DNA of 64,000 nt, taken from assembly GCA_029964075.1 (NCBI GenBank), contig CM057135.1, positions 32,477,366-32,541,365 on the forward strand, read 5' to 3'. Below the pieces are notes generated by a model. The model searched no databases and was not told the origin of the DNA. It worked only from the letters and a program-made list of their open reading frames with translations. The translations under genes were made by a program, and so were the position numbers. Position 1 is the first letter of the stretch. Each line of letters starts with the position of its first letter. This document shows positions 1 through 64,000 of the stretch, one piece after another. This DNA comes from Patiria pectinifera (lineage: Eukaryota; Echinodermata; Asteroidea; Valvatida; Asterinidae).

Positions 1-1034
1 TGACAGTTCATCACAATGACATCTCTGCACCCAGTAGCAAATGGAGACCTGTGACAGTTCATCACAATGACATCTCTCCACCCAGTAGCAAATGGAGACC
101 TGTGACAGTTCATCACAGTGACATCTCTCCACCCAGTAGCAAATGGAGACCTGTGACAGTTCATCACAATGACGTCTCTCCACCCAGTAGCAAATGGAGA
201 CCTGTCACAGTCCACCACAATGACCTCTCTCCACCCAGTAGCAAATGGAGACCTGTGACAGTTCATCACAATGACGTCTCTCCACCCAGTAGCAAATGGA
301 GACCTGTGACAGTTCATCACAATGACGTCTCTCCACCCAGTAGCAAATGGAGACCTGTGACAGTTCATCACAATGACATCTCTCCACCCAGTAGCAAATG
401 GAGACCTGTGACAGTTCATCACAATGACATCTCTCCACCCAGTAGCAAATGGAGACCTGTGACAGTTCATCACAATGACATCTCTCCACCCAGTAGCAAA
501 TGGAGACCTGTGACAGTTCATCACAATGACATCTCTGCACCCAGTAGCAAATGGAGACCTGTGACAGTTCATCACAATGACATCTCTCCACCCAGTAGCA
601 AATGGAGACCTGTGACAGTTCATCACAGTGACATCTCTGCACCCAGTAGCAAATGGAGACCTGTGACAGTTCATCACAATGACATCTCTGCACCCAGTAG
701 CAAATGGAGACCTGTGACAGTTCATCACAGTGACATCTCTGCACCCAGTAGCAAATGGAGACCTGTGACAGTTCATCACAATGACATCTCTGCACCCAGT
801 AGCAAATGGAGACCTGTGACAGTTCATCACAGTGACATCTCTCCACCCAGTAGCAAATGGAGACCTGTGACAGTTCATCACAATGACGTCTCTCCACCCA
901 GTAGCAAATGGAGACCTGTCACAGTCCACCACAATGACCTCTCTCCACCCAGTAGCAAATGGAGACCTGTGACAGTTCATCACAATGACGTCCCTCCACC
1001 CAGTAGCAAATGGAGACCTGTGACAGTTCTTTAT
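1..1034. repeat. 51-bp minisatellite, about 20 units, cut by window edge
   Basis: About 20 tandem units of 51 bp run from the left edge to about 1034. Because 51 is a multiple of three and no unit holds a stop, a 344-codon frame stays open on plus (17-residue unit containing SSKWRP) and a 230-codon frame on minus. Variation is at a few sites (N/S, I/V/L, P/A in the plus reading). A rare variant with a TCCACC word occurs near 205 and 919, exactly 14 units apart, with the same neighbouring variants, so a multi-unit block was duplicated. No signal peptide, splice site or known domain supports translation; I read it as non-coding satellite. Confidence 0.9.
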
Positions 1035-1416
1035 CTGGGAAGAACCTGTGAAATCTGCTATCATCACAGTTTTTCAGCTCTCTGAACTTGAACTTTTCAT
1101 CAAGAAAAGGCCCTGTTAATGTGGTTTCTTTCATGGCTCATCCAAAAAAAACCAAAAATACAAAAAAGGAAAGAAAGCGAGAAACAAGTGCACTCTAAAA
1201 ATAAGCTTTTCTTTGGAGACTGGACAATGTTGCTTTGTGGTCTACCATGATATCTGATGTCCATATTTGAAGAATGTGAATTTAAAAAAAAAGAAATGAG
1301 TGTGTGGAAAGTCCTTCTCCTTGGAATGGCCTAACATCAGGGTGTCAGCTCTGCTGGCGGTGACTGGGATTTCCCACTGGAGTCTTGTATTTTATAAGTA
1401 ATATCCTATGAAAGTA

Positions 1417-1780
1417 CAGTGGAACTTCGCTATACCGAACATTCGGCTATACCAAATTTTTGGCTCCCGATTTTTGTGTACAAAACCAACCGAAATTGTT
1501 GTTGAAAACTGTCAGCAGAACCGCAACAAGTGGCTATTATTTCCCCAAGGAATAGAAGGGGAAAGCCACCCATTGCTGTAGGTAGTAAGCTCAAAAACTG
1601 TGTAATTACATAATTCAGTAGTCGGCACGTGTTCAAAGTCGTCTTTCAGTCTACCAGGGCATGCCGGGTGAAGTTCTGAAGGGCGCTATTTATTGAAAAG
1701 TGAGTACCGGAGCACCAGCAGCTTAAAATCGCAGCAAAATCTGTGGATCACGCGATGTTCGTTATAGCGGCGTTCCACTG
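1417..1780. mobile_element. Tigger/pogo-like MITE
   Basis: The left end reads CAGTGGAACTTCGCTATAC and the right end is its near inverse (GCGGCGTTCCACTG). Both are flanked by TA (1415-1416, 1781-1782). Terminal CAGTGGAAC and a TA target site fit the pogo/Tigger branch of Tc1-mariner. At 364 bp it has no room for a transposase, so it is non-autonomous. Confidence 0.7.
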
Positions 1781-2881
1781 TACTTTATTTGCACTACAGT
1801 CAAATTGTTAAAAAGACAAATATCAGATTGAACCACCTAGCAACATATTGATTTTTTTTTTACAAGAAAACCTTGGAAGAATCTGGCATTACGGAGAATA
1901 GAAATGAAAATTGTAATCCAAACATGAAAAAGTTGGTGTGTAACGTCCGGCTGGGGAAGTTTTGAGAGGGGACAGGGGTGTATTATTTTACAAACTATGA
2001 ATTTAATTTGGATGTAATATGAAGTGGTCTTGTCAAGATAATTGATGCATAGTCTACATGTACCTTGAGTTTTGTTTTTTACAAATTTTCCCAAACTCTT
2101 CGATTTTCTGTTAGATAGTGAATGCAATGATGAATAAGTTCATGGTCAGTAGTAAGCATTGCAACAGTGCACACATGGAAACAATTCAAGAATGTATTCA
2201 AGAATGACAACATTCATTGTATGGTATCTACAGTAAACGGCAAGGAGCAGATATGATGAAATTTGTAGGAGGCGCTTTCCAGCACGCTGCATATTTTCAC
2301 TTTTTTTAAAAAATGTTTTGAAGTCAGTCTGTGTTTTTGGTACATGTACATGACAGAGAATACAGGAATTTAGCCATGGCGTATTCAAAATTAATGGAAA
2401 CCCAGAAAACATTGACTTGAAAAAGAAGAAATTAAAACTTTTATTGATTAGTACTGGTATCATAAAATGGGCCAAAGTAATACAAGACTACATGTAATTG
2501 CCCCTAACAAATTTAGCCGCCCACCCCATCAAAAAAAAATATTAGTGAGCACATGTCATTGGGATGTCATTTTGTTTTTCATTGTAAGATTCAATATATT
2601 TGACTAATGCTAAAACCTAAATTTTGCAAGGCTTTTGTATTGAATCTCCAGTTTTTAGGGGAATCAAACAAATTGTTTTGTTTTGCCCAGGAATTATTTG
2701 GACAAGGAATGGCAGAGATCTGGTGCTGCAACTCTGTGGTGACATATCAGTGTCGGGGTGTATCCTCTCCATACAACACTTTCCTTTTTCCCACAGAAAA
2801 ATTTTGCATCCTAGACTTTTCCTCTTAATAAAACAAAAATGAAAACAAATAAAACTGCTGCAAACTGCAGGGCATCCTTCA

Positions 2882-2966
2882 ATACCCTCAGCTGAGTGAT
2901 GGAGGGCAACGTACTCAACCAGACACTGATCTTCCTCCTTGCTCCAACTCTTCACTGGGAGATTCT
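2882..2966 (-). CDS. possible exon with SANT/Myb-like N-terminal half
   Basis: Read on minus, an acceptor-like TTTTCAG is followed by a frame containing SWSKEEDQCLVEYVALHH, then a GAGG/GTATTG donor-like junction. W-S-K-E-E-D followed by LVEYV is the first-helix pattern of Myb/SANT DNA-binding domains. The rest of the domain was not found, so the next exon is missing or the gene is decayed. The coding-like piece at 3214-3597 lies upstream on the same strand and could belong to it, but no splice join gave a convincing long frame. It could also be a gene fragment carried by a transposon. Confidence 0.4.
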
Positions 2967-3213
2967 GAAAAGTTGGTTTATTAATGGAACAAGAAACTTG
3001 GATGACTGCAAAGCAAAATAACATCAAGATACACAAGTACATGTTTGTACATAATTATGAGAGTCAAGCAATTACCAATGCCGATTTTTACTCAAAGTCA
3101 ATGTAAATAGAAATTAGCATGATGTCATATCAAACATTTTCACTGAAAATTATAAAGACTTTAAAATAGTCACAATTTGCAAGTTTTGCTGTGAATACTT
3201 GTAATCATCAAAT

Positions 3214-3597
3214 TCACTCGGCATTCAAATTCACACTCTGCTCCTCCGATGCACCTAAGAGTCCCAATGTAGCCGCGACCCCTGAGCGACTACTGTGTGC
3301 CCGCAATAGGTGATCTTCAGGGAAGTCTGAAGAGGCAAAATACATCTTCAGTCGTGAGTTGGGTCCGTTACCGACGAAATGCTTGTTGACGAGAAATTTG
3401 CGATTTGCCGATCTGTCAGATCGTAGTTATAAGACTTGGCCAAATCGACAATACTTTGGACTGCTCCGGCTGGATCCATCTGTCCCTGGTCCTCCAACTT
3501 CGGGATCATTACCAAAGATGAGTCACCCTCTCTTACTGTCTTGCCGATAGTATGATTTGTCTGTGTGTCCTCACTCTGGGAGTGGAAGCATGAGAAT
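3214..3597 (-). CDS. unrecognised coding-like segment, two overlapping frames
   Basis: The segment is richer in G+C than its surroundings. One minus-strand frame includes LEDQGQMDPAGAVQSIVDLA and stops at 3348. A second overlapping frame includes SSDFPEDHLLRAHSSRSG and stops at 3214. Both have the mixed polar and acidic composition of real protein and few stops. Having two frames suggests a hidden splice junction or a decayed gene. I do not recognise the family. It sits just upstream, on the same strand, of the SANT-like exon at 2882-2966. Confidence 0.35.
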
Positions 3598-3989
3598 TTG
3601 CTGATGATGCCAGTGAAAAATTTGTGAGACTGCTCTCTAAATTAAAAAATCTCAAGACACTGTAAATAAAATGATGATTTAGCTTACCTGTAAGGAACAT
3701 GTAGGAGAAAAATGGGGTCTGTGCACAGGGTACTGACTTTATTATTCGGCCATCCTCGTCATTATTTTTCACAGAAAATCTCATGTAAACCACTGTACAT
3801 CATGGACATTTTTAACAGTGCATGAGTGTTACTGTGAATGAGGTAAAAGAAGGTAATAACTGAGAAAGGGGGAGAACAGGTGGATGAGACGCAGGGTGAA
3901 GTAGCAAGGGGAGGACAACAAGGGGGAAAATATACCCCAAGAGGGCTAACCTTGGGGATTATCTGTAACAAATGACAATGGAGGAAGAA

Positions 3990-4265
3990 ATGAAAAGGTC
4001 CATCATTTCCTAGTGGGATGGTGAGCCCATGTTGAGTAGTCCGAAGACAATTCATCCACACTTTCTCCCTGCTGAAGCGAACTGAGTTCTCGCGACGGCC
4101 AAGTGATTCTATGCCCTGTAGAATCATATCAGAAATGGAATGGTTAGGTAGGTGAAGTGGGGACCAACAGGGGTGTCCAGTTGCTTGATGTTGATAGTCG
4201 ATCGATGACCATGGAAATGCTTCTTGAGCTTGTTCCTGGTCTCACTGACATAAAAAAAAAATATC
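3990..4265 (-). mobile_element. Penelope-like element remnant (GIY-YIG region)
   Basis: A minus-strand reading contains HGHRSTINIKQLDTPVGPHF, which resembles the HRS-I-KxxDTPVxxHF block of the GIY-YIG endonuclease region in Penelope-like retroelements. Just downstream on the same strand another reading contains REKVWMNCLRTTQHGL, like the (R/K)E-x-x-WM-x-x-L-x-x-x-x-HGL tail that follows in these elements. Only this C-terminal part is present and it is not one open frame, so it is a decayed fragment. The family call rests on remembered motifs. Confidence 0.5.
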
Positions 4266-4441
4266 CTTCAGTTTTTGTGAAAACTAGAGTCAAAGGCATC
4301 TTGGCCAGTTGTTGTGGCCAATTTTCTAAAACATGTACCAGTACATCAAATTTCTGCTTAATTCGATCAGCTTTTCTGCAAATTAATTTCACTGTTCCAT
4401 AGTCAGCGCAAGTTTTATGGGAGCTGTCAGTAATTTGTAAT

Positions 4442-4859
4442 TTAACCCTAATTTTCTAGGCATTTTTGCTAGGATGCAATCTCAATACGGCAAAACACTC
4501 CAACTGCCTCTATGCGAAACTTGCATACATCCTCAATCCTCCATTATTTCTTGAATGAAGTCCTTGGAGGGGTGACCACTGCCTCAATTCAGCAAAACCC
4601 TCCAGCAATCACTGTCATACGTTTGAGGCAGAGCCAGTGACATCCTGGAGCAGTGCAGAGGATTTCAAATATACATGTAATCTAGGCCTAAATTTATGCA
4701 TGGCTGGGCATAAACAATACAAGGTCCAGCTGAAGACCTTGACAAAGTACATCTCCCCCCCCCTCCAAATCGGCCACACACTTTTGGCATATATATAACT
4801 GCAATCCTACAAAATCCTTTTGCGAAGAGGATTTTTGATTTTTGGAAGGTAAGGGTTAA
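4442..4859. mobile_element. TTAA-flanked MITE, family A copy 1
   Basis: It begins TTAACCCTAA and ends AAGGGTTAA, the TTAA target site and CCCT/AGGG ends expected of piggyBac-type elements. A second copy, same orientation and clearly homologous throughout, is at 52127-52538 with its own TTAA on both sides. The interior is rich in the words AATCCTCC and CCTCAAT and has no coding capacity. Confidence 0.75.
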
Positions 4860-5045
4860 AGACAGATTTGCATGTCAGGCACAAGTTCTAAGGTTTAGTT
4901 TTAATACCTGCTTGTTACTCTCAGACAACTCACATGAAGAACAAAAAATGGACCTTCTTGTGATTTCTGGTACAGCTTAACAACTGCTTTTATTACATAT
5001 CGGAGTGCGTTGATCCAAGACGATCCCGGACGCGTGACCACTTTC

Positions 5046-5192
5046 AACCTCAAGCCGAAAAAGCAAGTGACCGTTCCGAATGTAATTTCCTCTAGTGTAT
5101 AATCCACCAGGAGTACACTGATCACCTCAAGCCGAAAAAGCAAGTGACCGTTCCGAATTTTATTTCCACTAGTGTATAATCCACAAGGAGTC
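5046..5192. repeat. 77-bp tandem duplication
   Basis: The block starting CAAGCCGAAAAAGCAAGTGA at 5051 recurs at 5128 (period 77) with a few substitutions. Two copies only. Confidence 0.85.
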
Positions 5193-5631
5193 TGAAAAAC
5201 AATGTTGACTCTGTGGTCAGCTGAACCAAAGTGAAGGCTTGCCGCCCAAAGTCCTGCACCAGGAATCTTAGCTATGCGCTCCTGCTGTCCTTTGGTCAGC
5301 AGATGCTGTCCGTTGGTCAGCCGATTGGAATGCGAGTACCTAGATCATATGCAAATCAAGGACCCCAGGCCTTTGGGCAGTAGCCCATCTGTGTGGTCAC
5401 TGAGAATAATGCATTTTATTCTGTATGCAATAAAATGAAATTTTTTGTTTAAATTGAAAGTTGTCATCGGCAGTACTATCAGAAATGGCAGGGTACAGGA
5501 TATTGCCCCATTTATGGAGTTCCATTTTGTGAATTAAGTTCTGAATGAAGTTGAATATTTTGATAACTAAACATCACATGAAAAATTGGAGCCATTTACA
5601 ATTTCACAGGTTGATTATGACTATCTGTAAT

Positions 5632-5815
5632 TGGGCAATTCCGTACATTCAGACTCACATGTCAGACATTTTAATGAGCTGCTGTTGGAAAAGTGAATGT
5701 GATACATCACTAATAATTTGACATCTAGTGAGAAGAAAGCAATTACAAACCAACCACCTCATACATAATTTACATCATGTGGTCGGACGTAGGTTAGGTT
5801 TTACGGAATTGCCCA
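5632..5815. mobile_element. small MITE with 14-bp inverted ends
   Basis: TGGGCAATTCCGTA at 5632 is matched by its inverse, TACGGAATTGCCCA, ending at 5815. At 184 bp it is non-coding. The target duplication is unclear, so the superfamily is not assigned. Confidence 0.6.
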
Positions 5816-6613
5816 GTTCCAACTTGGGTGGCCACAGTATTTCAATGCAATTGACAATTTCATGTCACAAGAATTGTGGAACTTTTTGAAGGTGAATGTT
5901 GTAACCTTTCCCACAAGCCTCGACAGAAATGTCGAAGTAAATAAATAAATAAACAATGTTGAACAGAATCTTCCTAGTATTCAAAAGTACCTTTTGAGTT
6001 TGGCTAAGCTTGGGTGACTCCATTTTATTTAAATTTATTTTTTGACTCCTAGGAGTCAGGATCCAGTTTGGAACCAAAAAGAAAATAATGAGATGTAACA
6101 CTCGTTCTGATGCCACGGTTTGCACAGCTGAAACAGGAACAGATAAACTGGCTCTGTGATGTGAACATTTTTAACTCAAGAATTCTTGAACTTTGAAGTA
6201 ATTTGGATTTGATCCTTCTTCAAAGTTTTCTGGCATGACCTGGAATCAATTCTAGGGAACTAAGACCAGCTACTGTCGAGAGTCGACTTCTCAGTAGAGT
6301 CACGATTCGGATTCCGAGTTTCAACTTGATTAGAATCTGCCCTGGCAAAGTCAGTCACCCTAGCTAGCTTGTGGCCACCCAAGTAACCAAGATTTCAAAT
6401 TTATCCTGTACCCTGCCTGTTTCAAATACACATTAAATCAAAGATAATCCTTTTTAAAATTCTTTTCTCCCTTAACATGCATTGACGAGGAATCTGAACT
6501 GCCAAGCTGTGACATCATGAGCCATTGAGGACAACCGTGTCGTTGGACACTTTGATCTGCGGACAAGATGCGTGGCTGGACAACTTCAAGATAGACCATT
6601 CATTAGACTTTTC
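5816..6613. other. gene-free stretch
   Basis: No exon, RNA gene or clear repeat was recognised. The open frames here are short and shadow-like. Confidence 0.5.
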
Positions 6614-6864
6614 TTAACCAGTTTGCGCCGGAGGCCGTGTATACACGCAAAGGTTTTGCGGTATTTGGAACAGATGACGGATAAACACGCAGGGAGTGAG
6701 GCTGGAAATATTTCTCAGCTACCCGCTCGCAGCGAGCGAGGCTGGGAATATGAGTGTGATGCCAAAGGGTGAAGGCTTTAACCCGCCTGGCTTGAGGTCG
6801 AGTGAAAAGTAATCCCGCGCCTCATTCCGTTCTTGTCAAAATAATCTCGGCGTAAACTGGTTAA
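6614..6864. mobile_element. TTAA-flanked MITE, family B
   Basis: TTAACCAGTTTGCGCCG at the left is matched by CGGCGTAAACTGGTTAA at the right (16 of 17 pair). TTAA on both sides suggests piggyBac-type insertion. The interior has a GCTCGCAGCGAGC hairpin and is more G+C-rich than its flanks. The 66-codon frame inside has no family features. Confidence 0.75.
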
Positions 6865-8000
6865 AATAAATGGCAAATCCATGGCATAAGGAAGACTAGA
6901 ATAGTTTCCAAGTGACCATTACGATTTCTTATAAGACCTGAGAGAAATGTATTTCCTTCGTTCTTGAAGGTTTGAGGATGAAGAAAAAGTTGTTGAAACA
7001 TGATGGACATACGTTAATGGAAGATGAACAAACGGCTGAACCAAATAAAAAATACTAAGTGAGAACAATAATAAAAGTAACAATAAGTTGTTAGCCAAAA
7101 ATAAATGCTGATGTGAGGAAATACATGTGGTCATGCCATAGGGCAGTTGAAACATTATGCTGGTTATTTTTGTATTTGTGGTGCTATTGTTCATACTAAG
7201 GTATGAAATAAATTACCTACATCAGTGGTAAAAAAAAATGAATAAATAACATTTACTAAATTTTATTTACATTATGCCATGGATTTGCCTTCATCATTTG
7301 CTAACTTGGAAACTTAAATGAATTTAAGGAGCTAAAATGTGTTTAGTATGCAAATCACTTGAAACAAATATTCCAGGCACGTGTCACAAAAATCCAAAAA
7401 CTACAAGGAAAGCATTGGCAGATGCAGGAGGGGCTGAGGGGGATAAAACCCACCCCCAATTTTACTTGATTAGTTCCTTAAACTCCGCCTCCCAAGTCGA
7501 CAAAGAAGAACTGTGCCAGCAAAGGAACATGAGCCAGCGAAGAGGCGGCCAAGATGCATTGTTTTTAATCTATTGTGACACGTGCCTGGTTGTATATTTG
7601 TTGTTTTGATTTTCCATTTTGAGTATTGTACATGTATTATTCGGAAATAATTTTGAGATCTACGCCAGCACATCATATAAATGTTTGAACAGAAATGTAG
7701 CGTATCAAATACCAGTACTTCAATCGAGATTTACTTAAGCATGGGATCTTGGGAAAACATCAGACCTGGAATTCCTTGATGAAGTTGATTTTTTAAACAC
7801 CTGCTGTCATGTGCCGTATAGTTTTGTTGGCAATATTTTGGCAAACAGCTTTCAAACTTGAAATATTGAAAGTTACATCATGAACCGAAATGAAAGTAGT
7901 TGATGAATTTTTGACATGGTGTCGATTCAAGTTGGGCTTGATGTATTGACAGCTATCTTTCTTTGATACCTTGTTTAAGCGTATCAATTTGGGGGCTATT
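6865..8000. other. gene-free stretch
   Basis: AT-rich sequence with no recognisable exon, RNA gene or intact repeat. Confidence 0.5.
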
Positions 8001-8007
8001 ATAAGAT

Positions 8008-8062
8008 GGAAACACACTGAGTATACAGTTTAAACGTCGGTGAAGGGCAAAACCTATAATTT
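8008..8062 (+). mobile_element. SINE tail fragment (tRNA-headed family)
   Basis: Contains AACACACTGAGTATACAG and then CGGTGAAGGGCAAAACCT, the 3' body of the SINE seen more fully at 8500, 55891 and 60853. The tRNA-like head is absent, so it is 5'-truncated. Confidence 0.7.
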
Positions 8063-8499
8063 AATTTGGGGGCTGCAAGGTCCAAGGTCCTGTGTATAAA
8101 GTCGGTGTGATGTCCTTAAGAGTTATAAATTTATCCGCAGCTGAACCAGCTGTAACTTTATTTCTTTGGACTTTTCCAAAACTACAAGCGATAGAATTGG
8201 GCTGTCTGTTTTGCCTTTGATTACGAATACAGTGCAGTTTTCAAAAGAAACAATATTCAATTTGATCTTGAACATGTAGTGTATTTATATGATGTGCTGG
8301 TGTAGATCACATTGTGATTGAATTAAAGCAAATGTTTAGGTTGTGGAGTGTCTTTATTCTATTGATCTGCTGTCTATTTCAACATATTGAACGGCAATCC
8401 AATTGCGTAAACTATTGCTCATTTGTTAGAAAGAAATGTGCACTGTTTTGATAAACTTGAGAACTTTGTTACTATTAGTAACTGTGTGACCTATAACGT

Positions 8500-8660
8500 A
8501 CAGTGCAATATTCGAACCAGCCAACCGATCCTGCAAGCTCGGAGGTTGTGGGTTCGAGTCCCACCCGAGTGATTTTTTCCATCTTTCACTCGGGAGGTAA
8601 CACACAGTGCTTATACGTCGATGAAGGGCAAAACCCAATATTGATTTACATCACCCAATG
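8500..8660 (+). mobile_element. tRNA-derived SINE, internally deleted head
   Basis: A perfect pol III B box, GGTTCGAGTCC, lies at 8551-8561. The leader CCAGCCAACCGATC matches the leader of the copy at 55891-56187. The A-box region present there is missing here. The 3' body (GGTAACACAC, GAAGGGCAAAACC, then TTACATCACCC) is that of the family. Confidence 0.75.
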
Positions 8661-8764
8661 CAAATTCCATCTTATAGTGCAATATTTGTTAACGTACGTA
8701 CGGGTACTTTGCATGAAAAATATTTTGCCGTGATTCTATAAATCATACCTTCGGCAAGGCAATT

Positions 8765-9126
8765 AATTCGGGCGATTCACAATGCAGTGCGCCACCAAGA
8801 GTTTACTATGAAGAGTTCAGTTTTCCCAGTGCATTGCGGGAGATGGTCGACAAATTCGCAGCGCGTGACATTTGAAATTGTTAATTTTTCGAGTCAATAG
8901 TTTCTGTAACCGTACGATTCGAGTACGTGTTTGCCCTTTTCTTTTCTTTTTATCGGGATATTTTTTGTAAGGCGGCAGAACGCTGTGTCCTAATCTAAAA
9001 CAAATAAGCTCGAGTTGTCTAACGACACTTGTTCAAATGGGCCATGTTTTGTCGACCGTAAAGTTGAAATATTGACTCTCCACAGAAAACTCGCGGTGGC
9101 GCACTGCATTGTGAATCAGCGGAATT
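8765..9126. mobile_element. MITE with 23-bp perfect inverted ends
   Basis: GATTCACAATGCAGTGCGCC plus three bases at 8774-8796 is exactly inverted at 9095-9117. Weaker matching continues outwards to AATTC on both sides, giving about 32 bp of terminal repeat. No coding capacity. Confidence 0.7.
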
Positions 9127-9879
9127 CAAAAACATTATTTAAGTGAAAAATATGTTGAAATAGACAGCAGATTTGTTTTCCTAATTTTTCTGTTGGGGAT
9201 TATGAACACACACACTGCACCAGTGACTTACAGCAGGGATGCCAGTTATGCTACAGCCTGAATTCATGTTTTTTCTTGTCTTGGGAAAAAACAAACGCAG
9301 ACATTCCAACCCTTTACAAGTCCAAAAAATAAGTTATTTTGTAGCACGCACAGAACAAGTACCAAGTTGTACAACCCACGGCGGCCAGGTAACGTGTGAA
9401 GAAGGCTTACGGCACCGTTCGTGCACCCGGGCCGTATGGTACCTCAAAAGAGTACACAACGAAAACGAATGGGGTGTGATCTGATAAGCAAATATATGCA
9501 AATTAGACGCATACCCATCAGTGTTACCGAAACACAAGCAAAGCTGTAATACTCGAGTTGCATGAATGGCTGAGTAAAGTGTCCACCAACCAACCAACCA
9601 CGGATCCTCTATCCGTGCGCCAACCAACATATGCAGCTCAAGCCCAAGGCATGTTTCACACAGCCGTGGGAAAAACCGTTGTTCATGCGTTGCTCCATGG
9701 CAATGGCCATGCTAGCTCGATACACGAATGTATGAATTGTGAATTCAAAGTAGACATCCATGTATTGCAATGTGTTTTAGTGGTATTGCAATAGTTTTGT
9801 GCGTGCTTGCCGTCTTCCACGTCCAATTTTGTTCAGGCCCTGTAGCTAAACCCACTGGCATCCCTGCATATCGGTTCCT

Positions 9880-10640
9880 TTAGAAATTTTGCTACATTTG
9901 CTAAAGCTTCCATGCGTTAAAAACTTGACCAAAATAAGAGATACAAGTTATAGCGCCCATTATCTGACTTATCTCCTAGAAGTTCTGGCACAGTGGTAAA
10001 CGTTTACCTATTCTGTACATAAAACTTGTCAAAAAAAGAGACGATGCGAATTAATGCACAAACTTAGAAGTTTTGGCACAATTGCATAAAAATCTTTGCG
10101 TAAAAAGTTGTCCAAAAATCTTAATCACAATTTACAGTGTTGTCCTCTATCGGACTTCCTTCCACTTAGAAATTTTGGCACAATGGCAAAATATTCTGTG
10201 CATGAAACTTGTCAAAAAAAGGTGACTCAAATTAATGAGCCAACTTAGAAGTTTTGGAACGATTGCAAAAAAATCTTGCGTAAAACTTGTCCAAAAATTA
10301 CAGCATCGTCCTCTATCGGACTTTCTTCCACTTAGAAATTTTTACACAAATTTTTACACTTAGAAGTTTTGGCACAATTGCAAAAAAATCTTGCGTAAAA
10401 CTTGTCCAAAAATTACAGCATCGTCCTCTATCGGACTTTTTCCACTTAGAAATTTTGGCACAATTGCAAAATACATGTATTCTGTGCATAAAACTTGTTG
10501 GAGAAAAGCGGAGACAAAATAGCGCCCTCTATCTTCACTTAGAAGTTTTGATGCAATTGCGAAAAAATTCCATGCGTAAAACATGTCCCAAAAATTATAC
10601 AAGTTATAGCGCCCTCAATCTAACTTAAAAAAAAATTGAC
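9880..10640. repeat. degenerate tandem array, about 90-bp period
   Basis: The word ACTTAGAARTTTTGGCACA or a close variant recurs at about 9978, 10069, 10164, 10240, 10331, 10358, 10445 and 10537. Each is usually followed by GCAAAA, then TGCGTAAAACTTGTC or TGTGCATAAAACTTGTC, and often CCTCTATC. Alternating variants suggest a dimeric higher-order unit. Nothing coding. Confidence 0.75.
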
Positions 10641-10865
10641 TCCAAATTTCTGGTGCAGTGTGTGTGTTCATAAGGTATAAGTTGGGGGAAATTGGGGGAA
10701 TCGGGGGAGGGGAAATCGGGGGATTGGGGGATGGGGGTAGGGGCAGTGGGTTGGGGGGAGGGGGAGGGGCTGGCACATAAGGGGAGGAGACATACCCATG
10801 AATAAAGAGTACTAGAAACCATCATCTATTGGTACGTATTGTTATTTATTGTTATTTATTGTCAA

Positions 10866-11285
10866 GTGTTCCAGCCAAAAAAAAAGCAGCCCAACTACAC
10901 ACAGTCCCCCCCTCCCCGGCGCGCGCACGCGTGTTCCCCGCCCACAGACGCCAACAGGCCAGCAGTCGCCCGACTATCTACATCAACTTGTGATCAGCCG
11001 TCGATGGGCAATGTGTACAAAAAGCGCCCCCAATCTTATCGTCCAAGTAAATCGCAGATGACCCAAGCGGACTTGCAACATGAGTAAGGATCCTCGAAAA
11101 CTCCAAACGATTGGTTAGAGTCGTTCTACAAATGTACAGAAGTCACGTTTGGTTACCGTGGCAACCAACACTTCCAGAAACGGCAGATCTAAGCGAGACC
11201 CCCTCTGCATCCGTTCACAAATGTCCCGCCTTGCATTTCAAACGTTTTGAAGTCGCATCATGTTTTTTGTATCCAGCCAAATGTA
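10866..11285 (+). repeat. diverged dispersed repeat, copy 1
   Basis: It shares order and wording with the minus strand of 17390-17740: CCCCCCCTCCCCGG, GTGTTCCCCGCCC, CAACATG then GTAAGGATCCT, ACGATTGGTT, and a CATTTC stretch near the end. G+C is higher than in its flanks. Neither copy gives one shared long frame. It may be a transposon piece or an old gene fragment; I cannot name it. Confidence 0.55.
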
Positions 11286-11299
11286 AGTTTTAATGGTTT

Positions 11300-12600
11300 T
11301 CATTTTGTTAATTGCATTCGCAATAATTTAGTACATGTCGAAGGATAAGACCAATTGTTCTGACGTCTTTTACATCGATAACTTCCAAAGTGTAACTCCT
11401 AAATCTCTCTGCAAGTTGTTGCATCTACATGTTCAGTATAATAGTTCATTTTACAATGTGAAACTCTCCTAAACTTTTTCTGTTTTAATATTCGCAAATA
11501 AATGCGTAAAAGAGTACATTTTTTTTGCAAAATTTAGTGGATTTCTTTTGGCCGTGAGCATATACTGAATACTGTAATTTTCTTTGTGAGCAATTTCTTA
11601 ACGACGATATTTTCTTACGAGAAACAAGTGAGGATACTTCTGAAATATCTGGCTTTTTACGTCTTTAGTAAATAAGACATTTTCACTGAAAATGGTGCAA
11701 GTTGGTAAGGAAATAAATGGTCCAGTAGCACATGTACAGGTTGCATGATTTTCTTTTCAAATTTAGAAGTCGAAAAGTTAAGTTAATCTAGAGAAATTTG
11801 TCCGAAAGAAATTTAGACAATTTGTTTGGATTAAATTTCCAGAAGGTTTATAAAAGTGCATTCGTACATGTACAGATGTACATTGGTTAAGGCTTTTACA
11901 CAATGTTTCAACAGTAACGATTTCCAGAACATATAAGGAGTTATTTAAGGAGTAAATTCAAAAGTTCGCAACCCTGATTTTGAGGCCTTTCTTAATTTAC
12001 CACAATTTTAATTTTGGAGGATTCTTTTTGTTTTACGAAAGGACTTATTTTGTTCCTATGTGCCATCATCAAATCTTTCTGAAAATATGCCAACACTGAT
12101 GCGATGCAGCTAGTAACGTGACGCATTATTGAATACGTTCGCAGAAACATCATACAAGGAATGCAGTATAGCGGTACATGTAGGTGATATAATAACATCT
12201 ATGTACATGTACGCTGTCATGTTGGTTTTAGAAGCCACAACAATTTTATTCAGTCCAGTTCTCTCACTGAATTCAAATACAAGGAAAAAATTTCGTTTTC
12301 CTTTTTTCCTTCAAACGTCCTGTGCCCATCTGATGAACCATACTGCTCAGTGACTCGGTGGACGATGTGGCAGCAATCTGCCTGTCAGCATCGGCAGAAA
12401 CTGTGACCATCCAATGCTGCACGGGTCAGCCTGTCCCCTACTCCGTGATACAATTTAATTGAAGTTTTCATCAATTCATGCACTGTACATTCATGGTCGT
12501 ACATCCTCAATGTTACTCCCTAAACCCAACGATTCTCATGGCATTGATAGAGTAGGCTTGTCTGCATAAGGCAGGTAATGTACATGCTCCTACGCTAACC
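11300..12600. other. gene-free AT-rich stretch
   Basis: No exon or repeat recognised beyond scattered TACATG words. Confidence 0.5.
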
Positions 12601-12687
12601 TAAGCAGGCCCTGGGAAAATCCTACAAGAATTGTACAAGAAAATCCTACAAACATTTCTGGCTATTTTTTGACGAGTTTGGAATAAA

Positions 12688-13064
12688 CTAAGGCTGTGAC
12701 TTTCCAAGATTTGAACACCATGATTAAGAATAGAGTTTTAAAATCTGGACCGACGCTTGTTTTTACTGAGATTCCATGCTTTCTTTCTGCACTATACAAA
12801 TTTGACATTCGTCTGATCATCGGTTTTTAAATAGGGGTCAGATAATTGTATTGCATGTCAGTGCAGTGAAAATGACTAAAAAACTGGCCCCTCAAAATTT
12901 CCCATCTTGTTTTATAAGCAATACGCTTCAACGGTGATTAGTGTTCCATTTATAAATGCCGTGAGCACGCAGAATGTTAAACACGCAATATTGATAACTT
13001 TCCTTTCTACATAATAAATGGTCGTGATATTTTGTTTGAACGTGAAACTTAGTCACAGCCTTAG
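12688..13064. mobile_element. MITE with 14-bp inverted ends
   Basis: CTAAGGCTGTGACT at 12688 is exactly inverted, ending at 13064. At 377 bp it is non-coding and sits inside the larger inverted pair at 12603-13637. Confidence 0.65.
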
Positions 13065-13399
13065 AACAACCACATTTTTTTCCAGCACTTTCTGAATTTA
13101 CAAAAAAAAAGCAGTATTTTATTTTTGATAGCCAACAGATGCACAGCTCCTTTTATTTAATGCAAATCTGCTTGAGAAATCAACCCCTGGTGACTGTCAA
13201 TCGAACAAAATAGCTTAGACTTTGCAATGATCTGCAACTAGAACTGCAATGATCCAATTCAGATCTCAAAGTTACATGTTTTAGCCGAAAGGAGCTGCAA
13301 TGCAACTAAGCAGTTTGTGTAGCTGTTTATACAACGAAATAGACTACTTTTGCGCTCAGAAACTCTGAGTTTGCGTGAACTGCTTGTAATGTACACAAA

Positions 13400-13575
13400 C
13401 ATGACATGTACGTGTACATGTACATGTACACGTACATGTATCGTATGTTCATGTAACATACATGTACATGTACATGTATGTTCATGTAAGCCAAAGGCAA
13501 GGCAAATTTTTGTTTGATTGGGTTGGCTATAACTTGTTTTTTACATGTACATGTACATGTACATGTACATGCACA
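13400..13575. repeat. TACATG/CATGTA simple repeat
   Basis: Runs of ACATGTACATGTAC and variants with CGTACATG occur at about 13405-13493 and 13543-13577. The words are self-complementary, so both strands look alike. Frames here are repeat translations. Confidence 0.9.
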
Positions 13576-14291
13576 TGTCATTATGCAAACTACCACAAAT
13601 ACAGGTAAACATGTATTTGGTTTTCCCAGGGCCTGCTTCTGTGATCAAACATCAATGAACTTTGACCTTTTACCACTGACATTTTAAAACTGGAATTCAC
13701 ATTTGACAGAATACGCCAACTGCTTGTAGCGTGTGCCTCTCACTAATACATGTAACGTAATGTTACCACCTTCAGATTAAATCTTCCCTCACTTGAGTAA
13801 GCCTTACAACAAAATTCATTTCAATTTCAACAGCGTGTAGTATGGCCAACATTCACTAGTTGACACATAGATCGTCTGCTAAACAAGAGTAGATTTCTGC
13901 ACATTTCCTAGTTCCTAGCTATCGTCAACTGATCTACACTAGGAGTGTAACACTCAGCAGAAATGACAATTGTTTAAAATATGCATCATTTTGAAGAAAT
14001 GAATCTACAGCGTCCAACCAAATTAATAGTTACATGTATGATAAGATTTGTCATGAGTGTATCTTACAAAAATGTAAGATACTCTGGGAATCATACTACT
14101 TAAATAGCAGCCTATTTCAATTCTATGAAATCTAAGAAGGGGAGACCACTAGGTATATTTGAATGCATACCTGACAACGCCCGACACTCATGCACAGACG
14201 CTATGGGTCTGTGCACATTCAGTACCAAATTATTAGAGCGTAGTTCGTGCCTACATGCACGAACCTGTTTGCGCATTTAACGTTTGAGTGT

Positions 14292-15823
14292 GATGGTCTT
14301 CAGTCTGAGGCAATACCCATTCAATGTCATCAAGGTTTTTTACCTTGCTTTTTCTTGTTTTTTAATTTCTATAAAAATTGACCCGTGAGTCGCCCAATCA
14401 GGCATACAAAAAGTAAAGTGAATTTCTGGAATGCAAACACATGGTTACACAAAATTGTTTGCAGGACAGGTTGTTTCTAAATAACGAGGGAGAAAGTGTT
14501 GACTCTTGTTTCAATCAAGAGAGAAAGTGTTGACGAAGTTTGTTTCAACTTTCAAGAAATTTTTATTCAACATCTGCCAAAGAAAATGCTAACTCTGGAT
14601 AGATTGATTCAAGATTTTTTATTCCCTGCACATTTGGGATTTCAATTGATTTTCAGTTTTTGTATCTGGCACTTCTCAAGTTCAACTTTTTTCCGTGATA
14701 AGTTGGTGAATGATCGAGAGTGGCAACAAGAGGCAACTGTGTTAAGAGTCACAGATTCAGGATCTGCTTCCACAATTTAGACCTTGCAGCAACTTTGTGC
14801 AGTCAATAATTTTTCCTCATCATGCAAGCCACTGGGTTTGATTTTCCTCCCTCCAAGGGGTGGAGTCTACCCAATTTTGGAGGGTATATGAAAAAGGAGG
14901 TATGCCTTTGGAAGCTTTTTAAAGCAGGAAACCATTCACATGAACTTGTGCCTTTGTAACGATCACACGAGAGGAAATGCTTAACTGCAAGCTCAGAAAG
15001 TTTTGTCTTTCTGTGAAATTTTTGGGATGCTTTACAAATCCTGCGATTAATTTGAACCTCAATTTTGCTTTTATTGACCAAATTCTGCTAATTAATGCCT
15101 TGATCAAAGCCCTAATTTCCCACTCCAGATTTTCCAATTTTGAAAATTCAAACTGGAGTTTGAATCAACAGTCAGTGGTGTAGCTCATTCTGTATTCGGG
15201 GAGAGGGGAAGGGGCTTACTTTCGCTGAAATTTCTTGCCGGCCCAATCAATTTTAAGGTCAGGCTACAAGCAAGATGGCAATTTTTCTTTTCATTGCAAG
15301 AGTTTTTTTGGCCTTAACATATATAGCCCCATGTAGGACAGTTCTTGCTGACCAGAACTTTCTCTGGAGAAAATTTTCAAGAGAGAATATGACTGACTCA
15401 TAAATTTGTCAGATATTTAATTTTGACTGCTTCACTTCGCTCTTTTGAGCTTTTTCACTCTTGTCTTTGTTCACAATTCTCACATTTGAGAGCTTTTCGC
15501 TCTTTAGAGAGCTTAAATTATCAAGAAAGGTCAAAATCCTCACTTTTGCTTTAAAAGTTTATTGTTATTTTAAATGCCTGAATCAGGGGAATAGCTGACG
15601 AACGGAAACTATTGTCACTGCTTGATTTGGCAGTTTTACATCAAGCTTTTTAGTCAATCGCTATTTTCATGCTTGCTTTTTACATAAAAAAAAGTTGGTT
15701 GTCCACGGAAAACATAAAGTATCTTCGCTGAGTGGATTAACATCCGAAAGTTATTTCAGCAACCCCTCCCCTCTCCCTGAGTTTGCTACGCCACTGCGGT
15801 ATTGCCTCAGACTGAAGACCATC
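14292..15823. repeat. 26-bp perfect inverted pair, 1.5 kb apart
   Basis: The 26 bases at 14292-14317 (start GATGGTCTTCAGTCTGAGGC) are exactly inverted at 15798-15823. Just outside the left copy lie two hairpins (near 14192-14214 and 14245-14266). A hAT-like MITE (15173-15796) abuts the right copy on its inner side. No transposase frame was seen between them. Confidence 0.55.
15173..15796. mobile_element. hAT-like MITE (CAGTGGYGTAGC ends)
   Basis: The left end is CAGTGGTGTAGC and the right end is GCTACGCCACTG. Further in, GGGGAGAGGGGAAGGGG pairs with CCCCTCCCCTCTCCC. CAGTGGCGTAGC is a common hAT-type terminus. No 8-bp target duplication is visible, so the superfamily call is tentative. Confidence 0.5.
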
Positions 15824-17389
15824 TGCACATTACTGCCTAGTTAATATACAGACTACAGCCCTACTCCTAGCCATGAGATACACAGTAGGGTTTAACAAGT
15901 CAGAGGATTGTACAACCATTTCAACATCAGTGCATGAATTGACACTACAAACTTCAATTAAACTTACCACGGAGCTTAGTTTGTGGGACGGCCCCCCCGT
16001 GCCTGATGCCACAGCTTCTGTGTAGGACGCTGACAGGCAGACTGCTTGACCAAATTTTATCCAGACCATTCACCCAGTCGTAAAGGGGCACACTATGTTC
16101 CTGATTTCCCCGTTGTTTTTGCTGTTTCCTTTTCTTGGGGAAGTTTCATGTCAATGCTTTGAGGTGATCAGCAATTTGGACATGCGACAGCGGCAAGTTG
16201 GAACAGAATTGTTTCTGCATTTTCTAAATTGCATTTTGCTCAAACAAAATTAAGTGACTGTAACACACCTTGGGCTTACATTACATGAGTTTTCCAAGCG
16301 TACAACGTCACCCTTTTTAGAAGTACAAGTAACTCATTTGATATCTGGAATGTTTTTTTTCCAGTTTTGTCATTTCTGTTGCGACTTGTAAATTGCTGGT
16401 TTTCCTCCCCCTTTTTTCACTGTTGTTTTGCAAGTAGGGACAATTTCAGGACAACGTTGTGCCCCCTCGATCCATTTGAGTGAATGGCCTGGATGCATCG
16501 TCCACTGAGAAATCTAACAGCATGGTTCTCATTTGTTAAGCACATCAACATTCTTCAAATGCAAATTGGAAAGTTGGGCTTCCTTTTTTTCCATTTTGTC
16601 TTTTTTTGCTGCTTTCTATTTCTTTTTGATTTCTTTTTACTTGTTTTGAAATGATGATGGCAGATTGTAGATCTATACAACTGAACAGTTGTTCAATGTG
16701 GTCAGGTATTTATGCAAATTTGATTTCTCTTCGGTAAATAAATTGCATCATTTTTCTCAGTCTTTTTGCTGGTTTTGATAAAATGTCTTGAGATGTTTCT
16801 CAAATGACATTGATCAATATAGAGTTTCTTTGCCTCAAAATCAGGGAATGCTTTTCAAAACAAATATCACGAAAACTTTGTGTTTTAGGGTTTTCATTTG
16901 TTTCACTATTCGAAATTCCTTGTAAAATGCCTGATTTTTTTTTCACAAAGTGAATGCTTGGCTATTACTGATCTTATTAAAAGTTTTTTTTTTATACATG
17001 TGCTACCAAAACCACCATGAATTTTTTTTCGACAGATTAAGTTTTTTTAAGGTGAAGTTTACACCATTGTTTGTTTATTCCTTTGCTTCACAGACGTAAT
17101 GTCTCCTTTTTGGCTACACTTTGGCTCACAACCACATTTAAAATTGTTTTTAAGGTTTCCAACCTGAACGGTACATTTTGTTATGAGTTTCGACAAAGTC
17201 ATGGAACCAATAGCAGAGAGATTTTAGAGTTACACCAAGGAAGTTATCGATATAAATGGCATCAATACAATCGTTCCTAAACTCCAACAACTTTGAAAAA
17301 AATCCAAGATTGTCAAATATCCAATAGTTACAATGAGTAACCAGTTGGAAAAGTTTCATTTGTGTGGATACATAAAAACATGACGTACT
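15824..17389. other. gene-free stretch
   Basis: T-rich and AT-rich sequence with no recognisable exon, RNA gene or intact element. Confidence 0.45.
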
Positions 17390-17740
17390 GCAAAAGCAGA
17401 AATGCAAAGCGGGCGATTTCAGAACAGATGCAAAAAGGGTTCTCCTTGGTCTGCCAACACTGGAGAGGTGCTCGTGATCTGTCATTGTAGAACCGACTAA
17501 GAACCAATCGTAAGAAGTTTTCAGGATCCTTACCATGTTGCAGTCCACCGAGGCATCCACGATCCACCCAGACGAAAAGATCAGGGACGTCTTTCTGCAC
17601 ACATCACCCACCGAACAGCCGATGCACAAGTCGATGCAGATAGCGGGCGACCACCAACCTGTCGGCGCCTGCGGGCGGGGAACACACGTGCACGCACCGG
17701 GGAGGGGGGGCTGTGTGCAGCTGGGCTGCTCGAAACATTT
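17390..17740 (-). repeat. diverged dispersed repeat, copy 2 (inverted)
   Basis: Homologous in inverse orientation to 10866-11285. The 231-codon minus frame across it begins and ends in sequence outside the shared part and has no recognisable domain, so it is not called a gene. Confidence 0.55.
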
Positions 17741-17845
17741 ACATTTTTGAGAGAGTGCCTGGTGGTGAAACGTACAAAAATTAACGTGGTTATTCACATT
17801 GGTTTTGTTTTGTAAAATTAAGATGTAACCTGCAACCTTTAACAA

Positions 17846-19435
17846 CGGATTTTAGAACGGATTTCAGATTTTTTGCGCTTGCATTATTTTTGGGTTTCAT
17901 GTTTCAAATATTGGTTTTTTTCTTTCTGTAAATTGCATATAGTACTTTCAAAGTGCCAGGCCACTGGATGTTCCACTGTGTTCAGATTTGAGTTGATCCA
18001 GAAATTAGAGTCGGTGTATTTGAAAGGGTTTAGAGCAAATGGTTTGTCGTGTTTTGAAAAAAAAAAAAAGATGAATAGTTTAAATGGAATTTGTGGCAGT
18101 TTTTCCTGATCCGTGGGTTGCAGGTCACATCGATTTTTAAAACTGTATAACCAGCACTGTGACAGAATTACTGAGGTTTTGATATTACAGTTTAAAAGTA
18201 GTTTTTCAGTAATTTTGAGCATGATATATATTTGTTTTCTGATGGCATTTTGGAGTTTTCGCCAAATTATTTCAGAGCTGTGTGATTTTATCACAGGTAA
18301 ACAGGCATTTGCGTTTTCAATGCTACTATTATAAAAAATAATGTTAAAAATTGGCAGAAATTCAGAATCAAGAAATTTAACTTTTCACATAAAAAATCTA
18401 TAAAAACGTTACACAAAAGTGAAAGTTTGGTAAATTATGGCAGTGCTGGTTATACTCAAAATGTCAGGTGCAAGACAAGTTTCAAAAACATAATTTTATC
18501 AAATCAACGAAAGAAATAATAAAAGTTCACTTTTTAAATACGAAGTTTGCAGACTCTTGAGTTTAAAAGTGGCTAAGAATGCACGATATCATCACGTAAA
18601 ATGGATTGAAAATAGTTAAATTATTGCACTAAGCACTGTAGATGGTCCCCACTATGTAGAGGTTTATCAGTCTATGACTGATCCAATGAAAAGTTGTACA
18701 ATTTGTAATTCGAGAAAATTCCTGAAAGGAGTGTTTGAACTGTTTCCAATAACCCAGAACGTCTTAAGGGCTCTTTGGGGGTCAAGGACCAAACATACTA
18801 CAGGTTACTACTCAGTAGTATTTTGTAGCTTTAGGTGAGGTTAGGGACAAAAAAATCATTGTCATTATCTTATCTTGCACCTGACCAATTCACACTTACA
18901 AATGTACCTCTCAGGCAGTTACTCTCTTATAAAACGTAGATTTAAAATACAGAAATATTAGTTTTTCTCTTGGGAACCAGCCCTTACACACCAGGTACAT
19001 TGCGCCTCTTTTGTCAAGTACTGTAGAAAAAGTTCAAAATCTAACTCATTAAAACAATTGGCTATCGTTGATTCTTATACTATCATTGCTTCACTTTGGA
19101 TTGCTACGCTATGGCGCTTTAAAAGGATTTGGATAAAATTGACAGAGTTTACCCCTTTTCGGGTTAGCATTTTTCTGTCATTTTTTGGTGTTTCAGTTTC
19201 AGAACTTTTAAGTCTGAAGTAGACATGATATTGCGAAGGGCTGGTTACAAGTTCATTTTTTTTAAGGATTTGGATCAAATGGCCTCCCCCTCAAAGGATT
19301 TTCTTCAATGTCGGCCACATTTAGGGTTCTCTCAAACTGAGAGTCCTTTTCTGCAGACTTAAAGTCCTTGCATCACAGTTTGCAAATAGAGAAAGTATGC
19401 CACAAATTGTTTTTTTCAACATGTCCCATGTGGCA
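17846..19435. other. gene-free stretch
   Basis: AT-rich sequence with short homopolymers. Nothing supportable was found. Confidence 0.45.
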
Positions 19436-19439
19436 GATT

Positions 19440-20170
19440 GAGTTGAGTTCAAAGCTTGTAGCTTCCTTTCAACGTTGTGTTGTAGCACATTTCAACCAGA
19501 TGAGGTGATGAGTTGTAAAGGTTGTAGCTTTTTTGCAACGTAACAATCGTCAACCAGATGAGGGGATGACAATCCTAAATGTTGTCTCAACAAGACTGAG
19601 ATGGTTTGATTGACAGCTTGTCACATGTTTGCGACATAAATGTAGCAATCCTCTGCGTTGTAGCACATTCCAACCAGATGAGGTGATCAGTTGTAAATGT
19701 CATAGCTCCTTTGCAACGTAACAATCCTCTACATTGTAGCATATTCACAACCTGTGATGCTGATCGTCCAACATTTGAAGATGACTGAGAAGTTCTGCTG
19801 AAAGCATGTCAATTTTTTTCAAAGTACCAAAATGTAGCAATCCTCTGCGTTGTAAAACATTCCAAGCAGATTGAGATGTTGAGTTCACAACTTGTAGCTC
19901 CTTTGCAACGTAAGAATCTTCTGCGTCATAGCACACTCGAAACAGATGAGACTGATGAGTTGTAAAGGTTGCAGCTCCTTTGCAATGTAACAATCCTCTG
20001 CATTGTAGCACACTCCAACCAGATGAGACTGATGAGTTGTAAAGGTTGCAGCTCCTTTGTGACGTACCAATCCTCTGCATTGTAGCACACTCCAACCAGA
20101 TGAGACGGATGAGTTGTAAAGGTTGTTGCTCCTTTGCAACGTAAAAATCCTCTACGTTGTAGCATATTTA
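19440..20170. repeat. degenerate 77-78-bp tandem array 3' of COQ2
   Basis: About nine imperfect units contain ATTGTAGCACACTCCAACCA, GATGAG, TTGTAAAGGTTG and CTCCTTTGCAACGTAA. The best units are at about 20000 and 20078. The array begins about 80 bp beyond the COQ2 stop, so it would lie in the 3' UTR or just past it. Overlapping minus-strand frames here all translate the same repeat. Confidence 0.8.
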
Positions 20171-20252
20171 CAATCTGCGATGATGATGATCTTCCAAAAA
20201 GTTGAAGTCATGTGAACAGTGGCAAGAAAAATCACAAAAATCTCCTGGTTGA

Positions 20253-23200
20253 CTATTCGCTAGTTGCCTGTTCCTTCTCCTTGTCCAATTTGGTTGAACT
20301 GTCTGAATCTTTGGTTGAAACTTTCGCCAGGGTTCCCGCGATGATCCCGGCAAAGATGATTGCACCCAGTCTGTTGTTGGAGCGGAATTTGGTCCAGCAG
20401 TCTTGGGGATTGTGGATGTCCACCGTCCAGACCTGTGGGTGAATTAGAAAACTGTCACTAAAGTACAGAGATTCCTAAAACAGTGTTGCAGTCAAGTCCA
20501 TCACAAGTCAGGTCCAATCAAATTTTCAAATGAACTATGACAAAGGCATTCTTTTGAAAGAACTCATCCGCTGTTGCCTGCAACTTGACTTATTGTGATG
20601 AACTCATTTGCAGTATTGCCTCCAAATAAATCAAACAAATAAAATATCCCTTTCCCTTAATCGACGCCTCTCCAAGACAGCCATCTTCGAAGGAAAATTA
20701 CAACTGCGTGTTCAACACCATCAGGTGCATGTGCGCGCAGTGTGCAAAATGTTCCAAACATGTTGCTCAAATTTTCTTCAAAATATGGCGCAGCCAAAGA
20801 GCGTCACTAAAATTTGATGCCCAAAATGCCGCTGGCACGTGACAATCTGTAGGAAGTGACGTCATTTGAGAGAGACCTATAGAGATCCTTCACAGCCTAC
20901 CACTCAGTTTTAGGAGGATGTTTGCCTCTTCAAAGATTAAGTTTAATGAAATTGACATAATTGATGCCATAATGGGGATATTACACTGTGGCAGATTTGA
21001 GTGGGTTCAGGGAGATTTCTGAGAACAGTATCGTGGGAAGGTTTCTGACAAACTACCCTGGGAGAATAGCTAGAGAAGCTAAGGTTGAATGCACAAACCA
21101 AGACTGGACAATTCTGTAAATAACATTTGCACCTTCAGAAAGTAACAACAGTTATTGGTTGCAGATTTACGTTGCTTGACATTAGGCCCCAAACCCTTTT
21201 AAGCATATTCCTAAAAAATTTTGTCCTAAGAATGTTGTGTCCTTGGGCAAGCCACTTCATCCCCACTTGCCTCTCTCCACCCAGGAGTATAAATGGGTAC
21301 CAGCATTAGCTGGGGAGTAACCTGTGATGGACTAGCATCTCATCCAGGGGGAGTAGCAATATTCTCAGTCGTTTCATGCTACTGAAACCGAAGATAAACA
21401 CGGGCCACATTGGCTCGTGACAGACCTTACTACTTTTACTTAGAATTTTTTGTGAATCCTCCAAAAAGGGAACAATTAATTGATCAAAAGAAATCCTTGC
21501 AGGCCTAAAACAAACCAATCAAGCAACCAACAGACAAACCCAAAGTCAAGCTTTAAGCTTACCTGGTTGCTAATATGAGCAGCCGTCAGCGCTACAGCGA
21601 GGTAGTATGCCACAGTCTGCTCAGCCATAGCACCAATGACCATCAGACCAGACACCATAGCTGCACCAAAGCCTGTCAACCAATATTTGGTGTTGTCTCC
21701 CATCAGGATGGAGGTGGAGCCTAGGCCGAGGGCCATGTCGTACTTCTTGTCCTGCGCATTGAGAGTAAAGGAGGAGATACGAAGTGACTATTGGCTGCAT
21801 GCATGCACAAGTGATGCCAGAAAAGGCAAAGGGACAAATTTTTTTGAGCATTGAAAGTAGGACACACAAAGTGAGTATTGGCTCTACGGCTGTCCCGAAT
21901 ATACCAAATACTCGATCATCAACTGAATATTCGAATAGCTTTTTGCCGGTTTGAATATTTGAAAACAAAAAACTTTGCACATACACACACGACTGTGATG
22001 TTATTTTATCATGAAGTTGCGGCGCGCCTTTGTCAGGTGCCACATTTTGGTCGGGGGTAACTTTTTTTTGGTCGACAGCGGTTCATCATTCACATCCTTT
22101 TAACCCTGCCAGACGCAGCACAGTGCATCAGGTGGAAAAGTCTGGTGCACTTTGATGCATTCAGCTACCAACACCAGTGCATAAACGGCCACTGGTGAGA
22201 CAATGAGAGCTAGTCCCATTGAACAATGCCACAGTTGTATCCTGCTGCGTTGGGGGACCACAGACTCTGAGGCAGTTTGGCCTTGAGACTTTTGACCTGA
22301 TGTATCTTGCTACACTGGGCAGGCTTGTCACTTAGACAAGTGTTGCATGTTGCTGCGTTTGACAGGGTTTCTAGCCAAAATACCACATTTTGTTTTGCAA
22401 TTGGTTACACATCCATGATTGGGTGCAAGCCAGCTAGTATGGTTCCCTGACCCAACAATTCCCTGACATCTATAAATTGCAACGTTTTCTCAGGGAACCG
22501 GACTACAAGAATAGCATTTTTTCCCCCTGGTTTTTCCAGCATCTTTGAACACAAAACTTTAAAAGGGTCAGTGTAACAATATAAGATAAAATACTAACCC
22601 CAAAATCCATCCATTTCTGAAAATCACAGCAGAAACAAATGTTGTATATTACCTTTAAGTAATGATCCATAATCAAGAATAACAGATGGTTTATAGTAAA
22701 AACACTCTGCTCATGAATGACTTACCTGATGTCCATAAATGGTATCATAGATAACAGTCCAGGCAATACACGACACGTACAGCGGCAGAACAATACTCCA
22801 GTCACATGACCCATGGACGGCCGAGTAGCCAATCAGAGCACTGAAGTTGGTCGTCACACCTGCAAGCAGAATAATCACGGTATTGAATTCCGATCAAATC
22901 AAGGTATCTTTTATTTGACATTGGCCATAATAAAATGCTCAAAGGTAATGGTAAAAATAAAAATGTGAGTGCACAATAAGCTCTGGCCGTCTTGCATGAA
23001 AGTCTTGCATCAAATCAATCAAAATGATCCATGCGACGCCCAAACATACGACGCCGGGCTCCTTTCCGCACCAGTGCCAAGTACAAGCCAGGGACGTCCC
23101 ACGCAAAAATCATCCTGCTCTATATACCATGTGACTATAACGTTGCTGCACATATTTAGCGTCCATTTATTTACAAACTTTTCATAAACATCTTTCCAAA

Positions 23201-26200
23201 TTGTTACACACAATTTTTGTTCAGTATGAAATTTATTTTGTTTGCTTTTTGTTTAAAAATTTCAATTTGGTAGTTATATTTTATGGGGAACTTAGTGGGC
23301 TTATGTTGGTAAATTTTCGGGGACAGACAAATGCAAAATAGACGATGGAAACAAAGCCGGTGTTCCGAAAACTTTCGGCAAGAGTGCATTTTATGACCAA
23401 CGCATGGCATTTGGTCAATTAGTCAATTATTTTTGGTCAAATATTTTTGGTCAATTTTCAGGGACAGACAGACACCACGACAGACAGACAGACGGACTGA
23501 CCGACCGACCGACCACCAAGTGACATGTAGAAGCTCCTGCCAGAGCTTAAAAACTTACCAAGAAAGATCTGTGGCCAGTTGGTAAACCTCTTCGCGAGTG
23601 GATATAGAACCATGGGTACAACGGCAAGGCATCCCAGAGTTATGCTGTTGAGAAAATGAAATGTGGAGACAAATATAACGATAAAATATGATCCGGATAA
23701 AAGTGTGGTTTCAGAGTTGTAGGGAAAACACAGTATACATTTATAAGATTTCTGGACCACCAAGGTGAATGAACACTAGAAACTCCACACAATTTATTCT
23801 TAATTTTCCATCCACTAGATCATTCCCCCAAACTAAGTCCTTGTTACGGTTCACAATGGCCAACTTTCCTTTTTGCTGACTGTTGCCCTATTTTATGACT
23901 CTAGCAACTAAGGAATTCTAGCACGAAAATTCTGCTCATGTTTTTGTAAGGTATAGGAGTTTTGGGATGTGTGCTTCACAAACATGTCAAAATTTTTTGC
24001 TAAACTGTGATTTACATGTACGCTAACAGTATACAGTTGAATGATAATTAAACAAACACTGTCTGAACAAATATTCACCTTCCAAATTAATGTACATGTA
24101 AAGTTATTTTTGACATTAGCAGCTGACCAACCCCTATACCAAATAGCCTTTTGTGTTTGCTACGGTGACGTTCTACTGCAGCTAGCGAAGAAACTTTGCT
24201 TATTTAGTAGCCTGACTTTGCACTGTAACAAGTGCTTCGTAATAACCTACCTGTATGGGTTTAGATTGAGCAGTATTCCCAGCGCCAGGCTAAGTTGACC
24301 TCCTAGGAACACCAACGCCTGGCTGCGACTGATGGCACCTGATGCGATGGGCCTAGTGTTAGTCCGCTCAACCTGCAATCAATAAATCAACAAAGAAGGT
24401 GTTACAATAAGCCAGTTCTGTATTTCAACTGCGCATGCGCACAATGATATGGGTCACGGGTCATTCGGGATAATCGAAGGCGTATGAACGCGCACGGAGA
24501 CGGGCGCACGACACTCGTGCGCTAATTACAACCAGAATATCATCACGTCAGTGACTTTATCCCGAATGACCTTTGACCTGGACTACTTCATCGAGATAGC
24601 GAACTAGCTTATATTAGACAACGTTCAAATCAAACCTTGGCATTGGTTTGGTGTTTTAACTATTTCACACAGAAAACACTACAGTCAACCTGATTCCATA
24701 CACTGACAGATTACACTGCATGCACATGGTTACACTTTCAACTTTCAAATTCACATTTTGCAATATAAACTGTATCAGTTGTCTCATTATGGGACTAATT
24801 AAGTCAGCATAAGTCTTGTAAAATTGTTTAGCAACAACATGTACCCCTGAAGTCCAGCAGCTGATTTCACAAAAAAGTGCGCAGCACCAAGCGTAGGACT
24901 TACGCAACAAATTTATTGCACAGCTGCGCAATAAACTTAAGATCGATTTCACAAAACGTGGAGTAGCTGCACAACGTTTTAAATGCTTTTAAATATCTTG
25001 GACGAGGTTAATAACAGCGTTTTCAACAGCTGTTTGTGAATGATTGTGTTCGTTTATGTAATCGTCGTTGAAATACCTCCCCCCGCCATTATGAAATGAG
25101 TTTTTCTCCGATTTTCTTCGGAATCATGCGGCAATTCTAAAAATTCTGTCACGAGTAAAACAGAAATGCATGTGCCTTAAACGAAACGCTGTGTCTTGTG
25201 TTAACCTCAATAAGTTGCGCAATGTTTGAATTCATGACAACCACGATTTGCTAGTAAAAGTGACATTTTCATTCGCTTCGCCATATCTAACGCCAACTAA
25301 GATGACTGCGCAAGTTAGGCCATAATTTGTAAAACTTTTGTGACATGTGTCATAATTGAACTGTTGTAGAGTGAGAAATGTTGCGCAACTTACGCGTTAA
25401 ATTGTGACGCAAGTGGAGTTGCGCCGTTGAGTAAACGTTCGTGAAATCGGCTGCAGTGCAAAATGTCTACTCATGCATGTAACAGGGGGAAAAAGACTTG
25501 TCCTCAGTGAGGCGCTCTATGCAAGGGGTCTAACTGTAGCCTTATATAGAAGTCAACTGCGAAACAACAGTGCTCACGTACACGTCCTCTCGGATTCAAA
25601 ATTCACAGGGCCAACAAGAATAAGGGCAACTATGGTAAAGTCTACTCACGGCTTTGTCAAAGTCCCTGTCCCACATATCGTTGATGGTACAGGCAGCCCC
25701 ACGGACCACCAGAGCAGCCAGGCCACACAGACCCAGCATGTACAGGCTGGGGAGATGACCTGGGTCTGCTGCTAGAGCGATGCCCCAAGCACACGGCCAG
25801 TAGACCAACCAGGTACCTGCAATAAAAAGAAACACAGTGACACTGAGATACATGTTTCTGCAACATCTGACTCGGGAACATTTCTGAAGTTACTGGTCTC
25901 CATATCGGGATTATTTTACTCGACATCGATGCCAGGAGGGTTGAACCATCAACTGCAGGAATCAGACTCATATTTCCAGCTGAACCCCCTTGGCTCTGAC
26001 TTGCAGACAGAGTTTTTTCCGGCTTCGCTCGTGACGTGTGTACACGTCATTGGTTTTGAATTTTGTAAAATCGCTGCGTGTACGTACATGTCCTCTGACG
26101 CGAACTGGTTTAATAATCAAAATTTGCTCTTTTATCCCAATCCTTAATATGACTTCTGACGAGCAGTAGTCTACTTGTCAAAATATCACTGAGACCTTAA

Positions 26201-26733
26201 AAATTAAGCCAGATTTTCTCCGCTCAACAATTTCACAAGAGCAAATCACTTTCATATGAAAAGAAAGTCCACAAATGCTCACCTGTTGGTCTGTCTAATC
26301 TTATCAATCTCAGGTAGGGCTGGACTTGGCTAGGAGTTGCATCCACCATGGAACTCATCAGGCTCATGTTGCGTCTAGTTGTCCACGCATCACATCTTGA
26401 ACTCTGCCCTTCCTGACGACACCCAGGAAGCAGCGTCTGCTGTCGATTAAGTTGGGAGTACCCTTGAAACATTTGCAGTTCAGTTTGCAGTTTCCGGTGA
26501 AGTAGGCTCCGAGTCCAACAGATATGTCCTCCATAAAACGACGAATGTGCACACTGGCAGCGTCTGCTGGACAGTCCCTCTGAAAGTAAACCAGTTGATG
26601 CACGCGCAAGCGACAGTTGTTTGCCATAATTCCAGTCAGTCAACGGCAAGCTTGATTTGGAGCACGTGAAAGGCAGTGGGTGACGAGGTAGTGAAATGGA
26701 GTTCCATCTTCCAAACAGTTTGCTGGAAAGCAT
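20253..26733 (-). CDS. COQ2: 4-hydroxybenzoate polyprenyltransferase, mitochondrial
   Basis: Attaches the polyprenyl tail to 4-hydroxybenzoate in ubiquinone synthesis, in the mitochondrial inner membrane. Coding exons in gene order: 26733-26283, 25816-25650, 24372-24251, 23644-23559, 22859-22726, 21751-21563, 20432-20253. All joins are GT-AG and keep frame, total 442 residues plus stop. Residues 1-140 are long and basic (starting [10 protein letters not shown]), a mitochondrial presequence. [12 protein letters not shown] precedes the UbiA domain. The first Asp motif NDMWDRDFD is at about 196-204 and the second, DTIYGHQDKKYD, at about 314-325; both bind Mg-diphosphate. Several hydrophobic helices lie between and after them. 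The start is fixed by an in-frame TAG three codons upstream. A 41-bp minisatellite begins 2 bp beyond the ATG and another tandem array follows the stop. An extra upstream non-coding exon is possible. Confidence 0.93.
21220..21445 (+). mobile_element. SINE copy 1, CTTGGGCAAGCCACTTCA type
   Basis: It contains GTGTCCTTGGGCAAGCCACT, CTCTCTCCACCCAGGAG, TATAAATGGGTACC, GGGGAGTAACCTG and CATCCAGGGGGAGTAG, ending near GACAGACCTTACT. It matches 50850-51137 over about 200 bp. The tRNA-like head is not obvious here. It lies in COQ2 intron 6, just 3' of exon 6. Confidence 0.7.
22100..22370. mobile_element. possible TTAA-type MITE, family C
   Basis: TTAACCCTGCCAGACGCAGC at the left pairs with GCTGCGTTTGACAGGGTTT at the right, with two internal mismatches. 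The left TTAA is intact but the right one is not. It lies in COQ2 intron 5. Confidence 0.45.
23462..23515. repeat. GACA/GACC microsatellite
   Basis: GACAGACAGACACC runs into GACCGACCGACCGACC in COQ2 intron 4. Confidence 0.85.
24456..24572. repeat. short foldback in COQ2 intron 2
   Basis: GGTCATTCGGGATA is exactly inverted as TATCCCGAATGACC about 90 bp away. Probably a small MITE. Confidence 0.55.
24856..25457. mobile_element. MITE in COQ2 intron 2
   Basis: GCAGCTGATTTCACAAA at the left pairs with TTCGTGAAATCGGCTGC at the right (two mismatches). A further GATCGATTTCACAAA copy lies inside. No coding capacity. Confidence 0.55.
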
Positions 26734-26735
26734 TG

Positions 26736-28720
26736 TTGCCTAGTTCTGTTTCTGGCTGCTGTGCTGATCATCTAAGGTGCCTAGTTCTGTTTCCGGCTGC
26801 TGTGCTGATCATCTAAGGTGCCACGTTCTGTTTCCGGCTGCTGTGCTGATCATCTGAGGTGCCTAGTTCTGTTTCTGGCTGCTGTGCTGATCATCTAAGG
26901 TGCCTAGTTCTGTTTCCGGCTGCTGTGCTGATCATCTAAGGTGCCTAGTTCTGTTTCCGGCTGCTGTGCTGATCATCTAAGGTGCCTAGTTCTGTTTCTG
27001 GCTGCTGTGCTGATCATCTAAGGTGCCTAGTTCTGTTTCCGGCTGCTGTGCTGATCATCTGAGGTGCCTAGTTCTGTTTCCGGCTGCTGTGCTGATCATC
27101 TGAGGTGCCTAGTTCTGTTTCCGGCTGCTGTGCTGATCATCTGAGGTGCCTAGTTCTGTTTCCGGCTGCTGTGCTGATCATCTGAGGTGCCTAGTTCTGT
27201 TTCTGGCTGCTGTGCTGATCATCTAAGATGCCTAGTTCTGTTTCCGGCTGCTGTGCTGATCATCTAAGGTGCCTAGTTCTGTTTCCTGCTGCTGTGCTGA
27301 TCATCTGAGGTGCCTAGTTCTGTTTCCTGCTGCTGTGCTGATCATCTGAGGTGCCTAGTTCTGTTTCCTGCTGCTGTGCTGATCATCTGAGGTGCCTAGT
27401 TCTGTTTCCGGCTGCTGTGCTGATCATCTGAGGTGCCTAGTTCTGTTTCCTGCTGCTGTGCTGATCATCTGAGGTGCCTAGTTCTGTTTCCTGCTGCTGT
27501 GCTGATCATCTGAGGTGCCTAGTTCTGTTTCCTGCTGCTGTGCTGATCATCTGAGGTGCCTAGTTCTGTTTCCGGCTGCTGTGCTGATCATCTGAGATGC
27601 CTTGTTCTGTTTCTGGCTGCTGTGCTGATCATCTAAGGTGCCTAGTTCTGTTTCTGGCTGCTGTGCTGATCATCTAAGGTGCCTAGTTCTGTTTCCAGCT
27701 GCTGTGCTGATCACCTGAGGTGCCTAGTTCTGTTTCCGGCTGCTGTGCTGATCATCTAAGGTGCCTAGTTCTGTTTCCTGCTGCTGTGCTGATCATCTGA
27801 GGTGCCTAGTTCTGTTTCCGGCTGCTGTGCTGATCATCTGAGGTGCCTAGTTCTGTTTCCTGCTGCTGTACTGATCATCTGAGGTGCCTAGTTCTGTTTC
27901 CGGCTGCTGTGCTGATCATCTGAGGTGCCTAGTTCTGTTTCCGGCTGCTGTGCTGATCATCTGAGGTGCCTAGTTCTGTTTCCGGCTGCTGTGCTGATCA
28001 TCTGAGGTGCCTAGTTCTGTTTCCGGCTGCTGTGCTGATCATCTGAGGTGCCTAGTTCTGTTTCCGGCTGCTGTGCTGATCATCTGAGGTGCCTAGTTCT
28101 GTTTCCAGCTGCTGTACTGATCATCTGAGGTGCCTAGTTCTGTTTCCGGCTGCTGTGCTGATCATCTGAGGTGCCTAGTTCTGTTTCCAGCTGCTGTGCT
28201 GATCATCTGAGGTGCCTAGTTCTGTTTCCGGCTGCTGTGCTGATCATCTGAGGTGCCTAGTTCTGTTTCTGGCTGCTGTGCTGATCATCTAAGGTGCCTA
28301 GTTCTGTTTCCGGCTGCTGTGCTGATCATCTGAGGTGCCTAGTTCTGTTTCCAGCTGCTGTACTGATCATCTGATGTGCCTAGTTCTGTTTCCGGCTGCT
28401 GTGCTGATCATCTAAGGTGCCTAGTTCTGTTTCCGGCTGCTGTGCTGATCATCTAAGGTGCCTAGTTCTGTTTCTGGCTGCTGTGCTGATCATCTGAGGT
28501 GCCTAGTTCTGTTTCCGGCTGCTGTGCTGATCATCTGAGGTGCCTAGTTCTGTTTCCGGCTGCTGTGCTGATCATCTGAGGTGCCTAGTTCTGTTTCTGG
28601 CTGCTGTGCTGATCATCTGAGGTGCCTAGTTCTGTTTGTGCCTAGTTCTGTTTCCGGCTGCTGTGCTGATCATCTGAGGTGCCTAGTTCTGTTTCCGGCT
28701 GCTGTGCTGATCATCTGAGG
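26736..28720. repeat. 41-bp minisatellite, 48 units, abutting the COQ2 start
   Basis: The array is 1985 bp, which equals 48 units of 41 bp plus one 17-bp partial unit near 28638. Each unit has GTGCCTAGTTCTGTTTC, then GCTGCTGTGCTGATCATCT. Main variants are CCGG/CTGG/CCTG/CCAG and CTGAGG/CTAAGG. On the COQ2 strand every unit has ATGATC, opening a 14-codon frame that stops at the TGA overlapping the next unit's ATG. The unit nearest COQ2 instead reads past the COQ2 ATG in another frame. Whether the array is transcribed as 5' UTR or lies in the promoter cannot be told from sequence. Confidence 0.95.
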
Positions 28721-29504
28721 ATGCAAAGAAAACAGGACGAAAACACTTTATAGGGCTTGTATTAATCATTTCACCAAATTATTTATTTGTCTAACAGTAA
28801 CAAGAGCAAGTCTAGTAAAACTAGTCCCTTACCAGTTCAAGTCAGCCTGCACTTGAAATTCTATTCAACTGATTCAGAACGGCTATTCAATGGCTATTCG
28901 CTTTTCAAGCAATTACACAACTGACCTATCGCCGTTTGCGAGTTAGCCACGCCCCTTAGACAATGTATGGAGTTTTGGTACATTAAGTTTTGTATGTCTC
29001 AGATTTTGTGCTTTCCGCATCCATTTGTTTATCATGTAATTGGACAATTATTATTTTACAAGCTGCGTTGAAGCGATTCTAACGCGATTGTACCGTGATA
29101 GCTCAATTAGCTTGATTTTCCAATCAGTGGTTTTACGAGGTAATCATATACAACAGCACTGCCCGACTCTCTCCACCAGCCTAAAACCAGTTAAGTCAGT
29201 GACACTCAGCCAGTTGGTCAGTCTATCACTCAGTCAGCTTGATATGTGATATAAAGAAGACACTAGCCTACATTTTGTGATCGGCCCGTCTGACGCCACC
29301 CGCGATATGCACTATTAAGACAGTGTCAATGGTCGGTTCCTAGACCAAAAGACTCTGATGTCACGCCAACAACACGCTTCGCGTGCGACGAGCATGTTAA
29401 AATGTTGAACTCAAACTGTAGCTTCGGTAAGGAAAGGGGTCTGTTTTCATCATTTTTGTGCATCATCGGGATCAATTCAACCCTTATACTTTTTAGCGAA
29501 ATGA

Positions 29505-30145
29505 ATGCGAACTACTCCTAGAACTAGGCAGCTTACCCCGCAAAACTGTTTGCCTCTACAAAACACCAACTAAGTACAAAAACGTCCATCACAATCAAGC
29601 TTTTTCCCACAGAACCGCTGCACAGTTTGCCCCTAAACTCCGTACAATACCTCATGACATACTTACGTTATGTGCACCAAACAAACATCGGTGGATTCTG
29701 TCCGTTTTTCGGCAAAAATGATGAAAAGTATGCCCTTTCTGCACTGAGCCAACCTGAAACTTGAAACGTGCACGCGCGTAGAATGATCGCAGTCATTTTC
29801 GGTTCGATCGCTCGGAGCGCGCCGCGGCGGGGGTACGGTAGGAGCGGAACGATAATATGCGCATGCGTACAAGTGCAAGTACGTACCCCCCACGGCGCGC
29901 TCCGAGTGATCAAACCGAAAAAGACTGCGATCATTCTGCGCACGTGCACGTTTCAAGTGTCAGGTTGGCTCCGTGCGGAAAGGGCATATTTTTCATTATC
30001 TTTGCCGAAAAACAAACAGAATCCACCGATGTTTGTTTGGACGTTTTTGTACTTAGTTGGTGTTTAGTAGAGGCAAACAGTTTTGCGGGGTAAGCTGCCT
30101 ATGTACGTGGAGCCTCATAGTTCTAGGAGTAAACGCAAACATGTC
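29505..30145. repeat. large imperfect palindrome, about 0.64 kb
   Basis: The centre is GCGCATGCG near 29865-29875. The arms match through GGCGCGCTCCGAG, GATCATTCT, CACGTGCACG, CAGGTTGGCTC, AAACAAACA, CGTTTTTGTACTTAGTTGGT, GCAAACAGTTTTGCGGGGTA and GTTCTAGGAGTA. About 80 bp near 29590-29670 are present only in the left arm, and a short stretch only in the right. Opposite-strand frames here are mirror translations. It is probably a long-TIR element or a local inverted duplication. Confidence 0.85.
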
Positions 30146-30149
30146 AAGA

Positions 30150-31890
30150 AGTACTGGGCATAGTCTCGGGGTACAAATATACAGCGGCCGCTCCAAAACT
30201 CATTTCCATTCGCAGAGTATAATCGCGTTGATATGCCTATCTATGGGTCTTATGTGTAAGACCCATAGTTCTAGGGGTAGGAAACAGTGTTCTCCACCCT
30301 GTAAAAATGCCATGCATTCTGAGGTGCCCGTCATGCTTCAAAAGTTGTAGCCATGCTTCAAAAGTTGCCACCATGCGTTATTAAAAAATTTAAAAACAAT
30401 AAAAAAGACCCTCCAGGGTATATTTTGGCCAGAAACTTTGCCAAAAGCTTTTTGACGGAGCACCGACCTTTAATTTTCAAAGTTAGAGAACACTGGATAA
30501 TGCGCGTTGAAGTTGAAAAAGTACAATTGAAGTAGGCCTACATGATATAAATCTACTAGCTAAACAGGATATAAACAGAAGAAACTTTCCTAGGCCTATC
30601 AGGGCTTATTCTTGGAAAAGAGGTTGCAAATAAAGTGGGACGAGGTTGCGACCTTCACTTCATCCGTTTTGATAATTCACGCACACACAAAAGCAATGAA
30701 TGTTCAATGGTTACGCACAAAATTCTTAAAAGTGTTATACAAATCTCACCTTCAACAGTTGCTTGTCAATATTCGTGCACCTTGGGTATTGTACATGGTG
30801 TTATTTTGGAGTAAAATTGCTCGTTTTTCAGCTACCTCATTTTTGTCCAAATTTCAGCCATTTTGTTTTTTTATTCGAAAATTGCGCCCTCAACGTGAAA
30901 GTTGTGACGTCAGGGGCGTGGCCTAACACCTGTGTAATGGTGGGGGGGGGGATTCTGAATGTTATGTTTCTTATTGTTTGCACCATATCATCTTAAACTA
31001 CAGATGGATATTATTTTAATAAGACTTCTTTTTACTATTTGTTCTATTAAATTTGTTCTAGCTTCAAATAAGTGGGCGCAGGTTGGGGTAGCTATATCCC
31101 CCCCCTTTCCCATCCCCCAACCCAATAGAATATTTCTGAACCCAAAATACAAACAATTAATTTGAAACAAAATTACTCACACTTCTCATAAAATTATTTG
31201 TCCAGCAGTGTTCTTAATCATCATGATACTAGGGTAATTATCCATCAGAAAAAGAAGTGTTTTACAAAAGTGGGGGTGGGGGGGGGGGGTATGCAAAATT
31301 AGAATGACGTACACTTTGGTATTTTCTGGAAGTTTACTACTGTTTTGCTTTAATGAGCTATTTTATGAGCTAATTTAAGACCTATTTTTTGTTTTCTTTT
31401 TATTATAATTCCATTTCTTAGGGATGCTCCCATATTCACCCTGAATGAAATACAGCTTCTCTTTCTTTATTCCTTAAAGTTTCTCAGACTTTGAATAAAA
31501 ACCAAATTAAAGTCACTGGGATATTTTTCACTTCTGACAAATATATTTATTTGGGAACAACACAAGAAAGTTTAGTTTAGAGATTTAAAAAAAATTAATT
31601 GGGATAAACCCCCTCTCTAGAATTTCTAATATTTACAAAAAAGTAGATCCATCATAATAATCAGTATATATAATGAACATTATGATAGCAAAGGACAGAA
31701 AGTTTCTTTTTTCTTGGCTATTAAAAATACTAACAAATCTATATCCTGTTAGAAGACCAATACAGAATTTACTGCCCTTCAACTTTCATAAAAGCATTAC
31801 TGCTGCACGTTGAGCCCAGGATTTTTCCCCGCCCCCCTCGACTTTAATTTTAAAAAAAGGTAACATTTACGACACCTGATTCTGCAAGGT
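30150..31890. other. gene-free stretch with one hairpin
   Basis: A hairpin at 30239-30270 (CTATGGGTCTTA, TGTG, TAAGACCCATAG) and a CRE-like TGACGTCA near 30905 were noted. No exon was recognised. Confidence 0.5.
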
Positions 31891-31898
31891 ACACACAG

Positions 31899-32911
31899 CA
31901 GAGTTGTAATGACTCGAGTCAATGACTCGACTCGAGTCCGACTCGAGTCACTTTTTTTGGCGACTCGACTCGACTCGAGTCCCGACGGGTAAATGACTCG
32001 ACTCGACTCGAGTCACTGCGAGCAAATGACTCGACTCGACTCGAGTCCCTCATCAGAATGACTCGACTCGACTCGAGGAAGGCTAATAAGACTCGAGTCC
32101 CAAAAAATAAAAGCAAAACTTATTTGCGAAAAATATTTGCAATGACTTACGCCGCGCCGTTCGCGTTGCCAGTTTTTGTTCACGTCACGTTAATGTTCGC
32201 GAATAATGTACGTTCATATACAGCGGCCGTCTGTTTTCCTTCCTCCATAATGATACAACAAACATACACCGTGTAGCAGACTCCCACCTTGTGGTTCTAT
32301 AGCATGTAATGCTAAACCCGGAACCAGACTTAAAACGCATTTCTCAATTCGTGGTTTCATCATTGGTTTCGGGTGATTTTGAAATTCTTGGTGGAACGCT
32401 GGCTAAATTCATGTCCCGATTTCACAAAACAAATGGATACGGACGGGCCCACCTTTTAATAATCAGAAACAGTTTTGTATAATGCAATTAGGTTTTCACG
32501 TTGTCAGCGATCAGCGAACAACAAAATCTAGACCCGAAGCCAAATCCAGTTATAAGTCCGAAGTTTCACATCTTCTTATCTGTGACGTGAGCTGGCAATG
32601 GAAACTGTTGGTTGGGTACCATACAGCATACTTTATGTCTTTGGATTTTCGTAATAGACTGGTGCCTTGTATTTCTCTCTTGTGTTTGTTGCTTTTTATT
32701 GTAATTTATTATATAGTGTTCAAATATTTGTGACTCGAATTGACTCGAGCTAAATACTTGACTCGACTCGACTCGACTCGACCACACTCTGTGACTCGAC
32801 TCGACTCGACTCGACCTTGTTGACCTAATGACTCGACTCGACTCGAGTCACTTCTTTAAAATGACTCGACTCGACTCGAGTCACAAAAATCAGTGACTCG
32901 TTACAACTCTG
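31899..32911. mobile_element. hAT-like non-autonomous element with ACTCG arrays
   Basis: The left end is CAGAGTTGTAATGACTCGAG and the right end GACTCGTTACAACTCTG. Perfect 8-bp duplications ACACACAG flank it (31891-31898 and 32912-32919), which is diagnostic of hAT-type insertion. Both subterminal regions (to about 32095 and from about 32730) are arrays of CGACTCGAGTC-type words. The centre is ordinary AT-rich sequence with no transposase. The arrays may be transposase-binding sites, as subterminal repeats are in other hAT elements. Confidence 0.85.
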
Positions 32912-32953
32912 ACACACAGACACATTATGTGTCCTTTTGCAACCCCCAAATTG

Positions 32954-33111
32954 TAATGGACCAATCTGTTAAGCTTAAAGCCCCACCCATGATGTTTCCA
33001 CCAATCACGGCCATGATTTCGTGACAAAGTCTGACATGTGGGCACTTAATTATGCATGATGTATGCGGCGTGGGTGGGGCTTATTACATCTAAGGCAGGA
33101 ACAGTCCATTA
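32954..33111. mobile_element. small MITE with AAGCCCCACCCA ends
   Basis: TAATGGAC with AAGCCCCACCCA inside it pairs with TGGGTGGGGCTT and GTCCATTA at the other end. About 158 bp, non-coding. Confidence 0.5.
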
Positions 33112-34250
33112 AACAGCCCTGAAGCCGCCGATTTTAATAAGGGAATAAATATGTGCTTAGCCAGTTTTCAAACAAGTATGCTTAGGGCCTGAACGCTACA
33201 TAATCGTCAACTAGGCCCCAAGCTGGTTTTAAACGTACTTGTTTAATACTTGCATTCCCACTTATAAATACCTTTGGGTCAAAAAGTACAAAATTATAAA
33301 TTTCCAGCAATTTTTTAAACACCTGCTCTGGATATGTCGTTGTATGTGCCTCTCACTAGTAGTACTAAAAATCTCCTAATATAGTGGAGACTGGCGCGTG
33401 CATGGCGCGTAGTGTGCGATTTCGTGCTGAATGCTGCAGTGCCAGTGTAGTGTGAATTTAGGACTCCATGAAGTACGGACTCATTAGCAGTATTGCGCAT
33501 ATGCGTAAGTGAAGATTGTGAACGTTCAACCAATAGAAGGGTAAAAGGCACCAGACTTCATAGGAGTCCAAATTTCATGCGACACCTGAAAAGTGATTAC
33601 AACCAGCTGGACGGTGTTTTATCAACCGTTTAAAACCACCCGCGTGACAGGCTCTCTCCCAATAGGAATGGGTAAACTGTCTTAGGTAATTATGAATACG
33701 ATTTTTACATAGGGTAGAGAGTTACGGTTGTCTAATGTTTCTGAAGAGCAATTGTTGAGCTCAGATTGTTCTTGCCTTTCCATGACTGCATGGATCATTT
33801 AATGCATATAGTAATAATTAATATAATATAAAAAAAAATAGCTGAAAAATATAACAGACATTCTCACTGACTTGTGCACAAACATTTTTCAGATTTTCCT
33901 GACCCTAACCCCAATTTTACCTTGTCCCAAGATTGGTATTTTTACCAACTGGACGATGAGCAATCGATCTAGCCTATTTGCGTCGGTAAAATGTTGCCTC
34001 TAAATAAGAGCTGAGGCATTAGGGAGACATTGAAATGTCTCCCTAATTCCACATGTCTCTCCCAAAGGTATAACTTGACGCTAAAGTGCTTGAATAAAGA
34101 AGTAAGTTTTGAGGCAACTTTGAAAAAGTCAACGTCGGGTTGTGATCTTAGAAGTCCTATGAAGCTTCAAGTTTCCAGAGCATCTTTCAAGTCCAAAAAT
34201 TGCAACCTCTGGCTGCAGCTCCTTCGATCTCGACAAGCTGCTCTCTCAAT
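33112..34250. other. gene-free stretch 3' of the Maf gene
   Basis: No exon or element was recognised. The part next to 34252 probably includes the Maf 3' UTR. Confidence 0.4.
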
Positions 34251-34251
34251 C

Positions 34252-37200
34252 TTAGGTGGACTGTCCTTTTTTGAACACCGGATGTCCAAATAACGTCAGC
34301 AGATGGCAGCAGAAATTATGAACGGGAAGTCCGACGACGTTGAAATAGTCTCCAGTGATTCCCTTGACTAGCGTCCCTCCTAACTCTTGGATGCCATAAC
34401 CACCAGCCTTGTCTCTGGACAAAAACAAAATATTAGAAAACTTAATTAATCATTCCAAGTAGGTTTTATTGAAACAACTTTTCAGAAAAAAGCGGAACCC
34501 AAACCCCCAAAATTATATTTCATATTTAAAAAAATATGTAGCACCAAACATAATACTGACTTGAAAGCCAATTTCATAAGCTACTTTTAGATAAAAAAAG
34601 TACTGAAATTGCTCAATCTATTCAAAGAATATCACCCTTTAAACACAAGGACCCTGAAACCTCTTTCGTCCAAAACTGCGATTTTAAGAATCGACTTCAC
34701 AATTGTCTTCAAACATCACAAGTGATAAAACCTCAGTTTAAAAGTTAAAAATATTCAACAAGGTCATTTTGAAGGCCCGTCTTTTATAAAAAAAAAGTGT
34801 ATTTTATAAATCATATTGTTTACCTAACTAGGGTTGTTAAAGATATCTTGCACTACAGTTGGTGACAGTTGTTGAACAAGTATTCTGTGTCATTTTCTTT
34901 GTTGTTCCAAACTGTCAGAATACACAATAAACTGCTTTTTTTGGGACGAAACAGGTTTTAGGGTCATTGCATTTAAATGGTGATATTCTTTGAACAGATT
35001 GAGCAATTTCAGTAATGTTTTCTTCTAAAAGTAGATTTTGAAATTGGTTTTCCAGTCATTATTCTGTCTGGTGCTACATGGTTTTTTAAGTAAAATATAT
35101 GATTTTTGGGGTTTGGGTTCCGCTTTTTTGACTCTGTAGAAGAGAACTAATCTAGCAAGCAACTTGGAAGTCAGCGCAAATGAGAACGTAAGCGTTCACT
35201 TACAATGGTTCGCCCGTGTCAACGTACCCCTGGATGACTTTAGGTGAAAGGTCACCGAGCGTGACCTCTGTGGTCTCGTGAAACTGTGTCACATGGAATG
35301 GACCGTTGGATTCATCTGCACTCCCTTCTGCAACAAATGGAGAAAAAAAAAATAACCTATTATAACATTTTATGAAGAACTATTTCATTTTACGATCAAC
35401 GCAGTCGGACTGCAAGACTAAATTTATTATACAGGGTGAGTAAAAAAAACGAAACCCAAATGTTAGGACCATTGTTTTAGTGAAGTTCTGCATGTAGCAC
35501 TTTCAAAATCTAGGATATGAAAGCCCAATTCATCAGTTTTCTTTTGGTACAAGAATCATTCAAATCACTCATGTATTACAAAAAAAGGTGTGCATTTTTT
35601 CAGCAAAACGAAAACAATTCACACACATCCCTATGTGATTTGTTTACATTTTGTTGAAATAACACTTACCTTTTTGTGATCCGTGGACAGAACTTTAAAA
35701 CCTTGGTTGTGTTTAAAATTCCGTAACTTGATAATTACATGAGTGATTTGAATGATTCTTATACTAAAAGAAAGCTAATGAATTGGGCTTTCATATCCTA
35801 GATTTTGAAAGTGCTACGTGCAGAACTTCATGAAAAACAATGGTCCAGACATCTGGGTTTTTTTTTTCATTTTGCATTAAAGGAATCTGTGCTTTTGTTT
35901 GTGAAAGTGAAAGTGATCGTTTTTGTTAATAAGTTTTGGAATGAATGCCGTCATGAATGCTGCCTGAGTTGAGTTTGTACTCACTCCTGCGAGTAATGAG
36001 CGCCATGCCTGTGTTGACTCGATGAGTTCTACCACTCAGATGACTCAGCATCTGAAATGCATCCTTCTTATCTTTTGGTTTCTCAAAGATTCCGTCCTCC
36101 AGCGTCTGTTGATGAGAAGAAAAAAATACAAAGAAATCCAGCGATTGAAATCAATGAATTTTCAAAAAGTCATTTTTTTTCCAACAATGGTTGGCCAACC
36201 ATTGTTGGTATTGATATAAATATTCCATTTTTTGTTGTTAATGACAGCACACCAGGTGCTACGATTTCACAGAATGCTTGAGCCTTTTATTAAATTACAG
36301 TCTAGTAGGGTACTTCATGTTGTATATTACCTTTAAAAAAATGAGCAATAAGAAACAACAAATAAGAAAATTTAAATGAACAAAAACAAAACATGCATGT
36401 TCCAACTGAAGTCGAAACTTTCTAGGATACCGTTTCCTGTAATAGGGAGCATATACTTATAAATACCAAAAGACCTCAAATAAATAACCAGTTTTATTTC
36501 AAATCTACTAGACCCCCCCCCCCAAAAAAAAAGGTGTCTGCACTTACAACAACTGTGTCTGCAGCGATGACAAGATCAGGTTCATTTGCCTACAAGAAAA
36601 ATACAAAATGAATACAGTATTAATTTAATGCCTCCACAAGCTTTTGTAATTTGGTACTGTTGTGCCCATTCTTGAAAATCACGCATTCTTGAGAATGGGC
36701 ATGCACATTCTTGAGCATGTGCAACTGGATCCTTGCTCAATCTTGGCAAAAAAATAACTCTTCCAGATTGAGCGCACATTCTTGAGAATGCGCGACAAGA
36801 TAACGGTCTTGTCGATGCCGAGCACCGGCTGCGCTTGGCAAGTCTAGCTGAATCCTCGTTCACTGATTCTTAATAATTATACTGTTGCAACGCAAGGCGC
36901 TGAAAAGTAGAGTGGATATGAAAAGTATACGCGTATTGGGGGAGGGGACCGGGGAAAAAATAAGAATAAATAAGAAAGAATTCAGATTTTTGGGATAATA
37001 AAAGAAAGGGGGGGGGGACGTAAGAATGAAGAATGTGAAGAATGAGAATGAATACTGCGACATCCCATAGTGCTAATGCTATTTCCCATTTAAATTGCCA
37101 CCAAATTATTGTTCACACCCCACCATAACGTCGCAGAGCTGGATTCTATCTAGTCAAAAGAGCAATTTTGGCAGCTTCTGGACATCGTTTTTTTTCCCGT

Positions 37201-38756
37201 GGCACGCATATGATACATACAGGGACTTGTACTTGTCTAGCCTAAATAAAGCACTTCCCAGACTAGTTCCCAGTCCTCCGTTATTACAAAACTTCCCATA
37301 AGTAGGCAGGAAAAAGCAATAATAACAGGTTTAATATGATTCAAATTATCGTAGTTATACGAGTACAGAAGCATAGAACATTTTCTTTCCTCTTTATATG
37401 AATTGTTTCCCTTTTAACCGCTATACATTTCATTTAACATAATTATGTCGTGCAATGTTTGTTAAGATTGGGCAAAATTCATAAATTGTGCACGTGATAT
37501 TCCCACCCAATCTTAAGAATGAGCGCTCATTCTTAAGAACGCGTGCTCGTTCTTAAGAATGGGCGCTCATTCTTAAGAATGCGCGCCCATTCTCGAGAAT
37601 GCGTGATTTTCAAGAATGGGCACAACAGAACTGTTGTGGGACTCTTAGCTGTAAAAATCTTTGTTGAGTAATTTGCTAGGATAAAAAGGAAAAGAAATTG
37701 CAAAATTTTGAAAGAGTGTATTTACAGGGCCTTTTTTTGGTAGTCACTGGAGTATCTTACCCCTTGAAGTCTCTGGGCGACTTCGATGGCTTTCCCTAGG
37801 GCGGTCTCTTTAGCATACTCTACAGCCGAACTGAACGATGACTTGTCTAAATTCTCCTCAAAAGTTGATGGAACAACGTCAAACTTGATTCCCTGTAGTC
37901 AAATAAAAAACTGACACTGAGACTAACGAATAATAATAAAAAAAGGAGTAGGGGTAGAACAGGCTGGTTCAAGCTGGTTGAATGTGGTTCAAACAGGTTT
38001 CAGTGAAGCTTGTTCTGGTCGGTTCATGCCATGAAAATTGATCTACTCTGACTTGCATCGTTGTAATCTGGATTCCCTATCTGATAGGAGGTTTAGCATT
38101 GCTATAATTTCGCTATAATCTCCAACTTATCCAAATGTATCCATAACTATTTTTACTTCTTCAGTGTGTGTATAAAGGCGTTTAGCATTCTTATTGTTTT
38201 TGTCTTAAATGTTTTAATATCAGCTTTTTTATTTCATATATTTGTATTTATATTTTACTACCAATGATAATTTTTTTTTTATTGCATGTACCACACTTTT
38301 AATTTGGTCTCAGGGCCATGATTAGTGTGAAAATAAATAAATCTAAATCTAATCTAAATCTATCCAAGCCGGCTCAAACCAGAACAGGCTGCTTCAAGCT
38401 GGTTCAGGCATTAAATGCATGCTCAATGCTGATTGGTTCAAAGTTGGTTCAGCTTCATTGGGTTAGTATAGACTTGTTTCAAGCTGATTCAGGCTGGTGC
38501 CACTAAATTAATTCCACTATAAACAATGAACTGACACAGTGTGTTGATGTTGGGGACAATTTAATCTGGGCTGGTCGAGCCAAAAGTTGTAACAAACAAA
38601 AACTACAACTTTCTTGTCTCTTGTTCTTGCATATTATTTGGGGAAGATGTAAAATTTGATACTAACAATGTTGTTGAGGACATCCTTGCGTCTAGGTGAC
38701 CCGCTTGCCAGAACAATCCTCATTGCCGACAACTCTGCCATTATTGGTTGCAACAT
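34252..38756 (-). CDS. Maf-domain nucleotide pyrophosphatase (ASMTL N-terminal-like)
   Basis: Maf proteins hydrolyse dTTP, UTP and modified nucleoside triphosphates to monophosphate and diphosphate, keeping them out of nucleic acids. Coding exons in gene order: 38756-38667, 37892-37761, 36589-36548, 36105-35985, 35327-35204, 34414-34252; total 223 residues. Family motifs in order: ASGSPRR (about 17-23), ADTVV with the catalytic Asp (about 84-88), [14 protein letters not shown], and DKAGGYGIQ in the last exon. The sequence is closest to the Maf half of vertebrate ASMTL as I remember it, but a stop follows the Maf domain and no methyltransferase half is present. A non-coding first exon probably ends at 39256 and joins at 38779. 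The first ATG is used; MAEL at 38741 is an alternative start. Confidence 0.88.
34486..35129. mobile_element. foldback element with about 200-bp arms, Maf intron 5
   Basis: AAAAAAGCGGAACCC at the left is inverted at 35115-35129. The arms stay alignable inwards (CCCCCAAAA, TGTAGCACCA, GAAATTGCTCAATCT, CAAAGAATATCACC, TTCGTCC). The loop is about 240 bp. No coding capacity. Confidence 0.8.
35431..35875. mobile_element. foldback element, Maf intron 4
   Basis: The arms share GAAGTTCTGCATGTAGCACT, CTAGGATATGAAAGCCCAAT and ATTCAAATCACTCATGTA in inverse order. Ends are ACAGGGTGAGTAAAAAAA against a T-rich inverse. Non-coding. Confidence 0.75.
36657..37628. mobile_element. inverted-repeat element with CATTCTTAAGAATG arrays, Maf intron 2
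   Basis: CTGTTGTGCCCATTCTTGAA at the left is inverted at the right end, and the match runs about 50 bp. The right subterminal region (37510-37600) is a run of palindromic words such as CATTCTTAAGAATG joined by GCGC. The left has ATTCTTGAGAATG forms. It is about 970 bp and fills most of the intron. The target duplication is unclear. Confidence 0.7.
37960..38515. repeat. CTGGTTCAAGC array split by a LINE-like 3' tail
   Basis: GGCTGGTTCAAGCTGGTT-type words occur at 37965-38035 and again at 38365-38505. Between them, sequence ends in GAAAATAAATAAATCTAAAT and further ATCTAA repeats, the kind of short-repeat tail left by LINE or SINE insertion. It lies in Maf intron 1. Confidence 0.5.
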
Positions 38757-38869
38757 GTTGGCTCACACAGTCACAGACTCTAAAGAAAATTACAGGAAAA
38801 GAAATAAATGTCTAAACTAAGAGAGTTTTAATTTTACAATGTATTTATTTGAACACTTACCCCTGACCA

Positions 38870-39100
38870 GCAACTTATTGGGGGGGAGGGGATTGGCGAT
38901 TTGGGTGAAGCATGTTGTATCAAATTTGTGGCAAATCTTATTCGACCTCTAACCCCCCCCCCCCTTGGGCTCCGCCTCCCCCAACTTATATTTGGGGGGG
39001 GGGGATTGACGATTTGGGTGAAGCACGTGTACAATTTGTGGTAAATCTTAATAGACCTCTACCTCCCCCCCCATTGGGCTCCGCCTCCCCCTTTAGGCCC
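38870..39100. repeat. 112-bp tandem duplication, C/G-tract rich
   Basis: Two copies (ATTGGCGATTTGGGTGAAGC near 38892 and its variant near 39004) each end in a C run followed by TTGGGCTCCGCCTCCCCC. It lies in the presumed 5' UTR intron of the Maf gene. Confidence 0.8.
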
Positions 39101-39256
39101 CCCCCCCTCCATGTAAAGGCCATACTGCTCATTTTAGGGGTAAGTACAAAATATTACAAGCGTCTGTCAGTACCTTACATACACAATCTTGTTCTTATAT
39201 TTTAAGACTATAAACTAATACACTAGAAATAGAATATGACGGTAAATTTACTCACA

Positions 39257-39480
39257 GTCACACGTCGAGAATGGAGCATGTGATCGTGAGTGATTCAAGT
39301 TTACTACGTTTCTCGGGTATCGTACCCAGTGGTGTCGTACACAAAATGAACACACCGAATGGTACACACATTGGCACCAGACTAGTATTCATCAGGTGCA
39401 CCACCGATTTCGTCATCGGTCATGTTCGTACTTTTTTTCCGCATTGATCCACTGTCATTTCTTTGTTTCTAACGTAAAGA
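39257..39480. promoter_or_regulatory. likely bidirectional promoter, Maf / VAMP7
   Basis: Upstream of the Maf start codon an acceptor (TTTCTTTAG, exon from 38779) and a donor (GACT/GTGAGT, exon end 39256) fit a non-coding first exon on minus. On plus, a non-coding VAMP7 exon ends at 39557 (GTCG/GTAAGT) and its acceptor is at 40161-40162. The two start sites therefore probably lie a few hundred bases apart. No TATA box stands out. Confidence 0.5.
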
Positions 39481-40199
39481 GGAGTTGAAGCGGACGACAA
39501 TAAAGATCGGCGACACAGAAGAGTCCAAAGTGTTTCTTAATCTTATCAACGTAGTCGGTAAGTCATCATTTTAACCTTTGGTCTATTTTGGAGGTTGAAC
39601 GATCCGTAGGACCGTATCGTACTACGCGTTCGTAGGCCTACGTGTTTATTGACAACTTTTCATTGTATTCTATTTTCATTGTAATGAAACTGTCATTGAA
39701 ACTGAGAGACAACGCGTTGCAAAAGATATACTAGTAGAGTTTTCATCTTCGTACATGACAGTACATGAAAGGGGAAAACTGGATCAATGTGGAAAATGAA
39801 GATTATAATTTCCGAGTTTACGAACAATTACTTTTTGGGGGTAAATTCCTTAAATTCTATGAAACCATTGTTCCTTGCGCAACGCACAGTACTACATTTA
39901 ACATTTTGTTGAACTAACATTTCTCAACATGCTTAAGTCGGTCAATGACAATGAAGGAGTTTTAGATAAAATCTTACCATGCTTACCTTGTGTTGCAGTT
40001 GACTGGTAAAGAAAATCCATCCTCACGTAAGACCTCAAATATCTTTTTGAGAAAATATCTTTAACTTCAGCCAATGTTAAAAATGTGAATTGATTTTGGT
40101 ATGTCAAATATTGTGGCTCATGTGATGTGTACTAAAAAAAAAATCTTGTCCTGTTTCTTCAGATCCCGAGAGTTGAATCCGGAGTGTCGTGCCGTCAAG

Positions 40200-42459
40200 A
40201 TGCCTGTACTGTACGCCACCGTGGCCCGGGGCACCACCGTGCTGGTCAACTACGCGGCCTGTCAGGGCAACTTCACCGAAGTCACCGACCAGATCCTGCC
40301 CAAGGTCCCCCCAGAGAACACCAAGCTGACCTACTCCCACGATAACTATCTCTTCCATTACACCTCCGAGGACAAGATTGTCTACTTGTGCATCACAGAT
40401 GATGTACGTAGGGGCGGAGTCGATTTGAATAATTTAATATTCAATTATTCACATTTCTATGATTGCATATTTGAATATTTGATGTTAGTTGATGGATTTC
40501 GGGTCGTCATTTCAAAATCAATTGTACTTACATCTGATTGGCTTTTTGTTACAACCAGATGTTCAGAAAAGTAATGTTCTTCATATTAGATTTGTTTTGT
40601 TGGAGAGGCGTTTACCAAATATTTGTTTATTGGTGACTTTATTTCTTTGTTTTGACAGGAATTTGAAAGATCACGAGCCTTCATGTTTCTTAGAGAAATT
40701 AAAAGAAAGTAAGTGCATTATATTTGAACGTGCAATATTATGATAAAACAGATATAAATCTGTTTATCTCAATAGGTTTCTCAAAATGCAAAGTGCCCAA
40801 ATATTTTCTTTTCATAGTTAAGATTTAATGAGAAAGCAAGTTAAGCAACTAATTTTTTCCAGTTGGGAAGCATGAAGTAAAGTTACATTCATTGTTTACT
40901 GTAAAGTCAACATTTTATTTTCTCCAAGAAAGTTGGGGACTCTGTATTGTGCAAATTTATAAACAAAGGTCGCATTATAAGTTAGCCTATTTTCGTGCGC
41001 TCTTTCCCCGTGCATAGGTTTCAAACAACTTACGGAGCACGAGCCTACACAGCACTTCCGTTTGCGATGAACAGCGAGTTCTCCCCAATTCTAGCCAATG
41101 AAATGGTATGTACTAATATCTGTCCATGTTTTGGACACTTGTCCTCCAAAAAACAGGACCTTCTGAAATTCCAATGGGTATAATTTGAGGTAACTGGTTT
41201 TGGTGTGGATTTTTTTCAGCGACACTATTCAGAGGAGACCCCCATTGACAGATTGGGCAGTGTACAAGCTGATGTGGACGACTTGAATCGCATAATGGTC
41301 AGAAACATCGGTAAGCTGTCACTTTTTTGTTCATGAAGTCAAGTTTTTGCCCGAAGGAAGTTACTCTTCCAACAATTTTTTTCAAATCTTCAGCCAAGAA
41401 TAAAACATTGTTTTGCATATTTTGTGTTTGGCAAAGTCAGCTAAACTATTGCGCACTTGACATCTGTGCAAAATGTTTATCTGGGTAAAGTGTCTAGCCC
41501 AAGGACAACACTCAGCGGTATTAGTAAACGTAGAGCTAAAGAACTTTGGCATTTTGAGAAACCCAATATTTCTAATTTCTTGTTGGTTTTAACTACACAG
41601 AATCACTTTCCAACAGAGGAGAAAGGTTGGAGCTTTTGATTGACAAAACGGAAAACCTGGAAACAACAGTAAGTACGACTTAAACATGTTTTTGTTTAGC
41701 TGCAAAAGAAAACTCTTATTATCAAATATAATCAAGAATCTTGGAGACTTACAAAATCAGTCCAAAAGGTCACCCTTTCTAACGTTCTGATGTTTCAAAT
41801 ACAGCTACAACATTAAACCACTTATTCATTTATTTTGTTTGTCTCGTCAGTAATTTGGATTTTGTGGATTTCTTGCAGTCGCTGACTTTCAGGAAAAGCA
41901 GCAAAACGCTGGCCCGATCCATGTGCATCAAGAACTGCAAACTAACAGTCATTCTGGTGGTTATAATAACAGTAAGTCTACAGGTTTTTTGTTTTGAATG
42001 GTTGGCATAGCGGTACTTTCCTCGCCTTCCACCGCTATGACCCGGGTTCGAATCCCGCCTGGGCCAATATGTGGATTGGGTTTTCAGTCCCTGCCTGATT
42101 CCGTGGGTTTTCCTCACAATATTCCGCTGGGCTTTTCCTCCCACCACTATAATTTTTTCTCACTGTCTTCTCTCTACAGTTTTCTTCAGGCTTTTGAGGA
42201 ATCCTTGGTCTCATTTCCAGAAAGAAAGAACAATAATAATAATCTTAAATTGGGATGAGGTGAAGTGCCAGTTTTGCCACGAGGCAGTAACTTTCCAATT
42301 TGTTTTGCAGTGTGGGAACCCCAGCTGTAGAAGAAAATTTAAAGAACTTATCAAATGTTGAAATAATTTGTTTGTGTCGCTTTCTTTTTGCAGCTTATTA
42401 TTTACTTCATCGTATCGGCCGCCTGTGGAGGACTAGCTTGGCCACATTGCGTCAAATAA
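40200..42459 (+). CDS. VAMP7: vesicle-associated membrane protein 7, longin R-SNARE
   Basis: R-SNARE for fusion of late endosomes, lysosomes and secretory vesicles. Coding exons: 40200-40403, 40659-40708, 41018-41105, 41220-41310, 41601-41668, 41879-41971, 42394-42459; all joins GT-AG, 219 residues. The longin domain (about 1-110) starts MPVLYATVARG. The SNARE helix (about 123-180) includes IMVRNI and NRGERLELLIDKTENL, with the zero-layer Arg at 150. A C-terminal membrane anchor (about 188-210) is followed by the conserved CGG and a WPHCVK end. The ATG is chosen because a clear acceptor lies 37 bp upstream; the longer open frame from 40101 runs into intron. A SINE sits in the last intron. AATAAA words at 42774 and 45043 are possible 3' ends. 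Confidence 0.95.
41995..42250 (+). mobile_element. tRNA-derived SINE in VAMP7 last intron
   Basis: A box TGGCATAGCGG (about 42003) and B box GGTTCGAATCC (about 42047) are both near-perfect pol III promoter boxes in a tRNA-like head. The body has CCTGATTCCGTGGGTTTTCC and CTTTTCCTCCCACC, and the tail is AATAATAATAAT, typical of a retroposed SINE. It has the same orientation as the gene. Confidence 0.85.
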
Positions 42460-45300
42460 TCAAGAATGCACATCATTCTAACGCATCTCATTCGCATCTC
42501 ATTGAATGCCGACTGCTTGAAGACAGTACTGGGAAAAAAAAAAACAGGCCACACCTTCTTATGAATAATGCATTATATTGAAGAAGCTTTCATATTGATG
42601 GACATGAACTACATGCGCCAAAAGGTGTTTTTCAAGATGTGTATTGACACAGAAGTTTAGCAGTGACAACAAGATGCTTAGTGCTAAATATGCTAAGTGT
42701 TTCTCAAAAATACATGCAGCTTAATAGACGACGAAAAATTGCTGAATTATTTGACAACTCCTCCGTCACTTTGAATAAAGAAGAACGCGTCTTCAACCTG
42801 AGATGTAGAACCAGCGTGTTGGCGATACATGTGCCTTTTTTTGAGGACACAAGACAAGGGAGAGCAAAGAGATTGGAACCACCGTCTCTTCAATCACAAA
42901 TTGTGGATGCACCATCGCTGCACAAAAATCCAAATTTTACAAAACCTTGGTTTTGTCTGCAGCTTCGCCTTTTGGTTTTGTCTCCCTGACTTTGGAGAAT
43001 GTGGCTCCATTTTCTGCTGTAGGAAATACTAAATTCTGCAATGTGAGGTCAAGTGTGCAATCCTTAAGCTGCTGATCAAACTAAAGCTGGAAACAATGCC
43101 TGAGTTTCTAAAATGTCATTAGAAACATTTTAGGAACACATACTTCAATGGAGTTTGAGTGGGTGGTCTTGCTGGAGCTAGCTGTACGTGAAATTTGGCC
43201 TCATCCAGATTAACACATTGCAGGAAGTGAAAGTTTCAATTTCTGTACAGTTCTGTCTACACAACAGTAAAGGCGTGATGTATTAGTTACCAATGTCAGT
43301 CATATCTGTAAACTATTGTACATATTTGATTTTCTAATTCGAGCTCAAAGCATTCAACTATTAGATGATGGCACGGACAGTGGTTGGCATGACCAGTGTG
43401 TCATTCTTACATCGAATCTGAAAACCAAGCTACATGTAAAGCATAAATTTAAGTTGATCTTGAACAAACAATGAATACTTCTTGTGTACAAAGCAATTTT
43501 TCAAGAATACAAAGTACAGTTTATACCAAACCGGTAGTTAATTTTTATTTACTGTGTGCAAAATGGTGGATTTGGTGAAGTGGAAAATTGGGTTTGCATC
43601 AACATTTTGCCAATTTGGTAAGGTGATGTCTAAAAGTGACATGTGCAAAACTGAAAATGGACAGATGTTTACAGAAAATTAAGGAAGTGAAAATGAACGT
43701 ATTTTGCATCATATTGGACTCGCTGAACAAAAATAAATTTACAAGTGTTTACATGTTTCATAGCTAAAGGCAGAACTTTCTGAGAAGATGTAGTGTGTAA
43801 GTCAAGCTCTTTGCTGACTGATGTAACATGTCCATTTTTTAGTGTCGACCCTCAAATCGGGTGCAAATGCAGTTTAACATTCCAGTCATAAAATTAAAAG
43901 TAACAAATTTCATGGTAAATGAAAAAGGGCAAATAAAGTAAGAGGGGTAAGTCCATCTCAGTTTTACTTATGGTGAAAGAAATTTCCAAAAATATCAGGG
44001 CATCTGATTTGTTTCAAAGTAAACTTTAAACCAACTACATACTATAAAATCAAGTACAATATGTATACATCAGAATTGTGTTGGTTTTTTTCAATGGAAA
44101 TCAAGTTGAGTACTGTTTTGCTATTTTTTCATTTTTGAATGTTTGAAAATCTGCAACTGATACATTTGGATTTTCATAAAAAAATATTGGGACTTTTTGT
44201 TAAAGAATAATTGTTTTCATGTACACAGTGATAGAAACTTCTTACACAATGTAAGAGTTTTACATGTATTTTATATCTTATTTATAGCCTTGTATAAACG
44301 GCTCACAATTTATATCCCAAAATAATATGGCCTTGAAAATTATGTAACTTCCTACTTCAATGCGCAGCTTTACCAGCAGAAAGATTTGTCAGTTGTGCTT
44401 GATCATAAGTGCAAAGCCATTAAATTTGGCACACATTTTGAGAAGACTCATTACATGTTAAAAACTGAGAATGTTTTCTTCTACTTCAGATGTTTACAGT
44501 TTTTAGTTCAAATTGAAGAGGTTTTATGTGACCTTTGTACAGTATAAACTATGGTAATTGGTGCTTTTCGGCCCCAAAAAATTAAGTTATGAGACTAGAA
44601 ATGTTTATTTTTCTATTCCTGCGTTAGGTTAATTCTTTCAGTATGATATTGTAAATAAGATTTTATAATCCATGAAACATTTTGCATCAATTGCTGAACA
44701 AGATATAGAACATGGCTGCTACTCACATAAAGTGAAGAAAGTGTAGATTGAGCATTAATTTGTAATACTTTCTGTAGAGTTTGCGTCACACTTCGAAAGA
44801 CCCGCATGCAAATTTGTTTGAAAAGAAACTTCGAGCAAGAATTACTCTTAGAAAGAAAATGTGTAAAACACAAAATGTATGTCCTATCTATTTTGCATTT
44901 TATATTGTTTAAAGATGTTTCATTCGCTCTACATGTAGTGACAAAGATATTCATCAACATCAATCAATCAATACTTTTAAAAATATTGGGTTTTTTAAAT
45001 TTATGATTTTGGTTTTCTACGGGCTATATTGAAAGTGCATTGAATAAAAGTGCCTGACCCAAGTCGTGCAGGTTGAGCTCAGATACAAATTTGGTTTTTT
45101 TGGTCATATTTGTTCTATGAACATTTCCAATTGAACAGATTTCCAAGTGAGCAAATTTGATTTCCACAAATTGGCATATCAAAACTCAGTTTTATTGGAT
45201 CTGACGTAATCCGTCCTCAAATCTATATTACAGTATTCTGGCATGCAATGGCTCTCTTACAATGAAGATCGACTGGTTAAAAACCTCAAATGATCGAAAA
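42460..45300 (+). other. VAMP7 3' UTR and intergenic sequence
   Basis: AT-rich with no further exons seen. AATAAA occurs at about 42774, 43732, 43932 and 45043. The last, near the end of a long repeat-poor stretch, could mark the mRNA end. Confidence 0.4.
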
Positions 45301-45309
45301 TAGGAAATT

Positions 45310-45440
45310 AACTATCAATGTTGATATCAATATTAGCATGCTGAAAGAAATTGACCGACACAGGCTTCGAACCTGTAACCACTGAAATATCGCACTGGTG
45401 CCCCACCATAGATGGTAGTTTGGTGGTGCAGTGTTCAAGG
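45310..45440 (-). mobile_element. tRNA-like SINE remnant
   Basis: Read on minus it has GGTTCGAAGCC, one mismatch from the pol III B-box consensus, inside a short tRNA-like stem (ACAGGTTCGAAGCCTGT). The A box is degenerate. Confidence 0.4.
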
Positions 45441-45639
45441 GACATTCCGACCTGGAAAGTGCCCAACTGGGCTACAAACAGCGTTTGAAATGAAATGATA
45501 TTGATTGGAAAGAGCATTTAACAGTAGGAATAAGGGACGAATGTAATTAGTATATTTTTCTACACATAATGGGCGCCTCCACTTGGCAAGCTTGCCTTTT
45601 TGGAGAAGCCCACCCCTTAATGTCATGTGTTTATTCAAA

Positions 45640-47600
45640 TGATTGTCTCAACCATTTCTGTTCAGGGTTTTTTGTGTCTTTTCTCAGGAATGGTAAGACA
45701 TTAGGTTAGTTTCCTTTCAACCAGACTTTTGAAATAGGATAAGTGAACAATCCAAAACATAAACTTGTTCGGGCATTTCACATGTTTCAGGCTGCAATGC
45801 CCCTTTAAGTAGCAGAATCAAATCCAGTAAATCTCTTTTAAAGGCAGGCACAGAAAAAGGGCAGACAAACCTCTTTTATAAAGTACGCCTGTTAATTGCT
45901 GACCTTTAGGGAGCCATGCCTATTGCAACCTTCATAAATTCGTCTGCAGTTGGTTCTTTGATTGGTTTCCCTGCTTTGTTCAAGCCTTACTAAGAGTAAC
46001 CTCTAGAAAAAAAGGACAAAAAAATTCAAGTTGGTGATGTCAGAACAGAAGGAGCAAGTAAGGAGCAAGTAAGAAAGTTACAGTCTGCTGTGGGAAAAAA
46101 AAGTCCGGCAAGAAAATATAATAAACTAGAAGATACAAATATCTAATACAATTTACGAAAGGCAACAAATCTGTTAGGTTACTTAATCCAATTACCTAAC
46201 TTTTTTATTTATTTACAGTTTGCTAAAAATTCTGAAGGAAAATTGTTCTCCACTTGGCGTACTCTACAAAAATACAAATTATGTTTTTGTTAATGCTAAT
46301 AAACAGACGTTTTTGTTAATGTAATATTTAGTTACATTTTAATGAAAGCAATTTGCTTGCTAAAGCGATTAATTCATTAGTAATAAATAAGATAAGGGGA
46401 GTTATCGCTTTGATTTACGTACTTTTGAAGTAAAACTACCAGGCTAGAAATTTTTTTTTTCCCATGACACTAAAAAGCTACATACAGTGTTTAGACTACT
46501 CACCCTGCTTAGGAAATTCTAAATCGACCACGTCATAAAATGGCCAACTAAAGTACTCCATACCACTAAACATGGATGGATACAATTTTTAAGTACACAT
46601 AACCTCTTGATTGGCAAAATCCTTAAATTTAAGGTTAACTTGTTCTGAGCATTTCTGAGAAGTATTATAGCACCATGTTTACTTTAAAAATACTTCCTTG
46701 TTTCGTTACAAAGCCAAACGAGCTGTCTAAAAAAAGAAATGCTCCTTAAGCTTCATAAATAGGTCTCCTTGACATACTACCTATGGTTTAGTTTATTTAA
46801 AATGTCCTATTATTACTTTTTTTTTATCAGTTCATCAAGGCAAATGTTCAGGTATTTCAGCAGAGCTTATCAGTGTCTTTAACCAGTTAATGCTGGAGGA
46901 CATGTAACCACGATCTGGCAATGTATATTCGCAGGGGAGGGCGACGGATTAAGCTTTGCCCGAGTTGTTGGCGATGGACGTCCATACACGTCAGTGTTTC
47001 CCATTGGTTATGTACACACAGTGTTTTAAACTCGAATTTGGTCGTTGTACACGGCCAGTCATCGTAGCAAATAATCGCCCCGTGGCAAATATCGCTCCGT
47101 GGCTAGGCCTCGGAGTGTTGCAAAATATGAACCTACAGTGACAAGTATCGTACAAATACTGTACAAATGACTCTCAAGAGTCGGTATTTGTGGTGATTGA
47201 CTAAATTTTAAAATTTGGCTTATTTATCTTGTCTTTTTAAAAAATGGTGTTTTTCGGCCACAAATAATCGTAGCAGCAAGTGGTTCAGCTGTTCCACACA
47301 ATTCTCTAAACCAAGTTCTATGCACAAAAAAAGTTTTATATCTTTAAGACCTGTTTTGTGTTTTCTAGGAGCTTTTGAGACAATGAATTTAATGGGAGGT
47401 TTGCAGCAACATCATGTGAATGAAAGGTATATCTCTTAGTGAGTTGTGTGGTTCTGAGAAGAAACAGTTGGTTTAACTTGACGTTTTGAACAGTATGCTC
47501 TGTTCGTCATCATGAGACAAGAAATTTAGTCTAATTTTCAATTACATTTCATGCTTTTGAGCAATAAGCCAAGGACCCTTGATGTAACATTCAATCGTTG
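45640..47600. other. gene-free stretch
   Basis: AT-rich. No exon, RNA gene or intact element recognised. Confidence 0.45.
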
Positions 47601-47830
47601 TAGGTCAATGCAGTCAAGAATTGTCATAGAAATGACTGGAAGAATATGACAAAAAAAGAAATGTTCTGGGTGGGATTCGAACCACTGTCATCAGGGGTGG
47701 CACATCTGAATCATGGCAAACAAATTCCACAGTGCTGCCTGAACCACACAATTTTCCGCTAACACAGCTTTCACGAATATCAGCAAAAGGTATGCCAACC
47801 TGAAAGGGAAAACTCAACCTAAATGAATCA
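47600..47830 (-). mobile_element. tRNA-like SINE remnant
   Basis: On minus, GTGGTTCGAATCCCACCC contains a perfect B box (GGTTCGAATCC) followed by sequence unlike the other SINEs here. The A box is not clear. Confidence 0.45.
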
Positions 47831-47839
47831 TGTAACAAT

Positions 47840-48455
47840 TAATGTTGTGCATCGGGTCGGGTTGACCAGTTCAAACCAACCCGAAACACTATTGATATAC
47901 ACTGAACCGAAACCGATTTGAACTCCCCAAATCCGACACGACCCAACCTGACGAAAATTGAAGTAAAAAAACAACCGAATTGACACGAGACCGAACCAAC
48001 CAAAAACCCCCCCAGAATATCTTGCTTGGGCAACTGCGTCCGCTTTTTGTGCCTGAACTTACCCACGTCATGTGAAAATCGTCGTCTCTCAGTAACGTAC
48101 TGAATCATACTGTACAATACTGTGAAGACTCATAACGTGACCAACTGGTGGGCCTACACGTATAGACTGTGCATAACAGACTTCAAGCCATGTGTACAAT
48201 CATGCAGTGGGTTGACGTTGGTCGTACTGGGCACAGTGACTCTGCAATAATATTGCACCGCGTGAATTCCCAAACTGTTTCGGTTTATTAGGGTTTTTCA
48301 GAAGAGGCCCAACCAACCCGACCTGAAAATTGCAAACGCAAAAACCAAAACCAACCCGACCCGACTGAAATGATGGAAAAAAAACACTTGATTTGAACCG
48401 ACGTCGGTTTTTGGGTCGGGTCAGTTTCGGTTTCGGGTCGGTTTGCACAACATTA
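47840..48455. mobile_element. hAT-like element with GGTCGGGTT arrays
   Basis: The left end TAATGTTGTGC is inverted at the right as GCACAACATTA. Flanks GTAACAAT and GTAACATC match in six of eight bases, a decayed 8-bp duplication. Both subterminal regions repeat CGGGTCGGGTT, AACCGAAACC and ACCCGACC words. No transposase. It lies 3' of ILK. Confidence 0.65.
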
Positions 48456-48600
48456 GTAACATCAGAAAATATCTGATCAGTCACAACGTTGCGCTATGGA
48501 TATTGCTCATGACAGCTTTTCAGTTGATTTTATTGTTTGGCACAAAAATATGCTGACAACTATACTGGCAGCATTTCGTTGGTGATCTTTAATTTTATTT

Positions 48601-51600
48601 TTACGCAATGCGCATCTTGTCAAGGATCGGCATGATGCGGTCGAAGCGCGGCCGCTTGGTAGGGTCCTCATTCATGCAGATCTTCATCAGCTTGACGATG
48701 TGAGGGGAGATGCCTGGCAAGAGCTCCACACGCAGTCCCTCCCCTACGATCTGAGCACACACAAAAAGGAAGGAATTGCAATCAATAAAACAAACAGGAA
48801 TGGACCGATCCAGTAAGCTCCGCCCAGTGCGCACGTGGGCAAATTAACACGTGCTCCTCTCCAATGCCACGCTGCATTTTCCTTCCGCGCGCATCATACG
48901 CGCGTGCACGCATGTCGGACATAAGTCACGGCTGTGATTGGTCAGAACACCGTGGGGCGGTGCTTACTGGATCGGTCCATTCCAATTGCTTATGTTCATA
49001 TAACCGGATTGGACAATTGTTACTTTGGGTTAAAGATATACGCACACATGTCTATCGAGGACATGGTACCAAATCTGCATTCTAAAAAAAATTTCAGGAT
49101 ATGAAAAAACAGATACTGTCATTCGCACAAAAGTTGGGGCATTTACAAAAAACCTAAAAACACTTCGCTGTCAACAACTATTGGAAAATGTTGTGCTTAC
49201 TTCATAACAACAAATTTTTTGTAAATGTGCTGGAAAAAATTATTCAATTTAAGAGCATGTTGCGGTAATTCTTCAACCACTACATTATGCAAAGTGAAAA
49301 CTATAAGTAAAAAAAAAAATTCATAACAAAAAAAAATGATATTCCAACTGGGCGTATGTGCACATCAACCTTTGCCCTTCCATGTTCTGAGAATAATTAA
49401 GAAGCTAAAGATAGGTAAACAAGTCTATAAAGGCAACGGTATACGAATCTGCAATCTGCAAGTTTTCATGCAGACAAAAAGAATACGAAAATTTAGATCA
49501 AGCATCGTACTATTAAATACATTGCAGACCGAAGTTTTTCAAAACCATGAAACCCCACACTAAACCCTATGTAATTTCAACCACTGCAGCCATTCAAACA
49601 TTAATTTCCTTGGTGCAACATTATTTTCCTATGAAACATACTTTGTCCAATACCAATATGGGAAAATACTAATTAATTGAAATGGAGAAATAAATCTGAT
49701 ATTTTTCGGTACCTTCATTCCGACTTCCATGGGTGTCAATCCAGCAAACGGTACCTCTCTAGTAACCAGTTCCCAGAGTAGGATAGCAAAGCTCCACATG
49801 TCGGCCGCTCGTGTGTTCATCTCTTCTGGGTCCTTTTGAAGAGCTGAATTAAAATAAAAAAATCATCATCTTAAAGTTGGTATATACATGTACCTGTTTT
49901 TTTTCTCGAATTTTCAAATTAATTTTCTGAGCACAATTTGAATGAATACAATGCCCTGTAACAAATAAATTTGCTTGTTTGCATTTGCAGGCCTTTTTAC
50001 AGTTTTAAAGAGTGGTTTTACACAGCGCGCTCCGTTTCAGAAAGTTTCGAGCGAAAGTCTTTAAATATTTATATATCTAGTGACGTAGCCATGTATTCAT
50101 GTATGTTAATTTTGGAATAAATCCTAGCTATGCGATGATTGCGGCCGTTCTGAGACATGCTCCGCGATCCTACATTCTATCAGATCCTACATTTTATCAG
50201 AATCCCTGCTACTTTTGCATCTTTTCCTCTCAGAGGATTGCAAAACCCGTAGTTTTCAGAGTCTAGTTTTACACGTTCGCTCCAATGGGCATATACATAT
50301 ACGTGCATGTGTGTACACATGCACATTATGCACAGTTAGTCTGCAAAAGGCTCACATGTACATATGTGTACAGTAAGTTACTTGAACGTGTGTTGCATAT
50401 TATTATTCATAAACAGCACTGTCGCAGGAACGCATATGTGTAACTAGGTCCCACTCGACTCAGATTCGAATAAGGAGTGGGACGCTCTTAATTCAAAAGT
50501 TGAAATTAATTAATTGGTTACTGATCGTTGGTCGATTTTTTAGTGCGATATCTCATTGGAAAGTTCATAACTAATGCAATGCTGGAAAATTATCAATTCA
50601 ATTTGAAAATATAGTTTTTGGCGTGCCACACCAAAAAAGCATGTATATAGCAACTTTAATACTGGCAAAAATCCTAATAATAATGAAATGATTCTGCTAT
50701 ACCTTCTGGTGAGGCCCAGGCAGGGTTGAAGAATTTCCCGCGATTCTGGAAGGAGAATCTGGTATCTCCCATGTTAATCTTGGCCGTCAGCTCATCGTCA
50801 ATCTGGTCAACAATCCAAATAGGAAACAAATTGGTTCTGGACACTCTGAAATTTAGTGGGGAAGTGCGGTCAATTTGTGACTCACGATCGGAGGGTCAGG
50901 GATTCGAATCCAGCTGCTGGTCATATGTTGTGTCCTTGGGCAAGCCACTTCACCCTGACTTGCCTCTCTCCACCCAGGAGTATAAATGGGTACCGGCATC
51001 AGCTGGGGAGTAACCTGCGATGGACTGGCATCCCATCCAGGGGGAGTAGAAATATTCTCAGTCGTTTCATGCTACTGAAACCGGAGATAAACACCGGCCT
51101 GATGAGCCATATTGGCTTGTGACAGACTTTACTTACTCTGAAATTACAATCACGATGTCAGCATTGCATTCATGTCTATCACAAGTCCATTTGCAAGTCT
51201 ACCACGAGTCCACCGCAAGTTATCCAGACCTACGTCAAGTCACAAGCTATTCAACTAAACTACGACAAATGCATTCCTTTATTATTCATTTCCCAGTTAC
51301 TTTAGACCAAACGTGTGACTGGACTTGTGATTTACTAGTGACTGGACTTATGATGGACTAAACTACAAGACTGCCTAGACCACTGACTGTTTGGGGGTAG
51401 AGACACGGGCTTTTTTTTACATACAGCAACTAAATAAATCCTCGTCAGCTGATTGGTGGGTCGTTGATCACGTGTCATTAAATTATTCGCCCCAACGCAC
51501 GGTGCAGCCGCACGGCAAAAATAGTTACATTCCACGATAAATAGGGTTCCATTGCACGGTCACACTGTTGGCAGCTCTGACCATTCAGATGACAAGGATT

Positions 51601-54600
51601 TATTCAGGTGTTGTATAAAAAAATAATGAATGATTCGCATCCATGCAATGGAAAGAATAATTTGTTCAGTGACAGACGGAATGTAGCTTTCCACGAGGCT
51701 TCAAACTTTCCATCTGTCACCTCATGATATTATTCTTACCATTGCACTTATAAACTTTCATTATTTGTATACTAAAGCAGGCTTAAATTTCCTGAAGCCA
51801 AAGACAAATTAAAGGTTTCCCAAACCGCCATGGAACACTGAATTCTGTACATACCATGATGTTCTTGCTGTTGAGATAGAAGCGTGGGATGAGTGGCTCC
51901 ATGGCATGCAGGAAGGCCATACCACGGGCAATGTCTACCGCAAAGCGAAGCGTCTGAGCTTGATCAATCATCACATCTAACCAACAAAAACAACAACAAC
52001 AACTATTAGAGGTTTTTTCCTACGGCATTTTTCATTGAATACTAGTGTACCATTATATTGTAACGAAAATGCAACTCCTACTTATTTTTTTTAGCTTAGC
52101 TAAGAAACAGTCTGTACTAACAAAGTTTAACCCCAACTCCCTAGGCATTTTTTGCTAAGATGCAACCTCAACGCTGCAAAATCCTCCAACTGCCTCCATT
52201 TAAGAATTGCAAGCAGCCCCAATCCTCCAAAATCATATTATTTCTTGAATGAGGTCCTTGGAGGGGTGACCACCGCCTCAATCCTGCAAAATCCTCCAGC
52301 AATCACTGTCAATATGTTGAGGCAGAACCAGTGACATCCTGAAGCAGTGCAGAGGATTTCAAGTATTATTTAGGCCTACATTTATGCATGGCTGAGCATA
52401 AACAACACAAGGTCCGGCCTAAAACCTTGACACAGTGCAATCAGCCACACATTTTTGCAATATATATATAGCCTCAATCCTGCAAAATCCTCCATTTTGC
52501 ATAGAGAATTTTGGAGGATTTGGGAAGGTTAGGGTTAAGTGGGTTCCCCCCCCCCCCAAAAAAAACCCCCACCAACAACCTGTTTTGTGAATTAGGCAAA
52601 GTAAAGAAATCTGGCTGCTGAGTCAAGCTATTTCAAGTCTTGCAGAAAGGTTTCAGCATAATTGCTGATGAGTATAAGCAAACAATCACCAGTTTCCCAA
52701 GCTGGTAAAAAACCCCAAACCTTCTCTTACCTGACGCCTCGTGGAGAAGATGAAAGAGTGATCCCCGAGGCAGGTACTCACTCAGCACAATCAGGCTAGG
52801 AGGGTGGTTAACGCAGCCCAGCACAGCGTGGATGTTGGGATGGGAGAAGATGCGTAGGCGGGGGAACTCCTCCCCAAACTCCCGCGAGATGCGCGACGTG
52901 ATGTTGTGCTGCTGCAAGACCTTGGCCATGACCTCCGTGCCTTGCCACATACCCTTCCACATCTGGAGACAGATAAGGTAACAAACGGGATGATTGAGAG
53001 GATGACAGAAAGAAAGACAGACACCCTGACAGACACCCCGACAGACAGGGTGACAGATCTTATGACAGAGAGCCCAACAGACAGGGAGACAGACAGAACG
53101 ACAGACAGGTAAGATAACAGACGGGATGATTGAGAGGATGACAGACAGAATGACACACACCCCGACAGACACCTCGACAGACAGGGTGACAGATCTTATG
53201 ACAGAGAGCCCAACAGACAGGGTGACAGACAGAACGACAGACAGGTAAGATAACAGACGGGATGATTGAGAGGATGACAGACAGAATGACACACACCCCG
53301 ACAGACACCTCGACAGACAGGGTGACAGATCTTATGACAGAGAGCCCAACAGACAGGGTGACAGACAGAACGACAGACAGGTAAGATAACAGACGGGATG
53401 ATTGAGAGGATGACAGAGAGAATGACACACACCCCGACAGACACCTCGACAGACAGGGTGACAGATCTTACGACAGACAGCCCGATCAACTGGGCAACAG
53501 ACAAGTTGACAGAAAGAGGGATGGTCTGGGTGACAAACAGGGTTACAGACAGGGTGATGGACAGGCTGATACTTGTGCATCCTTAAACCAAAAACAATCC
53601 AGGCATTTTGTTTTTGCTGGGAACTTTCCTGAATCCTTACAAATAAATAAAGATTAAGTTGGAAGATGGGTTTACTGGTAGCTTTAATTCTACAAACACT
53701 GTATATTCTGTGCTTTGCAAGAGCTAGTGAGAAAATCAATTCACCGATTTTGGTGGTCGAATGATATCTGCGCTAGTAAGCAGGTAGCTGGTTCGAGTCC
53801 CACCAGAGTAAACTTGTGATTTTATTTTTCTCACAAGCTCTTGGAAAGCACTGGGTACTAGCCAGAATCATGTCCATACCTCGCCAGTTGGGCTGCTGCC
53901 AACTTTGGTCTGCAGCTTCACATGCTTGAGGTCAATCCCGGCAAATCTTGAGAGTGTTCCATCTCCTGACATACAGAAAGATATCCAAACGTGTGAGCAT
54001 GAAGTCAGCCTTAACCTGAAATTCCCTAGTACTTTTTCCAAGAAACTTGGTTGATCCTGTTTTGTACTTTAACTTTTAAAGGTAGAGTATATCATCTGCA
54101 GCTATCCAACGAAAAGTATTGTTGACAAGCATACTTGGTTTAAAGATAGTAATGGCAGTAAACTACCTGTGAAATTATTCTTTCTGGCATGCTGTCATTT
54201 TGAAGAAAATAATAACAGAAGGTCATTTCCAAAGATGCGTCTAAAGACGCATTTGGGAAATTTCTGTTAGTAGTTCATTTTTAATTCGGCAAAGCCATGA
54301 ATGGGTGCCCGCAAGCGTTGACACGACACACACGCGTGCGGTTGCTATAAGTCGTTGGTTCAGTGTGCGACATTGCGCAACTGGAATTGGCTGAATGAGA
54401 ACGTGTCCCGGACGCTGATTTCGGGCGCAATTCAAAACATGACTCGGCAACTTTTAAATTGAAATCGAGATCCTAGAATATTGTTTAAATGAAAAAAAAA
54501 TGCACAAAAGACAAATGATATTCCTTTAAGAGGTATGTATGTATCCAGTTCCATGTAAATAAAAAGTGATTGTGCTGTAGTTGTTCAATCCTAACAGATT

Positions 54601-57600
54601 TTGAAGGAATTGGGAGGAGATACATGTAGGGTTCTGAAGAAATAAGAGAAACGAAAGCAGGTCAATTGTTTAAGGAGGTTCAAGTAAATTTAAAGAATCT
54701 TTAATTTACGGGGCCATAGGAAGGATGCAAGAAATGTTAGTGAATCTCGTGTATTACAAATTAAGTTACATGTAAGGAAACTTGTGTCATCGTAGTATCG
54801 TAAAATTTGCTTATTTCTTTTATTATGCACACTTAATATTATATTTCTGCGCATTCATCTCAAATCACAACCAGAAAATTTGAAATTAGCAATACGTGTA
54901 CAACTGCAAGGCCACAGGCAGTGAACAAAAGCTACTGTTATGACTGTAATCACCATACAGGCAGCAATGCAAGTAACAAAGTGACGTGCACAATACATCA
55001 GGCAATATTGGACCTCTAATAATAAACACGGCCATTTGGCTACCTTGTGTAAATACTGTACGTCATCATACCATAGCTAAGGTACAATTACAGCTCCCAA
55101 TTACAATAGAAATATTCTCTTTTAAAACCACAATTGCCAATTATACAATTTGACCCAAATTTGACTTGTATAAATACTGAATCAAAAGCTTGATGTTATG
55201 ACTGTGTGAGGGGAATTGCAATTATTGGCAAAATGCATTATTCAATAAAGACTCTGCATATTAGGGAAGAAGTTCAAAACAGGAATCATGATTGTTCTTG
55301 CTCCAGGTTTCAGTAAGATTGCAACTGCATAAATGCATGGGTTGACTTTTTTTTTGAAATATCACTCTGTTAACACTGAGACTGGGACACTGGGTGCTCA
55401 TAAACCACCGTGCAGCTCAATTGGCCAAAGGCATTGGCCAATAGGAATCCCCCACATCTTCAGAACACGCCCTAACAGTCTGTAAGTTGGACGCAGCCTA
55501 ACTACCGGTACCACTCACACATTATCTGGTAAAGCAGCCAGTGTTGGAATGAAACTGGTGCATTTTTCGGCTTTACCGAGTAAAATCCAATTTGATGCTG
55601 ATTTTGAAATCCACAGAAGAATACATGTAAACTGGCTGAAAATTGAAGAAGGCTCGGAGACTGTTTTTGTCAATGGAATGGAACGCCAGCTGAGTATCTG
55701 TGTCGATTCTGTCGTCAGTTCTGAAAAGCTGCGGTGCTTTTAATGGCAATTTTCTTGCATTATTCTGGTTTATCCCCCAAACCAAAATTGTGATATCAAG
55801 GACGAAGCGATCCCCAGCAAGATGCTGTTCTGTTGATGTTCCAATAACAGTAAAACTGAGTGCAAAATCAACACATGCCTTTGACGTTACACTTGCGTCG
55901 GGGTGATGTAAGTCAATATTAGGTTTTGCCCTTCACCGACGTATAAACACTGTATACTCAGTGTGTTACCTCCACGAGTGAAAGTTGGACAAAATCATTC
56001 GTGTGGGACTCGAACCTACGACCTCCTGCTTTCTGGTGCAGACGTCTTACCACTCGACCACTGACTTTGCGGGATCGGTTGGCTGGTTTGAATCCGATGT
56101 ACATGTAGCACCGGGTACCGCAGTTAAACTATTCATAAGATGAACTTGCGTCGGAGTGATGTAAATCAATATTAGGTTTTGCCCTTCTGTTGTTATGGTT
56201 TGTCCAAATAGAATACCCTGCCAGATTCGTCTATGAAAAGAGATGCACCCAACTTTCTTAATGACAAACTTTTACCAGGGCTGGTCACGAATGAAAAAGA
56301 ATGTGATAACTGGCTCATCTACCCCAGTGTTCCAGAAAAGACAAGTTAAATTTGAAAAAAAGCAAAATAACAATGTGTTCCAAATGTGTCATTAGACTGG
56401 GCGTGCTGCTTCAACTCTGTTCTCAGCTTGCGACAGGAATACGTTGCAGGAATGAAGCCCTGAAGAAAGTCCAGTGTCCCCCGCCTTGGTTGGCCTACCA
56501 GGATCACTGTTACCTCTATGTTGCTGAGCTAAAACCAGTCTACGATGCTGAACTTTACTGTCGGAACTTTGCAACAAATGGCAGCCCTGCACATCTGGCA
56601 TCAGTAGCGAGTCTTGCAGAAAATGACTTTTTAGTGGCTTATAGTACGAAAGCCGCTGGACGGCATCGACGCTTTTGGATTGGATACCACGACCAACAAC
56701 AGGAAGGTGACTTTATTTGGACTGATGGAGCTTCTACAAATTTCACATTCTGGGATACCAATGAACCAAATAATGCCAATAATAACCAAGACTGTGTCAG
56801 CATTTTGCCGATAAGGTCTGGGGCATGGGATGACATGGACTGCTTGGTATCTTTAAGCTCCGTGTGCAAAATGCAACAGAACCTTCACAATGTAAGTACA
56901 TACTGTAACGTCTCTCTTGGGTGAGAGACATTATCAATAAAGAGTCAGATAAGATACAATATCTTACACACACTAGTCTCTACTTTATTCAGCAATATTT
57001 ACATCTCAATAGAGGGCGCACTATATACGTGTGGATTATGTGTGGGAGCTCTGTGTTTGGGACAGAGCCCTGATCTACAAAGTACAATCTACGTGTACAT
57101 GCCAAGAGCTCTGTCGGGGTCAGAGCCCAGATCTTCAATGACCAGAACTGCCATTTCTACACGCTTTATATAGACTTTTGGGTGCGCGTCTTAGCCAATG
57201 GGAGCATTGGATTCCGGTAGTCATGAATAATGCAGACGTGTACAAAGGCATGGGGAAAGTTCTCTATGGGAGATTTGTACACAACTGACTTAGACATTCT
57301 AGTGGAAGGAAGTCCGAGAGCAGTGGTTAGCGGGCGAAGTAGGATCACTCGTGGGTGCCTTACGGGGAACTGATCCTCAAAGGGAAAGGGAATAACTTTC
57401 TCGGTACGGGTTGTGTACAAGACTTAGTCTCTAGACTAGTTAAGAATCTACACACTAATGCTATGGAGTAAAAACTATGAGATGAAGGACGTAACCTGAC
57501 CTCTAGCTACCGTAGGTCTCGGCCAGTGGGTTAGCGGGACACACTCGCTGGGGTGTACGGGGTCACTGAGGGGTGAATACATGGGAAGGTTTTAGCGAGC

Positions 57601-60600
57601 CACATTCGCTAAATGCTTGGGGTCAATGTGGGTCGGATGCGAGGTAAGGTGGGGGAGGGGAATTCGCATCGACTCCGGGGAAAGGTGGAGGGAAAATGGC
57701 TAAGTCCTAAGTACTTGTCCCATGGCGGTACATGTTCAATAGCCGTGAGTGCTACATGCATTGCGCGATATACAATAGCGTACTGTACAAGGTACTGCAC
57801 ACTTGGGCGTGTGTCTAAGACTTCGTGGTAAGCTTCGCGCTGTGTGAGGGCACACAGGATCGCTGCAAGCATTACGCTGTGCATGGAGTGCAATGGATTG
57901 GTTGGGAATGAAGTAAACTACGCAATTCGTGGGGACGCAACAATACGTTTGAATTGTTGACACGAGTTTTAATTGTTGAGATCTGATGTCATGTCAAATT
58001 TACGAGGACTGCAGCAAACCGAAGTCTGCCTTTGAACCATAGGTGGCTGTGGACAAATCACTGTTCTCTCTAGTTGTAATCTCAATGAAAGCATCGGATG
58101 AATGATGCTGACATGCACAGTGCCACCATTTCCACATTTGAAGGAAAAACTGATCGGGTGTCCACTACAATCAAGCAATCAAGAAGAAGTTTCCCTGTGA
58201 ACTGAAGCAAAACTGAATAAAGATCCAGGATTGATTACATTGGAAAGGATTTGGAGACCTGTTACTTTAAACACAAAACTCTCACAAGACTTGCAAACAA
58301 ACCAATTAAGGCGACCTGACGTTTCGAACTTAACAAGTGCTGCTTCAGAGGCCAAATGACAGAGGTACAAGAGGCAAACATGTAGGAACTCACGAGCCAA
58401 GATTTGGAAACGTGTGGAGAGAAAAAAAACGATTGGGCAAGCCATTTTAGACTGAGGGGTCTAGGTAGTCATCTTAGTCAATTTTTTTTGGGCAAGCGAC
58501 AGTCAGCCAGTGAGCAGTGAGAGTACCGAGTACTGCCAAGTACCGGGTACCGAGAACGAGTACCGGTACAAGTACTTGTACTTCTGAATACGAGTACTTG
58601 TATTCTGAGTCTGAGTACGAGTGCGACTACTTTATTTCCAAACACGACCATACGGCAAATGGTTCATTGTGCGTAATTGGCCCAGGCTCAGTCAGGCCGA
58701 TATACTGACCCATTCATGACTAAATGTGTTTGTCCGGACGTACACAGAGGAAAATAAGGAAACTTTGATTTCTCCATAAGCCAATCAACCATTTCAAACT
58801 GAAAGTATCGATAAAATAAAACCGTGTTAAGTCAAGCTATACCATTATTTTTCGAGTACTGCTATTTGAGTACGAGTACGTTGATGATCGAGTACAATTT
58901 CGACATGTCGAGTACGAGTTCTTTGCTGCCCGAGTATACCAATACCGTCATTTCGAGTATGAGCACTTTGACATTCCAATACGACTTTGAGGCTCTCAAA
59001 AAAGTACTCGAGTAGTACTCAAGTACGAGTACCGTGTACGAGTACTACAACTCTGTCAGTGAGTTTGTGAGAGGACTGTAGGCTGGCCCAGTGAAAAAAA
59101 AATTGTATGAACTAAGAATGGTCTGCATGGCCTAAATTCAGCCCTGTATAAACTAGTAGCCATGACAGCAAGCAAAGGAAATTTCAAATTGCATTTACAC
59201 ATCTTTGCCTAGTAGGCTAGTCAGTGGTACTCACGTGTTCTTGTTTTCATGCCTCCCCAGTTGCTGTTCTTGTACGGCACTTTGTTAAGGTCCTGTCCGT
59301 TGGCCGCGGCTCGATCTGTAACAATGAAATATAGAAAACACTAAATTTAATTACTGTGTCTCACATTGTTGCATTGGTTTTGAACTGTAGTTAGTAAATA
59401 TCTGTTCACTGGGAGCGAATGATTTTCAACTGCAGTGGGAACAGATGGAATTAATGGAATTTGTCCTGTTGAAATTGGAAACCAGGTGTTTGATAAAAAC
59501 ATAGTGGGTAAGTGTATATAATGCAAAGCCTTGAAAGATTTAGTTTAAAATTCCCAAACCATGTTTCCAAATAATTAGATTTAAAAAAAATTAGGTGGTT
59601 AATACTGCAATGGAAAATTATTGGTTTACAATTTTGATGTTCCATCAATACATTTTCACGGCATGTAAAAAAGTATCAGTATGTTTGGAATACTGCTGTA
59701 ATACAATAGTTGGATTTGAATTTGGTTAGGTTTTGAAGTTACTAGTGATATTCAATTTCAAGGTAACTGCCATCATTGTCATTAAGTAAAATTTTTCAGT
59801 CATATTATTAATTGTAAATTAATATGTTTCGCGACTCTTCATATAAGACTAGTGCTTGCGCAGAAGTTACACGCTTTGCTGTTATGATTGCGATCAATGT
59901 GTATGTTATTAACAAAGTTTAAATTAACACATTTTTAAACAATTAGTGTTGAACGCTCAAGGAAAATAGTAGCGATGGTAGAAGCGAAACTGACATAATT
60001 TTTTTTGGCAGCTACGCGAAAAATGCTTCACACACGCTCAAGAAAAAAGAGGGCATGAATTTCACAAAATATTTGGTATACGTACCTTTAAGAACACTGG
60101 ACAGTCCAGCTTTGGCCTTATCCAAGGGTGTGTCTCCAAACTTGTTGCAAAGACTGACCAAAGCACCACTGTTGACAAGATCCTAGATATCAAAACCAAA
60201 ACAAACACGGAAAATATCATCAATGATTGTTTGATATTAACAAATTAATGTGAGATCCTAAAATAACGTGATATAATAACTCTCATACACAATATTGAGA
60301 GCCCTTAATTTCCTTTTTTTTCAGAGGTTTCTTATAATTTCTCTCTTTCCCTTTTTCACTACTAAGGACAGGGGTGCTTGGGCATGGAGTCCAGAAGTGT
60401 TTAAAATACAACACATTTTTATTTTTCTGTTAATTTCCATTAGACATCGGCAGCTGGTCTTTGACACTGGGGATAAAACAAAAGGAATTTCAGATATGAA
60501 ACTTACATCGGCAATGAGTTCAAAGTTCCAGAAGCATGCGTAGTGTAGTGGGGTGTTACCGTGCTCATTGATAGCATTGACGTCAGCCCGTAGTTGAAGA

Positions 60601-62408
60601 AGCTATTTAGAAATCAAGAAAAAAAGGCAAATAATGTATTATAGACTTTATATCAAAAGAAAATGGAATTTGTTGAGGTATAAAGTTTACAGTGTTTTTG
60701 ATTGTTAGGATTAAAGTATATTTTGAGAAATACCAAGAAGATATTGGTAATTTGTAACTGTAGGCCTACATTAAATGCATTTCGTCTCATCCACATCCGA
60801 AATGGGCAATATTTTTCAAAACTTTAACATATTAATTATCCATAAGATGGAATTTGCGTCGGGATGATGTAATTTCAACACTAGGTTTTGCCCTGCACCA
60901 ATCCCGTTAGCTCGGTGTTCGATTGGTAAGACATCTGCACTAGTAAGCAGGAGGTCGTGGGTTCGAGTCCCACCTGAGCGATTTTTTTTCTAACTTTCAC
61001 TTAGGAGGTAACACACTGAGTATACAGTGTTTACACATCGGTGAAGGACAAAACCTAATATTGAATATTAAATATCATTATCAACCCTTCACAATCTTCT
61101 TCAAACCATTCAAAGTTTCTGTAAAAAGTTTACCAAGGTACTTAAGAAAGTCAATACACAGTATGCGCCGTCGATATATCAATATTATTCAAGTACAAAT
61201 TTGATACTATTTTGATACCAATATGCCTTTAGCACTTTTTAAATCATATCCAAATATCAAAATATTAGATACTGAGGAATGATATCGGGATATTGAAAAT
61301 GCTTCAGATTATCGTCAAAATAAATCCCCTGTATGTGCTTTTACTTTGTGTTTAACATTTACTGTTGGCGGCAACTTGTGCTTGCAACTCAAAATTAAAA
61401 CATTGCAAAATTCCAAGCTGTGTCGCTTTGTGATCTGCGTTTGCTGCAATTTGTGGTCTCCCCCAATGTCAATGCTCAAAAGAAACCACACATTATGGAC
61501 AAACTCTCAGTGCTGAGATTTGCTTTAAAAAGGTTGAGCAATATGCTCCAGAGAATGCCATGGAAAATTGGGACTTAAGATTGTTTTTGTTTTACAAGTG
61601 TCATCAATATGGTCTTTAACTCCTACATGGGAAAATTGATTTATCGAATATTCTTGATTTGATTTCCGATATATTAATTATTTAAAATTCTCATATCGCC
61701 GGTGCTTAGAAATAGAATTATTACCATTGTTATTGTCAACTAAATAAGATGACAAAAAAAAACAACCCTGAAAATTACTTTTTGCACAATATCTCGATGG
61801 CCGTGCGCCGCAGCAAGATGCAGGGCCGTGTCGTCACCCATGTTGGTGGCATTGATCTTAGCCCCTCGTCCAATTAGCATCTCAACGATGTTGGTGCGGC
61901 CCTCCTTGCACGCCCAGTGCATCGGGCTAAAACCATGGTCATCGCTACAGGGTGATAAATTCAAGTTCATATGATTAATGATGATGGGTGTCTCATATCA
62001 GTTTAAGAGGAGGTAAATTATTTGTATGAATAAATGCATAAAAATAATTAATATAACAATTTACTTTAACAAAGTCAATTTCAATTTAGTGCAACAAGGT
62101 TAGGTACACAATATTACAAAATGGGGGGAAGCCTAGTCATAAGTTAATAATGAAAAAAATAAACAAAGGGGCAAATATATAATGTATAAATAAGGTATTA
62201 TCAAGAATCCATGTCAAATGGACACTAACATAATTACTTTTTTTCATGTTATTTCTAATGCATCACAACAGAAGAAATAAAAATAAACAAAATTTGTAAA
62301 TAAATGCACTTTGACTTACCCTTGGTTTGGGTCATTCTCCACATTATCTAACCATACACGCACATGCATGGCATTGCCCTCGCGAATCTGGGAGAAAATG
62401 TCCTCCAT
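48601..62408 (-). CDS. ILK: integrin-linked kinase (adhesion pseudokinase)
   Basis: Scaffold of the ILK-PINCH-parvin complex linking integrin tails to actin at adhesions. Coding exons in gene order: 62408-62320, 61944-61779, 60602-60507, 60182-60086, 59315-59235, 53965-53880, 52962-52731, 51976-51855, 50802-50703, 49843-49713, 48750-48601; joins keep frame, 449 residues (human about 452). N-terminus [14 protein letters not shown], ankyrin repeats about 30-170 ([30 protein letters not shown]), a linker, then a kinase fold from about 195. Lys219 in VMAKVL is kept. The catalytic HRD position reads PRFYLN (about 313-318) and the DFG position GDT (about 335-337), so it is a pseudokinase like its relatives. 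Intron 5 (53966-59234) carries a lectin frame on the other strand. An AATAAA directly follows the stop. An upstream non-coding exon is possible. Confidence 0.96.
48797..48983. mobile_element. palindromic MITE in ILK intron 10
   Basis: GGAATGGACCGATCCAGTAA followed by GC at the left is exactly inverted at the right end, and pairing continues to about 29 bp. The interior has CACGTG-like and CGCGCG words. 187 bp, starting 47 bp upstream (gene sense) of the exon 11 acceptor. Confidence 0.75.
48990..49700. other. ILK intron 10 remainder
   Basis: AT-rich intron sequence with nothing recognised. Confidence 0.5.
50850..51137 (+). mobile_element. SINE copy 2, CTTGGGCAAGCCACTTCA type
   Basis: Matches 21220-21445 across about 200 bp. 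Here a tRNA-like head is visible, with CAGGGATTCGAATCCAGCTG holding a B-box-like GATTCGAATCC. It lies in ILK intron 8, just upstream (gene sense) of exon 9 and opposite in strand to the gene. Confidence 0.75.
51640..51755. repeat. short foldback in ILK intron 8
   Basis: TGCAATGGAAAGAATAAT and GTGACAGACGG pair with CATCTGTCAC and ATTATTCTTACCATTGCA. The arms are about 35 bp with a few mismatches. Confidence 0.6.
52127..52538. mobile_element. TTAA-flanked MITE, family A copy 2
   Basis: Starts TTAACCCC, ends AGGGTTAA, and aligns along its length with 4442-4859 in the same orientation. It lies in ILK intron 7. Confidence 0.75.
52971..53570. repeat. 136-bp minisatellite at the ILK exon 7 acceptor
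   Basis: Four units of 136 bp (GGGATGATTGAGAGGATGAC at about 52987, 53123, 53259 and 53395) are built largely from GACAGACA-like tetramers (136 = 34 x 4). On the ILK strand no unit holds a stop in any frame, so three overlapping Ser/Val/Cys/Leu-rich frames stay open. One of them runs through the acceptor into exon 7 in its correct frame. The array ends about 10 bp before that acceptor. Confidence 0.9.
53740..53865 (+). mobile_element. tRNA-headed SINE, different 3' body
   Basis: GTGGTCGAATGATATC and B box GGTTCGAGTCC (53790-53800) match the tRNA-like head of the 60853 family. The 3' part (CTTGTGATTTTATTTTTCTC) differs. It lies immediately 3' (gene sense) of ILK exon 6. Confidence 0.6.
54000..55880. 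other. ILK intron 5, proximal part
   Basis: No exon or intact element recognised apart from a GATGCGTCTAAAGACGCAT hairpin near 54233. Confidence 0.45.
55891..56187 (-). mobile_element. tRNA-derived SINE with 44-bp repeats at both sides
   Basis: On minus there is a leader (CCAGCCAACCGATCC), a tRNA-like head with GTGGTCGAGTGGTAAGAC (A box, resembling tRNA-Ser/Leu) and GGTTCGAGTCC (B box), then the family 3' body. A 44-bp sequence starting ACTTGCGTCG occurs at 55891 and again at 56144 as a direct repeat with two mismatches. It is the 3' end of the SINE itself, so two insertions in tandem are likely. Confidence 0.75.
56373..56924 (+). CDS. secreted C-type lectin-like domain protein
   Basis: An open frame from ATG at 56373 codes about 183 residues. 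It begins with a hydrophobic signal-like segment ([18 protein letters not shown]), then a C-type lectin fold: [69 protein letters not shown] and a last Cys in SVCKMQ. EPN with WDD (in place of WND) is the calcium and mannose-type sugar-binding signature, so ligand binding is plausible. A strong donor, AAT/GTAAGT, lies at 56891-56892, so the last 11 codons may be intron read-through and more exons may exist. It lies on the opposite strand inside ILK intron 5, and an LTR-like fossil starts at 56904. Alternative: a retained or retroposed exon of a larger lectin family. Confidence 0.75.
   Translation: MCSKCVIRLGVLLQLCSQLATGIRCRNEALKKVQCPPPWLAYQDHCYLYVAELKPVYDAELYCRNFATNGSPAHLASVASLAENDFLVAYSTKAAGRHRRFWIGYHDQQQEGDFIWTDGASTNFTFWDTNEPNNANNNQDCVSILPIRSGAWDDMDCLVSLSSVCKMQQNLHNVSTYCNVSLG
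56904..57962 (-). mobile_element. LTR-like fossil, possibly solo
   Basis: Read on minus it starts TGTCAACAATTC and ends GACGTTACA, with AATAAA about 100 bp before the end, the layout of a long terminal repeat. No internal retroelement region adjoins it and no target duplication is visible, so a solo or partial LTR is the best reading. Family not assigned; age unclear. The higher G+C of 57450-57900 sets it apart from its surroundings. Confidence 0.35.
58515..59055. mobile_element. hAT-like element with GAGTAC arrays
   Basis: The right end ACTACAACTCTG (inverse CAGAGTTGTAGT) equals the terminus of the element at 31899-32911. Flanks CCAGTGAG and TCAGTGAG match in seven of eight bases. Subterminal regions repeat CGAGTAC and AAGTACTTGTAC words. 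The left terminus is diverged. No transposase. It lies in ILK intron 5. Confidence 0.7.
59320..60080. other. ILK intron 4
   Basis: AT-rich intron with nothing recognised. Confidence 0.5.
60853..61064 (+). mobile_element. tRNA-derived SINE with inverted flanks
   Basis: TAGCTCGGTGTTCGATTGG (A-box region, 60908) and GGTTCGAGTCC (B box, 60960-60970) form a tRNA-like head. The 3' body runs GGTAACACACTGAG, GTGAAGGACAAAACCTAATA. The left flank (GCGTCGGGATGATGTAAT, then CTAGGTTTTGCCCT) is the inverse of this family's own 3' end, so the unit looks terminally inverted. It lies in ILK intron 2. Confidence 0.8.
61070..61778. other. ILK intron 2 remainder
   Basis: AT-rich intron with ATAT-rich words and no recognised element. 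Confidence 0.5.
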
Positions 62409-62409
62409 A

Positions 62410-63110
62410 TTCTCTGTTGTTGTGGCCTTAAAAACTGTGTTACAGTGATTTACAAGTTGTTGAGAATTGCCAATAAACCTTAGTCCTTAATAAAATATAT
62501 CCTTCCAAAATTCAGTCTTTTTGTTGAAACTGGCACAAACTGTCAGGTTTAAATAATTATCTGTGAACCCAAATCACATTTTTAGTCCTATGTAAAAGCC
62601 GGTATTTATGAATAATGACGTAGCGACCGGCTCAAGTTTCAAAATTTCACTGACTTGGTTCAATGGGCAAATGCAACAGTCAAGTCAATGCCATGCATGG
62701 AACGCCCATCCCACTCCAAACGCTAGCACACGAACCGTCACAGGTTCAGAACAAAACTTCTCAGCAAACTCAATGACTCTTTACGAACTCCTGGAAAACA
62801 GAAGTGAACTCCAGTCACATATCTTGTCCAGTATCCGCGCCAAAGTCGTCAAACATCAGGTGTAAAAGTGTAAAAACTTTGCAAAAGTAAACAGCCCAAA
62901 CCGCGGATGTTTTGGGGATGACAGTACCCCACAAGTAGGTTGGTGGCTCAAGTTGTGGTGTATTCTTTTTGATGTGGTGACGTTTAGGTGCAAGACTGTT
63001 TCTCTAAGGTCAACGAACTCTCATAAACTTCAAGCCAAATAAGGTCACGGAATGTTTATAATGAACAGCTCCCTCTATCGCCCCAGGCCGTTTCGCCCAA
63101 AATATTCATG
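62410..63110 (-). promoter_or_regulatory. ILK upstream region
   Basis: The first 700 bp upstream of the ILK start codon presumably contain its 5' UTR and core promoter. No TATA box or clear first exon could be fixed. The 85-codon plus frame at 62608 has no family features. Confidence 0.35.
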
Positions 63111-63111
63111 A

Positions 63112-63220
63112 CAGTAGAGGGCGAGCTTTACTATTTTTGGAAATCATCACGCGTTTTGTTGAAAATAGAGGGCGGGCTTTATCCTTTGCAATTGCAGTAG
63201 AGGGCGGGCTTTATCATTTT
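63112..63220. repeat. three TAGAGGGCGGGCTTTA motifs upstream of ILK
   Basis: TAGAGGGCGAGCTTTA near 63114 and TAGAGGGCGGGCTTTAT near 63166 and 63198 are spaced 52 and 32 bp apart. Two carry GGGCGG, a GC-box-like core. They may be promoter elements or short tandem-repeat debris. Confidence 0.6.
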
Positions 63221-63249
63221 TATCTATAAATAAAAAGCTTATGGCGTGT

Positions 63250-63700
63250 CAAACGTTGCAATATTCAATGTTTTACAATATATATGTTGGATGTTCAATA
63301 TGTGTTTGTTATCTTTTACATTTATGTGCGATGTTCAACATAAGTGTGCGATGTTTTTCATTACGTGTGCGATGTTTAATATATGTGTGTGATGTTTTTA
63401 CAATATATATGCGATGTTCAATATATGTATGCGATGTTTTACATTTATATGCGATTTTCAATTTATATGTGCGATGTTTGACGATATATATGTGCGATGT
63501 TTTCAATATTATGTTCGATGTTTTGCATTAAATGTGCGATGTTTTTCGATACAATTGTGTGTGATGTTTTACAATATATTTGCGATATTCTCAAATATGT
63601 GAGCAATGTTTTACACATTATGTTTGACATTTCGAGCTATTTGTATTCGATGTTTCATCGGTATGTTTGCATGTTTCACTTTTCATTCGATGTTTCGTTA
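63250..63700. repeat. degenerate array of TGTGCGATGTTT units
   Basis: Roughly fifteen imperfect units of about 25-35 bp have the form TGCGATGTTT plus an AT-rich spacer such as TACAATATATA. Frames here (MFNI, VRCF words) are translations of the repeat. Confidence 0.8.
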
Positions 63701-64000
63701 AGAGTCACAGTCTGGTTACTAGACCGCAAAAGTATGACTATTTTGCCTTAAGTCAGTGTGTGAGACGCAGGGGGTCGCGTAAGTGATTAGAGCTAGACCT
63801 AAACGGTAAAAACCGGAATTGTGGGTACTTCTTTAAGCATACGCAATGCGTTCATCATTGCTTGGGCAGTACCCCCCAGCTGTGCCTGTACTGCCCATAG
63901 TGCTATGTGCATCATCTATACATTGAGACTCGAGTGCATGACATGATGGTCTGAGCTCCAAGGCCGATGTCCACCTGTCCCGTTTAATGATCCAGTTACA
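63701..64000. other. right edge, nothing recognised
   Basis: No gene or repeat could be supported before the window ends. Confidence 0.5.

Follow-up and report, generated by a model that had tools for sequence, protein, structure and literature searches.

A 41-bp minisatellite beside the start codon in one of two COQ2 genes of Patiria pectinifera, and its probable origin from the gene's own leader

The 28-bp repeats of the human TYMS enhancer region (TSER), usually present in two to three copies, are transcribed and affect expression, and the leader of yeast GCN4 contains multiple upstream ATGs (uATGs). Several upstream ATGs are also described before the main start in the leader of BACE1 (PMC2991327). 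In amphioxus, mirage minisatellites are described in Adh3 and in the globin genes BflGb6 and BflGb9, formed by tandem duplication at an intron/exon boundary, with units of 10–72 bp in Adh3 and of 150–160 bp in the globin genes (PMC3087553). Concerted evolution is reported within the clusters, many of the units carry AG/GT signals, and BflGb6 has 6 and 3 units in two haplotypes (PMC3087553).

Here we describe a minisatellite at a COQ2 gene of Patiria pectinifera. Like the amphioxus mirages, it is a minisatellite-like tandem array in a gene, with 48 units of 41 bp and an edge 3 bp from the open reading frame, and it is probably a mirage-type member situated in a leader exon, the boundary of which is predicted. 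The window, that is, the whole stretch of DNA analysed (64 000 nucleotides), corresponds to C7:32477366–32541365 in a eukaryotic assembly of 613.5 Mb. Positions are those of the window, except for the second COQ2 copy, which is numbered on contig C7. A literature search, mostly of titles and abstract openings, found no description of a minisatellite array of upstream open reading frames (uORFs).

The array and its upstream frames

The array occupies positions 26737..28720 and is described on the minus strand, the strand of the gene, on which its consensus is CCTCAGATGATCAGCACAGCAGCCGGAAACAGAACTAGGCA. Parsing it unit by unit gives 48 full units and one partial unit of 16 bp (28623..28638, minus strand), which interrupts both the repeat phase and the chain of frames described below, so that the frame opening at 28673 reaches TAG after 15 codons. 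Tandem Repeats Finder reports a period of 41 at 26737–28637 (46.4 copies, 96% matches, 0% indels) and two further perfect copies at 28638–28720. The last repeat base is 26737 and the COQ2 ATG is at 26733–26731, leaving a gap of 3 bp (26734–26736) where the first-pass annotation had counted 2 bp. The same annotation had given the array length as exactly 48 × 41 + 17 and concluded that homogenization was recent. The 48 units stand; the remainder is 16 bp long and internal, not a terminal 17 bp, and the length does not imply recency. The low divergence of the units is a better argument: 14 unit types are present, with a mean pairwise difference of 3.8 per cent, and nine of the 41 positions are variable among the 48 full units compared. 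With these corrections, the array itself is real and beyond chance.

The genome contains at least 47 matches to the unit at three mismatches or fewer, and all 47 are inside the COQ2 array, as are all 13 matches listed by a BLAST-type genome search; among the matches listed, none at up to three mismatches was found outside the array in this genome. A genome search with the 140 bp beyond the far edge of the array returned the self-match only. The observed/expected ratio of CpG is 0.21 in the array versus 0.66 in the rest. In the CCGG of the unit, the two CpG positions are altered in nine and 12 of the 48 units, and only one site, a G/A site (14 units), is more variable. This loss of CpG is in part as expected from CpG methylation. 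Coding by the plus strand of the array was considered and rejected, because a period of 41 is not divisible by three and the longest plus-strand frames touching the array have 48 amino acids.

On the gene strand, the array contains 47 ATGs before that of COQ2 (all were listed, then recounted). Forty-five of them open frames of 14 codons, 44 of which close on ATGA, the stop codon overlapping the next ATG, and one on GTGA, the ATG of the following unit being lost. One further frame has 15 codons and closes at TAG, where the 16-bp partial unit shifts the phase. The last array ATG opens a frame of 43 codons (26640..26771, minus strand), which overlaps the COQ2 start in another frame. The first-pass annotation had the ATG of every unit opening a 14-codon frame with TGA/ATG overlap, which applies to 44 of the 47 uATGs and fails for the GTGA, 15-codon and 43-codon cases; its figure of about 43 codons for the last frame agrees with our count. 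Upstream ATGs with stop codons are thus present before the main ATG in the DNA (47 frames). Their context is poor: ATGA follows CCTCAG or CCTTAG in 44 of the 47, and the uATGs have C or T at position –3, where the COQ2 ATG has A.

The chain follows from the period. When the period is of the form 3n + 2 and the unit contains ATGA, the TGA of the next unit falls in frame, so that the chain is automatic unless another stop intervenes. Dinucleotide-shuffled 41-mers give an ATG/TGA chain in 15 per cent of cases on one strand and in 21 per cent on either, and a random unit with ATGA at period 41 gives one in about 70 per cent. Variation does not clearly spare the ATGA positions (one of four variable, versus eight of 37 elsewhere in the unit), and the number of independent observations of the chain is one unit, not 48. 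As 15 per cent of the shuffles produce the chain and ATGA shows no special conservation, the chain is no evidence of function. It looks like a by-product of arithmetic, arising from ATGA in the unit and a period of 3n + 2, and is not beyond chance; neither the shuffles nor the variability of ATGA indicate selection on uORF signals beyond chance. An impressive ‘uORF chain’ can arise easily from repeat arithmetic.

Other arrays are present in the window and elsewhere in the genome. In three of six 10-kb genome samples, arrays with a period of 7 or above and a length of 200 bp or more are found, one of them being a 40-bp × 17.5 minisatellite. Those with a period of 30–60 and at least 10 copies number three in the 153 kb scanned (two without the COQ2 array), about one per 50–77 kb, in a sequence set that includes the window, itself not a random sample. 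By a rough estimate, a genome of this kind with an assumed 25 000 genes would have about 3 to 10 start codons within 5 bp of an array edge by chance. In the window, Tandem Repeats Finder detects several further arrays. One of them (136 bp × 3.8; 52967–53483, minus strand) ends two bases before the AG preceding a putative kinase exon (Pfam kinase match), which we take to be ILK-like; it appears to be a second mirage-like array, placed at the predicted splice acceptor of this exon. Another (51 bp × 20; 1–1029) lies within an open frame of 344 amino acids cut by the window start and is possibly a coding minisatellite; the Pfam matches of this frame are weak and sub-threshold only. The RNA families found in the window at gathering scores amount to one tRNA.

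The two COQ2 copies

The COQ2 gene of the window is complete, with 442 codons on the minus strand in seven intact exons separated by GT-AG introns. According to the gene model, the coding part of exon 1 is at 26283..26733, exon 2 at 25650..25816, exon 3 at 24251..24372, exon 4 at 23559..23644, exon 5 at 22726..22859, exon 6 at 21563..21751, and exon 7, with the stop codon, at 20253..20432. The best NCBIfam match is TIGR01474 (344.4 bits, above the cut-off of 275.45), which confirms as COQ2-like the gene named COQ2 in the first-pass annotation. Among the aspartate-rich motifs, NDMWDRDFD is retained, and DKKYD, in exon 6, where the second copy (see below) has DKRDD, keeps its first and last Asp. 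The fourth place of the latter is occupied by Tyr in the window copy, by Asp in the second copy and by Glu in 21 of 21 bacterial outgroups. These outgroups are UbiA sequences picked by two conserved peptide patterns; all are SAR116-type alphaproteobacteria, mutually close and very distant from the gene. A 77-bp × 4.3 array at 19834–20164, about 90 bp 3′ of the COQ2 stop, is perhaps in or beside the 3′ UTR.

A UbiA-family search of the same genome revealed a second COQ2 copy, absent from the first-pass annotation, at 36.046–36.057 Mb of contig C7, 3.5 Mb from the window copy; other UbiA-family matches are on C6 and C18. This copy has 466 codons, with exon 1 at 36056611–36056095 and exons 2–7 at C7:36.046–36.049 Mb, separated by GT-AG introns. 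It is the more canonical COQ2 (TIGR01474, 373.5 versus 344.4 bits) and is without the array, none being found in its leader by Tandem Repeats Finder.

Synonymous divergence between the copies is 0.86 over exons 3, 4, 5 and 7, and they are therefore old paralogues, not alleles. It is only 0.26 over exons 2 and 6, which for this reason look gene-converted; 25650–25816 and 21563–21751 are likely to be short gene-conversion tracts, largely confined to exons. The ratio dN/dS is 0.22 over exons 2–7, exon 1 being excluded from the rates because its alignment is too poor. In a maximum-likelihood tree with the distant bacterial outgroups, the branch of the window copy is five times longer than that of the second copy (0.167 versus 0.032). 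Where the copies differ (42 positions), the outgroup majority residue is retained by the second copy at six, by the window copy at five and by neither at 31, in a relative-rate comparison whose bacterial outgroups are all close to one another and very distant from COQ2. Similarity to the second locus continues collinearly downstream of COQ2 (15763–17781, three pieces with 73–87% identity), so that the duplication was probably segmental. The frames tried in this interval gave no Pfam match. Similar foldback elements with inverted arms are located upstream of both copies, at about 29535–30137 in the window and about 1620–2240 in L030.

The COQ2 start codon of the window copy (26731..26733, minus strand; context GGCAACAATGC) is placed by the listing of frames and by alignment with the N-terminus of the second copy. 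Exon 1 is open from the ATG to the donor in both copies, which by shuffling has a chance of 0.00075 for the window copy (0.075% of shuffles) and of 0.0001 for the second. Both N-termini are basic (five K + R and zero to one D + E in 40 residues), and they align with each other beyond shuffles (p 0.011–0.035). The ATG next to the array was thus probably inherited as the start codon, because the first exon of the second copy opens with a similar N-terminus. The same genome contains two COQ2 copies that have diverged; the leader predicted for one is 45 nt long, and the corresponding interval of the other is a 2-kb minisatellite.

Origin of the unit and position relative to the transcript

With both sequences anchored at the ATG, the 46–60 nt upstream of the second copy were aligned with the last 1.2–1.6 units of the array and compared with a null of 3518 genomic 80-mers preceding an ATG. 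In 15 of 16 settings, only 0–9 of the 3518 were as good, and 41 in the other. When leader and unit are aligned locally without the anchor, the match is weaker, with 8–212 of the 3518 as good in seven of eight settings and 1699 in the other; against three consensus units, 23 of the 3518 score as well. Dinucleotide shuffles give p-values of 0.028 for 25 nt and 0.007 for 41 nt, and for 60 nt none of 5000 shuffles scores as well; removal of the last 5 nt gives p = 0.23 (25 nt), 0.03 (41 nt) and 0.0004 (55 nt). In the best alignment, the acceptor AG of the second copy pairs with an AG of the unit different from the one at the array edge. These comparisons lend moderate support to the view that the leader of COQ2 itself was the probable source of the array.

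Candidate signals were found at the gene-distal edge of the array. The best splice-acceptor-like site upstream of the start codon, TGTTTTCTTTGCATCCTCAG (28715..28734, minus strand), scores 5.52, within the top 1.3 per cent of 3333 background AGs, under a small model trained on 12 introns, all from these two COQ2 genes. Under the same model, 28715 ranks first among the AGs from 28840 to the window ATG, and 36056657 (5.89, top 1.0%) ranks first in the 250 nt above the ATG of the second copy. The leaders predicted from these best acceptor-like AGs measure 1981 nt in the window copy and 45 nt in the second. AGs internal to the array score –2.81 or less, and a pyrimidine-rich tract is present only at the far edge. 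In the last unit, the AG at 26772 scores –13.1, with 96.7 per cent of the background AGs as high or higher, and the best AG scores –3.99 (40% of background). No better acceptor was found inside exon 1, where the best scores are 0.76 for the window copy and 1.16 for the second.

About 30 nt before the array, a TATA-like hexamer, TATAAA (28747..28752, minus strand), is the sole TATAWA of the gene strand from position 28860 down to 26283. It is a candidate only, TATAWA being expected in 4.9 per cent of 60-nt stretches, and would place the transcription start near 28722. With either the acceptor-like site or the hexamer, the mRNA would include the array in full. A comparison of the two 70-nt stretches preceding the acceptor-like sites gives no support to homology of the boundary: in three settings, 196, 192 and 177 of the 254 matched null sequences do at least as well. 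As the best acceptor-like AG and the only TATAWA are both at the far edge and the AGs near the ATG are poor, a position in the leader (5′ UTR) is the better-supported reading of the sequence.

Interpretation and comparison with known systems

To the interpretation of the array as a leader-derived, mirage-like minisatellite in one of the two COQ2 copies we give an even chance of being correct. The 5′ boundary of the leader would probably be a 3′ splice site or, failing that, a transcription start directed by the TATA-like hexamer, and the short stretch between this boundary and the COQ2 start codon would have been tandemly amplified to about 2 kb. The array would be transcribed as the 5′ leader, and its 47 uATGs would then block most translation of the window copy. 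The canonical second copy, by supplying COQ2, would explain how such silencing is tolerated. Because a long-silenced coding sequence should decay, the intact coding sequence of the window copy, with its dN/dS of 0.22, fits silencing only if the expansion is recent or if expression persists. If the 47 uATGs are skipped independently, a skipping of 80 per cent at each lets a fraction of 3 × 10⁻⁵ of the scanning ribosomes reach COQ2, and one of 95 per cent lets 9 per cent through; tuning by unit number would require about 98 per cent or more per uATG. If the array is in the mRNA, strong repression of the window copy is expected and tuning by length is unlikely. A bolder version, which we regard as a long shot, is that leader amplification has built a translational lock on a duplicated COQ2: 47 overlapping stop–start uORFs, variable in length between individuals, would keep the copy near-silent until start-site choice, splicing or stress-induced skipping bypasses them.

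The array could instead be upstream DNA serving as a satellite promoter, with transcription starting in its last one or two units and a short leader containing one or two uATGs, although we consider this rather unlikely. An expressed copy must in some way get round the 47 uATGs, which on the above arithmetic nearly abolish translation, and TATA-less start sites are common in animals. However, TATAWA is absent from the array and from the gap between array and ATG, the only one nearby lying beyond the far edge, and the ETS-like CCGGAA, a motif of promoters of mitochondrial genes, shows no sign of selection, since its CCGG is kept in only 27 of 48 units. Less probable again is a spliced-out array, in which CCTTAG in the last unit (26772) acts as the acceptor for an upstream exon and the minisatellite is intronic. 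The resulting leader of 38 nt would resemble the 45 nt of the second copy, CCTCAG or CCTTAG precedes the ATG in 44 of 47 cases, and amphioxus mirages are reported to leave regular splicing undisturbed (PMC3087553); the poor acceptor scores of the last unit (–13.1 at 26772, –3.99 at best) and the confinement of the pyrimidine-rich tract to the far edge speak against this reading.

The proposal of the first-pass annotation, that the frames act as an array of functional uORFs and that COQ2 output is tuned through the number of units, is highly improbable. The frames are present in the DNA, their ATGA overlap is of a kind that allows stop–start coupling in some viruses and bacteria, and A stands at –3 of the COQ2 ATG versus C or T at the uATGs. 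Against this idea, the chain is a matter of arithmetic, obtained in 15 per cent of shuffled units, ATGA has no special conservation and the uATG context is poor. Output would be near zero after a few units unless skipping were near complete, the overlapping last uORF is independent of unit number, and the RNA folding of five units is ordinary (z = –0.34). We judge least probable of all a window copy that is dying after duplication, with the array as irrelevant sequence decay at its 5′ end. In favour of this reading are departures at positions where all 21 bacterial UbiA outgroups agree, two glycines among them, the Tyr found where the second copy has Asp and all 21 outgroups Glu, and the fivefold longer branch; the seven intact exons with GT-AG introns, the dN/dS of 0.22 and an outgroup-residue count that is not lopsided (6 versus 5, neither 31, of 42) all oppose it, and the outgroups behind these comparisons are the mutually close, very distant alphaproteobacteria described above.

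As two gene copies are paired here, the locus is a good natural case, bearing on the fate of such arrays (retention in mRNA, removal by splicing, or bypass) and on the extent to which genes tolerate upstream ATGs after duplication. Compared with the amphioxus mirages, the boundary of the COQ2 array is predicted only and its exon side would be a non-coding leader ending at the start codon; the array has 48 units, whereas BflGb6 has 6 and 3. TSER resembles it in being a tandem repeat that closely precedes the coding sequence of an essential metabolic gene. TSER has no uORF chain, and it is transcribed and affects expression, which for the COQ2 array is a prediction. BACE1 and GCN4 present a handful of unique uATGs in proven transcripts, whereas the COQ2 array presents 47 near-identical ones in a predicted leader.
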